The notes under the pieces are model-generated. The model was not told the DNA's origin and made no database searches. It saw only the letters and a list, made by a program, of their open reading frames with translations. 64,000 nucleotides of DNA from Candidatus Zixiibacteriota bacterium (GTDB lineage Bacteria > Zixibacteria > MSB-5A5 > GN15 > FEB-12), in the NCBI GenBank assembly GCA_040753875.1, contig JBFMDV010000005.1, positions 186,001 through 250,000 of the forward strand, given 5' to 3'. The number at the start of each line of letters is the position of its first letter. Within the stretch, counting starts at the first letter, position 1. The position numbers and the translations under genes are program-made. Below, in pieces: positions 1 to 64,000 of this stretch.

Positions 1-1
1 A

Positions 2-259
2 GCGGCTTATGCACGTAGATTGGGACCTGTGGGACATATTAGCTGGCGCCCTAAGGAACCAGAACTATTCCAACTGCAGGTAGCCGACATGATTGCCTTC
101 GAATCATACAAATATATAACATCACCCACCAAAGCGGTGAGAAGGTCCTACCAAGCAATCACTAGTGGACACCCACTCGCACCATATCTGATTCATGCCA
201 GTATGCTGGATTGCGATTTGCCCAAAGCACGAGAGTTCTTGGATAGATTTCAGAAATGA
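2..259 (+). CDS. C-terminal fragment, possible DUF3800-type protein
   Basis: The frame is open from the window edge to a stop at 259, so only the last 85 residues of a longer protein are visible. A TTG at base 20 could be read as a start, but the frame continues upstream of it. The stretch FQLQVADMIAFESYKY resembles the C-terminal LQxADxxAxE motif of DUF3800 proteins (RNase H-like, often in accessory regions), but that is one short motif. It is the only rightward gene in the first 12 kb. Function cannot be assigned from this fragment. Confidence 0.45.
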   Translation, partial: AAYARRLGPVGHISWRPKEPELFQLQVADMIAFESYKYITSPTKAVRRSYQAITSGHPLAPYLIHASMLDCDLPKAREFLDRFQK

Positions 260-477
260 AAAATGCGTTCCTGATAGACCGGTTCCGTCCTCAGCTTCCG
301 TTCCCCTGCAACACCCCACGTTTCATAATACTTTGAACCCTTAATACCCAAAATTGGGTACTTACAGTTCAAACTATATGGCCCCGGCTCTTGGCAGTCA
401 AGAATCAACAATTGCCGATGACAGAACGACGATCAGATTTGGTTCAGCGCTGATAAGCGGATTGGAAACTCGATACA

Positions 478-549
478 AGCGGGCGATGGGACTCGAACCC
501 ACGACGTCAAGCTTGGGAAGCTTGCATTCTACCACTGAATTACGCCCGC
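478..549 (-). tRNA. tRNA-Gly (anticodon CCC)
   Basis: The reverse strand folds into a complete cloverleaf: acceptor stem GCGGGCG/CGCCCGC, D-arm with AGTGGTAGA, a 5-bp anticodon stem CAAGC/GCTTG around loop TTCCCAA (anticodon CCC, reading GGG glycine codons), and a T-arm with GGTTCGAGTCC. The discriminator base is T, as expected for tRNA-Gly. The 3' CCA is not encoded and must be added by CCA transferase. Confidence 0.95.
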
Positions 550-616
550 GTGGTAAACCGTAACCGAATCTAACCTTCCGCTCCCCCCTTGTCAACTGCC
601 GCCCCCCGGCGAAACT

Positions 617-1366
617 CTAACCCTTCTTCCCCGTAATCCGGACCGTTATAATCGATATTTCATACAGCACATACAGCGGCACCGCCAGAAGCAATTGCGT
701 GAAGACATCAGGAGTCGGTGTCAGAAAAGCCGCCACGACTAAAATAATCACGACCGCAAACCGCCTCCCCTTCGCGAGAGTTGACGAACTGATCACCCCA
801 AACCGCCCCAGTATGTATGCGACAATTGGTAATTCAAATCCTGCCCCAAAGCCGAGCATCAACATGCCGGTAAATGTCAAATAGCTGTTAACCGTGATAA
901 TCGGGCTGAGCAAATCGCCGGAAAACCCAATCATGAACTGCAGCGACCACGGCAGTACAACGTAGTAACAAAACAGCGCCCCCGCCACGAACAGCACGGT
1001 AGCCGAACCAACAACGGCCAGCGTCAGCTTCCGCTCTTTTTGGTAAAGTCCGGGCGATACAAACGCCCAGAGCTGGTAGAATACAATCGGCAGCGCCGCA
1101 ATAAGCCCGGTTATCAACGCCACTTTCAGGTACGCCGTAAACGACCCGGTCACCTCGGTAACATGCAGCTTAATATTCCCCAGCGGCGCCACAAACCAGC
1201 GCATGATCGGGTCGGCAAAATACAGCGCCGCCATTGCCGTCAGAATCACCGCCCCAAACGCTTTGAGCAGCCGTTTCCGCAGCTCTTCCAGATGGTCCAG
1301 AAACGGCATCGATCCAAACAAGCGCTGTTCGGGCTGATTCTCCGGTTGGTCGATTGGCTTGCTCAT
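617..1366 (-). CDS. tatC: Sec-independent protein translocase TatC
   Basis: TatC is the multi-spanning receptor of the twin-arginine translocase; with TatB it binds RR signal peptides in the inner membrane and recruits TatA to export folded proteins. The 249-residue protein has the usual family length. The cytoplasmic N-terminal signature FLDHLEELRKRL lies at about 22-33. Six hydrophobic segments follow, with the conserved FGAGFELPI segment near residue 180 and the LTPTPDVFTQ motif before the last helix. The ATG at 1366 follows a GGCGGT-like ribosome site. tatA and tatB are not adjacent, so they must lie elsewhere. Some 420 bp of repeats separate it from nrdR, so co-transcription is uncertain. 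Confidence 0.95.
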   Translation of the reverse strand: MSKPIDQPENQPEQRLFGSMPFLDHLEELRKRLLKAFGAVILTAMAALYFADPIMRWFVAPLGNIKLHVTEVTGSFTAYLKVALITGLIAALPIVFYQLWAFVSPGLYQKERKLTLAVVGSATVLFVAGALFCYYVVLPWSLQFMIGFSGDLLSPIITVNSYLTFTGMLMLGFGAGFELPIVAYILGRFGVISSSTLAKGRRFAVVIILVVAAFLTPTPDVFTQLLLAVPLYVLYEISIITVRITGKKG

Positions 1367-1786
1367 ACCGCCGACAAAAAGCGGGGATAGGACGGAAATG
1401 TCAATTCAATAAGGAGCGACGTAAAGGCGTCGTAGGTCGGGTTCCGAGCACGTCTCAATATGTATCTGAAATGATAGCCCGAAGCGAGATTCGAAGGAGT
1501 ATGCAAGTTTGGCACTACCTCAGCGAGAAACCCGACACCGTAGGCCAATGTTGTCATTCCGGCCGCCGAGAGCCGGAATCCAGCCGTCGGTCGGGTTCCG
1601 AAGTGAGCTTAAATGGTCTGAGCGCAGCGCGAACGCAGAAACCCGACACCGGAGGCTCTTGTGAGTCATTGCGAGACGACGCGCTTCGCGGCGGCGAAGT
1701 CAATCTCGACCTCGTGCTAAGCACATTCGAGATTGCTTCGGCGAAGCGCCTCGCAATGACTGCTCACGGATTTTCGCAACACTCCC
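1367..1786. repeat. Gene-free spacer with imperfect inverted repeats
   Basis: No credible gene lies in these 420 bases between tatC and nrdR. They are packed with repeat pieces. An inverted element at 1666-1760 starts TCATTGCGAG and ends CTCGCAATGA; half of the same element recurs at 4387-4434. Two blocks start with GGTCGGGTTCCGA (near 1435 and 1590) and end with GAAACCCGACACC. A half copy of a GTCATTCC...GGAATCCA hairpin (1553-1583) has a full relative at 10518-10582. These look like non-autonomous dispersed intergenic elements. Confidence 0.7.
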
Positions 1787-2275
1787 CTACGTTGCGGGCC
1801 CCTCTTTCGGGCGCATCGTCGATTTCTGTTTCCGAAGCTTGTTCATCTCCGACATGAACTCGTTAATATCCTGGAAATCCCGATACACCGAGGCGAATCG
1901 GATATACGCCACCTCATCGGCTTCACGGAGTCTGGCTATCACCATCTCGCCGATCTCTTTGCTCTCAATCTCCCCCTTGCCGGCTGCATGAATCGAGGCC
2001 TCGATATCATCCACCATCGTCTCCATCTGCTGACTGGAGACCGGGCGTTTATTGCAGGCCAGTTTGATACCGTGAAGTACCTTACTGCGGTCGAACGGCT
2101 CGCGGCGGTCATCGGACTTGAGCACGGTCACCATGCTCTGCTCCACATATTCGTAGGTGGTAAAGCGCGCGCCGCAGCTAAGGCACTCGCGACGGCGACG
2201 GATCGCCCGGCCGTCCTGCGATGGTCGGCTGTCGACTACCTTGTCTTCCTCTTTACCACACTGCGGACAGCGCAT
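1787..2275 (-). CDS. nrdR: Transcriptional repressor NrdR
   Basis: NrdR is the zinc-ribbon/ATP-cone repressor that senses ATP and dATP and represses ribonucleotide reductase genes by binding NrdR boxes. The 162-residue protein has the N-terminal ribbon MRCPQCGKEE with a second cysteine pair CLSCGARF at about 33-38, and an ATP-cone at about 49-139 (VTVLKSDDRREPFDRSKV). Length and architecture are standard. It is the last gene of a compact leftward run with glyA, an MTH1187-type protein and cutA; glyA-rpiB-nrdR neighbourhoods occur in many bacteria. No ribonucleotide reductase gene is in the window. Confidence 0.96.
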   Translation of the reverse strand: MRCPQCGKEEDKVVDSRPSQDGRAIRRRRECLSCGARFTTYEYVEQSMVTVLKSDDRREPFDRSKVLHGIKLACNKRPVSSQQMETMVDDIEASIHAAGKGEIESKEIGEMVIARLREADEVAYIRFASVYRDFQDINEFMSEMNKLRKQKSTMRPKEGPAT

Positions 2276-2312
2276 GGTCGTTTATGTATCTATGAGATTA
2301 CGAGAAATCCGG

Positions 2313-2633
2313 CTACGGCTTGTTGGTCTCGGTCTTCACCCAATTGATGTAATCAGGAAACGCCGCCACGAGCGGAAGCGCGATTATCTCGGGCAGTTCG
2401 TACGGGTGGTTCTCGATCACGTACTCCATCAGCGCCTGGAATTTCTGCTTGGTGGTCTTGACAATCAACATAGACTCTTCGTCGGTCTGGACGGCATCAT
2501 CCCACCAGAAGTACGAATGAATTCTCGGCACCACGTTGATACAGGCGGCCAGTCGTCGTTCGACCAGCGCCATGGCCATCTTCTCCGCTTCATCCCGCGG
2601 AATCGATATGTATACGATACGAACTGATTCCAT
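2313..2633 (-). CDS. cutA: CutA-type divalent cation tolerance protein
   Basis: The 106-residue protein matches the CutA1 family, small trimeric ferredoxin-like proteins named for copper tolerance but with no settled biochemical role. The family signature is visible: RRLAACINVVPRIHSYFWW near residues 27-45, the ESMLIVKT strand, and HPYELPEIIALP at about 75-86. Its ATG at 2633 directly abuts the stop of the upstream MTH1187-type gene (TAG at 2634-2636), with GAGG five bases before the ATG, so the two are surely co-translated. Confidence 0.92.
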   Translation of the reverse strand: MESVRIVYISIPRDEAEKMAMALVERRLAACINVVPRIHSYFWWDDAVQTDEESMLIVKTTKQKFQALMEYVIENHPYELPEIIALPLVAAFPDYINWVKTETNKP

Positions 2634-2942
2634 CTATGTCCTCACCTTTCGTCCGAGCTTTCTCTCGACAGACTCGATCTTGCCGGCGAGCCGGTTTTTG
2701 GCCCCCTTCCGGTCATCCACCGTGATTATCATATATACGCGGCTGTGCTGCTTGCGAAGCATGAGCCGCGCGCGGTTTATCAGCTTCATCACCGGCTCCC
2801 ATTCCCCCTCAATAATTGTCGCCATCGCCGTCAACTTGTACGGCAGCCCGCTCCGGTCAATCAAGTCGATCACCTTTGCGACATCCGCTGAGACCGATGG
2901 TCCCCGCTTGTCGGTCGGAAACATGGTCAATTGAAACAACAT
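2634..2942 (-). CDS. MTH1187/UPF0045-family thiamine-binding-like protein
   Basis: The 102-residue protein has the beta-alpha-beta layout of the MTH1187 (UPF0045/DUF77) family: strand with PTDKRGPSVSADVAKVIDLI, then SGLPYKLTAMATIIEGEW, then the C-terminal SRVYMIITVDDRKG. Several family members bind thiamine or related compounds in a subunit interface; a role here is inferred from family only. The ATG at 2942 is two bases after the glyA stop, and its own stop touches the cutA start. It is therefore the middle gene of a glyA-MTH1187-cutA-nrdR operon. Confidence 0.85.
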   Translation of the reverse strand: MLFQLTMFPTDKRGPSVSADVAKVIDLIDRSGLPYKLTAMATIIEGEWEPVMKLINRARLMLRKQHSRVYMIITVDDRKGAKNRLAGKIESVERKLGRKVRT

Positions 2943-2944
2943 GT

Positions 2945-4201
2945 TCAGACTTCCTGAAGCCGCTCGGCATACAGGGGAAATTTCTCGGAAAACAGTGCCA
3001 CCTCGTTGGCAATCTGTCCCAATACGGCGTCATCCTTCCTATTCTTGAGCGCCCGGTCGATAAACTCCGCAATCACCGGCATCTCTTTTGTGCTCATGCC
3101 GCGCGTTGTCACCGATGGCGTCCCTATCCGAATGCCGCTCGTTACAAACGGCTTCTCCGGGTCAAACGGCACCGTATTTTTGTTCACCACAATCCCCGCT
3201 TTGTCCAGGGCGTTCTCCGCCTTCTTCCCGGTCATCCCTTCGACACCAATAAACGACACCAGGAACAAATGCGTATCCGTGCCGCCTGCGACCAGTTTAT
3301 AGCCACGAGCTTTGACCGCCTCCGCCAGCGCCTTCGCATTGTCGATAATTCGTTTCTGGTACGCCTTGAATTCCGGCTGCAACGCTTCTTTGAACGCAAC
3401 CGCTTTCGCGGCGATTACATGCATGAGCGGCCCCCCCTGTATGCCCGGCATGACCATCCGATCCAAATCGGCCGCATATTTCTCCTTGCACATGATCATC
3501 CCACCGCGCGGCCCGCGAAGTGTCTTGTGTGTGGTGGTAGTGACAAAATCGGCGTACTGTATCGGCGATGGGTGCAGCCCAGCCGCCACCAGTCCGGCGA
3601 TGTGGGCGATATCCACCATCATGTACGCGCCAACCGCGTCACACACCTCGCGAATTCTCTTGAAATCCCAAAACCGCGGATACGCCGATGCTCCCGCCAC
3701 GATCATCTTCGGCTGGATCTGCTTCGCTTCTTCCATCATCCGGTCGTAGTTCACCATCTCCGTCTCGCGATCCACTTCGTAACCGTGAAACTGAAACAGA
3801 AAACCGGAGAAATTGATCGGATGCCCGTGTGTCAGATGCCCGCCGTGCGACAGCGCCAGCCCCATGACTTTGTCTCCCGGTTTTAGAACCGTAAAATAAA
3901 CCGCCATGTTCGCCTGTGAACCGGAATGCGGCTGCACATTCACATGCTCGCACTGAAAAAGTTCTTTGGCCCTGTCCCGCGCCAGATTCTCCGCAACGTC
4001 AACAAATTCGCACCCGCCATAATACCGCTTCCCCGGATACCCCTCGGCGTACTTGTTGGTCATGACGCCACCATTGGCCTCCAGAACTGCCTCGGAGACA
4101 TAGTTCTCCGATGCTATCAGTACCAGCTTGGTGGCCTGCCGGTGCGTCTCCTTGAGCATTACTTCAAACAGTTCAGGATCGACTTGCTTAAGATATGACA
4201 T
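2945..4201 (-). CDS. glyA: Serine hydroxymethyltransferase
   Basis: This PLP enzyme interconverts serine and glycine while charging tetrahydrofolate with a one-carbon unit. From the ATG at 4201 it is 418 residues, the usual length. The PLP lysine is K226 in [14 protein letters not shown]; other signatures are the N-terminal LIASENYVS and the [12 protein letters not shown] loop. I chose ATG 4201 ([12 protein letters not shown]) because GGAGA sits eight bases upstream; an in-frame TTG at 4216 lacks a ribosome site and adds five non-conserved residues. It heads the run glyA-MTH1187-cutA-nrdR; the 490 bp upstream are gene-free. Confidence 0.97.
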
Positions 4202-4691
4202 ATCGAATCTCCGCAATTCAATGGCAAACCGAGCGCTTCACCGCCCGGCCAAAACGCTTTGCGTTTGAAGGTATACAAAAGGGTCAGCGAGGTCAACAGG
4301 CGCAGGACTCACAATCCTGGGGGTTCGATGCGCTGGTCATTTGCCTGATGGAAACCTGACAGATCAAACGTTAGAACGCTCTGCCCGTCATTGCGAGGAG
4401 GATTCGCCGAAGGCGAACCGGACGAAGCAATCTCTGGTGGTTTCATACGCAACTCGTTCCGGCAGTTCTTGCTTGCCCGAGGCGAAAAACTGCACTCTCG
4501 ATTCAAACTGCCTGCTTCATCGTCGAGAGCGAGTTTCTGGCTGCGCAACCAAGGAGGGGGCCGTAGGGCAGAACCGCTTCTGGTTCTGCCGTTCTTCGTT
4601 GCGTCGGGTCCTGTCGTTCGCCGACAGGCGAGTGATGTGACCAGGCTCTTGCTGGCGTGCCGCCCTGAGCGGAGTCGAAGGGCGACCATTG
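4202..4691. repeat. Gene-free spacer with dispersed repeats
   Basis: No credible gene lies between glyA and the ATL gene. The stretch carries half of the TCATTGCGAG element (4387-4434), a short CTGTCGTTCGCCGACAG hairpin near 4611, and a copy of the family-A hairpin at 4661-4684. A promoter for glyA should lie in the first part, but I see no convincing sigma70 boxes. Several antisense open frames here are fragments of repeats without ribosome sites. Confidence 0.6.
4661..4684 (+). repeat. Family-A hairpin repeat, copy 1
   Basis: A 5-bp stem CGCCC/GGGCG closes the 14-base loop TGAGCGGAGTCGAA. The same loop with different, still self-complementary stems occurs at 10728-10751, 17414-17441 (reverse), 17905-17932 and, with three changes, 23385-23412. 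Confidence 0.75.
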
Positions 4692-5036
4692 CTACCTCCG
4701 GCTCCGCACCGCCCCCCTCGGCCGCCAAAGATATTTATCGAGATCAATCTCCCCCGCTTTCGAAACTTTCACTCCCTCGCGCTTCAACAGCGCCACCTGC
4801 AATTCAAACCCACCCCCTCGCGGCAGTGAAATGCGCCCCTGACTATTGATCACCCGATACCACGGCAGATTCTCTTTCTCGGCATACGCATTGAGCACCC
4901 ACACCACCTGCCTCGCCCCTCGTGGATTCCCCGCCATCGCAGCGAGCAACCCGTACGTCACAACCTTACCGCGTGGAATGCGCTTGAGGACATGTCTTGC
5001 CCTATCTGAAAATGAATCCGCCATTGAAGTGGACAT
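4692..5036 (-). CDS. Alkyltransferase-like (ATL) DNA-binding protein, MGMT family without active cysteine
   Basis: The 114-residue protein is the DNA-binding domain of the O6-alkylguanine-DNA alkyltransferase family: RIPRGKVVTYGLLAAMAG at about 19-36, the helix-turn-helix GNPRGARQVVWVL at 37-49, then PWYRVI at 58-63. In MGMT the last motif is PCHRV with the alkyl-accepting cysteine; here the cysteine is tryptophan (W59). That marks the alkyltransferase-like group, which binds O6-alkylguanine without removing the alkyl group and hands lesions to nucleotide excision repair. It lies between rpiB and glyA but is separated from both by repeats. The start at 5036 lacks a strong ribosome site. Confidence 0.88.
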   Translation of the reverse strand: MSTSMADSFSDRARHVLKRIPRGKVVTYGLLAAMAGNPRGARQVVWVLNAYAEKENLPWYRVINSQGRISLPRGGGFELQVALLKREGVKVSKAGEIDLDKYLWRPRGAVRSRR

Positions 5037-5053
5037 GAATTAAGTTGAACGTG

Positions 5054-5114
5054 CTGTCAGGCGTCCTCGCCTGACAGTTGTCCCAGCGCTAAGAGTGTCG
5101 GGCGGGGACGCCCG
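5054..5114. repeat. Two short GC-rich hairpins
   Basis: CTGTCAGGCG and CGCCTGACAG form a perfect 10-bp stem with a 4-base loop at 5054-5077, followed by a second hairpin GTCGGGCG/CGCCCGA at about 5097-5114. A near copy of the first occurs at 10770-10793. No U-run follows, so these are repeat elements more than terminators for rpiB. Confidence 0.6.
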
Positions 5115-5129
5115 AAACCACCGTTATCG

Positions 5130-5573
5130 CTACCGTGCATCTTCTTCAGACTTAATCTTCCCCACCCTCTTCTCGTGCCGCCCCCCTTCGAACTTCGTCT
5201 CAAGAAACGTCTTCACTATCTGGTCAACCTGTTCCTCTGGCGTGTACTTTGCCGCGAGTGTCAGCACGTTGGCGTCGTTGTGCAATCGTGTGAGCTGCGC
5301 CATTTCCACATTGAGCGCCATCCCCGCCCGCACGCCCCGCACCTTGTTGGCTGCCATATTCATGCCATTGCCGGTCCAGCAGACCGTAATTCCGTAGTCG
5401 ACCGTATGGTCGGCTACGGCATGTGCTACTTTGAGACCGTAATCCGGGTAATCAACCGATTCGGTGGAGTTGGTGCCGAAATCGGTCACCTGATGGCCGA
5501 GCCGTCTGAGGATCTCCTTGATCTTCTCCTTGAGCTCGAACCCCTTATGATCTGCGCCGACCGCTACTTTCAT
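5130..5573 (-). CDS. rpiB: Ribose 5-phosphate isomerase B (RpiB/LacAB family)
   Basis: RpiB interconverts ribose 5-phosphate and ribulose 5-phosphate in the pentose phosphate pathway. From ATG 5573 it is 147 residues, normal for the family. Signatures are the N-terminal KVAVGADHKGFELKEKI with the substrate-binding D8/H9, the SVDYPDYGLKVA segment, and the catalytic cysteine C65 in TVCWTGNGMNMAANK; the usual CGTG is CWTG here. A frame extending 16 residues further upstream runs into ilvE and is not conserved. The ATG overlaps the ilvE stop by one base (TGATG), so translation is coupled. Confidence 0.93.
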   Translation of the reverse strand: MKVAVGADHKGFELKEKIKEILRRLGHQVTDFGTNSTESVDYPDYGLKVAHAVADHTVDYGITVCWTGNGMNMAANKVRGVRAGMALNVEMAQLTRLHNDANVLTLAAKYTPEEQVDQIVKTFLETKFEGGRHEKRVGKIKSEEDAR

Positions 5574-6517
5574 CACACTGCAACGTGATTGTATTTCGGC
5601 ACCGGTGTCAGCCACTCCCATTTATCCGGCGTCCTGCCGTCGATAACGCTGAAAAACGCCTTCTGCAGCCGCCTGGTGACAGGACCCGCTTTGCCGTCAC
5701 CGATTTGAATGCCGTCGATCTGCGAAATCGGTGTTACTTCGGCGGCCGAGCCGGTGAAAAACACCTCATCGGACAAATACAGCGCCTCGCGCGGAATATC
5801 CTGCTCGATAACTTCAATCCCCAAATCTTTGGCCAGCGTGATGATTGAGTTGCGAGTGATCCCTGGGAGAATCGAGGCCGAAAACGGCGGTGTGATCAGT
5901 GTCCCTTTGCGAACCAAAAAGATATTCTCGCCCGAGCCCTCGGACACATGCCCGAACACGTCGAGCGCTATCCCTTCCACATACCCGTGCGCAATAGCCT
6001 CTAACTTGATAAGCTGACTATTCATGTAGTTGCCGCCAGACTTGGCCATCATCGGCATCGTGTTTGGTGCATTCCGGTTCCACGAGGAGACGCAGACCGA
6101 AACCCCCTTCTCAAGCGCCTCCGGACCGAGATATTTCCCCCAATCCCAGGTCGCTATCGCTACCTCTATCGGTGCACCTGTCGGATCAACACCAACCGTC
6201 CCGAATCCTCGGTACACCACCGGCCGCACATAACACTGGTCGAAACGATTCTTTCCCACCAACTCTAAAATAGCTGCATCTATTTGGTCCATGCTGAACG
6301 GAATGTTCATCCGGTAGATCTTGGCTGAATTGAACAAGCGCTCGGTGTGTTCCCGAAGTCGAAATGCGGCCGGCCCTCTGGGGGTCTTGTACACGCGCAT
6401 CCCCTCGAACACTGAGGAGCCGTAATGGATCACATGTGACAGGATATGTATCTTGGCATCTTCGAAACGGACATAGTCGCCGTTCATCCAAATGAATTCA
6501 GCCAGCGCAGCAGCCAT
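5573..6517 (-). CDS. ilvE: Branched-chain amino acid aminotransferase (class IV)
   Basis: This PLP enzyme moves amino groups between valine, leucine or isoleucine and 2-oxoglutarate. The 314-residue protein has the type-IV fold: HVIHYGSSVFEGMRVY near 28-43, the PLP lysine K159 in MMAKSGGNYMNS, and the SEGSGENIFLV loop near 193-203. The family also contains D-amino-acid transaminase and ADC lyase, but the GSSVFEGMR stretch and length fit IlvE. It is translationally coupled to rpiB. In this context it could feed 2-oxo acids into the branched-chain acyl-CoA degradation genes further along; that link is inference. Confidence 0.93.
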   Translation of the reverse strand: MAAALAEFIWMNGDYVRFEDAKIHILSHVIHYGSSVFEGMRVYKTPRGPAAFRLREHTERLFNSAKIYRMNIPFSMDQIDAAILELVGKNRFDQCYVRPVVYRGFGTVGVDPTGAPIEVAIATWDWGKYLGPEALEKGVSVCVSSWNRNAPNTMPMMAKSGGNYMNSQLIKLEAIAHGYVEGIALDVFGHVSEGSGENIFLVRKGTLITPPFSASILPGITRNSIITLAKDLGIEVIEQDIPREALYLSDEVFFTGSAAEVTPISQIDGIQIGDGKAGPVTRRLQKAFFSVIDGRTPDKWEWLTPVPKYNHVAV

Positions 6518-6665
6518 ATTGCACCCTCCGGGTGTTTTAACGTCTTATATGCCTAAATGATACGCAAAAGCGCCGGTCGGTTCAACGAAAATCAGCGCCC
6601 AGTGCGACTCCCTCAAGCGTGGACAACGCGCGAAACATTAAGTTGTTACATGGCAAAGCGGTAGG

Positions 6666-7247
6666 CTATGCATCGCTTTGTGTGCGCTTCACGATTCTCC
6701 ATACCGAGGGGATAACTCCCCCTGCCAACGCTATCTTGGCCGCCGCGCCGGGAAGAAATGGAAACAATCCTGCCACCAGAAGTTGCCCTGAAGGCATAAA
6801 ACCGGACAACCAGGCAAGCCCGCACGTGTAGATAACAACCTGTCCGATTAACATAGCGCTGAGAGAACGAAACAGCGTCCGGTGCCACCCATTATCAGCC
6901 AACCACCCCATCACATACGCTGCACCGACAAAACCAAACAAGTACCCGCCAGTAGCCCCGAAGAACACCGGCAACCCCGCGTTGCCGCCCGCCAGCACAG
7001 GTAGTCCCAGCGCTCCCTCGAGCAGATATGCCAGCACGACAGCCGTCCCTCGAATTCGCCCGAGCGTCATCGCGATCACCATTACACCGAACGTCTGTCC
7101 CGTTACCGGCACCGGCGAAAACGGCAGTGGTACCGCTATATAAGAACAGGCGACGAGTAGGACATTAAACGCCGCAAGAACCACGATTTCCATCCAGCGG
7201 GCCGATGGTCTGATCGCGTCATAAATCGTGAGTTGGTGTGCCGTCAT
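6666..7247 (-). CDS. bioY: Biotin transporter substrate-binding membrane protein BioY
   Basis: BioY is the membrane S-component that captures biotin for energy-coupling-factor uptake; some BioY proteins work alone. The 193-residue protein has about six hydrophobic segments and the signature PFSPVPVTGQTFGVMVIAM near 43-61, plus GATGGYLFGFVGAAYVMGW near 98-116. ATG 7247 is preceded by GGAGAG at seven bases, so I prefer it to the GTG at 7262. It follows the acyl-CoA dehydrogenase pair closely. Placement beside catabolic genes that use a biotin-dependent carboxylase suggests a cofactor-supply role. No EcfA or EcfT gene is adjacent. Confidence 0.92.
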   Translation of the reverse strand: MTAHQLTIYDAIRPSARWMEIVVLAAFNVLLVACSYIAVPLPFSPVPVTGQTFGVMVIAMTLGRIRGTAVVLAYLLEGALGLPVLAGGNAGLPVFFGATGGYLFGFVGAAYVMGWLADNGWHRTLFRSLSAMLIGQVVIYTCGLAWLSGFMPSGQLLVAGLFPFLPGAAAKIALAGGVIPSVWRIVKRTQSDA

Positions 7248-7269
7248 GCCTGTGCTCTCCACGAATCTC

Positions 7270-8418
7270 TTAGATTGATTTCCCTATGCTCTTCAACAAA
7301 TCGCGCGCTATCACCAGCCGCTGAATCTCGGAGGTTCCTTCGCCAATCTCGCACAGCTTAACATCGCGCCAGATTCGCTCCACCGGGTACGGCCCGGTGT
7401 AATAACCGATACTCCCGAGTATCGTCATCGCGTGTTCGGTAACGCGCCGCCCCACCTCCGAGGCATACAGCTTTGCCATCGCCGACCATCGCGAAAACGG
7501 CTGCCCGGCGTCTTTCAATTGCGCCGACTCGTAAATCAGCAGCCGCGATGCCTCCAGTTCGGTCGCCATATCGGCCAACAACTGCTGAATTCCCTGGTTG
7601 CTCGCAATCGGTTGTCCAAACTGGACTCTGTCTGCGGCATATCTGAGAGCACAATCAAAAGCCCCCTGTCCCAAACCCAGCGCCATAGCCCCGATTGAAA
7701 TCCGCCCGCCATCGAGCGTGATCAGCATCTGCTTGAACCCCTGCCCCAGTTCGCCGAGCTGATTCTCGACCGTCACTTTCAAATCATCGAAATGCAAAAA
7801 CGCAGTGTCCGAGCCGCGCAAGCCGAGCTTGTTCTCTTTCTTCCCGACTGCATACCCCTTCATGTCCTTCTCAAGGATAAACGATGTTATTCGCTTATCC
7901 GACGGATCTTCCGAGGTCCGCGCTGTCGCCACTGTCGCAAACGCCTTGGTCGCCGAGGTTATCCAGCACTTGCTGCCGTTGATTATCCAGTTATCCCCGT
8001 CTCGGCGAGCAAATGTCTTGGTGCCACCGGCATCCGAACCGGCTTCCGGCTCGCTGAGACCGAACGCAATCAGTTCCCCTTTGGCCGCGCGCGGAAGATA
8101 TCTTTGCCGCTGTGCCTCGGTCCCAAACTTGAGAATCGGGAATGTCCCCAGCGAATTGTGCGCCGCCAGCATGATGCCGGTCGAACCGCACACCCGCGAA
8201 ATTTCCTCCACTGCAATCGTATATGTCACTGTATCAGTCAGCCGCCCACCGTATTTCTCCGGAATCAGCATGCTCAGAAGCCCCATCTCCGTGAGCGGCT
8301 TCATGTGTTCGTCTGGAAATCGCTGATCGAGATCCAGGAGTACAGCTTTTGGCTCTATCTGTTGAAGAGCGAACGCTCGGATTTTCTCTCTGTATTCGTG
8401 ATGTCGTTTTTCCAGCAC
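7270..8418 (-). CDS. Acyl-CoA dehydrogenase (short-chain type), copy 1
   Basis: This FAD enzyme introduces the alpha-beta double bond into an acyl-CoA and passes electrons to ETF. All three domains are present in 382 residues: N-terminal helices, a beta-domain with LIAFGLSEPEAGSDAG near 115-130 and WIINGSKCWITSA, and C-terminal helices. The catalytic base is E360 in GEGTSEIQR. Isovaleryl-CoA dehydrogenases carry glycine at that site, so this copy looks more like a butyryl or branched short-chain enzyme. The start is GTG 8418, three bases after the stop of the upstream dehydrogenase, hence coupled. ETF genes are not in the window. Confidence 0.93.
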   Translation of the reverse strand: MLEKRHHEYREKIRAFALQQIEPKAVLLDLDQRFPDEHMKPLTEMGLLSMLIPEKYGGRLTDTVTYTIAVEEISRVCGSTGIMLAAHNSLGTFPILKFGTEAQRQRYLPRAAKGELIAFGLSEPEAGSDAGGTKTFARRDGDNWIINGSKCWITSATKAFATVATARTSEDPSDKRITSFILEKDMKGYAVGKKENKLGLRGSDTAFLHFDDLKVTVENQLGELGQGFKQMLITLDGGRISIGAMALGLGQGAFDCALRYAADRVQFGQPIASNQGIQQLLADMATELEASRLLIYESAQLKDAGQPFSRWSAMAKLYASEVGRRVTEHAMTILGSIGYYTGPYPVERIWRDVKLCEIGEGTSEIQRLVIARDLLKSIGKSI

Positions 8419-8421
8419 CGC

Positions 8422-9564
8422 TCAATCCTTCAACAAATCACGTGAAATCACCATTCGCTGCGCCTCCGAAGTTCCCTCGTACAGCTCCGTAACGCGCGCA
8501 TCGCGGAAATAGCGCTCCACGGCGTACTCTTTGATATACCCGTAGCCGCCGTGAATCTGCACCGCTTCATTACAAACGAAATTCGCCATCTGCGAGCAGT
8601 ACAGCTTGGACATCGAGGCTTCCCGGTGACACGGTTTCCCCTCGTCTTTCAACTGCGCCGCTCGATAACCCAGAAGTCGTCCGGCATCCAGACGCGTGGC
8701 CATCTCAGCCAGTTTGAACTGAATCGCTTGAAAATCGGCAATCGGCTGCCCAAACTGCTTGCGCACCTTGGAGTACTTGATCGCTTCCTCCAGCGCCGAC
8801 CGCGCGATCCCTATCGCCTGGAACGACACACCCACCCTTCCCGAGTTGAGAATCGACACCGCCATGCGGAAACCGTCTTGCAGTTCCCCAATGACGTTTC
8901 CTTTCGGCACAAGTGCGTCGACAAACGTAATCTCCCGCGTGTCCGATGCCTTGATACCGCACTTCTTTTCAGGCTTACCCAGTGTGATTCCCGGTGTCTC
9001 CTTATCGACTATGAAACAGGAAATCCCCTTGCGACCCTCTTCCGGTTTCGTCTTCGCAAACACGATCAGCACCCCGGCGTACACGGCGTTGGTCACGAAT
9101 GTCTTGGTACCGTTGAGAACGAACTGATCCCCTTTGGGCATAGCCGTTGTAGTCAGCGAGGCCACATCAGTCCCGGCATTCGGCTCCGTAATACAGTACG
9201 CGCCGATTTTCTCCCCCGATGCCATCAGCGGCAGATACTTCTTCTTCAAATCCTCGCAGGCGAATAGTCGCAGGATTTCGCAGGTGAGCGAGTTGTGCAC
9301 CGACAACATGATGCCGAACCCGGCGCACGCGGCGCAGAACTCCTCCAGAACACCGGCGAACGCCGTCGCTCCCTGCCCCAAACCGCCGTATTCCTCGGGG
9401 ACAGTGAACCCGAAATATCCCAGCTCCGCGCATTCCTGTATCAAATCTTGCGGTGTTGTCTCGTGTTCATCGAACTCGAGCGCATGCGGATAAATACGCT
9501 TGACCGCTAAATCGCGCGCCATCGCCTTGAATTCAGCTTGCTCTTCAGACAGGTGAAAATCCAT
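8422..9564 (-). CDS. Acyl-CoA dehydrogenase (short-chain type), copy 2
   Basis: The second acyl-CoA dehydrogenase has 380 residues and starts at ATG 9564 with GAGGAG eight bases upstream. Signatures are KIGAYCITEPNAGTDVA near 113-129, FVLNGTKTFVTNA near 147-159, and the catalytic glutamate E363 in YEGTSEAQR. It resembles butyryl-CoA dehydrogenase more than isovaleryl-CoA dehydrogenase because the C-terminal glutamate is kept. It lies between the 3-hydroxyacyl-CoA dehydrogenase gene (11 bases away) and the other dehydrogenase. The two copies differ clearly in sequence, so they probably act on different acyl chains and are not a recent duplication. Confidence 0.93.
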   Translation of the reverse strand: MDFHLSEEQAEFKAMARDLAVKRIYPHALEFDEHETTPQDLIQECAELGYFGFTVPEEYGGLGQGATAFAGVLEEFCAACAGFGIMLSVHNSLTCEILRLFACEDLKKKYLPLMASGEKIGAYCITEPNAGTDVASLTTTAMPKGDQFVLNGTKTFVTNAVYAGVLIVFAKTKPEEGRKGISCFIVDKETPGITLGKPEKKCGIKASDTREITFVDALVPKGNVIGELQDGFRMAVSILNSGRVGVSFQAIGIARSALEEAIKYSKVRKQFGQPIADFQAIQFKLAEMATRLDAGRLLGYRAAQLKDEGKPCHREASMSKLYCSQMANFVCNEAVQIHGGYGYIKEYAVERYFRDARVTELYEGTSEAQRMVISRDLLKD

Positions 9565-9575
9565 CGATCAACTCC

Positions 9576-10439
9576 TCAGGTCTGGTAGACGTAGAACCCA
9601 CGGCCGGTCTTACGACCCAGGTACCCGGCCTGAACCATCTTTCGCAACAACGGACACGGACGATACTTCGGATCGCCAAGGCCGTGGTGCATCACCTCAA
9701 GGATCGCCAGGCAGATATCAAGCCCGACAAAATCGGCCAGCGTCAGCGGTCCCATGGGATGCCCCGCGCCCAGCTTCATCACCTCGTCGATCGCTTCGAC
9801 GGTACCAACTCCCTCCATATAGGCAAAGATCGCCTCGTTGATCATCGGCATCAGTATCCGGTTGGCGATGAAACCCGGATAATCGTTCACCGCCACCGGC
9901 GTCTTCCCCAGTTTGACCGACAACTGGCTGGCCAGATCGAACGTGCAGTCGCTGGTGGCTATTCCACGTATCAACTCAACCAGCTTCATCATCGGCACCG
10001 GATTCATGAAATGCATGCCGATTACCTTGTCCGCCCGACGTGTCGCGGCAGCAAGTTGCGTAATCGGAAGCGATGACGTGTTCGAGGCCAGAATTACTTC
10101 CGGCGCGCAGTAATCCTCCAGCTTCCGGAATAGATCCAGCTTAGTCTGAAGGTCCTCCGTGATCGCCTCGATAACCAGTTGCGTCCCTTTAACGCTGTCG
10201 AGACTCGTGGAACTCTTGATTCGTCCCATCGCAGCCGCTTTGTCCGATTCGGTGATCGCTTCTTTTTTGATGAATCGATCGAGACTTTTTGATATGGTCG
10301 TAAACGCACGGTCGAGGAAGTCCTGCTTCACATCAACCAGCACCACTTCGTAGCCGGTCGACGCGAACACCTGGGCGATCCCATTCCCCATGGTGCCGCT
10401 GCCGATCACAGCTACTTTTCTAATGTCGTTAAGCGTCAT
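9576..10439 (-). CDS. hbd: 3-hydroxybutyryl-CoA (3-hydroxyacyl-CoA) dehydrogenase
   Basis: This NAD(P)-dependent enzyme interconverts 3-hydroxyacyl-CoA and 3-oxoacyl-CoA. From ATG 10439 it is 287 residues, typical of stand-alone Hbd proteins. The Rossmann motif VIGSGTMGNGIAQVF spans about 10-24, with the acidic end VVLVDV; catalytic SSLPIT and HFMNPVPMMKLVE follow, then the C-terminal HPMGPLTLADFVGLD. The frame stays open 62 codons upstream, but that part merely translates a hairpin repeat at 10518-10582, and GGGAGA stands eight bases before ATG 10439. It is first in the run hbd-ACD-ACD-bioY. Confidence 0.95.
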   Translation of the reverse strand: MTLNDIRKVAVIGSGTMGNGIAQVFASTGYEVVLVDVKQDFLDRAFTTISKSLDRFIKKEAITESDKAAAMGRIKSSTSLDSVKGTQLVIEAITEDLQTKLDLFRKLEDYCAPEVILASNTSSLPITQLAAATRRADKVIGMHFMNPVPMMKLVELIRGIATSDCTFDLASQLSVKLGKTPVAVNDYPGFIANRILMPMINEAIFAYMEGVGTVEAIDEVMKLGAGHPMGPLTLADFVGLDICLAILEVMHHGLGDPKYRPCPLLRKMVQAGYLGRKTGRGFYVYQT

Positions 10440-10806
10440 GTTACATTCTCCCGGACTGTTTATCGATAAGGATAGTATGGTGTCCTTGTCACTTCTTTGC
10501 AGCGACACCCTGTCATTGTCATTCCTGCGAAAGCAGGAATCCACCTGAAATCGCTCTGGATTCCAGCTTGCGCTGGAATGACACAAGGGAACGAGTAACG
10601 CATTCTGAAAAGAAATTTCCGTCACACCACACTAGAGCCTCATTCGCAATTCAATTTCGTCACCCTAAGCACCCCTTAACGTAGCCCTAAGCACCCCTTT
10701 GCGTCGACTTGAGCATCCCTTTAACGTCGCCCTGAGCGGAGTCGAAGGGCGTCCGCGCCCAGCTTGGTGCTGTCAGGCGTCCCCGCCCGACAGCGCCTGG
10801 ATCCGT
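10440..10806. repeat. Gene-free spacer rich in hairpin and tandem repeats
   Basis: Between hbd and the thiolase the sequence holds: a double hairpin at 10518-10582 (GTCATTCCTGC...GCAGGAATCCA, then GGATTCCAGC...GCTGGAATGAC); a degenerate tandem array of 22-23-base units beginning CCCTAAGCACCCCTT at about 10664-10728; a family-A hairpin at 10728-10751; and CTGTCAGGCG...CGCCCGACAG at 10770-10793. No gene is visible. The hbd promoter must lie within or beside these elements. Confidence 0.7.
10728..10751 (+). repeat. Family-A hairpin repeat, copy 2
   Basis: CGCCC and GGGCG pair around the 14-base loop TGAGCGGAGTCGAA, identical to copy 1 at 4661-4684. It forms the last unit of the degenerate 22-base tandem array that precedes it. 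Confidence 0.75.
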
Positions 10807-11997
10807 CTATACTATCTCTATCGCCATCGCCACCGCGTTGCCGCCGCCCAAACAGAGTGTCGCCAGCCCTTTCTTCAGGCCACGGTCTTTCAGCGCATAA
10901 ATCAACGTTGCCAAAATCCGCGTACCGGACGCCCCAATCGGATGCCCCAGCGCCACTGCGCCGCCATGCACGTTCACTCGATTCCAATCCCAGCCAAGCT
11001 CTTTACCGTCCGCCAGTGCCTGCACCGAAAACGCCTCGTTCGCCTCGATCAGGTCCCAGTGGTTGATCGTGACGTTCATCTTCTTCATCAGTTTCTGCAC
11101 CGCGTATATCGGCGAGAAAAACAACAGCTCCGGCGGCGTCCCCGCTACTGCATAGTCCACGATTCGCGCCAGCGGCTTGAACCCCTTTTCTTTGAGATAC
11201 TGAGCGGACACCACCACTGTCGCTGCGCTGCCGTCGTTCAACCCCGGCGCATTCCCTGCCGTCACCGTCCCGTCTTTTTCAAACGCCGGACGCAACTTGC
11301 CCAGCGTTTCAAGAGAAATCTCCGGACGCGGGCACTCATCGGTGTTGAATATGACCGGGTCCCCCTTGCGCTGCGGAATCGCCACATCGAAAATCTCTGC
11401 CTTGAACTTCCCCCCTTTTATCGCGGCCACGGCTTTTTTATGCGAATTGAATGCGAACTCATCCTGCTCCGCTCGCCCGATTCCTGCTTTCTTGCCGGTC
11501 AACTCTGCGGCGTTCCCCATATGCCAGTCCTTGAAACTGCACCAGAGCCCATCGGAGATCATGATATCGTCGAGTTTCTGATGTCCGAACTTGAACCCGG
11601 TCTTGGCACCGCGAATGACATATGGTGTGTGCGACATTGACTCCATGCCGCCGGCAATCACTACATGTTGATCGCCCGCGCGAATCGACTGCGCGGCGAG
11701 CATCACTGCCTTCAGACCTGAGCCGCACACCTTGTTGATCGTCATGCACGCCACTTCCGGTGGCACGCCACCGTGAATGGCCGCCTGACGGGCCGGCGCC
11801 TGCCCGGACCCTCCCTGCACCACCTGCCCCATGATCACTTCATCTATATCCGCCGCGTTGATGCCGGCGCGACGAACCGCCTCTTTGATCGCGAGCGCGC
11901 CAAGCTGCGGTCCATTCAGGCTCCCCAGCCCGCCATGCAGCGTTCCGATTGCGCTGCGGCATGCGGACACAATATATGCATCGCGTGAATCAGTCAT
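10807..11997 (-). CDS. Acetyl-CoA C-acetyltransferase (thiolase, class II)
   Basis: Thiolase joins or cleaves acyl-CoA and acetyl-CoA through a cysteinyl intermediate. The 396-residue protein has the nucleophilic cysteine in INKVCGSGLKAVMLA near 85-99, the histidine motif NVHGGAVALGHPIGASG near 338-354, and the second cysteine in TLCLGGGNAVAMAIE at the end. ATG 11997 has GGAGGT seven bases upstream, which decides against an in-frame TTG at 12015. It is the standard biosynthetic/degradative thiolase, distinct from the archaeal-type enzyme at 24185. It lies upstream of hbd in the same direction but is separated from it by 367 bp of repeats. Confidence 0.95.
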   Translation of the reverse strand: MTDSRDAYIVSACRSAIGTLHGGLGSLNGPQLGALAIKEAVRRAGINAADIDEVIMGQVVQGGSGQAPARQAAIHGGVPPEVACMTINKVCGSGLKAVMLAAQSIRAGDQHVVIAGGMESMSHTPYVIRGAKTGFKFGHQKLDDIMISDGLWCSFKDWHMGNAAELTGKKAGIGRAEQDEFAFNSHKKAVAAIKGGKFKAEIFDVAIPQRKGDPVIFNTDECPRPEISLETLGKLRPAFEKDGTVTAGNAPGLNDGSAATVVVSAQYLKEKGFKPLARIVDYAVAGTPPELLFFSPIYAVQKLMKKMNVTINHWDLIEANEAFSVQALADGKELGWDWNRVNVHGGAVALGHPIGASGTRILATLIYALKDRGLKKGLATLCLGGGNAVAMAIEIV

Positions 11998-12272
11998 TAC
12001 AATGACCTCCAACAAGACAACATGTTAACCCGGTATAGTGATGGTATATAATTCATCGGGAACATTCGCGCAAGGGGCACGGTTTGTTCGGGAGTTGTGT
12101 TCAACGAAAGAAAAACCGTACTTGTTGGAAAAGTTTTTTTGCTTTACAACTTTTTGAGCAACCGATAGCTTTGCTCACCGTACAATGGGAAGTGGCTGTC
12201 CGGGTTAAGTGGACAAAAAAAGAATTGAATCGAATCCACCAACGTGACGTGGAAAGAAACCAAGGAGGTTGT

Positions 12273-12935
12273 ATGAAGAAACTGATTTTGGCCGTACTGG
12301 TGCTGATGTTGTTTGCGCTCAGCGCGTACGCTCAGGACGATGCCGCTGTGACCAAGGGTCTGGTCGGCAAAGGTATTAAGGCTGGCGTTACCCTTGGAAA
12401 CTTCGCCGGCGCGGATGCCGATGATCCGACTTCCGAGAAGAAGATGAATCTCGGGTTCGGCGGCGGTGCGTTCATCACCTATGCTTTTGCCCCGATGTTT
12501 GCCGTGCAGCCGGAAGTTCTGTACGTCATGAAGGGCGCGAAGTACGAAGAGACCGGCGGCAGCGGCACCGACAAGCTCAAATTCTCCTACATTGAAATTC
12601 CCGTTCTTCTGAAGCTGATGCCTCAGGTCAAGGGGAATGTCCGTCCGGTAATCTTCGCCGGACCGTTTTTGGGAATTCTCGTAAGCGCAAAGGATAAGGC
12701 CGAGGGTTGGACCGACCCGGCCGACAACGGCGACTTTGACATCAAAGACCAGATGAAGAGCACTGAGTTCGGCATTGCGGCTGGCGCTGGCGTCGAATTT
12801 GTCGCCGGCAAAGGGAAAGTGACTCTCGATGGTCGCTTTGATCTGGGTCTTTCCAAGGTCCCTGAGGAAATATTAGGCGTGCAGGCCGACATTAAAACCT
12901 CCACCATCGCCTTCCTCGTCGGCTACAGCTTCTAA
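12273..12935 (+). CDS. Outer-membrane beta-barrel protein, paralogue 1
   Basis: A 220-residue exported protein starts at ATG 12273 after AAGGAGG. Residues 1-20 form a signal peptide (MKKLILAVLVLMLFALSAYA) with AYA-Q cleavage. The rest alternates short beta-strands with glycine-rich turns (ITYAFAPMFAVQPEVLYVMKG, IPVLLKLMPQ) and ends in an aromatic residue (FLVGYSF), as small outer-membrane barrels do (OmpA-like or porin-like PF13568 type). It is first of a rightward series of four barrel genes (12273-15225) and is followed by a clear terminator, so it is probably its own unit. Ligand unknown. Confidence 0.88.
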   Translation: MKKLILAVLVLMLFALSAYAQDDAAVTKGLVGKGIKAGVTLGNFAGADADDPTSEKKMNLGFGGGAFITYAFAPMFAVQPEVLYVMKGAKYEETGGSGTDKLKFSYIEIPVLLKLMPQVKGNVRPVIFAGPFLGILVSAKDKAEGWTDPADNGDFDIKDQMKSTEFGIAAGAGVEFVAGKGKVTLDGRFDLGLSKVPEEILGVQADIKTSTIAFLVGYSF

Positions 12936-12962
12936 GCAGACTTCTTTACATTTTTGGTGTTC

Positions 12963-12993
12963 AGCCCCGCATTCTCCATGCGGGGCTTTTTTT
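12963..12993 (+). terminator. Rho-independent terminator after the first OMP gene
   Basis: AGCCCCGCAT and ATGCGGGGCT form a perfect 10-bp stem around a 5-base loop, followed at once by a run of T. It lies 28 bases after the stop of the barrel gene on the same strand. Confidence 0.95.
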
Positions 12994-13101
12994 ATCAGTC
13001 AGCCGATTCAGGATTTTTTCTTGACGCCCGCCGTGCGACATTTCTACTTCTACCATGAAGCGCGGTCGACATTGCGAACCGGGAATAGGGCTGTTGTTTT
13101 C

Positions 13102-13200
13102 ACTGCTATCAGCATCGACGCTGCACAGTCTGCTGTCGTATCAACGGATGGTGAGTCGATTACCTATATCCCGCTGACGGTTGGACTGAAGTTTTGGTTA
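13102..13200 (+). pseudogene. Decayed C-terminus of an OMP beta-barrel paralogue
   Basis: This frame encodes STDGESITYIPLTVGLKFW, which lines up with the C-termini of the next two barrel proteins (ISTNQSNTTMFPLTFGIKF and IATEGEKTTMVPISVGVKIF). Real members stop right after the terminal aromatic residue; here the frame reads on. There is no signal peptide, ribosome site or complete barrel upstream. I read it as the remnant of a fifth tandem copy, lost by deletion. The resemblance is seen directly; the history is inference. Confidence 0.55.
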
Positions 13201-13236
13201 CTTGAGCGAACGCATTGCGATTGTGAGTAGGTCACA

Positions 13237-13812
13237 ATGAAGAAGAAGTTCCTTGCTGTGATTGTTCTCATGCTGCTCACGCCACTCGTGACGTCGGCAG
13301 AAACAGCCACCAGCGCATTCCACCTCTACCTCGGGGCCGGACTCTCTGTCCCCTCCGGGCAATTCGGCGATCTCACCTCGGTTGGCTACCACGGCTCAGG
13401 GGCTATGGGATTCGGTGTTCTGCCGGGCCTGGAGTTGCTGCCCAAGATCGAGTTTCATGCCACTCGGATCGACGAGATCCCGTACAGCTACACATCCAGG
13501 AGCGGCGGAAACTATCGCCTGTTACTGTTCGGCGGTGACGGACGGTATCTTCTTCCTATCGCAGGCACTTCCGCCAAGCCATATGTCATGGTGGGTATCG
13601 GCTTTGCCAACGCCTCGATCAGCGATCTGGTTGTCGATGGACAGACCACTTCCTACGACGGCTGGACCGAATTGTACTACGACCTGGGTGCAGGAATCGA
13701 ATTCAAAGGCCTCGGTATCATCCCCTTCTTTTTCCAGTTCCGATATGTAAGTATCTCCACGAACCAGTCAAATACCACTATGTTTCCGCTGACTTTCGGT
13801 ATTAAGTTCTGA
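13237..13812 (+). CDS. Outer-membrane beta-barrel protein, paralogue 2
   Basis: This 191-residue protein has a signal peptide of about 21 residues (MKKKFLAVIVLMLLTPLVTSA), then eight or so amphipathic strands with YLGAGLSVPSGQFGDL at the start of the barrel. The C-terminus FRYVSISTNQSNTTMFPLTFGIKF ends in phenylalanine, the signal for BAM-dependent insertion. It is clearly related to the next barrel protein at 13930. A conserved role such as adhesion or small-molecule passage cannot be inferred. The ATG follows GTAGGTCAC, a weak ribosome site. Confidence 0.85.
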   Translation: MKKKFLAVIVLMLLTPLVTSAETATSAFHLYLGAGLSVPSGQFGDLTSVGYHGSGAMGFGVLPGLELLPKIEFHATRIDEIPYSYTSRSGGNYRLLLFGGDGRYLLPIAGTSAKPYVMVGIGFANASISDLVVDGQTTSYDGWTELYYDLGAGIEFKGLGIIPFFFQFRYVSISTNQSNTTMFPLTFGIKF

Positions 13813-13929
13813 TCCCACAACAAGTTAGTCACGTCCAGGCTACGAAATCCGTTAAGGTTCAATATCGGACTGCCGATAATGTGTATAAGGTTTGTCCGCG
13901 TTGAAATCTCCAAACGAACGGAGGTAACT

Positions 13930-14511
13930 GTGAAAAAGAGCATTATGATTTTTGGTCTGGTGACCTGCTTTGCGGCAGCAGCGTTCGCTCAGACTCCCCC
14001 CTCGCCGTTCAGCATTTATGCCGGCGGTCTTATGTCCATGCCGAACTCTCCCGATGGTTTCAAGGACTCGTACAAGAACGGGTTCCACGGCTTCGTGGGT
14101 CTTGGGTTCAAGATGGTACCGGCAGTGCAGTTTGTCGGCAAGGTCGAATACCACTCGTTCAAGTTCGACTGGGACCAATACACTGTTCCGACCGCCTCGG
14201 GCGGCACGCAGGGTATCTGGATGTACGGTGCCGACGCCCGCTTTGCGGTTGGCGCTCCGGGCGCACCGGTGAAGCCGTTTGCGTTGATCGGTGGCGGTCT
14301 GGCCCATGTCACGCATGCTGATTTCTCCGACCCTGTCCTATTTCCGACACCGGAAAACGAGAGCAAGTTCTATTACAACATCGGCGGCGGCATTCAGATG
14401 CACTTTCTGCCGGCGGTTGATCTGTTCGCCCAGGTGCGCTATGTGAGCATCGCCACTGAAGGCGAAAAGACAACCATGGTTCCTATCTCAGTCGGTGTGA
14501 AGATATTCTAA
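13930..14511 (+). CDS. Outer-membrane beta-barrel protein, paralogue 3
   Basis: The 193-residue protein starts with GTG at 13930, four bases after GGAGGT; the frame runs 17 codons further upstream but without a ribosome site and without signal-peptide character. From the GTG, residues 1-20 are a signal peptide (KKSIMIFGLVTCFAAAAFA, then Q). Barrel strands include FSIYAGGLMSMPNSPDGFKD and GFHGFVGLGFKMVPAVQFVG, and the end is VRYVSIATEG...VPISVGVKIF. It is a tandem paralogue of the gene at 13237 and is closed by a terminator at 14541. Confidence 0.87.
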   Translation: MKKSIMIFGLVTCFAAAAFAQTPPSPFSIYAGGLMSMPNSPDGFKDSYKNGFHGFVGLGFKMVPAVQFVGKVEYHSFKFDWDQYTVPTASGGTQGIWMYGADARFAVGAPGAPVKPFALIGGGLAHVTHADFSDPVLFPTPENESKFYYNIGGGIQMHFLPAVDLFAQVRYVSIATEGEKTTMVPISVGVKIF

Positions 14512-14540
14512 CCGACCAAAGCTGGGGTGGATATTCTTAG

Positions 14541-14576
14541 ACGGCGGATTCTCACGAGTCCGCCGTTTCCTTTTTT
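14541..14576 (+). terminator. Rho-independent terminator after the third OMP gene
   Basis: ACGGCGGA and TCCGCCGT form an 8-bp stem with a 10-base loop, followed by TTCCTTTTTT. It begins 29 bases after the stop of the barrel gene. Confidence 0.9.
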
Positions 14577-14640
14577 CTCGTGTGACAGCCTGTTGCCAAC
14601 TTGGAGCCGACAGGTATATTATCCTCGCCCGAAAGGTGAC

Positions 14641-15225
14641 ATGGATGTGATCTCGAAACTGCAGCGCGGTGCGGTGTTGATCATCGCCGCCTTGTTTCTG
14701 ATATGCGGTGGCTCGCCGGCGGCCGGCGAACCAACGCAAGGGGTGCATGCGTATGTTCATGCCGGGGCCGGCTACACCTTCGGCGAACTTAGCAAACAAT
14801 CCGATTTCGGACTGGCCGCCGGAATCGCTCTGGGAATCACCCCTGTTGAACGCTCCTCTGATATCGAATTTGTTTTGAGAGGAACGATGAACCTGTTCCC
14901 CCGCCGTCGCGATGATCTGCACTCGATTCAGACTCTTGGTGGCGGACTTGACCTGAAACTCAATCTCGGCCGCGGCGACCACTTGAATCCGTATCTGTTG
15001 CTCGGCTGCGGCTATGCCCGCATGACCATCAAAGCGGCGAAGACCGGCCCGCGCGCTAGCGGCGATTTCACCGAAAACAATTTCTTCGGCTCACCCGGAC
15101 TTGGCATCGAGATTGGGAGGAAAGGCAAAGTGCGGTGGTTTCTCGAAACACGCTTCACCGATATCTCCGGCTCATATCTCCGGGACTACCAGTTTCTGGC
15201 CCTTTCAGTGGGAATAAAAAAGTAG
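14641..15225 (+). CDS. Outer-membrane beta-barrel protein, paralogue 4
   Basis: This 194-residue protein starts at ATG 14641 after AAAGGTG. An upstream extension of the frame to 14527 runs through the preceding terminator and is rejected. Residues 1-28 are a signal peptide with a long hydrophobic core (GAVLIIAALFLICGGSPAAG). The mature part has barrel-like strands (HAYVHAGAGYTFGELSKQ, LNPYLLLGCGYARM, FFGSPGLGIEIGRKGKVRW). The end LALSVGIKK lacks the usual final aromatic residue. It is more diverged than the two before it. Confidence 0.8.
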   Translation: MDVISKLQRGAVLIIAALFLICGGSPAAGEPTQGVHAYVHAGAGYTFGELSKQSDFGLAAGIALGITPVERSSDIEFVLRGTMNLFPRRRDDLHSIQTLGGGLDLKLNLGRGDHLNPYLLLGCGYARMTIKAAKTGPRASGDFTENNFFGSPGLGIEIGRKGKVRWFLETRFTDISGSYLRDYQFLALSVGIKK

Positions 15226-15227
15226 CC

Positions 15228-15321
15228 GGGTGCCCCACAGCTTGCTGTGGGATCGCTACGAGTTGCTTGGAGAGGACAGGGTCATATGCGTTAATGTCGC
15301 ACAGCAAGCTGTGCGCCACCG
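15228..15321. repeat. Family-B paired hairpin repeat, copy 1
   Basis: The element starts GGGTGCC and CCCACAG-CTTG-CTGTGGG (15234-15251) and ends GCACAG-CAAG-CTGTGC (15299-15314) followed by GCCACCG. A second copy with the same ends but an unrelated middle is at 23424-23518, and a variant is at 26536-26615. The CTTG/CAAG tetraloop is constant while stem bases vary together. It separates the convergent barrel and biotin-carrier genes. Confidence 0.7.
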
Positions 15322-15366
15322 AACCAGCGATGCAGCTTTCTCTCCCCACAGGAAGGGTGAACCTGT

Positions 15367-15864
15367 CTACTCGCTCAATTCCAATTCGATAATCGGCTTC
15401 TCGGTGTCCACCTGGTCCCCCGCCGCAAAATTGACCGCTTTCACTCGCCCCTTCGCCTTGGCATTCACCTGGTTTTCCATCTTCATCGCTTCAACAATGA
15501 CCAGGGGCTGCTTCAATTCCACTGCATCTCCCACCGCCACCATGAGCTTGACAATCTTCCCTGGCATCGGCGCATACACTTTGTCTTTCGCGGCTCCATG
15601 ATCACCCGCCCCGCCGGCAAACCCTTCCTCCGATAGCTCCTGCACTTCGAACAGCATCGAGTCCACATCGACAAGATAGCCGCTTTTGTTCCGGGCCACT
15701 GCCACGCTGTGGCGAATCCCGTTCTGTTCGACTACATACAGCCCCGCCCCCACCGGTCGTACGGCAAGCTTGGAATTCTCCGCTTTCGCCGTTATCCCCT
15801 CGGCGCTTTTCTCCGTTTCAAGAATGACAGTTTCACCGTTGACGATCAGTTCCTGCTTATCCAC
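15367..15864 (-). CDS. Biotin carboxyl carrier subunit of an acyl-CoA carboxylase
   Basis: The 165-residue protein carries the biotin that shuttles CO2 between the biotin carboxylase and the carboxyltransferase. The biotinyl domain fills the last 70 residues with the canonical VIVEAMKMENQVNAKAKG; the lysine in MKM is the biotin site. About 95 residues before it resemble the BT-like linker of propionyl/methylcrotonyl-CoA carboxylase alpha subunits. I start it at GTG 15864, nine bases after a GGAG site, so it overlaps the end of the carboxylase gene by 8 bases in another frame. In many relatives these two parts are one polypeptide; here they are split or frameshifted. Confidence 0.85.
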   Translation of the reverse strand: MDKQELIVNGETVILETEKSAEGITAKAENSKLAVRPVGAGLYVVEQNGIRHSVAVARNKSGYLVDVDSMLFEVQELSEEGFAGGAGDHGAAKDKVYAPMPGKIVKLMVAVGDAVELKQPLVIVEAMKMENQVNAKAKGRVKAVNFAAGDQVDTEKPIIELELSE

Positions 15865-17377
15865 GAATGGAGTCTCCGATCTGCCACGCGCCAAGGCTCT
15901 GCCAGGGCGTAGCCATCGCCGCCCTGCCCGGCCCTCCTGCATTTCCATTCAACGCTGCCGATTGCATCGCTGCGATGACGGCCGCTGCTGCCGCGTCACG
16001 ATATTTCTTGTCATCGACTGAGCGGCTCCCCATGTGCTGTTCGATAAAGCTCGTGAATGTCCTCCCCGCGCGGAACTCCAGATGCGACAGTACGTCGACC
16101 ATAAATCGCTTCGATGTCTTCACCCCGAGTATCTTATACTGATGCAGAGCGCCGATCATCTTGGTAATCGCCATATCCCGATTGGGCGCGTGAACGATCA
16201 GCTTGGCCATAATCGGATCATAGTTGATCGTAATCTCCGACCCCTGCTCGATCCCTGAGTCCACCCGTATCCCCGGCCCGGCCGGTTCGGTGTAATGAAT
16301 GATCTTCCCCGTCGACGGAAGAAATCCGTTCTCGCCGTCCTCGGCATAGATTCGACACTCGATCGCGTGCCCGCGCTGTGTGAGATTCTTCAAAGAATCC
16401 GACAGCGACAATCCCGCTGCCACACGTATCTGCTCCACCACTAAATCGACTCCTGTCACCATCTCTGTGATCGGATGTTCCACCTGGATACGCGTGTTCA
16501 TCTCCAGAAAATAATAGTGCCCCGAATCATCCAGCAGAAACTCAACCGTCCCCGCATTCGTGTAGTGAGCCGCCTGCGCCACTTTTACCGCATCCGCCCC
16601 CATGCGGGCTCGAAGTTCCGGGCTGACGGCTGTCGATGGCGTCTCTTCGATAATCTTCTGATGTCTTCGCTGTATCGAACATTCCCGTTCAAAGAGATGC
16701 GCGCACTTGCCGTGCATGTCTGCCAGCACTTGGAACTCGACGTGGCGCGGATTCGATATGTACTTCTCCAGATACACCGTGTCATCACCGAATGCGTTGG
16801 CCGCCTCCCTCTGCGCCGCCTCAAGCGCATCATCAAGCTCATCAGGCTTGTGCACCACCCGCATCCCCTTCCCCCCGCCGCCGGCCGCCGCCTTGATGAT
16901 TACTGGGTACCCCGCCTTCCTCGCCGCATCATGAAATACTTTCGCTTCAGTCGCGCTCCCGGTCATCCCCGGAATCAACGGCACCCCAGCTTCCGCCATC
17001 TTCACGCGCGACTCGATCTTGTTCCCAAGGAGTCGCATCGCCTCTGCGTCCGGGCCGACAAACGTAATCTTCTCCGCTGCGCACCGTCTCGGAAGGAGCG
17101 GATTCTCCGCCAGAAATCCATACCCCGGGTGAATCGCATCACAGCCGGTCTTGTGTGCCGCGTCGATGATCTTATCGATATCAAGATATGACTCCCGCGG
17201 CGGCGGTGGCCCAATCAGCACCGATTCATCGGCGTACCATCGATGTCTGCTGTTCGCATCCGCCTCGGAATAAACTGCCACGCAGGGAATCCCCAGCGTC
17301 CGGCAGGCATTCATCACCCGGACCGCGATCTCCGATCGGTTGGCAACGAGGATCTTCTTGAAGAGTTGTTCAGCCAT
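15857..17377 (-). CDS. Biotin carboxylase subunit (acyl-CoA carboxylase alpha, N-terminal part)
   Basis: This ATP-grasp enzyme carboxylates biotin with bicarbonate and ATP. The 506-residue protein has the N-terminal KILVANRSEIAVRVMNACRTLG, the glycine-rich ATP loop AAGGGGKGMRVV near 160-171, and the catalytic FLEMNTRIQVEHPITEMVTG near 287-306. A tail after residue 450 (about 55 residues, ending PWQSLGAWQIGDSIRG) looks like the junction to the BT domain in fused MCC/PCC alpha subunits, which supports an ancestrally fused gene. Acetyl-, propionyl- and methylcrotonyl-CoA carboxylases share this part; the MCC-type carboxyltransferase at 18777 makes methylcrotonyl-CoA carboxylase most likely. Confidence 0.93.
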   Translation of the reverse strand: MAEQLFKKILVANRSEIAVRVMNACRTLGIPCVAVYSEADANSRHRWYADESVLIGPPPPRESYLDIDKIIDAAHKTGCDAIHPGYGFLAENPLLPRRCAAEKITFVGPDAEAMRLLGNKIESRVKMAEAGVPLIPGMTGSATEAKVFHDAARKAGYPVIIKAAAGGGGKGMRVVHKPDELDDALEAAQREAANAFGDDTVYLEKYISNPRHVEFQVLADMHGKCAHLFERECSIQRRHQKIIEETPSTAVSPELRARMGADAVKVAQAAHYTNAGTVEFLLDDSGHYYFLEMNTRIQVEHPITEMVTGVDLVVEQIRVAAGLSLSDSLKNLTQRGHAIECRIYAEDGENGFLPSTGKIIHYTEPAGPGIRVDSGIEQGSEITINYDPIMAKLIVHAPNRDMAITKMIGALHQYKILGVKTSKRFMVDVLSHLEFRAGRTFTSFIEQHMGSRSVDDKKYRDAAAAAVIAAMQSAALNGNAGGPGRAAMATPWQSLGAWQIGDSIRG

Positions 17378-17413
17378 ATGTGTTCTTGCCTGAGTCTTTC
17401 ATGCCCATATGTC

Positions 17414-17441
17414 GTCGGGCTTCGACTCCGCTCAGCCCGAC
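17414..17441 (-). repeat. Family-A hairpin repeat, copy 3 (reverse orientation)
   Basis: Read on the minus strand: GTCGGGC and GCCCGAC form a perfect 7-bp stem around loop TGAGCGGAGTCGAA. It lies just upstream of the biotin carboxylase gene. Confidence 0.8.
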
Positions 17442-17442
17442 G

Positions 17443-17466
17443 TTCAATTAGCTATCGCTAATTGAA
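17443..17466. repeat. AT-rich perfect hairpin
   Basis: TTCAATTAGC and GCTAATTGAA form a 10-bp perfect stem around TATC, directly beside family-A copy 3. It lies between the GIY-YIG gene and the biotin carboxylase gene. No T-run follows on either strand, so it is not a standard terminator; an operator or part of the repeat is possible. Confidence 0.5.
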
Positions 17467-17495
17467 CAAGCCAGTACAACTAAATGTATATCTTC

Positions 17496-17873
17496 TCATA
17501 CGGTCTTATTTGCTGTCTCGGCTGTCATGGGCTTCTCTTTCGACCTATTTCCATGATGAGTGCTATTGTGACAAACAGAAAGCTCATGGATCATATCGAA
17601 ATCCCCTCGCATAAGCGCTTCCTTCTTCGCCCGGCTCCATCCCTTCACTTGTTTCTCAGCCCTCGCAGCATCCTCTAAACTTGGGAACTCAATTGTAAAC
17701 AGAAGCCTCTTGAAACCACGCTTTGAGACATAACTACATATTTCGCTGAACTCATGCTGGACCATTCGCTGTATGACCTTAGTCGTCACTCCCGTGTAGT
17801 ATGAGTCATCCAGGCATTCGACAATGTATAACCACGCTGCATCCACACCTTGCGACCCTTCAGCCCCCACCAT
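17496..17873 (-). CDS. GIY-YIG nuclease-domain protein (UPF0213/YhbQ-like)
   Basis: The protein has one GIY-YIG fold: WLYIVECLDDSYYTGVTT corresponds to the YxYxLxCxDxSxYxGxT core, followed by a helix, KRLLFTIEFPSLEDAARAE with the catalytic-type glutamate, and KGWSRAKKEALMRGD. Small proteins of this kind are common and are thought to act on DNA structures; the role is not well established. The start is unclear: I use ATG 17873 (125 residues), but GTG 17846 with AAGG before it would remove only non-conserved residues. It sits alone between parts of the carboxylase region, flanked by family-A hairpins on both sides. Confidence 0.8.
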   Translation of the reverse strand: MVGAEGSQGVDAAWLYIVECLDDSYYTGVTTKVIQRMVQHEFSEICSYVSKRGFKRLLFTIEFPSLEDAARAEKQVKGWSRAKKEALMRGDFDMIHELSVCHNSTHHGNRSKEKPMTAETANKTV

Positions 17874-17904
17874 TAGACTTTTCAAACCCAGCAGTTCCCT
17901 TTTC

Positions 17905-17932
17905 GTCGGCCTGAGCGGAGTCGAAGGCCGAC
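17905..17932 (+). repeat. Family-A hairpin repeat, copy 4
   Basis: GTCGGCC and GGCCGAC form a 7-bp stem around loop TGAGCGGAGTCGAA. The stem differs from copy 3 at positions that change together. Confidence 0.8.
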
Positions 17933-17971
17933 GAATTCCATTCAGCCAGGCTCTCCCGCTCCGGGAGCAAT

Positions 17972-18766
17972 CTATTTTACCTCTTTCTTCACCCAGTTCG
18001 GCTGGCGCTTATTCAAAAACGCCTCCATCCCCTCTTGTCCTTCGTGCGACAATCGAAGTCTCGCAATCATTTCCGCTGTGTATGGCTTGAACTGCTCCGG
18101 CGTCATGCGCGGCACCGAACTAACCAACTGCTTCGCCATCGCCACCGCTTCCGGTCCCGAGGTCAAGATCGACAGCACCACCGAACTGACCTCTGTGGCA
18201 AGCTGGTCGTCATCTACAACCTTATTGACCAATCCCACCTGGAACGCCCGCTCTGCGTCCATCCGTTCGCCAGTGATGAACAGTTCGCGCGCTTTCCCCT
18301 CACCAATCTTGTTGATCACGTACGGTCCGATACAAGCCGGAACGACCCCAATCTTCACTTCCGAGAACGAGAACTTGGCAGACCGCGCCGCAATCGCCAT
18401 ATCGCACACCGCGACAAAGCCCGTTCCCCCGCCAATCGCCGCACCATTTATCTTGCCGATTACCGGTCGTTTGAAACTGTATATTTGGTAGAACAAATCC
18501 GCCAGTGCCTCCGCCTCGGCCAGATTCTCCTCAAACGTCTGATTCACCACCGCCTTCATCCAATTCAAGTCTGCACCGGCGCAGAACGACTTTCCGTGTC
18601 CGGTCAGCACGACCACACGAAGGTCATCATCCTGCTCCAGTTGCTCAAACAGTTCCGCCATCTCATAGATGACGGTCGCATTGAAGGCGTTATGAATATC
18701 CGGCCGGTTGAAGAAAATATGCCCGACCGCCTTGTCCTTGATGTACTCAAGCGTTGTAAATGCCAT
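17972..18766 (-). CDS. liuC: Enoyl-CoA hydratase, 3-methylglutaconyl-CoA hydratase (LiuC)-like
   Basis: Crotonase-fold enzyme adding water to an enoyl-CoA. The 264-residue protein has the oxyanion-hole segments SFCAGADLNWMK near 63-74 and NGAAIGGGTGFVAVCD near 108-123. Only the second catalytic glutamate is kept, in FSFSEVKIGVVPACIGPYVI; the first position lies in GGGTGFV. That pattern, with SEVxxGxxPAxIxPYV, matches LiuC/AUH-type methylglutaconyl-CoA hydratases of leucine breakdown. ATG 18766 follows GGGGTGG, 10 bases after the carboxyltransferase stop, so it is in the same operon as AtuA-like and MCC-beta genes. Confidence 0.88.
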   Translation of the reverse strand: MAFTTLEYIKDKAVGHIFFNRPDIHNAFNATVIYEMAELFEQLEQDDDLRVVVLTGHGKSFCAGADLNWMKAVVNQTFEENLAEAEALADLFYQIYSFKRPVIGKINGAAIGGGTGFVAVCDMAIAARSAKFSFSEVKIGVVPACIGPYVINKIGEGKARELFITGERMDAERAFQVGLVNKVVDDDQLATEVSSVVLSILTSGPEAVAMAKQLVSSVPRMTPEQFKPYTAEMIARLRLSHEGQEGMEAFLNKRQPNWVKKEVK

Positions 18767-18776
18767 GACCACCCCG

Positions 18777-20384
18777 CTACATCCTGAACACGCCGTACCG
18801 CTGCTCCGGCACCGGCGCGTTGAGTGACATCGATATCCCCAGCGCCAGCGCCTGGCGCGTCTCGGTTATCCCGATTATCCCGTCATCCCAAAGCCGCGCG
18901 CCGGAGTAATACGGTGTCGATTCGGATTCGTACTTATCGATAATCGGCTGGCGAATCGCCGCGATCTCCTGCGGCGTCAGCTTCCGTCCCTCTTTCTCAA
19001 GCTGCTCGATCTTCACCTGTGCCAGCACATCCGCCGCCTGTTCACCACCCATGACGCAAATCTTCGCGTGCGGCCACATCCACAACAGACGCGGGAAATA
19101 CCCCCGCCCACACATCGCGTAATTGCCTGCGCCATACGATCCGCCAACAACGACCGTGAACTTGGGCACATCGGCATTCGCCACCGCATGCACCATCTTG
19201 GCGCCATCGCGGGCAATCCCTCCCGCCTCGTACTGACGTCCTACAATAAACCCGGAGATATTCTGCAAGAACAAAAGCGGAATCCGCCGCTGCGTGCACA
19301 GCTCGATAAAATGCGCCCCCTTCTGTGCCGACTCCGCAAACAGCACCCCATTATTGCCGATTATCCCCACCAGATACCCCATGATCCGCGCGAACCCGGT
19401 CACCAGCGTCGCACCATACAGCTCTTTGAATTCATGGAACCGCGAACCATCCGCGATTCGCGCAATCACCTCACGGATATCGTACGGCTTGCGAAGATCG
19501 TTGGAAACGACTCCGTATAGTTCTTCCGGATCGTAATACGGATCCTCCGGCGTCGTCCGGTCGACCTCAAATCGCGGTGTGCGGTGCAAATTCTCGACTA
19601 TATTCCGCGTTATCTGAAGCGCGTGCTCATCATTGAGTGCATAATGGTCCGACACACCGGAGGTCCGGCAGTGCACATCGGCTCCCCCCAGTTCTTCTGC
19701 CGTCACTACTTCACCGGTCGCCGCCTTCACCAGCGGCGGTCCGCCGATAAAAATCGTCCCCTGTTTCCGGATAATCACCGTCTCATCAGACATCGCCGGA
19801 AGATACGCTCCTCCGGCTGTGCACGATCCCATCACCACCGAAATCTGCGGAATCCCTAGTGCCGACATCCTGGCCTGGTTGTAAAAGATTCTGCCAAAGT
19901 GATCCTTGTCCGGAAACGTCCCCGACTGAAGCGGCAGGAAAATCCCGCCGGAATCGACTAAATACACGCACGGCAGATTATTTTTCTCGGCAATTTCCTG
20001 TGCCCGTGCATGCTTAAGAATTGTCATCGGATAATACGTCCCCCCTTTGACCGTAGCGTCATTCACTACCACCATCACCTCGCGCCCGTGAATTGAGCCA
20101 ATGCCAGTGATGATCCCGGCGGCAGGCGCATCGTTGTCGTACATGTCGTACGCCGCCAGCGGACTCAGTTCTAAAAACGGCGTGTTCTTGTCAAGGACAC
20201 GAGCGAGTCGTTCTCTTGGAAGCAGTTTCCCTCGCTCCACATGTCGCTGCCGCGACTTCTCCGGTCCCCCTAATTTGACCTTCTCCAGTCGCTCCTTGAA
20301 TAGCTGATGCGAAACTTTATTCTTCGCGACATTCTCTTTGAACGCCGCGTCGCTCGTATCGATCTTCGTCTCTATCCGAAACAT
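18777..20384 (-). CDS. liuB: Acyl-CoA carboxylase carboxyltransferase, methylcrotonyl-CoA carboxylase beta type
   Basis: This subunit transfers CO2 from carboxybiotin to an acyl-CoA. The 535-residue protein has the N-terminal half with [21 protein letters not shown]-like substrate loop ([17 protein letters not shown] near 102-118) and [17 protein letters not shown] near 185-201, and a C-terminal half with [19 protein letters not shown] and [17 protein letters not shown]. The VGRQYEAGG and [11 protein letters not shown] segments are typical of methylcrotonyl-CoA carboxylase rather than propionyl-CoA carboxylase. ATG 20384 is preferred to GTG 20390, which would be too close to the GAGGG ribosome site. 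It follows the AtuA-like gene by 12 bases. Confidence 0.92.
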
Positions 20385-20396
20385 ATCCACCGTCCC

Positions 20397-22190
20397 TCAG
20401 GACTTTGTCTTCAACAGCGACACCGGCACCTTCACCGGCATCTGCAAGAGCGCCTGCGCCAGTGTTTTCCCCTGCGGGTCCAGCAACAACGACTGCGTCC
20501 CGCCGCCGCCAAGCGTCTCCTCCAGAAGGAAATTCAATCCGTGCAGATTGTCCAGTTCATACCGTACCACCTTGCCGAGTGTCATCCCCTTGAAAAATTC
20601 TTTCACCCGCTTAGTGGTCAGATTATCCAGCATCCACTCGTATATCTCCGGTGACCGCGCCAACACTCCGATATTGCACGTGTCCCCTTTATCCCCCGAG
20701 CGTGCATAACACAGTTCCTGCAACCGGACAACTTTGGTCGCCCCGCTTATCTTCCTGGTTTTCAATCGTTCTGGCTTTGCCGAATCATGTTCTGCTTTCG
20801 CCTGCATCCGGATCGGGAACGCAATCTCGTGAAAATCCTCCGTGCCATCACTGCCGATTGTCAGCACCTTCGCCTTCACGCGCGTGCGATGCATCAGCGC
20901 CGGCCAGTACGTCACCACTTGCACCGGTTTCGGACGTCCCCGCCCCGTCACCGCCATCCCGGCCGGGCCCGAGAGAATCAGCGTCGAGAGCGCTTTCCCG
21001 AAATCCTTCACCTTGCCGATTTCCTTATCTCGTACCGCAAACCTCAGCAAAATCTCATTCGGCTCATACTCCGAAAGCGTCTCAGGCCAACACGACCCCG
21101 CTCCCACCATCGCCGTGTGTGTTGCGTCGTACCTATGATTCAGCTTCCGCCAGAAAATGTCCGCAATCGTCTCTGCCTTCTTAAACGTATCCGGCCCGCT
21201 TACCAGCACTTCTCCCGAGGCCTTCCAGCCGTCATCGAACGACATCGACACCTTGAGGCAATCCGGCTCCGGCTTCCCCTTGACACCGTACACCTTCACC
21301 CGATCTTTGCCAACCTGCTTCAGTTGAATCGTATCAAACCGCGCCACACCGTCAGGTGAGATATAATTCGAGGGGTCCCCCATCTCGTACACGAGCTGCT
21401 CTTTGACCGTCTTTTCTGTCACCATGCCGCCGGTTTTCGGATGTTTCGTCACCACGAACTCCCCCGATGATTCCATCTCGATTATCGGATACCCGATATT
21501 GTGATAGCTTTTCACCTCGTGCCAATCGGTGATATTCCCGCCGGTCGCCTGTGCGCCGCACTCGATAATATGCCCCGCCACAATCCCGGCCGCCATCTTA
21601 TCCCAGTCATCCATCGACCAGCCTAATTCATGTATCATCGGCGCCAGCGTGATCCCGGTGTCCGTCACTCGTCCAGTGACGACTATCTGACACCCCGCCT
21701 CCAGCGCCTTCACCACCGGCTCCGCACCAAGATAGATATTCGCCGATGTTATCCGCGAGCGCACCGCAAAAAAATCTTCACCTGTCTCCATATTGTCGAA
21801 CCGCTCCCCGGCCGCCGTCAACTCGTACAGATTGTCTACGATATTGTCGCCGTAGACAATCCCCACTTTGATATCCAGCCCCATCTTCTGCGCCATCTCG
21901 ACAATCTTCCGTCCCATCCCGATCGGATTGATTCCGCCCGCATTGGAGATAACCCGCACGTTCTTTTTGACAATCAGCGGAAGGCATTCTTTTAGTTGGT
22001 CGAGGAAATCGACCGCATAGCCGAGTTCTGAATTCGATTGACGTTGTCGTTGGAGAATGGACATGGTGATTTCCGCGAGGAAATCCATGGTGATATAGTC
22101 GAGCGGTCCGCCGGTGAGTTGGCGTTTGAGGGCCGAGAGGTCATCCCCCCAGTACCCGCCGGCATTCCCAATCCGCACGATCTTTTTCAA
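20397..22190 (-). CDS. AtuA-like acyclic terpene utilisation / DUF1446 protein
   Basis: The 597-residue protein fits the DUF1446 (AtuA) family: N-terminal VRIGNAGGYWGDD, VRVISNAGGINPIGMGRKI near 78-96, the VVTGRVTDTGITLAPMIHELGW segment near 169-190, and a C-terminal domain from about 490 with LCYARSGDKGDTCNIGVLARS. AtuA was named from Pseudomonas citronellol/geranyl-CoA catabolism; the chemistry is not established. Here, as there, it sits directly before a biotin-dependent carboxylase beta gene and a hydratase, so a shared acyl-CoA substrate is likely. The start codon is TTG 22190 with poor ribosome-site spacing; GTG 22178 is an alternative. Confidence 0.85.
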   Translation of the reverse strand: MKKIVRIGNAGGYWGDDLSALKRQLTGGPLDYITMDFLAEITMSILQRQRQSNSELGYAVDFLDQLKECLPLIVKKNVRVISNAGGINPIGMGRKIVEMAQKMGLDIKVGIVYGDNIVDNLYELTAAGERFDNMETGEDFFAVRSRITSANIYLGAEPVVKALEAGCQIVVTGRVTDTGITLAPMIHELGWSMDDWDKMAAGIVAGHIIECGAQATGGNITDWHEVKSYHNIGYPIIEMESSGEFVVTKHPKTGGMVTEKTVKEQLVYEMGDPSNYISPDGVARFDTIQLKQVGKDRVKVYGVKGKPEPDCLKVSMSFDDGWKASGEVLVSGPDTFKKAETIADIFWRKLNHRYDATHTAMVGAGSCWPETLSEYEPNEILLRFAVRDKEIGKVKDFGKALSTLILSGPAGMAVTGRGRPKPVQVVTYWPALMHRTRVKAKVLTIGSDGTEDFHEIAFPIRMQAKAEHDSAKPERLKTRKISGATKVVRLQELCYARSGDKGDTCNIGVLARSPEIYEWMLDNLTTKRVKEFFKGMTLGKVVRYELDNLHGLNFLLEETLGGGGTQSLLLDPQGKTLAQALLQMPVKVPVSLLKTKS

Positions 22191-22453
22191 CCTATGTCAG
22201 CCCTTCTAACCCGTTGTATTGCAAATACAACGAACCGCCCACGCATTCACCGAAACGCCAATATATCCGGTCGGATGAAGGTTGTAAAGGGGAAGCTTGG
22301 AAGGCCAAAGGTATTTTGACAGCAGACTCCCTGAACCATTTGCTATAGATTGAGTGGCCTAACGCAGTTTGACAAAGACACATATTCCGACGTCATTATT
22401 GACAGAGAGTAAGTCTCTAAGACCGAACTCGGCCTTTCATTAGATAGACAAGC

Positions 22454-22798
22454 ATGAGATCCTTTGCTCCGTTAATAACGCTCGTAGCACTCACACTGAT
22501 TGGCGCAGTCTGCCATCATCAGGAGTGGAAAGATGGCACCGGAAGGCTGGAGGGTTATGTTAAAGATAGCACGACAGGCCAGCCTCTGACGGGCGTGTCA
22601 GTGATGATCGTGTCCTCAACAGTTGGGGCAATTTCTGATTCTCTTGGATTTTATAGAGTGAAGAATATTCCTCCGGGTATCTACAGAGTGTATTTTTCAT
22701 GTGTTGGGTATAGGCGGATGCAGGCAACGGATGTCGAGATCAGGAGCGGCGTCACAATTCGTATTGACATCAACCTTGCCATCCTCGAAAGCCCGTAG
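22454..22798 (+). CDS. Secreted carboxypeptidase-regulatory-like domain protein
   Basis: A 114-residue exported protein with a hydrophobic N-terminus (SFAPLITLVALTLIGAVC) followed by one carboxypeptidase-D regulatory-like beta-sandwich: GRLEGYVKDSTTGQPLTGVSV, DSLGFYRVKNIPPGIYRVYFS, VGYRRMQATDVEI. Such domains normally form the N-terminus of SusC/TonB-dependent receptors or modules in larger surface proteins; a stand-alone copy is short. The cysteine at residue 20 might be lipidated, but VC is a poor lipobox. It lies on the plus strand, opposite to the acyl-CoA operon, with nothing clear 260 bp upstream. Confidence 0.75.
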   Translation: MRSFAPLITLVALTLIGAVCHHQEWKDGTGRLEGYVKDSTTGQPLTGVSVMIVSSTVGAISDSLGFYRVKNIPPGIYRVYFSCVGYRRMQATDVEIRSGVTIRIDINLAILESP

Positions 22799-22974
22799 CG
22801 CACCCAACGGGTGATGAATTTCGGAATGGCTCTTGACGAACAACGTTGCGCATGAGACCCTGTAGTCCCCATAGCCCAGAACCGCTTCTACTTCTACCAA
22901 TTGCCTCGACCAAATCACCTGTTGCCTTATCGTGGATATGCCCGTATCCTATCCCCAACCACAAGGAGGGTTCT

Positions 22975-23283
22975 ATGATTGGCATTCTGATTCTCCTCGG
23001 TCTCCTGCCGATTCTCACCGGCCTTGTCGCGTTTCCCATAGGCGTTATCATTGGTCTGGCAATCTGGTACGGCGCCCCATGGACGCGCGGCTGGGTGATG
23101 CTGGTTATTTCTTTCTTGTTGGCGCTTCTCTCATTCTGGGTCGGCGTCAACGCTTGGCTGATCGGCGTTGGCCAACCGGACGGTTCTATTTCCGGCATCC
23201 CCCTGCGTCCGGCTCTGATCGGCCTGCTGTGGGGCCTATTCCTTGCCCTGCTGTACCGGAAAATTCGCCCGGTAACTATCTAA
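22975..23283 (+). CDS. Small integral membrane protein, unknown
   Basis: A 102-residue protein starting at ATG 22975 right after AAGGAGG. Almost the whole chain is hydrophobic: three or four segments (about 2-24, 26-50 interrupted by APWTRG, 36-58 and 76-95) and a short basic end YRKIRPVTI. It has no motif I recognise. A longer frame from 22846 has no ribosome site and encodes proline-rich nonsense. The gene pairs with the carboxypeptidase-regulatory-like gene 176 bp upstream on the same strand. Confidence 0.65.
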   Translation: MIGILILLGLLPILTGLVAFPIGVIIGLAIWYGAPWTRGWVMLVISFLLALLSFWVGVNAWLIGVGQPDGSISGIPLRPALIGLLWGLFLALLYRKIRPVTI

Positions 23284-23384
23284 CAGGCCACGAGACTACG
23301 GACAATAAACGGCACACGTCCTCGTGTGCCGATTGACGGCAGACCGGGAGGTCTGCCGTTTACAAGTGTAAGGAGACTACTTTC

Positions 23385-23412
23385 GTCGCGTCGAGCGCAG
23401 TCGAGACGCGAC
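23385..23412 (+). repeat. Family-A hairpin repeat, copy 5 (variant)
   Basis: GTCGCGT and ACGCGAC pair around the loop CGAGCGCAGTCGAG. The loop differs at three places from the other copies, two of which (first and last base) form a possible extra pair. Confidence 0.75.
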
Positions 23413-23423
23413 AAGGAATTGCC

Positions 23424-23518
23424 GGGGTGCCCCACAGCTTGCTGTGGAAACGTTTCGGAAAGGAAACAAGCTTTCCGACAAGATCGGGACAGTCGCACAG
23501 CAAGCTGTGCGCCACCGA
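23424..23518. repeat. Family-B paired hairpin repeat, copy 2
   Basis: It begins GGGTGCC and CCCACAG-CTTG-CTGTGG (23431-23447) and ends GCACAG-CAAG-CTGTGC (23495-23510) with GCCACCG, like the element at 15228-15321. The middle sequences of the two copies are unrelated while the length is almost the same (about 95 bases). Confidence 0.75.
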
Positions 23519-23647
23519 GGTAGTTCCTTCTCCCCTCTGGGGAGAAGGTGGTCCCGAGCGAAGACGAGGGGGCGGATGAGGGGCTGCAAAAAGGCAAAAC
23601 CCATTTCGATCCTGCCCCCACATGTCTACCACTCCTCACCTTTAGGC

Positions 23648-23730
23648 GCGAAGCGGTAAGACGGACAACGTCCGCGAGAAGCGGTAAAACGGACGACGTC
23701 CGCGCGCGAAGTGGTAAGACCGGCGATGCC
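23648..23730. repeat. Three tandem 28-base units
   Basis: Three successive units share GCGAAGCGGTAAGACGG followed by a small palindrome (GGACAACGTCC, GGACGACGTCC, CCGGCGATGCC). The third unit is the most diverged. Unit length is 26-29 bases with no spacer between units. Confidence 0.65.
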
Positions 23731-23732
23731 AG

Positions 23733-23779
23733 TTCAGTCAGGTCCTGCGACCCGCTTCGGGGCGTGTGACCTGACTGAA
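23733..23779 (-). terminator. Long hairpin downstream of the HMGS-thiolase-DUF35 operon
   Basis: TTCAGTCAGGTC and GACCTGACTGAA form a perfect 12-bp stem with a 23-base loop, ending eight bases from the stop of the DUF35 gene. The position suits transcription termination for the leftward operon, but there is no U-run, so a role as processed 3' end or repeat is equally possible. Confidence 0.45.
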
Positions 23780-23786
23780 ATGTTGC

Positions 23787-24188
23787 CTAATACCACTTGG
23801 GCACGAACTTATGCCCGTAGCTCAGCACCCCATGCTCCGCCTCGCTCTGAATGCGGCGAAACTCAAGGCGCACTTCCATGCCGATCTTGATCTTCTCGAC
23901 GTCGCAGTCTGTCATCTGCGCCATTATGCGGGTGCCGTCGGTCAACTCCGCAATCGCCAGCGCGTATGGCGCCATATCCTTGAACTGCGCCGAGGCCGTC
24001 CGTATCACCGTGTACGTGATAATCTTGCCGGTCTCCGGCAAAATCACCTTCTCGCACGCAGTGTCGCCTGTCTCCGGATCGACTTTGCGAGGCGGATAGT
24101 AGGTCTTGCCACTTTTTTTGAACCTGACGGCTTCAAGGCGATACCGCTGCGGGTACTCGCGCCAGTTGCGGGAAGAAAACATGGTCAT
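23787..24188 (-). CDS. DUF35 OB-fold protein of an HMG-CoA synthase/thiolase complex
   Basis: The 133-residue protein belongs to the DUF35 group: N-terminal segment REYPQRYRLEAVRFKKSGKTYYPPRK where most relatives have a CxxC zinc ribbon, then an OB-fold (KIITYTVIRTASAQFKDMAPYALAIAEL...VRLEFRRI). In methanogens the DUF35 protein bridges thiolase and HMG-CoA synthase so acetoacetyl-CoA passes directly between them (established for Methanothermococcus). Here the cysteines of the ribbon are missing (GKTYYPPRKVDPETGD), leaving only the PPR turn. ATG 24188 overlaps the thiolase stop by four bases (ATGA), and GGTGGG precedes it. The upstream part of the open frame is thiolase antisense-frame noise. 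Confidence 0.88.
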   Translation of the reverse strand: MTMFSSRNWREYPQRYRLEAVRFKKSGKTYYPPRKVDPETGDTACEKVILPETGKIITYTVIRTASAQFKDMAPYALAIAELTDGTRIMAQMTDCDVEKIKIGMEVRLEFRRIQSEAEHGVLSYGHKFVPKWY

Positions 24189-25348
24189 CGTCCCACCTCC
24201 ATGATGTGCACCACTGATGATGCCCCCGAGCCCCCCATGTTCTGCGCCATGCCGAGAGTCGGCTTCGATGGTATCTGCCGCCCGTTCTCCGCCTGGCCCG
24301 TCAGCTGCTTGTACACTTCGGCGATCTGCGCCACGCCGGTCGCGCCGACCGGATGCCCTTTGGACTTGAGACCGCCCGACGGATTCGAGGGGAACTTCCC
24401 TTCCAGCGAGGTCTCGCACGCCAGAATCGCCTGCCCGGCCTTACCAACCGGGTATTTGCCGATTGATTCGAGGAGAATCAGCTCGGCAATCGTGAAACAG
24501 TCGTGCAGTTCGGCGAACTGGATCTGTTCGATCTTCTTGTCCGCCATTTTCAGTGCCTTTTGTGTGGCAATCGTGGCCGCTTTGATAGTTGTGAAGTCAT
24601 CGCGCTGCGCCAGCGCCATGCTGTCGGTCCCGACCGCGGAGGCCAGCACGTTGATATATGGCTTGCCGAGCTTCTTGGCGATCTCTGGCGTAGTGACAAC
24701 CACAGCCGCCGCGCCATCCGTGATCGGCGAGCAGTCGAGCACACGAAGCGGGTCGGCAATCATAACCGAGTTCGAAACCTGGTCGGCTGTCACTTCATAC
24801 GGGTATTGCGCTACCGGGTTCTTGGCGCCGTTGCGATGATTCTTCACCGCCACCGCCGAGAGCATTTCGCGCGTGGTGCCGTATTTCGCCATGTGGGCAT
24901 GCGCCATCATCGCATACAGTCCCGGAAACGTGGCACCGTGGAACACTTCGTATTCCTGATCGGCCGCGGTGGCAAGCGCATAGGTAGCGTCATCGCCGCT
25001 GCAATCGGTCATCTTCTCGACCCCGGACGCGAGGACGATATCGGACATACCGGACGCTACTTCGATAAACGCCTGACGGAACGCCATCCCTCCGGAAGCG
25101 CAGGCGGACTCGACCCGCACGGCCGGAATACCGCGCACGCCAAGGTAATCGGCCATCAGCGGGCCAAGATGTTCCTGTCCGACAAACAGCCCGCCGGACA
25201 TGCAGCCGACATACATGGAGTCGATGTGGTCTACTCCCGAATTCTTTATCGCATTCATGGCGGCATCGACAAACAGATCGCGAAGGGAAGATCGCCAGAC
25301 CTCGCCCCATTCGCTCAAGCCGACACCGACGACGGAGACTTGTCTCAT
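24185..25348 (-). CDS. Archaeal-type acetoacetyl-CoA thiolase (SCP-x/thiolase-like)
   Basis: The 387-residue protein is of the SCP2/archaeal thiolase type rather than the bacterial class II type at 10807. The nucleophilic cysteine is in VESACASGGMAFRQA near 79-93; later signatures are FAELHDCFTIAEL near 285-297 and GGLKSKGHPVGATGVAQIAE near 325-344. The C-terminal cysteine of classical thiolases is absent (MGGSGASSVVHIM). It is the middle gene of HMGS-thiolase-DUF35: 14 bases after HMG-CoA synthase and overlapping DUF35. In archaea this trio makes HMG-CoA from acetyl-CoA. Confidence 0.9.
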   Translation of the reverse strand: MRQVSVVGVGLSEWGEVWRSSLRDLFVDAAMNAIKNSGVDHIDSMYVGCMSGGLFVGQEHLGPLMADYLGVRGIPAVRVESACASGGMAFRQAFIEVASGMSDIVLASGVEKMTDCSGDDATYALATAADQEYEVFHGATFPGLYAMMAHAHMAKYGTTREMLSAVAVKNHRNGAKNPVAQYPYEVTADQVSNSVMIADPLRVLDCSPITDGAAAVVVTTPEIAKKLGKPYINVLASAVGTDSMALAQRDDFTTIKAATIATQKALKMADKKIEQIQFAELHDCFTIAELILLESIGKYPVGKAGQAILACETSLEGKFPSNPSGGLKSKGHPVGATGVAQIAEVYKQLTGQAENGRQIPSKPTLGMAQNMGGSGASSVVHIMEVGR

Positions 25349-25362
25349 CTGTGTCTTACCTC

Positions 25363-26412
25363 CTAATCATTCTTTTTGATCTTGTGACGGTACTTCGCGT
25401 AGGTGCCGTAGTCGACATAGGTCAGGTTTTCTTCCAGAAGCTTTCGCGTCCGGACCGCCTTGTCGCGCACCTCGTTTATCCGGTCGGTCACCTTCCAGAT
25501 AAACGCATCCGACCCCGCGCCGGAACCGTACGAGCACATGAACACCAATTCGCCCGGCTTGCAGACATCGAGCGTGGCGGTCAGGCCAATCGGCGATGCG
25601 CCGGAATACGTGTTGCCGAGAGTCGGCGACAGCCACCCCGGATTGATCTGCTCCTGCGTGAACCCGAGCTCGAGCGCCACGCGCTGCGGGAACTTGCCGT
25701 TTGGCTGGTGGAACACCGCGTACGCGAAATCCTTCGGCTTCATCCCGGACTTCTTCAGAATGGCGTTCGAGGCTCCTTTGGTATGAGCGAAATACGCCTC
25801 TTCTCCGGTGAACCGCCCACCATGCTGCGGATAGAACTGGTGCTCGCGCCGCCAGAAATCCGGCATGTCGGTCATGTAGGAGTGGGTGTACAGACACTCG
25901 GCAATCAGATGGTCTTTTCCCATAATAAATGCGCCCGCACCGGCAGCCGCAGAAAACTCGAGCGCATCCGATGGCGCCCCCTGCGATGTGTCCGCCGCAA
26001 TCGCCAGCGCATATTTCATAAATCCCGACTCGACATGACTGAGCGCCACAAACATCGCCTCCGAGCCTGCTTTGCAGGCAAACTCGAAATCGGCGCAGTG
26101 AATATTGGGAGTGGCACCGATCGCTTCGGCAACGGTCGTCCCCGATGGTTTCACTGCATACGGATGCGACTCCGACCCGATATAGATCGCGCCGATATCC
26201 GATGGACTGACAATACCTGCCCGACGAAGTGCGTTACGCGCCGCTTCAACCGAGAGAGTTATCGTGTCCATGTCCGGAGGTGGGACCGACTTCTCGCGAA
26301 GCATCAGCCCCTTTTTGTAGCTGTTGGCATCCATCCCCCAGACCTTGGCGATCTCTTCGACTTTGATCCGGTGTCTGGGCAAATGGGCGCCATATCCGAC
26401 AATACCTGCCAT
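25363..26412 (-). CDS. HMG-CoA synthase, archaeal-type
   Basis: Condenses acetyl-CoA with acetoacetyl-CoA to 3-hydroxy-3-methylglutaryl-CoA. The 349-residue protein has the catalytic glutamate in YIGSESHPYAVKP near 78-90, the nucleophile cysteine C113 in DFEFACKAGSEAM, and the histidine in AYAVFHQPNGKFPQRVA near 230-246. Length and the adjacent thiolase/DUF35 genes match the archaeal enzyme, not the longer eukaryotic/Gram-positive MvaS. Two ATGs stand in tandem (26415 and 26412); the second has the better distance to AGGTGA. Product use is open: mevalonate, or an HMG-CoA route linked to the leucine-degradation genes beside it. HMG-CoA reductase and lyase are not in the window. Confidence 0.92.
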   Translation of the reverse strand: MAGIVGYGAHLPRHRIKVEEIAKVWGMDANSYKKGLMLREKSVPPPDMDTITLSVEAARNALRRAGIVSPSDIGAIYIGSESHPYAVKPSGTTVAEAIGATPNIHCADFEFACKAGSEAMFVALSHVESGFMKYALAIAADTSQGAPSDALEFSAAAGAGAFIMGKDHLIAECLYTHSYMTDMPDFWRREHQFYPQHGGRFTGEEAYFAHTKGASNAILKKSGMKPKDFAYAVFHQPNGKFPQRVALELGFTQEQINPGWLSPTLGNTYSGASPIGLTATLDVCKPGELVFMCSYGSGAGSDAFIWKVTDRINEVRDKAVRTRKLLEENLTYVDYGTYAKYRHKIKKND

Positions 26413-26535
26413 CATTTCACCTGTGAGTTAGAACCTTTATTAGTGCGGCCTTCAATTTATCTACACTTTCACAGCGGTTTCAAAACCGCTCCGCATGTTG
26501 TACGCCTCATGCACGGCATTCGAACGAAAACTCAG

Positions 26536-26615
26536 TTTCCCACCGCAAGCGGTGGGGCACCCATCGGATTTACAGCCTTGTCTACTGCGGTACCCCACCC
26601 CTTGGGGTGGGAATT
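26536..26615. repeat. Family-B paired hairpin repeat, variant copy
   Basis: Two hairpins with the same tetraloop: CCCACCG-CAAG-CGGTGGG (26539-26556) and CCCACCC-CTTG-GGGTGGG (26594-26611), the first followed by GGCACCC, the second preceded by GGTA. Relative to the copies at 15228 and 23424 the stem bases have changed in pairs. Confidence 0.65.
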
Positions 26616-26787
26616 GGATTGGCGTTGAAGATAAATTCACCCCCGATAATGCACAAGAGAGAACGATGAGAAATCGCGATTATAATCATTTGCACGAACA
26701 TCGCTGTCGTGAGGCACGCTGAATGCGGCGCTCCTTGAGTGTAGCACTCGGCGACGAGTCCTCCCGGGTGGGACAGAGGATCATTTC

Positions 26788-26917
26788 AATCCCCTCTCCC
26801 CTCCCAGGGGAGAGGGTTAGGGTGAGGGGTCAAAAGGGTTGCCGCAAGATGAGACGAATGAGCGCAAAAGCGTCAATCCCCTCTCCCCTCTTAGGGGAGA
26901 GGGTTAGGGTGAGGGGT
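26788..26917. repeat. Two 43-base direct repeats, each with an internal hairpin
   Basis: The units at 26788-26830 and 26875-26917 both read AATCCCCTCTCCCCTC, then CCA or TTA, then GGGGAGAGGG and TTAGGGTGAGGGGT. They differ at two bases and are 44 bases apart. CCCTCTCCCCT pairs with AGGGGAGAGGG, so each unit is also a hairpin. Confidence 0.8.
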
Positions 26918-26932
26918 ATTCAGATGGGCTAT

Positions 26933-27703
26933 CTACAACTTCACCGTGAGTCCATCAATCGCCACAACCAGGTTGTCAATACGCGCATCTCGCGCCTGTG
27001 CTTCGATCAATTGCGCCTGTTCCTCGGACATGACGTGGGTAAGTAGCATCCTCCCGACGTGCGCTGTCGGAAGAAATGACAGAAGTTGTTCCAAGTCGAT
27101 ATGGGTCGCTTCGACTACCGCGACATCGCACCCGAACAGGCAGTCCTTGATCTCGTCAAAACTGGCCAGATCAGACGAGTAGAACAATCTGCGGTCACTG
27201 ACTCTGATATCGAACGAGTGACACTGCATTTTGTTGGGCAGCGACAGTCTCTGGACGTGTTCCGCATACTTCATGAGATGACTGTTGGCAATCGCCTCAA
27301 GATGAAACAGTTCATTGTAAACGACTCCCTCGCCGTATCCCGTAATTGTGAGTGGGAAGCTGAGCCGCTCTTTGATGATATAGACTGACGGAAGATATGC
27401 GTCGAACGGCGCTACAAACTCATCGGGAAGATAACAGGTCACCGGCTCCCGTCTTCCAGCCAGATAGATCATCTGGAGAAACAGCGGCAGTTCGCAAACG
27501 TGGTCCGGATGAGTGTGACTTATAAAAATGCGGTCGACTTTAAGAGGATCGAACCCGCATTTCAGAAACGATGAGCAGACCCCTCCGCCGCAATCAATGA
27601 GCGAAAGGCTGTCTTCTACTTTGAGCATATGCCCCGAACTGGCCCGCCCCGCCTGCGGGACACCGGAGGAAGTCCCGAGAAACGTGAAAGTGCTGTACGA
27701 CAA
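26933..27703 (-). CDS. MBL-fold hydrolase, RNase Z-like
   Basis: The 256-residue protein is a metallo-beta-lactamase-fold hydrolase. Metal ligands: HTHPDH at 63-68, a histidine near 142-149, the aspartate in LFYSSDLASFDE near 176-187, and the C-terminal histidine in MLLTHVMSEEQAQ. TFLGTSSGVPQAGRASSG near the N-terminus is like RNase Z and related phosphodiesterases, but the exosite arm of true RNase Z is not evident. The start is TTG 27703: GGAGGG lies four bases upstream and no ATG is near. It lies 32 bases after threonine aldolase, same strand. Confidence 0.85.
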   Translation of the reverse strand: MSYSTFTFLGTSSGVPQAGRASSGHMLKVEDSLSLIDCGGGVCSSFLKCGFDPLKVDRIFISHTHPDHVCELPLFLQMIYLAGRREPVTCYLPDEFVAPFDAYLPSVYIIKERLSFPLTITGYGEGVVYNELFHLEAIANSHLMKYAEHVQRLSLPNKMQCHSFDIRVSDRRLFYSSDLASFDEIKDCLFGCDVAVVEATHIDLEQLLSFLPTAHVGRMLLTHVMSEEQAQLIEAQARDARIDNLVVAIDGLTVKL

Positions 27704-27735
27704 TGTTCCCTCCTATACTCGCGCGGAAATGCGCG

Positions 27736-28764
27736 CTATGCAAAGAGACTTGTCAACCGCCCCAGCGCCTCCTCGCAGTCGGCGCGGGAGACATCGAGAT
27801 GCGTCACAAAACGAATCTTCTTCGGGCCAAACGGTATGGCCCAAACTCCAACTTCTTTCATCTTTGCACACAAGACATCGGAGGTTTGGTCGGTCATGAT
27901 ATGCGGCACGACGATATTGGTGTCAACCCTCTTCAGGTCAACGCGTAATGGTGGCAGTTCGTTCAATCCCTTGGCCAACAGCTTGGCGTTGGCGTGATCT
28001 TCTGCTAGTCGTGGGATGTTGTTCTTGACCGCATACAGCCCGCCTGCCGCAATGATTCCCACTTGCCTCATCGCGCCACCGAACAGCTTCCGTTCCCGCA
28101 AACATTTCTGGATAAACTCAGCACTTCCGACAATCATCGATCCAACCGGCGCCCCGAGCCCCTTGGAGAGACAGCACGAGATGGTGTGAAAGGGACGAGT
28201 TAGCTCCGGCAGTGACATGCCGGTCGCAACATGCACGTTCCAGATACGGGCCCCATCGAGGTGCAAATGCAAGCCGTACTCATCACACACCTGGCGTACT
28301 TTGATGATTTCATCCTGTGGCAGGATAGTTCCGCCATGACGATTATGCGTGTTTTCCAGCGCAACCAATTTGGTTTCGGGAGTGTGAAGATTCTTAGGTC
28401 TGATATTGGCTCGGACCATCTCCGCCGTAATCATTCCTCGCTCGGTCGTGAGGAGATTGACCAGAAGCTGCGAATGCACCACCGGACCGGCACATTCATA
28501 GTTGACCACATGGCACTCGCGGTCGCACAGAAGCTCCCAGCCCCGTTGCGAGCTTACTTTAAGGGAAATCTGGTTTGCCATGGTGCCCGATGGCACGTAC
28601 AGGGCTGCCTCCCGTTCAAACAGGGAAGCAACGTATCGTTCAAGCACTTTGACGGTGGGATCATCGCCGAAAACGTCATCCCCAACCTCGGCTTCGTACA
28701 TCGCCCGGCGCATGGCAGGACTCGGTTTGGTTACCGTATCAGAGCGCAGATCAATGACTTTCAT
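27736..28764 (-). CDS. ltaE: Low-specificity L-threonine aldolase
   Basis: PLP enzyme that splits L-threonine or L-allo-threonine into glycine and acetaldehyde. From ATG 28764 it is 342 residues. Signatures: IDLRSDTVTKPSPAMRRAM near 4-22, VGDDVFGDDPTV, SGTMANQISL near 59-68, the stacking histidine H85, HLDGARIWN near 168-176 and the PLP lysine K201 in SCCLSKGLGAPVGS. An in-frame TTG 27 bases further upstream lacks conservation. Together with glyA the window thus has two glycine-producing enzymes, at different loci. Confidence 0.95.
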   Translation of the reverse strand: MKVIDLRSDTVTKPSPAMRRAMYEAEVGDDVFGDDPTVKVLERYVASLFEREAALYVPSGTMANQISLKVSSQRGWELLCDRECHVVNYECAGPVVHSQLLVNLLTTERGMITAEMVRANIRPKNLHTPETKLVALENTHNRHGGTILPQDEIIKVRQVCDEYGLHLHLDGARIWNVHVATGMSLPELTRPFHTISCCLSKGLGAPVGSMIVGSAEFIQKCLRERKLFGGAMRQVGIIAAGGLYAVKNNIPRLAEDHANAKLLAKGLNELPPLRVDLKRVDTNIVVPHIMTDQTSDVLCAKMKEVGVWAIPFGPKKIRFVTHLDVSRADCEEALGRLTSLFA

Positions 28765-28845
28765 GCGGGGCAATATATGCTCTGCCGGCAATCGTGTCAG
28801 GCTCTAAGTCCGATAGAAACGGTGCGGTGCCTCCCCAGACAAAAG

Positions 28846-28875
28846 AAAAGGCCACCCACGTCTGGGCGGCCTTTT
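28846..28875 (-). terminator. Rho-independent terminator after the cold-shock gene
   Basis: On the minus strand AAAAGGCCGCCCA and TGGGTGGCCTTTT form a 13-bp stem (one G-U pair) around GACG, followed by TTTTCTTTT. It starts 21 bases after the cold-shock stop and ends before threonine aldolase. Confidence 0.92.
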
Positions 28876-28895
28876 CGTTCATTTGGCTGTCAGGG

Positions 28896-29102
28896 TTACT
28901 GAGCCGGGGTAACGTTGCGGGCTTTCAACCCGTGATCGCTCTGACTCACCTCGCAAAACACTTCCTGCCCTTCCCTGAGCGTCTTGTACCCTTGCATGTT
29001 AATGGCGGTGTGATGGACATAGACGTCCTGTTCCGTGTCATAGCAGGTGATGATTCCCCAACCCTTGCGGTCATTGAAATACTTGACCTTGCCCTTTGAC
29101 AT
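28896..29102 (-). CDS. Cold-shock domain protein (CspA family)
   Basis: The 68-residue protein is a single cold-shock OB-fold that binds single-stranded RNA or DNA. RNP1 is KGWGII (usual KGFGFI) near 13-18 and RNP2 is VYVHHTAI (usual VFVHFSAI) near 27-34; the middle segment LREGQEVFCEVSQSDHGLKARNV is standard. It begins at ATG 29102, four bases after GGAGGTAGTGC, has a clear promoter upstream and a terminator downstream, so it is a monocistronic gene. The name cspA is not certain because paralogues are common. Confidence 0.95.
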   Translation of the reverse strand: MSKGKVKYFNDRKGWGIITCYDTEQDVYVHHTAINMQGYKTLREGQEVFCEVSQSDHGLKARNVTPAQ

Positions 29103-29154
29103 GCACTACCTCCAATGTGGTTATGGAGTTGTCCTTGATCCCGCACTCTCTAAT

Positions 29155-29185
29155 ATTATACTACTCCGGACTTCATTTGACGCAA
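29155..29185 (-). promoter_or_regulatory. Sigma70-type promoter of the cold-shock gene
   Basis: On the minus strand a perfect -10 box TATAAT (29155-29160) is preceded by TTGCGT (29180-29185) with a 19-base spacer. The distance to the ATG allows a leader of about 45 bases, shorter than the long thermosensing leader of E. coli cspA. Confidence 0.55.
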
Positions 29186-29192
29186 GAAAAAT

Positions 29193-29822
29193 CTAACCCC
29201 CGACCAGCATTTTCTGAACAACTGACATGGTCAAACCGGATAACAGAGGTACAGTTACGTTGTCGTCCACCCCGAGCGGAAACGCCTCAAATAGGGTCGC
29301 CGCAGCCGCCCCGGCCATGCCGACCGGCAGGGCAAGGTCGGGCGCTATTAAGGCCACAAAAACGGTCCCAACCAGGCAGGCGGACGATCCCTCGATTGAT
29401 TTGTTCCGGAAACGGTGTGTCCCATAGCGGCGACCAATTACGGCAGCAAAGGAGTCGCCCACTATGATAAACGCAAGAGCGGCAATAGCTATCGGCTTGG
29501 GATATAAAGCAACAGTGCAACAAGAGGCCAATAATATATAGGTGGCACCCATGAAGTCGCCGTTTTGTTCATGTTGGCGGATCATGGCCGAGAAAACCCG
29601 ACCCACAAACGTCCGCCAGAGTGGCCAGCGACGGAGACGGGCGACATCAATCAAGACTACCGCGAGGAAAACCGGCACGAGGATTGCCAGTGCCTCGACC
29701 TTTTCAAGGCCGAGGAGATAGTACCCTACCGGTATGACGAGGGCCCCCATGTGGGTGGCCTTTCGGGCAACCTCCTGAGAAAACGGAATCTGCTCAGGTG
29801 TGTCCGGCAACAATTCCGGCAT
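29193..29822 (-). CDS. SEC59/DGK1/VTE5-type polyprenol or diacylglycerol kinase-like membrane protein
   Basis: The 209-residue integral membrane protein has five or six hydrophobic segments and the family motifs EVARKATHMGALVIP near 17-31, NGDFMGATYILLA near 86-98, and the CTP-binding-like VGDSFAAVIGRRYGTHRFRNKSIEGS near 121-146. Members include dolichol kinase, CTP-dependent diacylglycerol kinase and phytol kinase; bacterial ones are usually uncharacterised. It would phosphorylate a lipid alcohol in the membrane. It begins four bases after the stop of the parvulin gene, so it closes that operon. Confidence 0.85.
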   Translation of the reverse strand: MPELLPDTPEQIPFSQEVARKATHMGALVIPVGYYLLGLEKVEALAILVPVFLAVVLIDVARLRRWPLWRTFVGRVFSAMIRQHEQNGDFMGATYILLASCCTVALYPKPIAIAALAFIIVGDSFAAVIGRRYGTHRFRNKSIEGSSACLVGTVFVALIAPDLALPVGMAGAAAATLFEAFPLGVDDNVTVPLLSGLTMSVVQKMLVGG

Positions 29823-29825
29823 TGG

Positions 29826-31583
29826 TCACGCGTTACGGTCTGCGTATGGCTTGAGGTGCACCTTTCCGAGTTTACTCGGAAAGCGAACGTGGTACTTTTC
29901 AAACAGCCGATCCTGCAGTTGTCGTAGCATAGACGTTTTGTACTGCTGGGTCAGGATCATTTGTATCTGTCCCCGCGCCTGGTCCAGCCCCTTTGATTCT
30001 TCATGTTTGAGCACCTTGATGATCTGCCAACCGTACTTGGTCTTAATTGGCCTGGACACTTGTCCGACCGGAGTTCCCAGTGCCGCGTTATAAAACACCG
30101 GATCCACATCCTTGGGGCCGATGGCTCCAAGGTCGGCCAGCTCGGAGCGGACAGTGACATCGCCGGGATAATGCTGGCGCGCCAGCTCCAGGAAATCAAC
30201 GCCGGCATCGGCTTGATCGCGAAGAAACTCCGCGAAAACGGAATCGCTTGTTACGATCTGCTGAACCACCAGCGGTTTTTCGACCATAAAGTCCTTCTTA
30301 TGGGTCTGGTAGTAGCCGCGGACGGCGCTGTCGGATGGCGTCCAGGTCATGTCGTAGCGGTTGCGGTCCAGAATCGAGCGGGCAGTCTCGTGGCGGAGTG
30401 CCTGTTCGTGCTCGCGGATACGCTTGAGCGTATCCAACCCGATCGCTCGGGCTGCCTGGACCACCATGAATCGTTCGGCCATATACTTCATCATCTCCCG
30501 CTTGATCTCGGGAGTGGTGTTCGGGACTTTGTATCGGGTGCGGTACGCTTCTTCGATATTCTTCAGGTACTGGGCATCAAACGTATCCGCTTTGTTGACA
30601 ATCCCGCACCAGACCGAATCACCCACCAGATAAATGTTGGTGTCGAGCATCTGCTCGTTCATATCGACTTGGAGCCCGGAGCGCAAGCTGTCCATCAGCT
30701 TCATGCCGATCTCGTTTGATTTCGACGTTTGCAGTGTGCGACTGGCGGTCTGATAGAACATCTCTCTGTCGATAGGTGGCAGGCCAGCCTGCAGATGATC
30801 CCCGATGAACAGTATGTGCCAACCGTCCTTGTCGCGATATGGCCCAGCGAGCTCTCCCACCTTGGTGGAGAAAGCAACGGAATCAAAGGGGGGCAGGTAG
30901 ACGTTGCGGGTCACCCACCCCTGGTAGCCGCCTTTGGATTTTGTCCCCTGATCGTGGGAGTACCGCATCGCCATGTCCTGGAAATTGGCCCCCATGCAGA
31001 GTGCGCGGTAGATATTGAAGGCGTACTCCTTCATCTGGGCTTCGAATTCCTCAGGCGGGAGCGAGCGATAGTACAGGGAATCGCGACTGGAGGTCAGGCC
31101 GATGGGCAGTACCAGAATATGCCAGAGATCCACCTGCTCGGGAATAGCGAACAGGTCCGGACGACTCTTGAAAAAATCGATCACGTCGAGCGAATCAACC
31201 GACACTTTTTCATACACGGTCTTTTCGAAATAATTCTGCATGAGGTAGTCGTGGTACCTCAGGCGATACGTCCAGTAGTCGTGATAGTGCTTCCTGATAT
31301 CGAGTTGATCAGCCTCATATCCCTGGAGCGTATCAACCACCAGGCTGTCGAGGAACGCCTTCACAGCCGTCTGGTCGACATAACCGCCCGTCGGCTGGAC
31401 GGTGCTCTTGCGGAACGACGCGTAGAAGTCACGGGCGGAAAGCGCGTACCCGGGATCGGCGGAAGCAACGACGTAGGTCGCCGCTCCGGCCGTTTCATCG
31501 CTGAGCACGGGCGGGCGGCTGCAACCGACCAAGAGAAATACAATGACACCGAGACTAACAAGAATCGCCAAACAGGGGCGCAT
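29826..31583 (-). CDS. Parvulin-type peptidyl-prolyl isomerase lipoprotein
   Basis: A 585-residue lipoprotein (signal ending VFLLVGC, lipidated cysteine near 20). Two regions resemble parvulin folds: one near residues 140-280 (GYQGWVTRNVYLPPFDSVAF, then YRDKDGWHILFIGD) and a second near 435-545 (LGAIGPKDVDPVFYNAALG, then TKYGWQIIKVLKHEESKG). Like PpiC/PrsA/SurA proteins it probably helps fold exported or outer-membrane proteins in the periplasm. ATG 31583 has AAAGG at a proper distance, whereas ATG 31589 overlaps the ribosome site. It follows the sensor kinase at 72 bases and precedes the kinase-like membrane gene. Confidence 0.85.
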   Translation of the reverse strand: MRPCLAILVSLGVIVFLLVGCSRPPVLSDETAGAATYVVASADPGYALSARDFYASFRKSTVQPTGGYVDQTAVKAFLDSLVVDTLQGYEADQLDIRKHYHDYWTYRLRYHDYLMQNYFEKTVYEKVSVDSLDVIDFFKSRPDLFAIPEQVDLWHILVLPIGLTSSRDSLYYRSLPPEEFEAQMKEYAFNIYRALCMGANFQDMAMRYSHDQGTKSKGGYQGWVTRNVYLPPFDSVAFSTKVGELAGPYRDKDGWHILFIGDHLQAGLPPIDREMFYQTASRTLQTSKSNEIGMKLMDSLRSGLQVDMNEQMLDTNIYLVGDSVWCGIVNKADTFDAQYLKNIEEAYRTRYKVPNTTPEIKREMMKYMAERFMVVQAARAIGLDTLKRIREHEQALRHETARSILDRNRYDMTWTPSDSAVRGYYQTHKKDFMVEKPLVVQQIVTSDSVFAEFLRDQADAGVDFLELARQHYPGDVTVRSELADLGAIGPKDVDPVFYNAALGTPVGQVSRPIKTKYGWQIIKVLKHEESKGLDQARGQIQMILTQQYKTSMLRQLQDRLFEKYHVRFPSKLGKVHLKPYADRNA

Positions 31584-31655
31584 CGACATCCTTTCAAGAT
31601 ACGAGTTCGCGGTCGTCCAAGTTATACACGACCGCAACAAAAGCAAGCTGAAAAG

Positions 31656-33371
31656 TCAGGTGCGGACCAGCGCCGAGGGCTCGGCACTTTCCGATCGGGT
31701 ACGTTGTGGATGGGAGGTCTGAGAATACATGGCGAAGTCAAGGCTGAAGGTAGCTCCATGACCGGGTGTTGACTGAACGCCTATGCCAATCCGTAAGGTC
31801 GAACAAATGCGATGGACAATGGCCAGCCCAAGACCGGTCCCGTGCTTCTTGGTGGAATGAAACGGCAGAAAAATCCGTTCCAGATCCTTGTCGGCGATTC
31901 CGGGGCCGGTGTCCCGAACATTCAGTCGAACCGATCCGGTCGACCGATGCGTACGGAGTTCAAACGCCACGGAACCGTTCTTTCCCTCAAACGCTTCGCA
32001 GGCATTAAGGGCGAGATTCACCAGGAGCTGCTTGATCAGGTCGGCATCCCCCACAACATACACAAACGACTCATCGGAATCCAGCGTGACGTGTATCCCC
32101 TCATGATACGTCTCGTGGTGTCTGAGTAGTTCGATAACGTCGTTGACTACCCGGCAGAGTTCCACCTTGTCATAGGTCGGACGGTTGACTTTCGCATACG
32201 TGAGAAAGTCGGTCAGGATCTTGTTGAGCCGGGTGGACTCCTTGACAATGAGTTGCATGAGTCGTGCGTTTTCCCCCGAACATTCCAGCTCTTTCGTGAG
32301 TACTTCCACGGAGCCTGAAATGGCCGCCAGCGGGTTACGGATCTCGTGCGCAATCGACGCCGACAGCTCACCGACCGCCGCCAAACGGTCGGCAGCCCGC
32401 ACTTTGGCTTCCATGAGCTTGGCGTCCCGAAGGTCGGAGAAGATCGCGATCACTCCCCGCACGGCGCTCCCCTCATCCACGAGAATTGAGGTGGACAGCC
32501 CCAGCGGCACGCCGATCCGTTCGGCGTTGAGGATCTCCAGTTCGCGGCGAGGGTATTCGATGCTCCTTCGCAAACCGTCCATCATACATTGGGCCAGACC
32601 GGCCATCCGCTCCGCGAAGACCTCCTCGCATGACATCCCACGGACATCCTCTTCTCTATATCCCAGGATCTTTTCGGCTGCTCGGTTGAAATATACAATG
32701 GTGCCGGCGGCATCTATGGTCGCGAGTCCTGAACTGACATGGCGAAGGATGTCGTCGGTCTCCAGCCGGGCTCGCTTGAGAGCCTGGGACGCATCGGCCA
32801 GTTTACGATCCTGCGAACTAAGCCGTTCCGCCAGATACCCTGAAATGAAGGCTACCAGGTAGAAGATGAGAATATGGACGAATATGGAATAGAAGACATA
32901 CTCCTGCGATGAAAAGATGGTCCGCAGGGCCTGCAGATTCAGATCAGCATCGGTCGCCTGCCCAAGGCCAAGCCAGATGATGAAGGCATAGGCAACCGAA
33001 ACCAAAGAGGCAATGACGAGTGTTCCGACGAGCCGGTACGCCAGCGCCGCAGAGACGATCGTGAGCAGGAACATCGCCGAGAACGGCGAATTGACGTTGC
33101 CGGTTGCGAATATGACGCCGCTTTCCAAAGAGATTTCGAGCAAAAACTGCAGGGCGATGAGAGTCTGTGTGACCGCCGGCAGATGCAGCTTTCGCTCCAG
33201 GGCGATAGTGAGGGTGAATCCCAGCGTACAGACGGAATAGAAAATGACGAGGACCTGCAGGTAGGTCGGGTACCCCATCCAGAACGCAATCACGCCCAAC
33301 AGCGTGATGTAGGAGGCCAATCGCAGCGGCAGAAACCAGCCGAGACGCTTCAGTCGTTCCTGTTGCTCCAT
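31656..33371 (-). CDS. Membrane sensor histidine kinase, PilS-like
   Basis: The 571-residue protein has six N-terminal transmembrane segments (about 20-180), a coiled-coil linker with ERLSSQDRKLADASQALKRA, a PAS domain (about 205-315; GLATIDAAGTIVYFNRAAEKILGY), a HisKA domain with the phosphorylated H342 in SASIAHEIRNPLAAISGS, and a HATPase domain (N-box NLALNACEAF near 445, G-boxes DTGPGIADKD and GTGLGLAIV). This order matches PilS, which controls pilin transcription with PilR. It lies directly behind pilB-pilT-pilC in the same direction, which supports that role. No response regulator is adjacent. Confidence 0.85.
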   Translation of the reverse strand: MEQQERLKRLGWFLPLRLASYITLLGVIAFWMGYPTYLQVLVIFYSVCTLGFTLTIALERKLHLPAVTQTLIALQFLLEISLESGVIFATGNVNSPFSAMFLLTIVSAALAYRLVGTLVIASLVSVAYAFIIWLGLGQATDADLNLQALRTIFSSQEYVFYSIFVHILIFYLVAFISGYLAERLSSQDRKLADASQALKRARLETDDILRHVSSGLATIDAAGTIVYFNRAAEKILGYREEDVRGMSCEEVFAERMAGLAQCMMDGLRRSIEYPRRELEILNAERIGVPLGLSTSILVDEGSAVRGVIAIFSDLRDAKLMEAKVRAADRLAAVGELSASIAHEIRNPLAAISGSVEVLTKELECSGENARLMQLIVKESTRLNKILTDFLTYAKVNRPTYDKVELCRVVNDVIELLRHHETYHEGIHVTLDSDESFVYVVGDADLIKQLLVNLALNACEAFEGKNGSVAFELRTHRSTGSVRLNVRDTGPGIADKDLERIFLPFHSTKKHGTGLGLAIVHRICSTLRIGIGVQSTPGHGATFSLDFAMYSQTSHPQRTRSESAEPSALVRT

Positions 33372-33461
33372 ACGAGAAACGGCACCGTGGCGGTGCCGTT
33401 CTCCTCCTTTGTTTCGAGGGCAGTACGCATCGACTCGAACGCGGCCGCCTTCCCGGATATC

Positions 33462-34661
33462 TTAACCGATCTTTCCGATGATGTCGAACATCGGCAGATA
33501 CATGGCAATCAGAATACCGCCGATGACAATACCCATAATGACGATGATGATCGGCTCGATGATCGAGGTCAGCGCCGCCACGGCGTCGTTGACTTCTTCA
33601 TCGTAGAAATCGGCGATCTTGTTCAGCATGTCGTCCAGACCACCGGTCTTTTCACCCACGCCGATCATCTGAATGACCATGGGCGGGAACACGCCGGTCT
33701 CCTTCAACGGGCCGGTGATGGTGTCACCTTCGGCGATGGCCAGCACCGACTTGTTGATGGCATTGGCGACCACGATGTTGCCGGAGGTTTTGGCAGTAAT
33801 TTCGAGCGCCTCCAGAATCGATACACCCGAGGCAAGCAGGGTGCTCAGCGTGCGGGTGAATCGGGCGATCGATGATTTCCGCACCAGGTTTCCAAGTACC
33901 GGCATCCGCAGGAGGATTTTATCGAAAGTCAGCGCACCCGATGGCGTCCGTTTCCAATACGCCCCCACGCCCACCAGACCTATGACGCCTAACAAGAGAT
34001 ACATGGAATTCGCTTTCAGGAAATTCGAGATATTCAGCACGATCTGGGTCGGCGCCGGAAGCTCGGAACCTACCCCTTGGAACATCTTGGCGAAAACCGG
34101 CACGATGAACGTCAACATGGCTATGGTCACGCCTGTCGCGACGACGACGATGACCGACGGGTACATCATCGCGCCTTTGACTTTCCGAACCAGCTTGTCG
34201 GCTTTCTCGCGGTAAACCGCCAGACGAACCAGGATGGCATCCAGCGCACCGCCCACTTCGCCGGCCTCGACCATATTCACATAGAGTTGGTCGAACACTT
34301 TGGGATGCCGGGCCATGGACTCGGAAAGGGTGGCACCTCCCTGCACGCTGTCTTTCACCTGCGTAACCACCTTGGACATCTCCTTGTTTTCGGACTGGGA
34401 CGCCAGGATCTCAAGGCACTGAACCATCGGCAGGCCGGCGCCGATCATGGTGGCGAACTGCCGGGTAAAGCGCGAGATCTCGATCTTCTTGATGCCCGTG
34501 CCGAACTTGATGTTGAGCTCCGCCGCCCGTTTTGAGATCGACGTGACCAGGATACGATTCTGCCTGAGCACCCGCTCCAGCTCGGCGCGGTTGTTGGCCT
34601 TCATCGACCCCTGGACCGCGGCCCCGGCGAGGGTCTTTCCTTTGTATTCAAATACCGGCAT
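33462..34661 (-). CDS. pilC: Type IV pilus inner-membrane platform protein PilC
   Basis: PilC (GspF family) is the inner-membrane platform that couples the PilB/PilT motors to the pilin fibre. The 399-residue protein has the two characteristic repeated T2SSF domains (about 65-190 and 270-390), with FTRQFATMIGAGLPMVQCLEIL near 66-87, its counterpart FTRTLSTLLASGVSILEALEIT near 268-289, and three transmembrane segments (about 165-190, 215-235, 370-392). The N-terminus MPVFEYKGKTLAGAAVQGSM is typical. It starts 26 bases after pilT in a pilB-pilT-pilC order common in Proteobacteria and others. Confidence 0.95.
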   Translation of the reverse strand: MPVFEYKGKTLAGAAVQGSMKANNRAELERVLRQNRILVTSISKRAAELNIKFGTGIKKIEISRFTRQFATMIGAGLPMVQCLEILASQSENKEMSKVVTQVKDSVQGGATLSESMARHPKVFDQLYVNMVEAGEVGGALDAILVRLAVYREKADKLVRKVKGAMMYPSVIVVVATGVTIAMLTFIVPVFAKMFQGVGSELPAPTQIVLNISNFLKANSMYLLLGVIGLVGVGAYWKRTPSGALTFDKILLRMPVLGNLVRKSSIARFTRTLSTLLASGVSILEALEITAKTSGNIVVANAINKSVLAIAEGDTITGPLKETGVFPPMVIQMIGVGEKTGGLDDMLNKIADFYDEEVNDAVAALTSIIEPIIIVIMGIVIGGILIAMYLPMFDIIGKIG

Positions 34662-34687
34662 GGTAATACGTCCTTTCTGACCTCACC

Positions 34688-35764
34688 TCACGCGTAGGCC
34701 GGGCTCTTGGAGCGGGAGAGCATTTCGCTCAGCTCCTGCGTGTTGTGACTGAAACTCATGGCGTCGTTTATCGTGATCCTGCCGGCCGTGTACAGCTCGG
34801 CAAGCGATTGATTCATTGTCTTCATGCCGTATTTCTGCCCGGACTGGATCATGGAGTAGATCTGGTGGATCTTGTCGTCGCGGATGATGGCGCGAATGGC
34901 CGGCGTGGCGATCATGACCTCCATCGCCATGACCCGTCCGCCGCCCACCTTGGGGATGAGGGCCTGCGACACCACTGCCTGCAGACAGAACGACAGCGCC
35001 ACCCGGACCTGCTCCTGCTGATTGTTGGGGAACACGTCGACGATACGGTTGATCGTTTCCGCGCACGAGTTCGTGTGCAGCGTGGCGAACGCCAGGTGGC
35101 CGGTTTCGGAGATGGTCAGTGCCGATTCGATCGTCTCCAGATCCCGCATCTCACCGACCAGCACGACATCGGGGTCCTCGCGGAGGGCATATTTCAGAGC
35201 GGCAGAAAATGAATTGGTGTCCGAATACACCTCGCGCTGATTGACCAGCGCCATCTGGTGACGATGCAGGTATTCGATCGGGTCCTCCACCGTGATGATA
35301 TGCACCGGGCGTTCCTTGTTGATCTTGTCGATGATCGCGGCGAGCGTCGTGGATTTACCGGAACCGGTGGGTCCGGTGACGAGCACCAGGCCGCGCGGCA
35401 GCTTGGCGAACTCGGCGATGACCTTGGAGAGTCCGAGTTCCTCGAACGTGCGGATATTGAACGGGATCTGGCGAATCGCCACCGCCACATTGCCGCGCTG
35501 CATGAACATGTTGCAGCGGAAGCGGCTCATCTGTTCGATACCGAATGAGAAATCGAGTTCCGAGTTCTGTTCAAATTTGAGTTTCTGCTTTTCGTTGAGC
35601 ATGGAGTACGCGAGCTTCTTTATCTGCTCGCTGGTCAACAGATCGATGCCGGAGAGGCGCTGAAGCTTGCCATCGACACGTACCACGGGCGGCGAACCAA
35701 CGGTAAGGTGCAAATCCGACGCGCCCAGTTTGACCATCTGTTCCAATAACTCGCGCAGCGACAT
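34688..35764 (-). CDS. pilT: Type IV pilus retraction ATPase PilT
   Basis: Hexameric AAA+-like ATPase that depolymerises pili. The 358-residue protein has an N-terminal PAS-like domain (LLEQMVKLGASDLHLTVGSP), Walker A GPTGSGKS at 131-138, the Asp box IITVEDPIEYLH near 155-166, Walker B VVLVGEMRDLETIE near 195-208, His box ALTISETGHLAFATLHTN, and a C-terminal AIRAIIRDDK motif corresponding to AIRNLIRE, which is required for retraction. The end is near-normal length. Twitching or DNA uptake could use it; ComEC is encoded in the same block. Confidence 0.96.
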   Translation of the reverse strand: MSLRELLEQMVKLGASDLHLTVGSPPVVRVDGKLQRLSGIDLLTSEQIKKLAYSMLNEKQKLKFEQNSELDFSFGIEQMSRFRCNMFMQRGNVAVAIRQIPFNIRTFEELGLSKVIAEFAKLPRGLVLVTGPTGSGKSTTLAAIIDKINKERPVHIITVEDPIEYLHRHQMALVNQREVYSDTNSFSAALKYALREDPDVVLVGEMRDLETIESALTISETGHLAFATLHTNSCAETINRIVDVFPNNQQEQVRVALSFCLQAVVSQALIPKVGGGRVMAMEVMIATPAIRAIIRDDKIHQIYSMIQSGQKYGMKTMNQSLAELYTAGRITINDAMSFSHNTQELSEMLSRSKSPAYA

Positions 35765-35919
35765 ATTGTCTGTCCCCTATGTTCAACCGTGTCTGATCGA
35801 AAGGTAAGCCTACCTACCATATATCGGCGGCTGGGGCTGATACTTGACGGGGGAACTTGTTGTCCGGGCGAGGTAAGTGTATGCCCGGCAAAGGAGACGG
35901 GACCTGACGCCGGCTGACC

Positions 35920-37611
35920 TCAGCTAAAGGTAACGGCAAATACCTCTTCGATGGTCACCAGGCCGGCCTTCATTTTCTCAACTGCGGCCATACGCAGACT
36001 GCACATGCCTTCTTCGACCGCAGCCTTGCGTATGTCCGAGTCCGAGGCCTTGGCCAGAATCAGATTCTCGATAGCCGGCGTGATCGGCAGCACCTCGAAA
36101 ATACCGGTTCGTCCCGCCTTGCCGGTGCCGTTGCAGTCATTGCAGCCAACCCCCTTGAAGGCGCGGATATTCCGGAGCATCTCCTTGGGGACCTTGAGGC
36201 TTTCCACCTGTTCCTGCGTGAGATTGACCTCTTCTTTGCACCGCTGACAAATCTTGCGCATCATACGCTGAGCCATGATGAGCTTGGTGGCGGAAGCGAC
36301 GAGGTAATATGGGACGCCCATATCGATGAGTCGCGTGACCGACGACGGCGCGTCATTCGTATGCAGCGTGGAGAAAACAAGGTGACCGGTAAGAGCGGCC
36401 TTGATGGCGATCTCCGCCGTCTCACTGTCTCGTATCTCACCGACCATGATGATATCCGGGTCTTGTCGCAGGAACGACCGCAGCGCGGCAGCGAAGGTGA
36501 GACCGATCTCCGATCTGACCGCCACTTGATTGATCCCCTCGAAATTGAACTCGACCGGGTCTTCCGACGTGATGATGTTCACGTCGGTCGTATTCAACTG
36601 CTGCAGCGCCGAATACAGCGTGGTGGTCTTACCTGAACCCGTCGGGCCGGTCACGAGAATGATGCCGTACGGCGAATGGATCTTCTCGTCAAACTTGGAC
36701 AGGTCCTCCTGGCGGAATCCGAGCTGCGTCATGTCGATCCGCAACGCCATCGGATCCAGAATTCGCATAACGACCTTCTCGCCAAAAATGGTGGGCAGCA
36801 CCGAAACACGCAGATCGACCGTACGTCCGGCGATCTTAACCTTTATGCGTCCGTCCTGCGGCAGGCGACGCTCGGAGATATCCAGGTCGGCCATGATCTT
36901 GATACGCGATACGATCGCCGCACGGTATTTGAAGGGGAGCGGCGCCATCTCCTGAAGGTCACCGTCGATACGGTAGCGGACGCGGATGCGCTTCTCATAC
37001 ATTTCGAAGTGAATATCTGAGGCCCCCATGCGAATGGCATCGCCAATAATGGAATCGACCAGCTTGACCAGCGGTTTGTCCTGTATGGCCGACAACAGAT
37101 CGGATTCACTCTGCACGTCCTCGGCGGACACTACCTCCAGATCCGAATCTTCCAGTCCCTTAACGATCTCCGACAGGCCGCTGCTGTCCGAATAGAACGC
37201 TTCGATCGCCTTCTCGATCGCTTTCTCGGGAGAGATGACCGGCTGGACGGTGCAGCCGGTGATGAATTTGACGGCGTCCAGGACGTAGATGTTGTTCGGA
37301 TCGCTGATGGCGACCAGCAGCGTCTTGTTCAGCTTGGAGATGGCGATGACTTTGAATTTGCGGGCGATATCGAGCGGGATCAGCTTGACGACTTCGGGAT
37401 TCAGCTCGATGTCGCTGAGACGGAGCGCGCCGATCTTGAGATGCTTGCCGACAAAACTGGCGAGTTCATCTTCGGACTGCACCGCGCCGATCTGCACCAG
37501 CGCAGTAATGAACTTCTCTTTCTTCTCTCTGACAATATTGAGCGCACGTTCCGCCTGCTCCGGAGTGATCTTGCCCGCGCTGACTAAGAGGGAACTGAGT
37601 TCTGCCGACAT
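35920..37611 (-). CDS. pilB: Type IV pilus extension ATPase PilB (GspE family)
   Basis: The motor that drives pilin polymerisation. The 563-residue protein contains an N-terminal MshEN-like domain (about 1-150) of a type that can bind c-di-GMP or a partner in homologues, then a linker, the GspE ATPase core with Walker A GPTGSGKTT near 320, Asp box IITSEDPVEFNFEGI, Walker B DIIMVGEIRDSETAEIAI, His box TLHTNDAPSSVTRLIDMG, and a zinc site with CQRC and CNDC. The gene follows the roadblock gene by 81 bases and precedes pilT by 155 bases. The longer gap before pilT contains no gene. Confidence 0.95.
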   Translation of the reverse strand: MSAELSSLLVSAGKITPEQAERALNIVREKKEKFITALVQIGAVQSEDELASFVGKHLKIGALRLSDIELNPEVVKLIPLDIARKFKVIAISKLNKTLLVAISDPNNIYVLDAVKFITGCTVQPVISPEKAIEKAIEAFYSDSSGLSEIVKGLEDSDLEVVSAEDVQSESDLLSAIQDKPLVKLVDSIIGDAIRMGASDIHFEMYEKRIRVRYRIDGDLQEMAPLPFKYRAAIVSRIKIMADLDISERRLPQDGRIKVKIAGRTVDLRVSVLPTIFGEKVVMRILDPMALRIDMTQLGFRQEDLSKFDEKIHSPYGIILVTGPTGSGKTTTLYSALQQLNTTDVNIITSEDPVEFNFEGINQVAVRSEIGLTFAAALRSFLRQDPDIIMVGEIRDSETAEIAIKAALTGHLVFSTLHTNDAPSSVTRLIDMGVPYYLVASATKLIMAQRMMRKICQRCKEEVNLTQEQVESLKVPKEMLRNIRAFKGVGCNDCNGTGKAGRTGIFEVLPITPAIENLILAKASDSDIRKAAVEEGMCSLRMAAVEKMKAGLVTIEEVFAVTFS

Positions 37612-37692
37612 TGCCTTCGATCCACACGTCGCTTACGACAAAGCGTTGTTTAGTGACGGTCTGCCGCTCTGGCCGGCGACCGACCCCATCGT

Positions 37693-38178
37693 TCAATCCT
37701 GGAAAATATCGTCGAGCCGATCCTGCGCCACGTCGGCAAAATCACGACTGATGGCCGGCTTATCCCCGCCTTTGTGCGTGATCTGTTCGAACACTTTCAC
37801 CAGTTCCTGAGCGGTCTCGCGTGCGTACAGGCGGACCATGCCGATCGTTGTACGATCATCGAATATCACCACCAGAATGGAACGTTCCCCCACCAGCGAC
37901 ATATGGATGTGGTCTTTCTTGCCCTGGTGAAACAGGACCGAAAACTCGGGCTCACCGACCAGGCGGGCGATCTCCTTGGTAGACGCAAACGACCCGGCCA
38001 ACAGGGCGGCCAGCGCCGTGGTATCGAGCGAGTGCGTGAATCCCTGCCGCGTGATCAGGTGACCATCCTTGTCCACCAGCAGCGCGCATTTCGCCTCCGC
38101 GCCTTTGAGCATCTTGCTCAACAAGGCGTCGATCTTGTTGATCTCTTCTTCGTAAATGATCAGGGTCTCGTCAGACAT
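37693..38178 (-). CDS. Roadblock/LC7-domain protein (MglB-like), 161 residues
   Basis: One roadblock/LC7 fold spans about 20-135: INKIDALLSKMLKGAEAKCALLVDKDGHLITRQG, then TTALAALLAGSFASTKEIARLVG, HIHMSLVGERSILVVIFDDRT. In bacteria such proteins pair with MglA-type GTPases; MglB is the GAP that sets cell polarity. ATG 38178 follows AGGAGG, 17 bases after the MglA gene stop, and is next to pilB. The C-terminal 25 residues (AISRDFADVAQDRLDDIFQD) add a negatively charged tail seen in this copy only. Which of the four roadblock proteins acts as GAP cannot be decided. Confidence 0.88.
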   Translation of the reverse strand: MSDETLIIYEEEINKIDALLSKMLKGAEAKCALLVDKDGHLITRQGFTHSLDTTALAALLAGSFASTKEIARLVGEPEFSVLFHQGKKDHIHMSLVGERSILVVIFDDRTTIGMVRLYARETAQELVKVFEQITHKGGDKPAISRDFADVAQDRLDDIFQD

Positions 38179-38195
38179 GTCAGCCTCCTACCTGC

Positions 38196-39173
38196 CTATT
38201 TCAAACCAAACAAACGCTTGAAGAAACCGCGTTTTCTGGTGTCACCCCGACGCCGCAAGGAAGGAGCCATCTGGGGCGAAATTCTCCCGGTGGAATGTTC
38301 TTCCGATGCTGTCGATCTATGCACATCCGTGATCTCTTCTTCTTCCCGAATAGCCGGCCCGGCAGCAACCGGCGTTGGCGCCGCCACGGCAGTTCGTGCT
38401 TCCCGTGCCGCCGCCCGCTCGGACCCCGGGTACGGGCGGTACGGCGCCGGTTCGTACGGTGCGTGCGCCGCCGCGCCCACCACAGGCACCCGGCCGCTCT
38501 GCGAAGCGCTCGATTCGCCGGAACCGGACGCCATAGCGGTCGATGGTTCCACTAACGTGGCGGCGGACGCAGGACGCGATCGGGCGGTGCTGGCGGTTTT
38601 GGCCTTATCCAGCACCAGTTTGATAACCAGTTTGAGGGTATCGAACACGCCGTTGCCGATCGTAGCCGACGCTTCGAATGTTGGCCAGCCGCGCTTGTTG
38701 AGCTGTGCGTTCAGCTGCTCGACGGACAGGATGTTGGGCAGATCGCGCTTATTGAATTGCAGCACGAACGGTATCTCGTCCATGGAATATCCATATTCGG
38801 CGAGGTTCTCTTCCAGGTTCAACAATGATTCGAGGTTCTCGTCCATCTTGTCGGTCTGGCTGTCGGCCACGAACACGACCCCATCAACTCCGCGCAACAC
38901 GAGCTTTCTCGTGGCGTTGTAGTAGACCTGGCCCGGTACGGTGTACAGTTGGAATTTGGCGGTAAAACCGTTGATGCTGCCGATGTTGATGGGCAGGAAA
39001 TCGAAGTACAGCGTGCGGTCCGCCTCAGTCGCGAGCGAAATAAGCTTCCCGCGGGTGCTTTGCGGCACTTTGGCGTGGACATACTGCAGGTTGGTCGTCT
39101 TACCGGACAATCCCGGCCCGTAGTACACGATCTTGCAGCACACCTCACGCGAGGAGTAATTAATCGATACCAT
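38196..39173 (-). CDS. MglA-family small GTPase with long C-terminal tail
   Basis: Ras-like GTPase of the MglA group. P-loop GPGLSGKTT at 19-27, the switch segment ATEADRTLYFDFLP at 48-61, VPGQ at 79-82 (where Ras has DxxGQ), and NKRD at 141-144. The G-domain ends near 195. Unlike MglA (about 195 residues), this protein runs to 325: residues 196-310 are alanine/serine/proline-rich and low complexity, and the last 13 residues RKRGFFKRLFGLK are basic and amphipathic, suited to membrane or partner binding. It sits between roadblock genes on both sides. Likely polarity switch for pili; the tail is the novel part. Confidence 0.9.
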   Translation of the reverse strand: MVSINYSSREVCCKIVYYGPGLSGKTTNLQYVHAKVPQSTRGKLISLATEADRTLYFDFLPINIGSINGFTAKFQLYTVPGQVYYNATRKLVLRGVDGVVFVADSQTDKMDENLESLLNLEENLAEYGYSMDEIPFVLQFNKRDLPNILSVEQLNAQLNKRGWPTFEASATIGNGVFDTLKLVIKLVLDKAKTASTARSRPASAATLVEPSTAMASGSGESSASQSGRVPVVGAAAHAPYEPAPYRPYPGSERAAAREARTAVAAPTPVAAGPAIREEEEITDVHRSTASEEHSTGRISPQMAPSLRRRGDTRKRGFFKRLFGLK

Positions 39174-39201
39174 ACCGTATCCCCGACACTCTTCCAGGCT
39201 C

Positions 39202-39543
39202 TCAGTTGATGCTCTTCAGTCGGCCGATGGCGTTCTTGATCTCAAGACGTATCAGACCGATGTTGACTTCCTTCTCTGCCGTGACAACCAGGATGCCAAG
39301 CCCGGCGTCGGTGAAAAACAACTTGGCGTCGTCGGCCTCAATGGTCACCTGGCTCAAGGGACTTGTCCGCAGGCGATCCAGCGACTTTTGAATATTGGTC
39401 GTGATCGAGGCCGCCAGCGCCCCAACAGTCTCGCTTTCGAAGCCGGCCTCAAGATCAGCGGCGATCACGATCCCATCGTTGCCCACCACCATCGAACCGG
39501 TGATGCCGGGGGTTTTGTTCAACTCATTCAGCACTTGATACAT
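39202..39543 (-). CDS. Roadblock/LC7-domain protein (MglB-like), 113 residues
   Basis: The protein is just one roadblock fold: VLNELNKTPGITGSMVVGNDGIVIAADLEAG, then SETVGALAASITTNIQKSLDRL, FFTDAGLGILVVTAEKEVNIGLIRLEIKNAIGRL. It is the closest of the four to Myxococcus MglB in size and layout, so it is the best GAP candidate for the adjacent MglA-type GTPase (29 bases downstream). Its start overlaps the 3' end of the membrane-roadblock gene by 20 bases, so the two are co-translated. Confidence 0.9.
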   Translation of the reverse strand: MYQVLNELNKTPGITGSMVVGNDGIVIAADLEAGFESETVGALAASITTNIQKSLDRLRTSPLSQVTIEADDAKLFFTDAGLGILVVTAEKEVNIGLIRLEIKNAIGRLKSIN

Positions 39544-40519
39544 GTATCTTCTCCGCGTTAATATCCTGCTTCGCTGCGAAACGCTCGGTCATATATCGGC
39601 GAATCATCTCCATTGCCTGACTGACCCGGATGCTCAGGGTATCGTCACTCAGCCTCTCGGCCAGGACCAGGAGACTGTACTGCTGGTCACGCGCCACCAT
39701 CAAACGTTTGTCTTTGAGAGTCAAATCGAGCCGGTCCGGCGCCCCCAGCCGGGTGCGATCGAGTACACGGCGATTTGCATCCAGAAAGAGAAGGGACAGC
39801 GGCGCCCAGTCATCGGGATTCAGAGTGCCGCGTTTGAAACTGGACAAGGGCAACCCTTCATAGTCCACCACTACCGCCATGAAAACGGAACCGTGCTCGC
39901 CGATATAGCGGGTGGCCCGGTCGAAGCCGTTCAGTTCAGGCTGGTTTCCGGACGGATGCTGCTCAGATGCCGAGCCGCCGTGGCGACGGTTGTCATATTC
40001 CAGTGGGGGAATGGGGAGTGATTCGCTGGTGATGCCGCGTTCCTTCGATATGGCGATCGAGGTCATCCCGGCAGGCAGGTTCTCGCGCTGCAGCGAGGGT
40101 CGTACCTGGGCGCGGCGCGGTTCCTTCTGACCGGTCACTTCATTGAAGAGTGGTCTGAGAGCAAAAGGCGCGGCCGCAATATGCAGCAATACGGCGGGTA
40201 GGTAGCCGAATGTACCGAGCGTCAGCGCCGCACGCCAGCCCATATCGAACATGACCGTCACCAGGAGTCCGAATACGATGCCAAGGGCAAGCCGATACAC
40301 GAACGATCCCAGAACTGCCTGGAACCTGCTCATGGCGGTCATACCGCGCTGGGAAACGAGCACGACACACGCGTAGTACAGAAGCTCCAGACCGACAAAC
40401 CAAACCGAGACCCGCATGACCTGGGTGCCGAGCCGCTCTGGGAACAAGAGCAACGGAACAATCCAGAGCACCAGGGTGATCAGCAGGATCAGGCGGCCAA
40501 TTCGTTCAGGTATTTGCAT
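39524..40519 (-). CDS. Membrane-anchored roadblock-like protein
   Basis: The 331-residue protein has four predicted transmembrane helices in residues 8-135 (ILLITLVLWIVPLLLF, LLYYACVVLVS, YRLALGIVFGLLVTVMF, GYLPAVLLHIAAAPFAL), a linker rich in charged and proline residues (about 140-195), and a C-terminal domain with roadblock features: ATRYIGEHGSVFMAVVVDYEGLPLSSF and YSLLVLAERLSDDTLSIRVSQAMEMIRRYM. The roadblock reading rests on the order of elements, not a database hit. I know no standard MglB protein with such a membrane anchor. It lies 11 bases after the TPR-roadblock gene. Confidence 0.75.
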   Translation of the reverse strand: MQIPERIGRLILLITLVLWIVPLLLFPERLGTQVMRVSVWFVGLELLYYACVVLVSQRGMTAMSRFQAVLGSFVYRLALGIVFGLLVTVMFDMGWRAALTLGTFGYLPAVLLHIAAAPFALRPLFNEVTGQKEPRRAQVRPSLQRENLPAGMTSIAISKERGITSESLPIPPLEYDNRRHGGSASEQHPSGNQPELNGFDRATRYIGEHGSVFMAVVVDYEGLPLSSFKRGTLNPDDWAPLSLLFLDANRRVLDRTRLGAPDRLDLTLKDKRLMVARDQQYSLLVLAERLSDDTLSIRVSQAMEMIRRYMTERFAAKQDINAEKIHVSSAE

Positions 40520-40530
40520 ATTCCGTGTCC

Positions 40531-41409
40531 TTATCTACTTACCTGATATCTGTCCACCAGGGCCGAGATCCTCATTCTCAGTGTCCCCAGATTGATTTTC
40601 GCGTTGCCGGCGAAGAGGAATAATCCGTCCTTCACCCGCACGAGGTAGAAAACGACGCGGCCGTTTTCAACCAACAAACTTTTTACCTTACCGAACGACG
40701 CTTTCACCAGTTCCTGGTTAAGGAAATTGTCAACTTCCGCCAGTGTTGCTGCACACGTATGAGCATCGAAACTGGTATCCCATTGTGCGTCCACTACCAG
40801 TCCCTCGCGGTTTATGAACAGGGCCCCCTCTATGTCGGGAATGGCCACGGCGTGTCGAATCAGATCGGGCGGGGCGGACAGACTGACCACCAGCTCCGGT
40901 CGTGCGCCGCTGTCAGCCGTCGTCTCCGTCGAAATCTCGCTCGGATTAAGGTCCAGACCACTGCGTGGCTCGATCATGCCGGCCTGTTCAGCTGGTAATT
41001 TCAGCGCGATTTCCAGAAGTTTCTTGATCTGGTCATTATTGGGATCGGCATCATAGAGTTTACGAAGGAGTTTGACCGCGGCGTTGAATTCTCCCTTGTA
41101 GATATAAATCTCGGCCAGGAGCAGTTCTATCGCCCGGGAGGCGCCTTCGATCTCAATTGCTTTCTTGATCTCTGCTTCGGCCCAATCGTATAGACCGCGG
41201 TCAAGGTTGATCTTGGCCATCACGACATGAGCAGAACCGTACGACGGATGGATACGCAAACCGCCCTGACAGATACGGAAGGCCTTTTCCAGATCTCCCT
41301 TCTTGCGGTACGCTTCGGCGAGCGCCGCGAAGATCTGGGAATTCGGATCGACCTCCATGATTTTCTGGCACTTGCCGATTCGTTCTTCCAACTCCGCGAT
41401 TATGGACAT
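40531..41409 (-). CDS. TPR-roadblock fusion protein
   Basis: The 292-residue cytoplasmic protein begins with three or four tetratricopeptide repeats (about 20-140: PNSQIFAALAEAYRKKGDLEKAFRI, PSYGSAHVVMAKINLDRGLYDWAEAEI, RAIELLLAEIYIYKGEFNAAVKLL). After a linker comes a roadblock-like domain (about 180-292: RHAVAIPDIEGALFINREGLVVDA, then SLLVENGRVVFYLVRVKDGLFLFAG, NLGTLRMRISALVDRY). TPRs usually bind partners, so it may link the GTPase module to another complex. It is transcribed with the membrane-roadblock gene 11 bases downstream. Confidence 0.82.
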   Translation of the reverse strand: MSIIAELEERIGKCQKIMEVDPNSQIFAALAEAYRKKGDLEKAFRICQGGLRIHPSYGSAHVVMAKINLDRGLYDWAEAEIKKAIEIEGASRAIELLLAEIYIYKGEFNAAVKLLRKLYDADPNNDQIKKLLEIALKLPAEQAGMIEPRSGLDLNPSEISTETTADSGARPELVVSLSAPPDLIRHAVAIPDIEGALFINREGLVVDAQWDTSFDAHTCAATLAEVDNFLNQELVKASFGKVKSLLVENGRVVFYLVRVKDGLFLFAGNAKINLGTLRMRISALVDRYQVSR

Positions 41410-41525
41410 GCCGTGCTTTCTGTTAACCTTAATTCCATCAATGCGTTGTCAAACGTCAAAAATACGCGCGCCTGATAATAATAAGCTGGGCAATCAGTTG
41501 TGTCAACTCAATTGCACGAATGTTG

Positions 41526-41900
41526 TCAGCTCAGAACCCTCTTGGTCTCATAAAGGCCATAAGCGAACAAACCGGTCATGGCTACCAGCATCGCCGGGAC
41601 GATAAACCTATTCATGTTCAACACGCCAAAGCCAGTCAAGAGGACCGCCAATTGGCTTAGCCCCAAAACTACAAACGCACCCGCGAAAACGAGCCAGCTC
41701 TTGCTTAGCTGGCCGCCCTTCACCACCATAAACACCTGGAAACAGAACACAGCGCAGACGGCCGCCGCCACTAAAATCAGCAGGGTGAACGGCAGTGGGG
41801 GCACCGCGCTGATCACCACCGGTGCCGCTTCATCCTGGGCCGTCAGCGGGCTCACACATACCGTCAACCATGCGAGAAATGAAAGGACACGCGTTTTCAT
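41526..41900 (-). CDS. Small exported 3-TM membrane protein, unknown
   Basis: The 124-residue protein has a cleavable-looking signal (MKTRVLSFLAWLTVCVSPLTA, then Q) and three further hydrophobic segments (about 38-60, 70-90, 97-115) with a short basic C-terminus YETKRVLS. No known motif. It starts three bases after the DUF4388 gene stop, so it is translationally linked to it, and lies upstream of the roadblock genes. Its conserved place in this block would be the best clue to function. Confidence 0.7.
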   Translation of the reverse strand: MKTRVLSFLAWLTVCVSPLTAQDEAAPVVISAVPPLPFTLLILVAAAVCAVFCFQVFMVVKGGQLSKSWLVFAGAFVVLGLSQLAVLLTGFGVLNMNRFIVPAMLVAMTGLFAYGLYETKRVLS

Positions 41901-41903
41901 ACA

Positions 41904-43106
41904 TCACCCTCGTACCAGTTTTACGACTCTATCCGCACGCTTGATCGTGCTATAGAAATTGTCTTCGATACCAAATCGTTGCACGAGCTCACGGCGGAGA
42001 GCCAGCGGTTCGGAGATCTCTTTCTTCACCCGATTCACGACTTCGCGAAACGCTCCCGCGCCAAGCAGGTCGTAGACATACACCAGTTGCTCGGACAACA
42101 TCCGCTCCAGGTTGGACATCAGCACGTGATACCTTGTCTCCGAAGGCAGCGACTTGACGGCCGAAAGAAACTTGTCGAATGACGGCACCAGGTCTGACCC
42201 GGGATCGACCCCGGGGAAAAACGTGAGGATGCCGGTGCGGTACTGCGCTACATATGACGAATACCGGCTGTTTTGGTCTCCGAGCATATCTTCCACCACC
42301 GTGCGGATTCTATAGAAACAGTTGCTGTAAAGCGTAAAGATGAGCGAGAACGCCACTTCTTCCTCATCCTCCTGTTCGGTCGGTTCGGGTGTCCGCTTGC
42401 CGGCCACTTCGATAAGGCCGTTCACCACCAGCCGATAGATCGATCGGCAGGTCACGAATTCCCCCATGGGAGACATATCAATTATGTCCGGTACGGTGCG
42501 CTCCCCGTTTATGAGCGAGAGAATGCGGAATTCGTCGAGCGCCAATACGACCTCTTCATTGGGGACACGGGGGGATTTGTTCATTCGGAGGAGCACGTCG
42601 TCAGGCGGCAGCACTTTCTGTATCTCGATCCATTCATCGATCCGGCGTGTCCCTTCCATAATTACGTTCATAGTGCTCAGTTCGATCAGGAACGGCGCAT
42701 TCTTGGGAGCGCTTCCTTCGTGGAAGATGAAGTCCCCCTCCGCCCACGAGAAGAGGTTGTAGACGATCTCTTCGATCTGGAGCTTCAGGCAGGATGCGAT
42801 CTCTTCCTTATCGAAGAGGTTCATGTCGATCAGCGTGGTCCCGAGTTGCCGTCCGGTCTGCTTATGCAGCGTGATGGCTCGCTCCAGGTCCTGTTTTGAT
42901 ATCTTGCCCCGCTTCAACAACAGGTTGCCCAGCAGGTCTTCGGCGCTGTTCACCGAGGAGGCGAAGATGATATTCCCCTCCTTGAACGCCACCTCCTTTT
43001 GACGGGTCGCTGTCTTGCATTCGAGAATCCCGGTTTTCTTGCCGGTGGCCAGCAGTTGGAGGATATCCGGGAACGAGACCGTCTTGAGATTTCCTGACAA
43101 ACTCAT
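41904..43106 (-). CDS. DUF4388 (PATAN-domain) protein
   Basis: The 400-residue cytoplasmic protein starts with a DUF4388/PATAN domain (about 1-160; MSLSGNLKTVSFPDILQLLA, GKKTGILECKT, EVAFKEGNIIFASS, LLGNLLLKRGKISKQDLERA, WAEGDFIFHEG). A winged-helix-like middle (about 175-250; LALDEFRILSLINGERTVPDI) and a helical C-terminal third follow. DUF4388 proteins are frequent in Deltaproteobacteria and relatives, often near MglA, pili or gliding genes, as signalling adaptors; PATAN proteins in cyanobacteria bind PilB. Here it opens the roadblock block, 113 bases after comEC. Confidence 0.85.
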   Translation of the reverse strand: MSLSGNLKTVSFPDILQLLATGKKTGILECKTATRQKEVAFKEGNIIFASSVNSAEDLLGNLLLKRGKISKQDLERAITLHKQTGRQLGTTLIDMNLFDKEEIASCLKLQIEEIVYNLFSWAEGDFIFHEGSAPKNAPFLIELSTMNVIMEGTRRIDEWIEIQKVLPPDDVLLRMNKSPRVPNEEVVLALDEFRILSLINGERTVPDIIDMSPMGEFVTCRSIYRLVVNGLIEVAGKRTPEPTEQEDEEEVAFSLIFTLYSNCFYRIRTVVEDMLGDQNSRYSSYVAQYRTGILTFFPGVDPGSDLVPSFDKFLSAVKSLPSETRYHVLMSNLERMLSEQLVYVYDLLGAGAFREVVNRVKKEISEPLALRRELVQRFGIEDNFYSTIKRADRVVKLVRG

Positions 43107-43219
43107 GCTTGTGTAATCCCGTGAGCCATGGTTATATCACGGTGCACGAAGGCACCTGCTACTTCTTTGTCTGTATCGGGCGAACGGAGGTATTTCTTTA
43201 TGAACGGCGACAAAATGTC

Positions 43220-45523
43220 TCAGGGGAAATCGGCTCGAACTGCTTTCAGGGAGTGCAGATACGGGCCGTTTCGGCTCAGGTCCCACAGGTAGTCCGGAAG
43301 CTCCCGGTCGACACGTAATTCGCCCGGGGAATGCTCCTGCGGCTGCCGTGGTTCAATTCTTGAACAGACGATACGCGCGAGTCCACGGCGTCTGGCGGCA
43401 AGCCAATCATCCGCAGTAGGATACCAGTTGCTTCCGACGATCAACGCCGAGTTCGAACCCACGAGTTCCAGGCTATTCGCTGCTGGAAATGTCTTCACGA
43501 ATATGAGCACGGCGTCATCGCAGGCAAGCTCTATGGCCCGTTCGGCGGCCCGATATCCGTCGCCGGAACCGGCCGGATGACCCGCTCCGAAATAGGCTAT
43601 ATGCAATCCGCCCAAAGGTGGGTCCATGTTGTGAGCCCGAACATCGCTGATGCTGGGGCGTAGCGATGACGCCGCCAGGAGCTTCTGGGCGTGCAGAGAG
43701 TCCGCCATGCGCAGCAGGTCCGCAACCGCATCGTATTCACAGGCCATGATGAACAGGTACCGTATACGGTCGATCCCCTTGTCGCCGAGCACGGGTGCAA
43801 TCACCCGTTCGCCAATCGAGTACTCTTTGGCCGATGCGCCGGTAATGATGAGATCTGCAGTTCCCTTCTCGCCGGTTGGAACGACAGACGCGACACCGCC
43901 GGGAATACTGAAACACATGATTTTGCGCTCTGCCTCGCCGCCGACACTGACGGCGTAGACGAGCCCGATGTTCGCCGTAAGCATGGCGGCAAAAATGGCA
44001 ATACGTCGAAACGGTCTATTCCGGATGGCCCACGTCAACAACAGCAGGAATGCATATGCGGCCAGCACCGCAGCCAATTCGACATTCCGGGACGCCAGGC
44101 GTCCGACATCGATCACCGGCATGTTGTCGCCTCCGAACAGCTCGAGTGTCCATAATAGGAACCGCATCAGGACATCGACCAGTGAACCAACCATCAGGCC
44201 CAATGGTGGCAGAATGAGGTGCGCTATAAGCAGTATCAGCACCCCTATGACAGACATGCTGACCAACGGGACAATGATCAAGTTGGCCGGAAGCGACAGA
44301 AGCGGCACTCGTCCGAAATAGTAGACTATCAGCGGCGAGGAGACAACCTGCGCGACCAATGACACGATGAGCGGAAACACCAGCCAGATGTACCACCTCT
44401 TGCTTTGATAGTGCTCGAAAAACCCGGTGAACTTGGCGACTATAAACACCAGCCCCCAGGCGGTGACAAAGGACAACTGGAAGCCAACATCAAACATCTG
44501 AGCCGGATCGACCAGCAGAACGATCAGCGCCGTAAGCGCGATGAGGTTGTTGAGGTCATAGCGTCGATTCAGCAACCCGGCAATGATCACCAAACCTGCC
44601 ATAACCGAGGCCCGGATGACAGAGGGCTCGCCGTACGAAAGTCCGGCGAAGAGCGCAGTAATCACGAGAAGCAGTATGGCCCGCCCTGTCCGCGAAAGTC
44701 CCAACGGCCGAAACAACCAGGCCATCACCAGCAGCACCAGGGCAACGTTTGAACCTGAGACCGCCAACAGATGAAGCGTACCGCTGTCGCGAAACCGGGC
44801 GTAGACCGATGCCGGAATATCGCGGGTCTCTCCGATGAGAAATCCTGAAGCAAGGGCAGCCGCAGCCGGAGACAGATCGGCGTAAAGGGCGTCTCTGATG
44901 CTGTTCCGCAGGCGATCAATAGAGCTGACTACTCCGTACGAGGAACGGTGATCGATGCGAACATCCAGCAATGTCGGCAGATAGACGATACCGAAGACAC
45001 CCTTCAGCGCCATGAAGCGACGGTAACTGAAGCGGCTATTATCGCCCGACTCGTGCAGCGTATAGATGCGGCCGAAGAACTCGATGCGGTCGCCTCGTTG
45101 CAGAGCAGTTGTCGTATCAGTAATCTTGAGAAGTACGGCGCCACGGACAGTGTGGCTGTTGGTATCGACAAGCGAATCCAGCGTGATCTTCAATTCCGTG
45201 CGATTCGGCTTGAGATCAGGCCAGTCTGCAACGCGCCCATAGATATGGTAAACAGTCCGCTCATTGGCAACCTGACTAACATGGTTCGGTCCCAGATCGT
45301 AGACGGACAGCGCGAAGTGGCAGGCAGCCGCAAGCCCCAACGACCCGGCCAGCGAAATGGCCGTGACCAGATGCCATCGGCGGTACATCCCCCACAACCC
45401 GGCCAGGGCAAGCGCCAGTGAGCCGAGCACGAGGTCCCCGGCCGCAATCTGGCTGGCGTTCGCCAGCGCTATTCCCGTTACGACAAACAACAGGACGAAA
45501 AGCGACGGGTACTGCCGTATCAT
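43220..45523 (-). CDS. comEC: ComEC/Rec2 DNA-uptake channel with a degenerate C-terminal domain
   Basis: ComEC transports single-stranded DNA across the inner membrane in natural transformation. The 767-residue protein has the N-terminal DUF4131/OB part (about 80-190; VYHIYGRVADWPDLKPNRTELKI-like) and the competence core with GFLIGETRDIPASVYARFR and DSGTLHLLAVSGSNVALVLLV near 228-265 and about ten transmembrane segments to about 525. In most ComECs the last domain is a metallo-beta-lactamase with HxHxDH; here the matching place reads YLFIMACEYDAVADLL, so the metal ligands are lost. It shares direction and spacing with the pilus block, consistent with pilus-driven DNA uptake. Confidence 0.9.
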   Translation of the reverse strand: MIRQYPSLFVLLFVVTGIALANASQIAAGDLVLGSLALALAGLWGMYRRWHLVTAISLAGSLGLAAACHFALSVYDLGPNHVSQVANERTVYHIYGRVADWPDLKPNRTELKITLDSLVDTNSHTVRGAVLLKITDTTTALQRGDRIEFFGRIYTLHESGDNSRFSYRRFMALKGVFGIVYLPTLLDVRIDHRSSYGVVSSIDRLRNSIRDALYADLSPAAAALASGFLIGETRDIPASVYARFRDSGTLHLLAVSGSNVALVLLVMAWLFRPLGLSRTGRAILLLVITALFAGLSYGEPSVIRASVMAGLVIIAGLLNRRYDLNNLIALTALIVLLVDPAQMFDVGFQLSFVTAWGLVFIVAKFTGFFEHYQSKRWYIWLVFPLIVSLVAQVVSSPLIVYYFGRVPLLSLPANLIIVPLVSMSVIGVLILLIAHLILPPLGLMVGSLVDVLMRFLLWTLELFGGDNMPVIDVGRLASRNVELAAVLAAYAFLLLLTWAIRNRPFRRIAIFAAMLTANIGLVYAVSVGGEAERKIMCFSIPGGVASVVPTGEKGTADLIITGASAKEYSIGERVIAPVLGDKGIDRIRYLFIMACEYDAVADLLRMADSLHAQKLLAASSLRPSISDVRAHNMDPPLGGLHIAYFGAGHPAGSGDGYRAAERAIELACDDAVLIFVKTFPAANSLELVGSNSALIVGSNWYPTADDWLAARRRGLARIVCSRIEPRQPQEHSPGELRVDRELPDYLWDLSRNGPYLHSLKAVRADFP

Positions 45524-45527
45524 GAAA

Positions 45528-47108
45528 TCAGACCGGCTTGGATCTCTTTTTCATGAGCGCGTTCAGGAGTAATCTCATTTCGTGGATCCTGAAAAGCGAG
45601 CAGAAGAGAAGGTACAGGATGGAACCCACCACCAGTGGTACGACCGCACGTACGATCCGCGCCCACAACGCCGTGTCATCGACGAACATGTAGACAGGAA
45701 GATATTTTGCGGCAACAAAAGCGAGCGCCGCGGCGATGGCTATTTTCAGGAAGTTGATGCTTACTCCGCGAAATGAAACCTCCACTCCCTTCCGCGGCAA
45801 ATAGTACAACAACAGGCCAAAATTCACCAATCCCGCAATCGAGGTCGCCGCGGCCAAACCGGCGAAATTCCACCAAACTATGAACGGCCAATAGAGAATC
45901 ATATTCAGAACCACCGACGCGATAGACACACGCATCGGGAGTCGGGCGTCGCCCAGAGCATAAAACACCGGCACTATAACACGCACGGCGGCAAACCCGA
46001 TGAGGCCATACGAATAGTGCAGGAGCGCCAGTGCGGTGTTAAGCATGTTGGCTTCAGAGAACGCACCATATCGGTAAGTGAGGGCTACGATCTCGCGCCC
46101 GAGGAGCGCCAGGGCGACCGCCGACGGCACGATCAACAGAAAATTCAGGTTAAGCGCCTCGTGAAAGGTGCGGCTCATTTCTTTCATATCGCCGCGACTG
46201 GCGATCTCGGAGGCGCGCGGCAGCGCCACGGTACCGAGCGCGACACCGAACACACCCAGCGGAAAATGCATGAGCCGGTAAGCGTAATTGAGATACGATA
46301 TGGACCCCTCGGTCAGGAACGAAACCAACAGCGTATTGAGCAAAATGTTGATCCGCCCGGCAGACAGCCCGATCATCATCGGCGTGAACAGCCGCAGCAT
46401 CTTCCGCATCCCGGCATCGAACCAATTCACGCGGAATCGATACCGGTAACCGATCCGACGAAGTGACGGCAGTTGTATGACGATCTGCCCAATCCCACCA
46501 ATGACCACGCCTATAGCCAGCGTGTACACGGGGACGGCGAAGAGGTGATAGAGGATGAGGACGGAAAGGATGCTTCCCACGTTGAACATGGCCGAGGAAA
46601 CCGCCGGCAGGCCGAAACGATCGAATGAGTTCAACATCCCCATCACCAGCGCCGACACCGATACGAGCGGGAGAAACACCCACATGATCCGGGTGAGGTT
46701 GACCGTCAGATTGAACTTGGTCGCATCCTGGGTGAAGCCGTGCGCGGTGAGATAGATGATCGCCGGCGTGGCCGCCATGCCCAGAAGGGTCACTACTCCC
46801 AGCACCAGTAACATCGAGGTGAGGACATTGTCGGCCAGGCGGAACGCTTCCTGATTCGACTCCTTGACCAGCTTCTCCTTGAAAACCGGAATGAACGATG
46901 ATGATAGCGCCCCCTCGGCGAACAGGTCGCGCAACAAATTGGGTATGCGAAATGCCGTCACGAAGGCATCCGTGGCCATCCCGGCGCCGAAGAAATAGGC
47001 CATGACCTGTTCGCGGATTAGCCCGGAAACCCGGGAAAACGCGGTCCCCAGAGAGACCAGCCAGGCGGAACCCGCGATGGATTTTCTGGTTGAACTCTCG
47101 GTTGACAA
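45528..47108 (-). CDS. murJ: Lipid II flippase MurJ
   Basis: MurJ moves lipid II to the periplasmic face for peptidoglycan synthesis. The 526-residue protein has the N-terminal family signature GTAFSRVSGLIREQVMAYFFGAG near 21-43, TDAFVTAFRIPNLLRDLFAEGALSSSFIPVF near 46-76 and about 14 hydrophobic segments. The start is TTG 47108, five bases after GGGGA; the open frame has no better start. It ends four bases before the ComEC start, so the two are coupled. The TTG lies inside the -35 box of the divergent rpsT promoter. Confidence 0.94.
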   Translation of the reverse strand: MSTESSTRKSIAGSAWLVSLGTAFSRVSGLIREQVMAYFFGAGMATDAFVTAFRIPNLLRDLFAEGALSSSFIPVFKEKLVKESNQEAFRLADNVLTSMLLVLGVVTLLGMAATPAIIYLTAHGFTQDATKFNLTVNLTRIMWVFLPLVSVSALVMGMLNSFDRFGLPAVSSAMFNVGSILSVLILYHLFAVPVYTLAIGVVIGGIGQIVIQLPSLRRIGYRYRFRVNWFDAGMRKMLRLFTPMMIGLSAGRINILLNTLLVSFLTEGSISYLNYAYRLMHFPLGVFGVALGTVALPRASEIASRGDMKEMSRTFHEALNLNFLLIVPSAVALALLGREIVALTYRYGAFSEANMLNTALALLHYSYGLIGFAAVRVIVPVFYALGDARLPMRVSIASVVLNMILYWPFIVWWNFAGLAAATSIAGLVNFGLLLYYLPRKGVEVSFRGVSINFLKIAIAAALAFVAAKYLPVYMFVDDTALWARIVRAVVPLVVGSILYLLFCSLFRIHEMRLLLNALMKKRSKPV

Positions 47109-47129
47109 AAGATTCCCCGGACCTATATT
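47102..47129 (+). promoter_or_regulatory. Strong sigma70-type promoter of rpsT
   Basis: TTGACA (47102-47107), a perfect -35 box, is followed after 16 bases by TATATT (47124-47129), five of six matches to TATAAT. The start of transcription would be near 47136, giving a leader of about 34 bases. The -35 box covers the TTG start codon of murJ on the other strand. Confidence 0.75.
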
Positions 47130-47169
47130 AAAGGGCTGAATTTGAAAACACTTAACATGAGGGTCGACC

Positions 47170-47424
47170 TTGCCATATCATAAGTCGAATGAAAAACGGA
47201 TGAAAACCAGCGAGCGGGACCGCCTGAAAAATCGGGCGTTGCGCTCGCAGTTGCGCGTTGCGGTGAAAGAGGTACGCGAAGAGAAAAACAAGGACGCCGC
47301 AGCGGCCAAGCTGAAAGAAGCTGCAAGCGTACTGGACCGGGCTGCCGCCGACGGACTGATTCATTGGAAGAACGCCGACAGGAACAAGTCCCGGCTTGCC
47401 AAGTTCGTGCAGAAGCTTGACTGA
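47170..47424 (+). CDS. rpsT: 30S ribosomal protein S20
   Basis: S20 is an early-binding protein of the small subunit (contacts 16S helices 6, 9, 11 and 44). The 84-residue lysine/arginine-rich three-helix protein shows MPYHKSNEKRMKTSERDRLKN, the usual HKSAxKR...RNR pattern, and the end GLIHWKNADRNKSRLAKFV. The start is TTG 47170 after GAGGGT; a UUG start is also used by E. coli rpsT, where it takes part in autogenous control (established there, inferred here). It is the only plus-strand gene for many kilobases, divergent from murJ. Confidence 0.95.
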   Translation: MPYHKSNEKRMKTSERDRLKNRALRSQLRVAVKEVREEKNKDAAAAKLKEAASVLDRAAADGLIHWKNADRNKSRLAKFVQKLD

Positions 47425-47456
47425 TCCGTCCTGAAGTTTTCCCGTTGAAATTGACC

Positions 47457-47490
47457 GGCCTCTGTCGCTGTCCGCGGCAGAGGCCGTTGA
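47457..47490 (+). terminator. Putative terminator after rpsT
   Basis: GGCCTCTG and CAGAGGCC form an 8-bp stem around a 13-base loop that itself contains CCGCGG, followed by GTTGACTTTAT. The stem is good but the U-run is poor. Confidence 0.55.
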
Positions 47491-47619
47491 CTTTATCCCC
47501 GAAATGCTGCAATGCGCCCTTGGGGAGGCGTCGATTGCATACGGGACACACGCGAGTCGGCGATGGTCATTCATCCTCCCAATATGACCGCCGGCCCGAA
47601 GCCTCTCAACAACTATTTT

Positions 47620-48492
47620 TCAGCGATTAAGAATGTAGATGCTGCCTTCGAAGAAACTCGTTCGATAGGACTGTTCGCGGACGACGATCAACTCACGCAG
47701 GAACGACTCCTTCTCGCTTGGTGGGATGTCGTCGCGCAGTACAGTAATGGGAAAATCGATGTTGAGGACCCGAACGTTGGTCCCCGCTTTGATGATGTTC
47801 GGCGGAAACAGCCGTTCGGTTGTTGCTGCCGCTTCCATATCCGCAAGAGCAAACGGCGGCAGTGATAGTGTGCCGCTGTGCGGAACGGCTCTGCAAACGG
47901 CGTCCCGCCAGTGATGTCGCGTCACGACCGGCATGTACCGACCCACCTGCAGAATGGATTCAAACAAAAGCGTCAGCGGCGCCGGGCACCCGAGTTTTGT
48001 GCTGTGTCTCAGGAAGAGGGTTAATGGTTCGCGGTATCGAAATGCGATCTCGATCGCAACAAAGTCGGCAGGGGCTACGTCCTGCCGGATGCCAGGGATT
48101 ATCTGATCGGGGTGACGGCTGGTGAGCCGATTCAGGTCACCAAGGTGGAAATTGACCAGACCGACTTTCCGTACATCGATCCGAAGAGTGCGCCGAGGAC
48201 AGACCTGTACCGGAATGTGGTGCAACCCGGCTGCGATGAATGCATGGTACTGCTGAACGTCGTCCAACAATAGATAGCTTCCATCTTCGCGGTCCATCAC
48301 AAGGAGCGGATGCCGCACGAGGCCATCAGCCGTCAACTCCTGTTCCTGGATGTTAGAGTCGAGCCACTCGAAAGTGAGGATTCGCTCAGCTTCCAGGATT
48401 CGAATCTGGGAAAGAAGTTCGTCGGTCACGGGGTAGCGAAAAGCAACTGGCGTGCCCCGGTTCTCTGTATGCCTTAAGTGATTGTACGACAA
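47620..48492 (-). CDS. ParB/Srx-fold protein, distant SerK/SbnI-like
   Basis: The 290-residue protein has an N-terminal segment like a ParB/sulfiredoxin fold: RILEAERILTFEWLDSN, then ADGLVRHPLLVMDREDGSYLLLDD, then QQYHAFIAAGLHHIPVQVCP. A C-terminal TERLFPPNIIKAGTNVRVLN resembles the YPPKTTRHxxPNR end of ADP-dependent serine kinases (SerK) and SbnI. The DGHHR active-site motif of those kinases is replaced by LLDDVQQYH, so enzyme activity is doubtful. The start is unclear: TTG 48492 has no ribosome site, GTG 48429 is possible. It is flanked by convergent and unrelated genes. Identification is tentative. Confidence 0.55.
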   Translation of the reverse strand: MSYNHLRHTENRGTPVAFRYPVTDELLSQIRILEAERILTFEWLDSNIQEQELTADGLVRHPLLVMDREDGSYLLLDDVQQYHAFIAAGLHHIPVQVCPRRTLRIDVRKVGLVNFHLGDLNRLTSRHPDQIIPGIRQDVAPADFVAIEIAFRYREPLTLFLRHSTKLGCPAPLTLLFESILQVGRYMPVVTRHHWRDAVCRAVPHSGTLSLPPFALADMEAAATTERLFPPNIIKAGTNVRVLNIDFPITVLRDDIPPSEKESFLRELIVVREQSYRTSFFEGSIYILNR

Positions 48493-48680
48493 TAGATTTA
48501 TCGAGTCTTCCGATCACCACTGGACATGCAATTGCACGCTGGTTTAACCACCTTGCTCCAGAACAAATTCGCATTTCACATATTGTGCAAGAAAGGTTAA
48601 CACGACCAGACTACCCGAGAAACGACAAAAGCCGCGGCGTAAACCGCGGCTTGTGTTCTGAGGAAAGTCGGCCGCTGAGC

Positions 48681-51404
48681 CTATCTGGCGCAGCCAGGGA
48701 CAGGGGCGGCATAATTGAAGAACAGATAATCGATCAGTCGCTGCAGGTCGGTGATGTCCACCACGCAGGAACCATCCGTGTCCGCCGACGCCGGCCCGTT
48801 CGGCACCGGTACACCAAAAAAGATGAAATCCACCAACGCCACCAGGTCCCCAATATCCACAAACCCCGACCCATCCAGATCCCCGCCCGCCGGCGCCTGA
48901 CCCGTCTCCCCAAAATAACTCTTCACCGCACTCATAAGCGCCTGCACCGACCCCGGCGTCATGTACCAAAGCGGAAATGACAACAGCACCCGCTTCCCCC
49001 GAGGACCATCATAGGCAATCCCCACCGGCGTGTTCTCACGACCCGGATCATCTATATTCGAATCGTACTGGTAGATAATCGTGGCGCCGGCACGAGGCGT
49101 CAAACTCGGAATGTCCCCCATCCGCTTGATCCCCCGGGTCGTATCAAGCTCGACCGATGGCCACCCCCCCACTCCCTTCGCTCCCGCAAAATCCTTCGCA
49201 TAGTTCAACGCGTACGACTGCAGCATAAACTCATCGTACAACAGATGGCCCGGTGAGGGGGCCGGCGTAAACAACGGGATCGTCTGGTACCCCGCAATCA
49301 GCATGTCATTCGTGAACCCACTGTACCACCGCAGCGTGTCCCGACTGTACCGCAGCAGCTTCGTCCCGATGTCGTCATCAATCCACCAGATCGAGGAGTA
49401 CTGACCCGCCAACGGACGTTTCAGCGCATCCGCATAATCGTCCACCGTCACCAACCCATGCGGCGCGCCGCTCAACACCGTGTCGTACCACGCTTCCAAC
49501 TCCGGCTGGCTCGGCATGAAATCGTACTCCTCCGTCATCTCATCCGCAATCAATATCCCATGATCAAACGTCGCCGGCGTACCAACCACTGCCGCTGAGA
49601 AAGCCGACTCGTAACCGGACTGGTCAACCGCCTTGAGCTTGTATTGATACGTAACCCAGTGGACCACCGCGTTGTCAGTGTAGGCAGTCTGCGTCAGCCC
49701 CCCTGCCAACAGTGTGAAATCACCCTCAAACTCCCCCTTGCGATACAGATCATAGTGGTCGAGGTCCGCCTCGTGGTTGCTCGCCCAGCTCAACTGCACC
49801 GAACCCACCATCGGCTCAGCGACCACTTGCGCCGGCACCCGCGGGTAGAGCTGCGGGATCTCCGAGGATTCCTCCATGTACACCGGCGGATAGCCGCCCG
49901 ACGGTGTGCCCTTGACCGCAAAGTAGTACCGAATGCCCTGTGTCAACCCGTTGAACGTCTGTGTGCATGTCCCAGGAGTAACAACAGCGGAGTCGTTGTA
50001 TATCCCGGACGTGGTGCCGCGATACACGACATATTGATAATCTGACCGGCAGTTGTTCAGAAACACGGTCAGGGCCTGACCATCTCCCTGATCAACTATG
50101 CTGTCGATTCCCGTTGGGCTGCCGGCATCAGCGACATACGCTACCGACGCAGCGAACGTCTTCACGATGCCGGTCATATACGCGAAATTAAGTTTGGTGG
50201 TGGAATCGGACGGGCGGTGATAATTGGGAGTATTAAAATCCCCTTCGATCGCCATAACGATATTGAACCCCTGTTGATTGAACGGATAATGATCAGAATT
50301 TCCCTGCAGCGGAGCATTGGTGGGGCCGATGTTCGACACCCGGGTGCCCGTTTGTGCAAACAAATCACGGTAAGCGGTATTGGAGCCGCTTTCGAGATCG
50401 GTGTTCCAGGTGGCATCGGGAGAATAGCCGATCATGTCCGCATTGTACATCACCTCGACATCAGTACCGGCGGCTCGAAAATCAGCAGCGGCATCCTCCG
50501 AACCATACAGTCCCTCTTCCTCGCCGGAGAACGGCATGAATATGACGGTCTTGCGAAGGGGAATATCCCTGAGCACGCGCGCCAGTTCGAGCACCATGGA
50601 TGTACCGGACCCGTTGTCATCGGCGCCGGGCGCATGTGTCATCGCAGTGGAGGAGTACGAGTCATAATGTCCGCCGACAACTATTACCTTGTCCGGCTCC
50701 GAGGTACCAAGCTTGACCGCCTTCACGTTGTATCCGGGGTATCCTCCGATAGTAAAGTACGGCGTTGTGACATCCGTATAGCCCCAGTTCAAAAAACGCT
50801 GCACCAGCCAATCGCGTGCCTTGTTCACCGAGTCGGTGTATGCGTACCGCGTATAGAACGCCTGCAGGCGCGCATCAAATCCGTACACCGAATCTTGTTG
50901 GACCCGGTTGGCGACCGTATCAGACGGCGGCGCCAATAGAGCGGGCGCAAAACCAACGGTTACTCCCTCAAAGACGAACGGCACGCTCAATTCGGCTAGG
51001 GGACGGACTTTCAACCCGTAGTCCCGCCGCCACGACTGTGCCTGGCTTGCCGTCCCTTCCACCAACTGTAAGTCATTGTCGAGAGGCATGGCGCTGGTAA
51101 GCGTCGCGCTCTTGGGAAGCTCGGAAGCTTGTTTTGAGGGGTAAACCACATGGTACACACTCAGGTCGACATCGGCTTTTATCGACTCAAATGCAATTCC
51201 CGCCAGGGTAAGTTTCGTTTGCTGTTCGGCAGAGGCACTCACCAGATACCGATTGTCCAGCCGAATCAGTCCATGGCCGAGCTGCTGCTGAGCCAACCGG
51301 GCCTGCTCGCGATTTCCCAGTGAGATGTATCCAAGGTCCGCACTTTGGACGGAATGCGGCAGAACACCGACTACAATGAAACCCACCATCATCAAAATTC
51401 GCAT
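48681..51404 (-). CDS. Secreted M28 peptidase with FnIII-like and dockerin-like domains, copy 1
   Basis: The 907-residue exported protein (signal peptide about 1-21) has a propeptide-like region to about 185 and an M28 zinc aminopeptidase domain at about 185-430: VVGGHYDSYS (H246), APGADDNGSGTS (D262), SGEEEGLYGS (E295/E296), YNADMIGYS, and SDHYPFNQQG with the last histidine. Two FnIII-like segments follow (about 440-605), then a conserved module of about 200 residues (TPATFDHGILIADEMTEEYD onward) and a dockerin-like calcium-binding pair DLDGSGFVDIGDL and DTDGSCVVDITDL. From residue 609 to 895 it is identical to copy 2. Likely a secreted or surface peptidase for peptide scavenging. Confidence 0.88.
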   Translation of the reverse strand: MRILMMVGFIVVGVLPHSVQSADLGYISLGNREQARLAQQQLGHGLIRLDNRYLVSASAEQQTKLTLAGIAFESIKADVDLSVYHVVYPSKQASELPKSATLTSAMPLDNDLQLVEGTASQAQSWRRDYGLKVRPLAELSVPFVFEGVTVGFAPALLAPPSDTVANRVQQDSVYGFDARLQAFYTRYAYTDSVNKARDWLVQRFLNWGYTDVTTPYFTIGGYPGYNVKAVKLGTSEPDKVIVVGGHYDSYSSTAMTHAPGADDNGSGTSMVLELARVLRDIPLRKTVIFMPFSGEEEGLYGSEDAAADFRAAGTDVEVMYNADMIGYSPDATWNTDLESGSNTAYRDLFAQTGTRVSNIGPTNAPLQGNSDHYPFNQQGFNIVMAIEGDFNTPNYHRPSDSTTKLNFAYMTGIVKTFAASVAYVADAGSPTGIDSIVDQGDGQALTVFLNNCRSDYQYVVYRGTTSGIYNDSAVVTPGTCTQTFNGLTQGIRYYFAVKGTPSGGYPPVYMEESSEIPQLYPRVPAQVVAEPMVGSVQLSWASNHEADLDHYDLYRKGEFEGDFTLLAGGLTQTAYTDNAVVHWVTYQYKLKAVDQSGYESAFSAAVVGTPATFDHGILIADEMTEEYDFMPSQPELEAWYDTVLSGAPHGLVTVDDYADALKRPLAGQYSSIWWIDDDIGTKLLRYSRDTLRWYSGFTNDMLIAGYQTIPLFTPAPSPGHLLYDEFMLQSYALNYAKDFAGAKGVGGWPSVELDTTRGIKRMGDIPSLTPRAGATIIYQYDSNIDDPGRENTPVGIAYDGPRGKRVLLSFPLWYMTPGSVQALMSAVKSYFGETGQAPAGGDLDGSGFVDIGDLVALVDFIFFGVPVPNGPASADTDGSCVVDITDLQRLIDYLFFNYAAPVPGCAR
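48718..49580 (-). repeat. 863-bp near-identical segment, copy A
   Basis: This segment matches 51591-52453 with no gap and about five substitutions, all silent. It encodes residues 609-895 of the first M28 peptidase. On both sides the two genes differ strongly. The left edge lies 12 codons before the stop and the right edge at the domain border. Confidence 0.93.
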
Positions 51405-51553
51405 AAACGCCTCCGGTCAACTCTCAGATGACAATTCCAACGCAGCTCCTGAACTCCGTTCGGCACTAATCACACGCAAGTACTTCAGGCCTTCTGATCT
51501 CTCCAATCTATCGACACGGACTCCCTTGTCAACCAGGGAGCGTGGGTCGCGCA

Positions 51554-54298
51554 TCAGTGCGCGCATCCCGACACTGGCGCATCAGAGCCAAAGAACAGAT
51601 AATCGATCAGTCGCTGCAGGTCGGTGATGTCCACCACGCAGGAACCATCCGTGTCCGCCGACGCCGGCCCGTTCGGCACCGGTACACCAAAAAAGATGAA
51701 GTCCACCAACGCCACCAGGTCCCCAATATCCACAAACCCCGACCCATCCAGATCCCCGCCCGCCGGCGCCTGACCCGTCTCCCCAAAATAACTCTTCACC
51801 GCACTCATGAGCGCCTGCACCGACCCCGGCGTCATGTACCAAAGCGGAAATGACAACAGCACCCGCTTCCCCCGAGGACCATCATAGGCAATCCCCACCG
51901 GCGTGTTCTCACGACCCGGATCATCTATATTCGAATCGTACTGGTAGATAATCGTGGCGCCGGCACGAGGCGTCAAACTCGGAATGTCCCCCATCCGCTT
52001 GATCCCCCGGGTCGTATCAAGCTCGACCGATGGCCACCCCCCCACTCCCTTCGCTCCCGCAAAATCCTTCGCATAGTTCAACGCGTACGACTGCAGCATA
52101 AACTCATCGTACAACAGATGGCCCGGTGAGGGGGCCGGCGTAAACAACGGGATCGTCTGGTACCCCGCAATCAGCATGTCATTCGTGAACCCACTGTACC
52201 ACCGCAGCGTGTCCCGACTGTACCGCAGCAGCTTCGTCCCGATGTCGTCATCAATCCACCAGATCGAGGAGTACTGACCCGCCAACGGACGTTTCAGTGC
52301 ATCCGCATAATCATCCACCGTCACCAACCCGTGCGGCGCGCCGCTCAACACCGTGTCGTACCACGCTTCCAACTCCGGCTGGCTCGGCATGAAATCGTAC
52401 TCCTCCGTCATCTCATCCGCAATCAATATCCCATGATCAAACGTCGCCGGCGTGCTTGCGACCTCAACCGAAAAATCTGAAGCCAGGCCGGTTCGATCAA
52501 TCGCCCTGACGCGATAGCGCGAGGCAAACCATCGCAACGCGGTACTGTCATCAAATGTCGTCTGCATCAGGTTCCCGGCGATGAGGCGAAACTCGGTCTC
52601 GAACTCCGCACGGCGATACAGCTCGTAGTGGTCAAGATCGGCTTCATGGTTGCTGGCCCAGGAGAGACGTATGGCGCCGATTTGCGGTTCAGCGCTCACG
52701 GATGCGGGAATGCGAGGATACAGGAGAGGGGTTTCCGACAGTTCCTCTGCATATACGGCTGGATACCCACCGTCGGGGATTCCTCGCACCGTCATATAAT
52801 ACCTGACGCCCTGCGTCAGACCCGTAAGTAGTTGCTGACTTGCGCCGGGCGTAACCGGCACCGAATCGTTGTAGACTCCTGGTGCAGTACCACGATATGC
52901 GTAATAAGTGTAATCACTTCGGACATTTCCAAAATGTATGGTCAGACCCTGTCCATCCCCCTGGTCGACAATGCTGTCAACTGGTGTCGGACTGGCGGCA
53001 TCCCCGACGTATCCGAGTGCCGCTGCGGCCATTCTGGCAATATTCGTCATGTAGTCAAAATTCAGTTTGCTGGTGGAATCGGTCGGTTGATGATAGTTCG
53101 GTGTGTTGAAATCACCTTCGGCAGTATACACTACGGGCCAACCCTGTTCATCGAACGGCGTGTGATCCGAGGCTTGAAGCCCCGACGGCAGCCAGGGAAC
53201 AATACTGGACACGCGACTCGCGCAGGCAACCGACACATTCAAATACGCCTGATTGTTTCCTGCCTGAAGGCGCGTATTGTAAACGGTGTTAGGTTCGTAC
53301 CCAACCATATCATAGTTGTACATCACCTCGATGTCGGCTCCCACTGCCGCAAATGAATCGACAGCAACATAGGAGCCATACATCCAGATCTCTTCGGCCC
53401 CAAACGGCATAAAGATGATTGTCTTGCGAAGCGGTATGTCCTTGAGTATTCGAGCCATCTCCAGGACGACGGATGTACCGGAAGCATTGTCATCGGCGCC
53501 CGGCGCATGTACCATTTCGTCATACTGGCTGTATGAATCGTAGTGGGCACCGATCACGATAATCTTCTCCGGTTCGGCCCACCCGGGTTTGATGGTCATG
53601 ACATTGTCACTCCAGCAGTTGCACGGTGTCCCCCAGTATTCTCCCACCCAGACTGGTTGCGTGGTGACTTGTGTATATCCCCATCCCTGGAATTTCTGCA
53701 CTAACCAATCGCGCGCCTTGAAAGCCGAATCGGTCCGAAAGAAACGAGTGTAGAAGGCCTGCAGTCGCGAATCGAACGCATAGAGGGAGTCCTGGCTGAC
53801 CCTCAACGCGAGTGAATCGGACGGGAACCCATCACGCCACTCGTCTTGAGCAACAGCAATCGATGGTTGATGCGTGAATCGGATGCTTAGGTCCGAAAGC
53901 TCCCTGCATTTGAGATTGGCTTCCGTGGCTATCGCTTTTACTGTCGACGATGAAAGGTGCACCAAGAAGCGGTCTTCATCGAGGCGGACAGCCTGAACGT
54001 CCGCCGCTAGCCAGCCCGTGGCGTCCTGCCCATGAGATGACATAAGAAGGTACCAGTCATCAAGCCGTTGGTCGACAAGCACCGACTCCCACGAGAGTCC
54101 GCCCTTAGCGAGTTGGGACTGCTGCGCCGAGTCAACTGCCACCAGGAAGCGATTTCCCACTCTGGCCATTGCATGCGAGAGAACTGACCGTGCCTGCATG
54201 ACATCACGGTCGCTGTCGATTGCAACGAACCCGATATCCACCGCATCTGCCCGACCTGCAAGCGCGCACCCAAGCAGAATCCAGCCAATCACCTTCAT
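51554..54298 (-). CDS. Secreted M28 peptidase with FnIII-like and dockerin-like domains, copy 2
   Basis: The 914-residue paralogue of the neighbouring peptidase starts at ATG 54298 with GGAGGAG four bases upstream (a longer frame to 54316 is not needed). It has a signal peptide of about 20 residues (KVIGWILLGCALAGRADA) and the same order of domains. Zinc ligands: IVIGAHYDSYSQYDE, HAPGADDNASGTSVVLE, FGAEEIWMYGSY (EE kept, EGLYG changed), NYDMVGYEPN, and ASDHTPFDEQG. The N-terminal 615 residues are only moderately similar to copy 1, whereas residues 616-902 are identical. It is upstream of copy 1 on the same strand, 150 bases apart. Confidence 0.88.
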   Translation of the reverse strand: MKVIGWILLGCALAGRADAVDIGFVAIDSDRDVMQARSVLSHAMARVGNRFLVAVDSAQQSQLAKGGLSWESVLVDQRLDDWYLLMSSHGQDATGWLAADVQAVRLDEDRFLVHLSSSTVKAIATEANLKCRELSDLSIRFTHQPSIAVAQDEWRDGFPSDSLALRVSQDSLYAFDSRLQAFYTRFFRTDSAFKARDWLVQKFQGWGYTQVTTQPVWVGEYWGTPCNCWSDNVMTIKPGWAEPEKIIVIGAHYDSYSQYDEMVHAPGADDNASGTSVVLEMARILKDIPLRKTIIFMPFGAEEIWMYGSYVAVDSFAAVGADIEVMYNYDMVGYEPNTVYNTRLQAGNNQAYLNVSVACASRVSSIVPWLPSGLQASDHTPFDEQGWPVVYTAEGDFNTPNYHQPTDSTSKLNFDYMTNIARMAAAALGYVGDAASPTPVDSIVDQGDGQGLTIHFGNVRSDYTYYAYRGTAPGVYNDSVPVTPGASQQLLTGLTQGVRYYMTVRGIPDGGYPAVYAEELSETPLLYPRIPASVSAEPQIGAIRLSWASNHEADLDHYELYRRAEFETEFRLIAGNLMQTTFDDSTALRWFASRYRVRAIDRTGLASDFSVEVASTPATFDHGILIADEMTEEYDFMPSQPELEAWYDTVLSGAPHGLVTVDDYADALKRPLAGQYSSIWWIDDDIGTKLLRYSRDTLRWYSGFTNDMLIAGYQTIPLFTPAPSPGHLLYDEFMLQSYALNYAKDFAGAKGVGGWPSVELDTTRGIKRMGDIPSLTPRAGATIIYQYDSNIDDPGRENTPVGIAYDGPRGKRVLLSFPLWYMTPGSVQALMSAVKSYFGETGQAPAGGDLDGSGFVDIGDLVALVDFIFFGVPVPNGPASADTDGSCVVDITDLQRLIDYLFFGSDAPVSGCAH
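51591..52453 (-). repeat. 863-bp near-identical segment, copy B
   Basis: The partner of 48718-49580 at a constant offset of 2873 bases. The differences (for example GAAATCC/GAAGTCC, ATAAGCG/ATGAGCG and three close together near 52300-52330) do not change the protein. Confidence 0.93.
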
Positions 54299-54457
54299 AA
54301 ACTCCTCCTGAACCAAGAGTCGAGCCGGTATGTCTTATGACGAGTACCTACCGGCCTTTGTTTGGCGAAAGATCACAGCAGGATCAACAGATGAGAACCT
54401 GTTCTCAAGTTATGCAATTGAGCCGATTTGTCAATGAATAGAGTCGGGTGTCCGCGT

Positions 54458-54970
54458 TCAGAGATCGATGCCGCGTTGGAACGGCTTCATCGTGAATTTC
54501 GTGCGGTCTTCGATAGTGGGTCTTAACAACGGGTGTTCGGACTCGGGTTGAGAGGGTAACTCCGTGGGCGCTAATAGGCAGCAGTTGTCGCGTGGTGCAA
54601 CATAGCGGGCTGTTACCTCCATCTCTTTGGTGTACTCAAGAAGTAACAGGTTCCACTCGGTACTTTCGGCAAATGGCCCTACCCGTGACCCAAGCGAGAA
54701 GACGAGCCTTGGCGACGATGAACGAACCTCAAGCGCTGGAATCTTCACGTGTGCCAGTTTCGTCTTCAGGAACCTGAGAAGTGCAAACAGTGCGCCCAAC
54801 TCCAGACGCATTGGATCTGCTTCGACCCGACAACGGAATTGTATGCCGTAATCCGGCACGGCGAACATAATCAGGCCGTGGGCAAACTCCTCGCTCTCAA
54901 GCTTTGAATCACTAAGTGCCCGGTAGGCCGAAGCTATGTAAGCCACGACTGGCTGAGCCGAATTGTTCAC
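54458..54970 (-). CDS. Hypothetical protein, unknown
   Basis: A 170-residue frame starting with GTG 54970 (no clear ribosome site). It is not exported and shows a mixed alpha/beta pattern: PVVAYIASAYRALSDSKLES, FAVPDYGIQFRCRVEADPM, LELGALFALLRFLKTKLAHV, VRSSSPRLVFSLGSRVGPF, and a charged tail. The alternation of strands with one long amphipathic helix could fit an RNase H-like or ferredoxin-like fold, but there are no catalytic motifs. I do not recognise a family. Codon use looks like that of neighbours, which argues for a real gene. Confidence 0.55.
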   Translation of the reverse strand: MNNSAQPVVAYIASAYRALSDSKLESEEFAHGLIMFAVPDYGIQFRCRVEADPMRLELGALFALLRFLKTKLAHVKIPALEVRSSSPRLVFSLGSRVGPFAESTEWNLLLLEYTKEMEVTARYVAPRDNCCLLAPTELPSQPESEHPLLRPTIEDRTKFTMKPFQRGIDL

Positions 54971-55110
54971 GGAGAAAAGCTACGCAACTATCCTGCCGGT
55001 CAAACGTCCGCCACGCATCCGCGTAGTCGATTGTCATTGAACGACTTGCGGCGAGCCGACATCGAACGCACGGACGTAATAGCCCCGCGGTCAGCATGAA
55101 TTATGCAGAA

Positions 55111-55542
55111 TCAGTCAAGCGATCGAACCAGTTGCTCTCGCAGTTCCGGTCGGGCCACCAAGTACTTCCCTGTCGCCTCTGCGAAAATCCGACCGTCGTC
55201 ACCAACAGCCTCCCCTTCAGTCACATAGACTCTCCCTTTGTGTTCAACAATACGTCCGCGGAAGACAACTCGGTCGCCGGTCATTATGGGCTGTTTGTAG
55301 CGAACGGTCATCTCGGCCGTCACGGCGAAGATGTCCAGTGCCAGAATAGCCTTGATCATCACTTCATCAAGCAATGCTGCCATAATACCGCCGTGGTAGA
55401 TCCCTCTATAGCCCTCAAACTCCTGACCGGCGACGATCGTTGTTTCTGCCTGAGAGCCGTCGTGCCAGAAGACCGCTTTGATACCGTGAGGATTGAGATC
55501 GCCGCAGACGAAGCAGCCTTTGTAGCGTTTGATTTCTTTCAC
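55111..55542 (-). CDS. PaaI-type hotdog thioesterase
   Basis: The 143-residue protein has a single hotdog fold: CFVCGDLNPHGIKAVFWHDG at 10-29 (an opening CFxCGxxNPxG motif seen in many acyl-CoA thioesterases), FEGYRGIYHGGIMAALLDEVM near 43-63 with the GG-x-x-x-x-LxDE catalytic helix, and VRYKQPIMTGDRVVFRGRI. It probably hydrolyses a small acyl-CoA. The start is GTG 55542; the frame runs 32 codons further, but through the terminator of the upstream gene, and is rejected. It lies just downstream of that terminator. Confidence 0.85.
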   Translation of the reverse strand: MKEIKRYKGCFVCGDLNPHGIKAVFWHDGSQAETTIVAGQEFEGYRGIYHGGIMAALLDEVMIKAILALDIFAVTAEMTVRYKQPIMTGDRVVFRGRIVEHKGRVYVTEGEAVGDDGRIFAEATGKYLVARPELREQLVRSLD

Positions 55543-55583
55543 GCGAGTTGTTATACGGCTAAATCGACCGGCCGTCAACGACA

Positions 55584-55610
55584 ATAAAAAAGCCCGCCTG
55601 AGGCGGGCTT
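55584..55610 (-). terminator. Rho-independent terminator after the lipoprotein gene
   Basis: On the minus strand AAGCCCGCC and GGCGGGCTT form a 9-bp stem with a 3-base loop, followed by TTTTTTATT. It begins 29 bases after the stop at 55639. Confidence 0.95.
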
Positions 55611-55638
55611 GAGCACATTGTCTTAAACTTCGCGGCAA

Positions 55639-56466
55639 TCAGTTGCCATTCTGGCAGAGGGTGCGGGTGTAGGTCCGGGTGGCGTTATCGCTGGTCGCCG
55701 ATGCATTCATCACGCCGTTGGCAAACGTGACTTCGATATTCCACGTGGTAACCACATCCTGCGCAGGGGCATCACCGTGGAAAGTCAGCGTGGCCGTGGC
55801 GGTGACGGTTCCGGACACGGGGCAGCCGTACTGCCAGCCCTGCTGAGCGCGATTGAAGACCACGTCGCTAACCGTGGATTCCAGGACATAGGTGGAACGA
55901 ATGTTCAGCCCGCCAAAGGTCCGACGGGCCTCTGCCTGGAAGTTGCTGGTACCGTTCACGGTCGCCTGATCGGTGTTCAGTCCGCCGAATTCGTACGCGC
56001 CCCGAACATCATAGTTCCGGAATGCACCGGTGGTGTCGGCGGTGTTGAAACTCCACGCGTGACGGATACTCATTTCATCGGCACCCCGCGGATGGGCCTG
56101 AGGCACGGTGCCTTTGCGGAACTGGATGGAATCCCGGTAGTGGAATTCGTAGGCGGTCGCGAGATCGTCGAGAATAACCACGTACCAGCCGCCATCGGTG
56201 ATAATTGTGTCAGGACGTACTGAACCATAGTCGACCGGCACGCTGGTGTCGCTGCCGGCATTGGCTACCAGCACCGTCTGCAGCGCATTGGCCGCGAGGA
56301 TCATGGTGGAATCGATGTAACTGTTGGTCTGCTCCTGGACGGTGACGTATTGCGGGTCTTCCTGAACCGTGGTCGTGGCTTTGTCGTCCGAGCAGCCGTA
56401 AAGTCCGATCAGCGCGACTGCCGTCAGGACGGCGCCAAACACGAAGAAGAACTTGCTGGAACGCAT
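55639..56466 (-). CDS. Lipoprotein, unknown
   Basis: A 275-residue lipoprotein starting at ATG 56466 after AAAGGAGA. The signal ends LIGLYGC, so C25 is lipidated; SDD after it. The rest alternates polar beta-strands (YVVILDDLATAYEFHYRDSIQF, AWSFNTADTTGAFRNYDVRGAYEFGG, TWNIEVTFANG) and looks like a beta-sandwich or barrel on the membrane surface. No family recognised. It has its own terminator; argF upstream ends 56 bases before the ATG. Confidence 0.8.
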   Translation of the reverse strand: MRSSKFFFVFGAVLTAVALIGLYGCSDDKATTTVQEDPQYVTVQEQTNSYIDSTMILAANALQTVLVANAGSDTSVPVDYGSVRPDTIITDGGWYVVILDDLATAYEFHYRDSIQFRKGTVPQAHPRGADEMSIRHAWSFNTADTTGAFRNYDVRGAYEFGGLNTDQATVNGTSNFQAEARRTFGGLNIRSTYVLESTVSDVVFNRAQQGWQYGCPVSGTVTATATLTFHGDAPAQDVVTTWNIEVTFANGVMNASATSDNATRTYTRTLCQNGN

Positions 56467-56522
56467 GCTGCGTCTCCTTTCGCGATGTTCCGTTCTTCGC
56501 GAGGGTCGTCCCGACGCCGCCG

Positions 56523-57425
56523 TCACTTCAGGAGGAACACCATAATTGCCTTTTGAATGTGCAACCGGTTCTCCGCCTGATCGAAGACCGCCGACTGCGG
56601 GCCGTCCATAACCTCATCGGTTATTTCCTTCCCCCTCTCCGCCGGCAGACAGTGAAGGACAATGGCTTTAGGATCAGCGCCCTTCAGCAAAGAACTATTG
56701 ATTTGAAAATCTCTAAGCTTCTTTTCCTTTTCTTCTGCCAGATGTTTTTGCCCCATCGAGGCCCAAACATCGGTATAGATAACATCGGCACCGGCAACCG
56801 CTTCTTTAGGATTGGAGGTCAGGAGCACCCGGCTCTCCTTGTTGCGGCGAGCTCTTTCGACAAATTCAGGCAGCGGTCGGCAATCTTCGGCCGTGGCGAC
56901 ACGAAGGTCCATGGGCAGGAGCGACGCCAGGTTGAGCCAGCTATGGGTGATATTGTTGCCGTCTCCCAGATAGGCTATCTTGTACTTCCGGCGCGGTGGT
57001 AAATGCTCAAGGACGGTGAAATAATCACCCAGAATCTGGCACGGATGCACCAGGTCGGTGAGGCCGTTGATGACCGGAACCGCGGCATGTTTGGCCAGTT
57101 CCTCGACGTCGGACTGCCGGAATGTCCGGATCATGATAAGAGCCACGTAGCGTGACAACACCCGGGCGGCGTCGGCGATCGTCTCTCGCTTACCGAGCTG
57201 GACCTCATTGTCAGTGATATAGAGCGACTGCCCGCCGAGCTGGCTGATACCGACCTCGAACGATATGCGGGTGCGCAGGGATGGTTTCATGAACAGGCAG
57301 GCGACCGACTTGCCGGCCAACGGCCTGGGGGCGATCTCACCACGTTTCATCCGGCCACAAAGTTCAAAGATCTGCTCGACTTCGACAGCGGTCAGATCAG
57401 CTATCTGGGTAAGGGAACGAGCCAT
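56523..57425 (-). CDS. argF: Ornithine carbamoyltransferase
   Basis: Transfers the carbamoyl group from carbamoyl phosphate to ornithine, giving citrulline in arginine synthesis. From ATG 57425 (GGAGG upstream) it is 300 residues. Signatures: carbamoyl-phosphate motif KPSLRTR near 47-53, the HPCQ motif DLVHPCQILGD near 129-139, DGNNITHSWL near 158-167, and the ornithine loop HCLPAERGKEIT near 262-273. A frame extending 20 codons further upstream is not conserved. No other arg genes are nearby. The gene could in principle be an acetylornithine type, but HCLPA and length fit OTC. Confidence 0.94.
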   Translation of the reverse strand: MARSLTQIADLTAVEVEQIFELCGRMKRGEIAPRPLAGKSVACLFMKPSLRTRISFEVGISQLGGQSLYITDNEVQLGKRETIADAARVLSRYVALIMIRTFRQSDVEELAKHAAVPVINGLTDLVHPCQILGDYFTVLEHLPPRRKYKIAYLGDGNNITHSWLNLASLLPMDLRVATAEDCRPLPEFVERARRNKESRVLLTSNPKEAVAGADVIYTDVWASMGQKHLAEEKEKKLRDFQINSSLLKGADPKAIVLHCLPAERGKEITDEVMDGPQSAVFDQAENRLHIQKAIMVFLLK

Positions 57426-57590
57426 ATTTCCTCCTGCTTCGATATCACAGACGCAAATTCCCCGCGAATAAAACGGGAGGCGCAAGGAAAGTCAAGGGAT
57501 CGACATTCAGGTGGAACCGATGGTCGATTAAAATCTTGCCCGGCGTAACAGAGGGGTCGATATTACGTACAAGAGTATCGAAGGATTGGC

Positions 57591-58289
57591 ATGTACGTGG
57601 AAAAGAAGAGTATCATATTCGGTCTCATCCTGGTCGCTTTAGGGGCCCTGCTTCTTCTGAAAACACTCAACATCCATCTGTTCAGTTTCGTTCTTCCGGT
57701 CGCTCTGATCATTTTCGGAGCCTGGCTGATCACGCGGCACAAGAACCGGGAACGCCAGCACGGGGTGGAATATGACTTCTCGTACACCGACGCGGGTTCC
57801 ACTGCCGGGGGGCCGGCACAATCTCAGACATATGGGTCATCAAGCGCTCGGGGTCCGTCTTATGCTGGAGCTTCAGGCCAACCCGGCTGGACAAGCGAGG
57901 CGCCGCAATTCGAGGCCGGCAAAGTGAAGTACAGCAAGTTCCTTGGCGATATGCACATTGAGTGTCAGAACGTCAATCTGCAGAACGTCGAGGTCTCCAT
58001 GTTCATCGGCGACCTCACGGTCAATCTGCGCGGCGGTCGGCTGACCGGAGGTCTGAACCGCATGATCATTTCCGGTTTTCTCGGTGACGTTCAAATCCTG
58101 GCGCCGCGCGATTTTCCGCTGTATGTGCACTGTTCGGGATTTGTGGGTGACGTGGAGGTGCTGGGGAAACGCGCCTCAGGATTCGGAAACTCGCTAGATA
58201 GTCAGACCGACAACTATGCCGGCGCCGAGTCCAAACTGTATATCGCCACCAACAATTTCATCGGTGATATACGCGTCTACCAGGTGTAG
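57591..58289 (+). CDS. LiaF-like membrane stress protein
   Basis: The 232-residue protein has two N-terminal transmembrane helices (about 8-25 and 28-48; FGLILVALGALLLLKTLNIH, PVALIIFGAWLITR), a serine/glycine-rich linker to about 105, and a C-terminal beta-solenoid-like domain (about 110-232) with repeated strands (YSKFLGDMHIECQNVNLQNV, VSMFIGDLTVNLRGGRL, GFLGDVQILAPRDFPL, GFVGDVEVLGK). This matches the LiaI/LiaF cell-envelope stress sensors and the DUF2154 family. It is on the plus strand, convergent with hslU. Confidence 0.85.
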   Translation: MYVEKKSIIFGLILVALGALLLLKTLNIHLFSFVLPVALIIFGAWLITRHKNRERQHGVEYDFSYTDAGSTAGGPAQSQTYGSSSARGPSYAGASGQPGWTSEAPQFEAGKVKYSKFLGDMHIECQNVNLQNVEVSMFIGDLTVNLRGGRLTGGLNRMIISGFLGDVQILAPRDFPLYVHCSGFVGDVEVLGKRASGFGNSLDSQTDNYAGAESKLYIATNNFIGDIRVYQV

Positions 58290-58313
58290 TGTACCGCGCC
58301 TCGACCGCGCTCT

Positions 58314-59663
58314 TCACAAAATGTACTTGCTGAGATCCTCGTCTTCGATGATTCCCGAAAGCCGTTTGTCGACCATCGCTGGTGTCACGACAACTTTTTT
58401 TCGTTTGGTCGGCGGTTCATAGAGTATTTCCTCGAGCAATTTCGTCATCACCGTATGAAGGCGCCTGGCGCCGATATTCTCGGATTCCTGGTTAACGCGT
58501 TCGGCTATCTGTGCTATCTTCTTCACCGCATCGACCGTAAACTCCAGTTCGACTCCTTCCGCGCTCAACAGCGCCTGGTACTGTTTCACCAGAGCCGCCC
58601 TCGGTTCGGTCAATATCCGCTCGAAATCCGCTGACGTGAGCGAATCTAACTCTACGCGTATCGGGAATCTTCCTTGCAGTTCCGGGATCAGATCCGCCGG
58701 CTTGCTGGAATGGAAGGCACCGGCGGCGATGAAGAGGATATGGTCGGTATGCACCATGCCATACTTGGTCATGACGCCTGAGCCCTCGACAATCGGGAGG
58801 ATGTCGCGCTGCACTCCCTCGCGGCTGACGTCCGGGCCCACCTTGGAATGGTCCCCCACGATCTTATCGATCTCGTCGACAAATACGATACCGGATTCCT
58901 GCACCCGTTCCAGCGCCTCAGAAATCACCTCGTCCATATTGACCAGCTTGTTGAGTTCTTCATTCATGATGAACTTGTGCGCCTCGCGCACATTCATCTT
59001 GCGCCGTCTTGTCTTCTTGGGCAGGAGACCCGAAAACATCTCCTGGAAATTCACTCCCAGTTCCTCCATCCCCATGGGCGAAAAAATCTCTACGACCGGG
59101 AACTGTGTCTCCGGCGCCTCCAGTTCTATTTCGCGTTCATCCAACTTGCCTTCAAGCAGCTTGGCTCGAAACTTCTCGCGTGTGCCGGCGCGAATCTCAG
59201 GCGCGTTACCCTCACCTGCCGGGCTGCTGGCTTCAACTGCCGGGACACCGACGAGAAGATCGAGCAGGCGTTCAATGGTGTGCTGCGATGCCTTGTCATT
59301 CAGATCCCTGGCCTTTTCGGTCTTAACCATATTGACGCTGATATCGACCAGGTCGCGTACCATCGATTCCACATCACGCCCCACATAGCCGACCTCAGTG
59401 AACTTTGAGGCTTCAACTTTGATGAAAGGCGCTTTGGCCAGATCGGCCAGGCGACGCGCGATTTCGGTTTTGCCGACACCGGTCGGTCCGATCATAATAA
59501 TGTTGTTGGGCATGATCTCCCCTCGGAGATCCTCGGGGGCATGCTGGCGGCGCCAGCGATTGCGAAGCGCTATGGCCACGGACTTCTTGGCGTTGGTCTG
59601 GCCGATGATATACTTGTCCAGATGCTCGACAATTTCGCGCGGTGTCAGATAGCCGTTCTTCAT
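58314..59663 (-). CDS. hslU: ATP-dependent protease ATPase subunit HslU
   Basis: AAA+ unfoldase of the HslUV protease. The 449-residue protein has Walker [14 protein letters not shown] near 55-67, [16 protein letters not shown] near 88-103, the I-domain (about 110-240), Walker [15 protein letters not shown] near 254-267, and the C-terminal end [13 protein letters not shown], which docks into HslV. It overlaps the hslV stop by four bases (ATGA), as usual. It ends 24 bases from the convergent LiaF-like gene. Confidence 0.97.
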
Positions 59664-60196
59664 TTTATGGATTCCACTTTGATATTCTTGTTGGTATAGA
59701 CACAGATATCGGCGGCGATCTCCAAAGCCTTGTGGGCAACTTTTTCGGCGCTCATTTTGGGACTGGCGAATATCAGCGCCCGGGCCGCCGCCAGCGCATA
59801 GGTGCCGCCGGAACCGATTGCCACGATCTTATCGTCCGGCTCGACGACGTCGCCATTGCCGCTGATGAGGAAGATGTGTTGGCCATCGGTGACCGCGATC
59901 ACGGCTTCCAGTTTTTGGAGCGTGCGGTCGGTGCGCCATTCTTTGGCCAGTTCGACCGCCGCACGAGCCAGATTCTCCGGAAACTCTTCCAGCTTTTTTT
60001 CGAAGAGTTCAAACAGAGCCAGCGCATCCGCCGCGGCCCCGGCAAATCCGGCCAATATCTTCCCGTCTTGCATTTTGCGAATCTTGACGGCGTTGGCCTT
60101 CAAAACCGTGTCGTCAAATGTCACCTGGCCATCACCGGCCATGGCGGCTTTGCCGTTGTGAATCAGACCCAGGATGGTCGTCGCATGGTACATCAT
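59660..60196 (-). CDS. hslV: ATP-dependent protease proteolytic subunit HslV
   Basis: Proteasome-like threonine peptidase. The 178-residue precursor starts [11 protein letters not shown]; cleavage leaves threonine in HATTIL as the nucleophile. Conserved stretches are [25 protein letters not shown] near 18-42, [14 protein letters not shown] near 50-63, and [16 protein letters not shown] near 125-140. Two ATGs in tandem follow GAGGT; the first is assumed. It is 11 bases after xerC, and hslU overlaps its end. Confidence 0.97.
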
Positions 60197-60207
60197 CTTT
60201 AACCTCG

Positions 60208-61122
60208 TTATCGTTTCGAACCGGACCGGGGGTGTGCGGCCTGATACACGCGCTTCATCGATTCAGCCGTCACGTGGGTGTATTTCTGGGTGGTCGAGAG
60301 GGACGCGTGCCCAAGAATCTCCTTAATAAGCAGCAGGTCGGCCCCATTCTCGAGGAGATGAGTCGCGAAGGAATGCCGAAGCGTGTGCGGGGTGAACTCC
60401 ATCCCGTGCGAGCGGGCGAATTGCTTCACCAAGCGATCGACCGTCCGCACCGATACACCCTGGCCTGCCTTGTTGAGAAACAGGTGCGGCGCACTGGATG
60501 CGCGCATGTGCGCGAACCGCTCGCGCTCCTCGAGATACCGCTTGAGATCCGAAAGGGTGTTGTCGCCGACCGGCACCACGCGTTGTTTGTTTCCTTTACC
60601 AATGGTCGTGATAAGACCACGTGACAGGTCGATATCGGACAATCGCACGCCGGCCAGTTCCTCACGCCTCAGGCCGGTAACGTACAAGAGTGCCACCATC
60701 ATATAGTTGCGCCAGTAGGCGTAGCTCCCTTTGTCCGTGCGCGATGTTTCGTGTTCGAAAAGGCCCACGGCTTCAGCCTGGGGAACAAACGACGGCAGTT
60801 TGCCGCTGTATTTGATGCGCGGTATCTTGAAGAGTAATGGTTTTCCCTCTTTGTGCGCACTCAGAAATTTCTGAAAACCGGAAAGCGCCGAGAGGAACCG
60901 CGCAATGGATCGGTTGGAAACTCCTTGAGTGACCCGTCTTTGCAGATAGATGCGTAAGAACAGCGGATCGTTCTTCGCCGCGTCCGGAAGCGCCGCGTAT
61001 TGTTGTTCGAGAAACTCGACCCACGGCTGAAGATCGCGACGGTAGGCATCGATGGTCTTGGCCGAGCGCTTGCGAATGTGCGCGAGTTCGTGCAGGTATT
61101 TAGCCAGCAGGCGATGAGGCAT
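60208..61122 (-). CDS. xerC: Tyrosine recombinase XerC
   Basis: Resolves chromosome dimers at dif with a partner Xer. The 304-residue protein has a core-binding domain (about 1-105) and a catalytic domain with R152 in [12 protein letters not shown]176 in [12 protein letters not shown]246/R249 in [13 protein letters not shown]272 in [13 protein letters not shown] and nucleophile Y281. Gene order topA-xerC-hslV-hslU resembles Bacillus topA-trmFO-codV-clpQ-clpY, with trmFO missing here. XerC rather than phage integrase is supported by this context and length. Confidence 0.93.
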
Positions 61123-61215
61123 AGAGCGAAAGTATCGAAAAACAAAGAGCGGGGCAAACGCTTTCGGTTGCGACCAGGACTACTCTAACCGAATGCGACA
61201 CAATTCGTTATGGGC

Positions 61216-63501
61216 CTACGCCACCGGCTTCTTTTCTGACGATTCTTCCGCCATCTCGTGGCTGCATTTCGGACAGCGCCAGAAGTCACCTTTTTCCTTG
61301 GTGCTCTTTTGCACCAAGTAGGGATTCTGACACACCGGGCAGACATGATTCACCGGGCGGTCCCAACTGGCGAAATCACACTTGGGGTATTTGTTACAGC
61401 CGTAGAAAATTTTGCGGCCCTTGGTCTGCTTCTCAAGAATCTCTCCGCCGCATCCCGGCTTCGGACACGGAATGCCGAGCGTAAGTGGCTTGGTGTTTTT
61501 GCATTCGGGGTAGGCCGAGCAGGCCAGAAAACGGCCGAACCGACCTGACTTGATCACCATGTCGGCGCCGCATTTGTCGCACTTCTGGTCAGTTTTGTTC
61601 CGCGCTTCCTCTTCCGGCAGCGGGCGCGCATTCTTACAGTCCGGATACGATGAGCAAGCCAGAAAGCGGCCATTCCGTCCCCATTTGATAACCATCGGGG
61701 CGCCGCATTTTTCGCAATACTGATCGGTGACCTCGGTCAAAGCGGCCTTGATGTCATCGTGTTTGTGCTCGAGCCCCTTGATTGTCTTGCTGAATGGCTG
61801 GTAGAAATCCCCCACCACTTTCACCCAGTCATCCGTCCCGTCTTCGACCAGGTCCAGTTCCTTTTCCATATTGGCCGTGAAAGCGACATTGAAAATATCC
61901 GGGAAATGTTCCACGAGGATCTTGTTGACCGCTATACCGAGTTCGGTGGGAGACAGTTTGCGTTCTTTCAGGTCCACATATTTGCGGTCCTTGATCGTCG
62001 AGATGATACTGGCATAGGTCGAAGGACGGCCAATGCCATCAGCCTCCATGCGCTTGACCAGCATGGCTTCCGAGTAACGAGCCGGCGGGCGGGTGAACGA
62101 CTGGCTCGGAGTGACCTCTACAAGAGTCAGTTTCTCCCCTCTTTTGAGAACCGGGAGCTTTTGGGAGCCGTTTTCGCCGTTGCCGTTCTCATCAGGCTCC
62201 TTCTCTTCGTGATAAAGCCGAAGGAAACCATCGAACCTGAGTGTCTGGGCCGTCGCTCTCAGGATGAATCGCCCGGCTTCTATATCAACCGTCTCGACAT
62301 CGTACTCGGCATTGGTCATCTGGGAAGCTACAAATCGATTCCAGATGAGCGTGTACAGTTTGAACTGCTGTGCTGTCAAATGTTTCCTGACCTTGTCAGG
62401 CGGCAGGTCAAGATGCGTCGGGCGAATCGCCTCGTGGGCGTCCTGGGCCGATTTCCCCTTGCCGTAGAAATTCGGTTTGCCGGGTAGATAGTTGCTGCCG
62501 AAGCTGTCCTTGATAAAATCTCGCACGTGCTTCAACGCTTCCTCGGAGACACGGGTCGAATCCGTACGCATATACGTGATAAGGCCGGTGGCTCCTTCTT
62601 TGCCAACCTCGATCCCCTCGTACAGGTGCTGCGCTATCGACATCGTGACTTTGGGCGAGTAGCCGTATGCCTTGGCCGCTTCCTGCTGAAGCGTAGAGGT
62701 GATGAACGGCGGCGCCGGTCTGCGCACCCGTTCGGACTTCTTGATTTCGGCAACTTCTGGCGAGGAGGCTTTCAGTTCCTGTTGAATCTGCGACGCTTCC
62801 TGCTCGGTCTTGATCGTAATCTTCTTCGGACCGGCCTCGCCCCCCTTGACCACCGTCTGATCTTCGATCTTGTAGAGTTGGGCCGTAAACTGCTCGTTCT
62901 GATGGGTGGCAAGGAGTGCCTTGATCAGCCAGTATTCTTCGGGAACGAAGTTCTTAATCTCTTCTTCGCGCTCGCAGACCAGACGGAGCGCCACCGACTG
63001 CACACGACCGGCCGAGAGATTCTTGGCCACGGTCTTCCAGAGGAACGGTGAGACTTTGTAGCCGACCAGCCGGTCGAGCACCCGACGCGCCTGCTGCGCG
63101 TTGACGAGATTCATGTCGATCTTGCGGGGGTTCTTGACCGCTTCGGTCACCGCCGATTTGGTGATCTCGTTAAACGTAACACGCACGCACTTGGCCTTGG
63201 TTCCTTTGAGACTGTTGGCGACATGCCAGGCAATGGCTTCGCCTTCACGGTCCGGATCGGGCGCCAGATACACGGTGTCCGCCTTCTTGGCCGCCTTCTT
63301 CAGTTCATCGATGACCTTTTCCTTCCCCTTGATCACACGGTAGTCCGGTTCAAAGTCGTTCTTGACATCGACGCCAAGCTTGGACTTTGGCAGATCAATA
63401 ATGTGACCGATAGTCGATTTGATCTCGAAGCTGTCCCCCAGAAAACGAGCGAGCGTTCGGGACTTTGCCGGAGACTCGACAATGAGAAGGTTTCGGGCCA
63501 T
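61216..63501 (-). CDS. topA: DNA topoisomerase I (type IA)
   Basis: Relaxes negative supercoils. The 761-residue protein has a Toprim domain (about 1-115; LLIVESPAKSRTLARFLGD), the acidic DPDREGEAIAWH near 105-116, and the active tyrosine in GLITYMRTDSTRVS near 305-318. The C-terminus has four zinc ribbons: two nearly alike (CEKCGAPMVIKWGRNGRFLACSSYPDC-type with CDKCG...CSAYPEC), one CPKPGCGG...CNKYPKC and one CPVC...CPKC. ATG 63501 follows AGGAA. It is downstream of rpoZ (42 bases). Confidence 0.97.
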   Translation of the reverse strand: MARNLLIVESPAKSRTLARFLGDSFEIKSTIGHIIDLPKSKLGVDVKNDFEPDYRVIKGKEKVIDELKKAAKKADTVYLAPDPDREGEAIAWHVANSLKGTKAKCVRVTFNEITKSAVTEAVKNPRKIDMNLVNAQQARRVLDRLVGYKVSPFLWKTVAKNLSAGRVQSVALRLVCEREEEIKNFVPEEYWLIKALLATHQNEQFTAQLYKIEDQTVVKGGEAGPKKITIKTEQEASQIQQELKASSPEVAEIKKSERVRRPAPPFITSTLQQEAAKAYGYSPKVTMSIAQHLYEGIEVGKEGATGLITYMRTDSTRVSEEALKHVRDFIKDSFGSNYLPGKPNFYGKGKSAQDAHEAIRPTHLDLPPDKVRKHLTAQQFKLYTLIWNRFVASQMTNAEYDVETVDIEAGRFILRATAQTLRFDGFLRLYHEEKEPDENGNGENGSQKLPVLKRGEKLTLVEVTPSQSFTRPPARYSEAMLVKRMEADGIGRPSTYASIISTIKDRKYVDLKERKLSPTELGIAVNKILVEHFPDIFNVAFTANMEKELDLVEDGTDDWVKVVGDFYQPFSKTIKGLEHKHDDIKAALTEVTDQYCEKCGAPMVIKWGRNGRFLACSSYPDCKNARPLPEEEARNKTDQKCDKCGADMVIKSGRFGRFLACSAYPECKNTKPLTLGIPCPKPGCGGEILEKQTKGRKIFYGCNKYPKCDFASWDRPVNHVCPVCQNPYLVQKSTKEKGDFWRCPKCSHEMAEESSEKKPVA

Positions 63502-63543
63502 GAATGGTTCCTGTCAGTATGTGTGACCGAAAGTTATTATTTC

Positions 63544-63771
63544 TTACATCGAACCGGAGCGCTCAAACTTTACCTTCCCCTCCATAAGGTCCCGGAGGGC
63601 GACCATGGTGATCTTGCGGGCTTCGATGTCCACGGTTTGGCCTTCCTGCAAGGCCTGCAACCGGGCCAGTCGCATGGCGTTAAGGTGTCGGGCGTGCTGC
63701 GCGGCCACGATGACGGCCTCGTAGCGATTCGATGTCATACGGTCGACATTCTCAATGTTCACAGGCTTCAT
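63544..63771 (-). CDS. rpoZ: RNA polymerase omega subunit
   Basis: The 75-residue protein matches RpoZ: NVDRMTSNRYEAVIVAAQHARHLN near 8-31 is the conserved first half (usually MxNRYxLVxxAAxRARQLN), and ITMVALRDLMEGKV forms the last helix. It helps assemble and stabilise core polymerase. It sits 31 bases after gmk, a pairing found in many bacteria. Confidence 0.92.
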   Translation of the reverse strand: MKPVNIENVDRMTSNRYEAVIVAAQHARHLNAMRLARLQALQEGQTVDIEARKITMVALRDLMEGKVKFERSGSM

Positions 63772-63802
63772 TGTGTTCCTCTACATTATATAGCCGTGGG
63801 GC

Positions 63803-64000
63803 TTAACCAATGATATTCCGTATTTGTTCCGCCGACAGGGACTGGACGCGACAATGATGCGAGCGCACGATGCTGAGCACGTCCTGGACGGCAACGTCAA
63901 GCTCCTGATTGACAACGACATAGTCGAACTTATGATACAACCTCATTTCCTTGCGTGCGTTCTCGAATCGGACCCTTAACTGCTCTGCAGTCTCGGTCCC
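63803..64000 (-). CDS. gmk: Guanylate kinase, C-terminal fragment
   Basis: The frame enters from the right edge and ends with TAA at 63803-63805. The 65 visible residues start GTETAEQLRVRFENARKEM and continue LYHKFDYVVVNQELDVAVQDV, which is the C-terminal part of Gmk (GTExxExIxxRL...YDYVVVNDDLxxA). The N-terminal ATP-binding half lies outside the window. Gmk phosphorylates GMP; gmk-rpoZ pairs are common. Confidence 0.93.
   Translation of the reverse strand, partial: GTETAEQLRVRFENARKEMRLYHKFDYVVVNQELDVAVQDVLSIVRSHHCRVQSLSAEQIRNIIG

Follow-up and report, generated by a model that had tools for sequence, protein, structure and literature searches.

In the window, that is the whole stretch of 64,000 nucleotides analysed here from a Candidatus Zixiibacteriota genome, two neighbouring genes, A and B, for putatively secreted M28 peptidases share an 863 bp tract of nearly identical DNA. 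Very probably they are old tandem duplicates of which the C-terminal third has recently been homogenised by gene conversion, the heads having diverged. The process is of a known kind, found here in a new family and a new domain architecture, and our results from related genomes revealed that the homogenisation of tandem tails is frequent, though not universal.

The two genes and their shared tract

Gene A (48681-51404, 907 aa) and gene B (51554-54298) were delimited as open reading frames with Pfam matches; both lie on the minus strand with a spacing of 149 bases, B being upstream of A. The start of B, set by inspection, is probably the ATG at 54298, which stands before a signal-like sequence, and not the listed TTG at 54316. 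B is a tandem paralogue with the same architecture as A, namely a signal-like N-terminus, a pro-region of low conservation (25% identity), the M28 domain, an FN3-like linker whose Pfam match is weak, a module of about 220 residues and a dockerin-like tail. As the original prediction had it, both are M28 peptidases: Pfam Peptidase_M28 (PF04389) matches residues 231-416 of A (50157-50714, minus strand; E 3.1e-34) and residues 240-432 of the 920 aa open reading frame of B (53021-53599, minus strand; E 7.6e-33). The profile scores are above the curated cut-off and the conserved metal-ligand residues are present in both heads, where H246, D262, E295/E296, D323 and H396 of A are invariant in the family alignment; the head is a putative M28 aminopeptidase. 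Moreover the head resembles by sequence the M28 leucyl aminopeptidases of known structure (PDB 1rtq, 1amp); the match covers residues 168-432, and the C-terminal module and dockerin-like tail fall outside it. Directly downstream of A, 47620-48492 on the minus strand matches the SbnI family with E 3e-9, at 36.5 bits against a cut-off of 350.

The shared tract occupies exactly 48718-49580 in A and 51591-52453 in B (minus strand), which are its maximal bounds. Direct comparison within the window aligns the copies without gaps, at a constant offset of 2873, with five differences (48828, 48936, 49425, 49440 and 49458), all of which are silent third-position transitions; the tract proteins are identical, and the earlier estimate of about five silent differences was thus accurate. 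Since about 34% of random transitions in the tract are expected to be silent, the probability of five out of five is near 0.005, which fits purifying selection since the two tracts were last identical. The tract covers the rear third of both genes, that is the module with a predicted GATase1/ThuA-like fold (residues 614-835 of A, 48900-49565; 51773-52438 in B, with an identical protein sequence) and the dockerin-like tail (residues 841-894 of A, 48723-48884; 51596-51757 in B), all on the minus strand. Two abrupt borders lie inside the genes, one at a domain edge and one at a distance of 11 codons from the stop, just where sharp borders had first been noticed; in the 100 adjoining bases the identity between A and B is only 33/100 on one side and 51/100 on the other. 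The last 11 codons with the stop (48681-48717 in A and 51554-51590 in B, minus strand) are outside the tract and have diverged, as has the DNA downstream.

Outside the tract, A and B have 49.9% protein identity and 55% DNA identity, in line with the moderate similarity first noticed between their N-terminal parts, with differences at 97 of the 155 4-fold sites that could be compared. Synonymous sites there are near saturation, so that the N-terminal halves do not share the low synonymous divergence of the tract, and the original prediction of gene conversion or module exchange, as against a recent duplication of the whole gene, is supported. In the synonymous-run test the identical codons number 269/274 inside the tract and 120/301 outside, and none of 10000 shuffles scored as high. 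No other direct repeat of at least 60 bases was reported in the window, and no third near-identical copy of the tract was found in the 3.29 Mb genome.

Tandem pairs in related genomes

With a cut-off of E 1e-15, the module was detected in 47 of the 132 genomes examined from the phylum, and the genes bearing it often stand in tandem pairs or triplets. The run test on synonymous codons (10000 shuffles, pairs within genomes) was applied to ten adjacent full-length pairs, where G000 is the genome of the window and the other G numbers are related Zixiibacteriota genomes. Five of the ten pairs, namely G000, G009 1/2, G027, G033 7/0 and G055, have a significant tract (0/10000 shuffles each), and all five tracts fall in the module or the dockerin part, that is the C-terminal third; G027 is a single-contig genome. 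The other five full-length pairs (G009 2/10, G019, G033 4/7, G039 and G045) have no significant tract, nor have the G074 pair and a truncated G056 pair added later, which brings the total to five of 12 adjacent pairs. Among ten non-adjacent pairs within genomes, two within arrays and eight unlinked, there was no tract and no score above 6.5, and in 841 between-genome pairs the top score was 11.8, compared with 22 to 116 for the five significant pairs. Moreover, the G000, G009 and G027 pairs have a larger module-minus-catalytic difference than any of the 841 between-genome pairs. In G033, one copy (copy 4, L064 3521-6487) compared with the other two is 53-54% identical in the module and 67-72% in the catalytic part, the reverse of the usual pattern.

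Module GC3, taken relative to head GC3, averages +3.3 in homogenised genes against -0.4 (p 0.02, for related sequences in groups chosen post hoc), which is a weak signal of GC-biased conversion.

Older events may be recorded in two genomes. In its catalytic part, one copy of the G074 pair resembles another species (66%) more than its neighbour (51%). For the module the order is reversed, with 71% to the neighbour as against 66%, and in the module tree the two neighbours join with an SH-aLRT of 98.7; the third G009 copy behaves likewise. The head of G074 sits on a long branch, and AU tests on the protein trees of G009 and G074 do not reject the alternative topologies (p 0.13-0.42; 0.13-0.37 for G074). 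These trees are suggestive of older tail conversions in both genomes.

Stretches around other dockerin-tailed genes of G000, a sample of 343 kb, were also compared for repeats. Two proteins of 1114 and 1120 aa on different contigs (C28 and C12), with bodies mostly 35-57% alike, agree closely over their final 72 residues up to the stop codon, at about 96% in protein and 88% in DNA (L186:12062-12279 and L188:11756-11973). Their synonymous run is borderline (505/10000 shuffles as high), and the pair, possibly an older tail transfer, was left out of the conversion count. Two further repeats were observed in G000. On C33, two different genes with sorting-type tails share 136 bases at 98% identity, which comprise the last 8 codons (SRKMLLVK) and downstream DNA (L192:5262-5397 and 10353-10488); on C28, four repeat copies of about 125 bases with 94-99% identity lie within 2 kb outside long open reading frames (L185:5064-6965).

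Gene conversion weighed against other explanations

Identity as high as that of the module might be thought to come from strong constraint on its protein without any recombination, given the 100% identity of the module protein and five differences that are silent without exception. However, the 4-fold sites are identical as well (110/112 between A and B in the module, compared with 48/135 for the catalytic part), and when different genomes are compared, conservation is lower in the module (39%) than in the catalytic part (44%). By the run test, the comparison with the 841 between-genome pairs and this lower conservation of the module, simple constraint on the protein is excluded, and conversion between neighbours becomes the best explanation. 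A diversity-generating retroelement was dismissed too, the five differences being few, silent and not restricted to adenines.

From the window alone, conversion of the tails is indistinguishable from the opposite course of events, in which a recent duplication of all of A or B was followed by recombination with a diverged donor that replaced the first two thirds of one copy, and a border at a domain edge agrees with such an exchange of heads. The relatives tip the balance here. Each head has its nearest relative in the other: protein identity between them is about 56-57% (peptidase and linker), the best match in any other genome reaches 50%, and the two are sisters with an SH-aLRT of 100; the heads of the other four tract-bearing pairs group together in the same way. 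Head replacement would moreover require two exchanges, given that A and B disagree in their final 11 codons and in the DNA beyond them as well. Because the two heads are each other's closest relatives, conversion of the tail is preferred over replacement of the head, which we regard as improbable, and the choice between conversion and module exchange left by the original prediction leans towards the former. A single unequal crossover is insufficient to explain a tract that has both borders inside the genes and is followed by 11 diverged codons and diverged downstream DNA. Unequal crossing-over in a longer former tandem array, followed by gene loss, agrees with the arrays of two or three genes in related genomes; it would nevertheless copy the gene end and the downstream spacer, while the similarity ends 11 codons before the stop, and we find it scarcely credible. 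An error of assembly or binning, which wrote one tail into both genes, is likewise very improbable: the longest difference-free run of about 488 bases does exceed a short read, but the copies differ at five sites and lie 2.9 kb apart in one 550 kb contig, each with unique flanks, and the pattern recurs in separately assembled genomes including the single-contig G027.

Under tail conversion, an old tandem duplication would have been followed by the divergence of the enzyme heads, after which the C-terminal third of one copy would recently have been overwritten from the other by homologous recombination, either from A to B or from B to A, leaving a non-reciprocal conversion tract with both borders inside the genes. 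The process may well recur, as the rear segment would keep enough DNA identity for further exchange owing to the earlier exchange, and selection would tolerate or favour a common rear part on peptidases with different heads. That the tail is converted and not the head might come about in two ways: the heads may be selected to differ, so that head conversions were lost, or a common tail may be favoured that docks to the same partner.

The rear module and the meaning of a common tail

The module has no match in Pfam or NCBIfam. An AlphaFold2 prediction of module and tail, made from ten sequences for a 297 aa piece, has a mean pLDDT of 81, and VIA-align gives the predicted module a Z of about 15 to 3rht, 1t0b, 2gk3 and a GH42 domain (overall range 13-16) at a sequence identity of only about 6-16%. 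GATase1-like and ThuA-like proteins and the GH42 beta-galactosidase domain thus share the predicted fold; the module differs from them in its low identity, in having no Cys and in being joined to a peptidase. As a candidate class I glutamine amidotransferase it fits by predicted fold and lacks the catalytic Cys, the motif LIAGYQT coming after the strand at model residues 90-95. Because no Cys is present in the whole module, the candidate was rejected, and the module is probably not an amidotransferase, being a relative by predicted fold.

The dockerin-like tail scores 22.0 bits with PF00404 against a cut-off of 22.9, and 27.3 bits in a six-frame search of the genome. Two kinds of C-terminal tag coexist in G000 (3.3 Mb), which has about 70 dockerin-like tails and 43 Por_Secre_tail matches, along with six cohesin-like matches above the cut-off. 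Relatives from Bacteroidetes, Ignavibacteriae and Cloacimonetes carry this module too, but there a C-terminal sorting domain of the 'YPNPFN' type stands behind it in place of the dockerin-like tail. Because relatives swap the one tail for the other, it is plausible that the rear part is linked to secretion or surface docking. The cohesin-like matches permit the reading of docking to the same partner without demonstrating it.

Domain-limited gene conversion between tandem paralogues, recurrent across lineages, has been described for mtrA-1 and mtrA-2 of methanogens (PMC4632066), where likewise one domain is homogenised and the other differs. Those genes encode archaeal methyltransferase subunits in which the MtrA domain is homogenised and the differing domain was gained by fusion (PMC4632066); in A and B, by contrast, both heads are homologous, diverged peptidases, and the C-terminal module and dockerin-like tail are homogenised. 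A prokaryotic survey of long-lasting concerted evolution named gene conversion as its driver (PMC6053082), and there too paralogues within a genome are closer than orthologues, synonymous sites included; the survey covers full-length homogenisation, and its authors leave partial-sequence cases for future work. Our literature search, which covered few subscription journals, returned nothing relevant on this family, on gene conversion of dockerins or on dockerins of Zixibacteria.

The module and dockerin-like tail could form a common docking or oligomerisation chassis, the uniformity of which within each genome is kept by conversion under selection on co-assembly rather than arising as a by-product of tandem arrangement; we hold this reading to be tentative and rather doubtful. 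If it were true, tandem peptidases with different heads would share a scaffold or form mixed oligomers. Regardless of that reading, the two genes provide a well-controlled case of conversion confined to part of a bacterial gene, one that recurs in several genomes from an uncultured phylum, and they are a warning that gene trees are misled by the C-terminal regions of families like this. Moreover, with heads that diverge and tails that are homogenised, these pairs are a natural set for asking whether selection on docking steers where conversion is kept.
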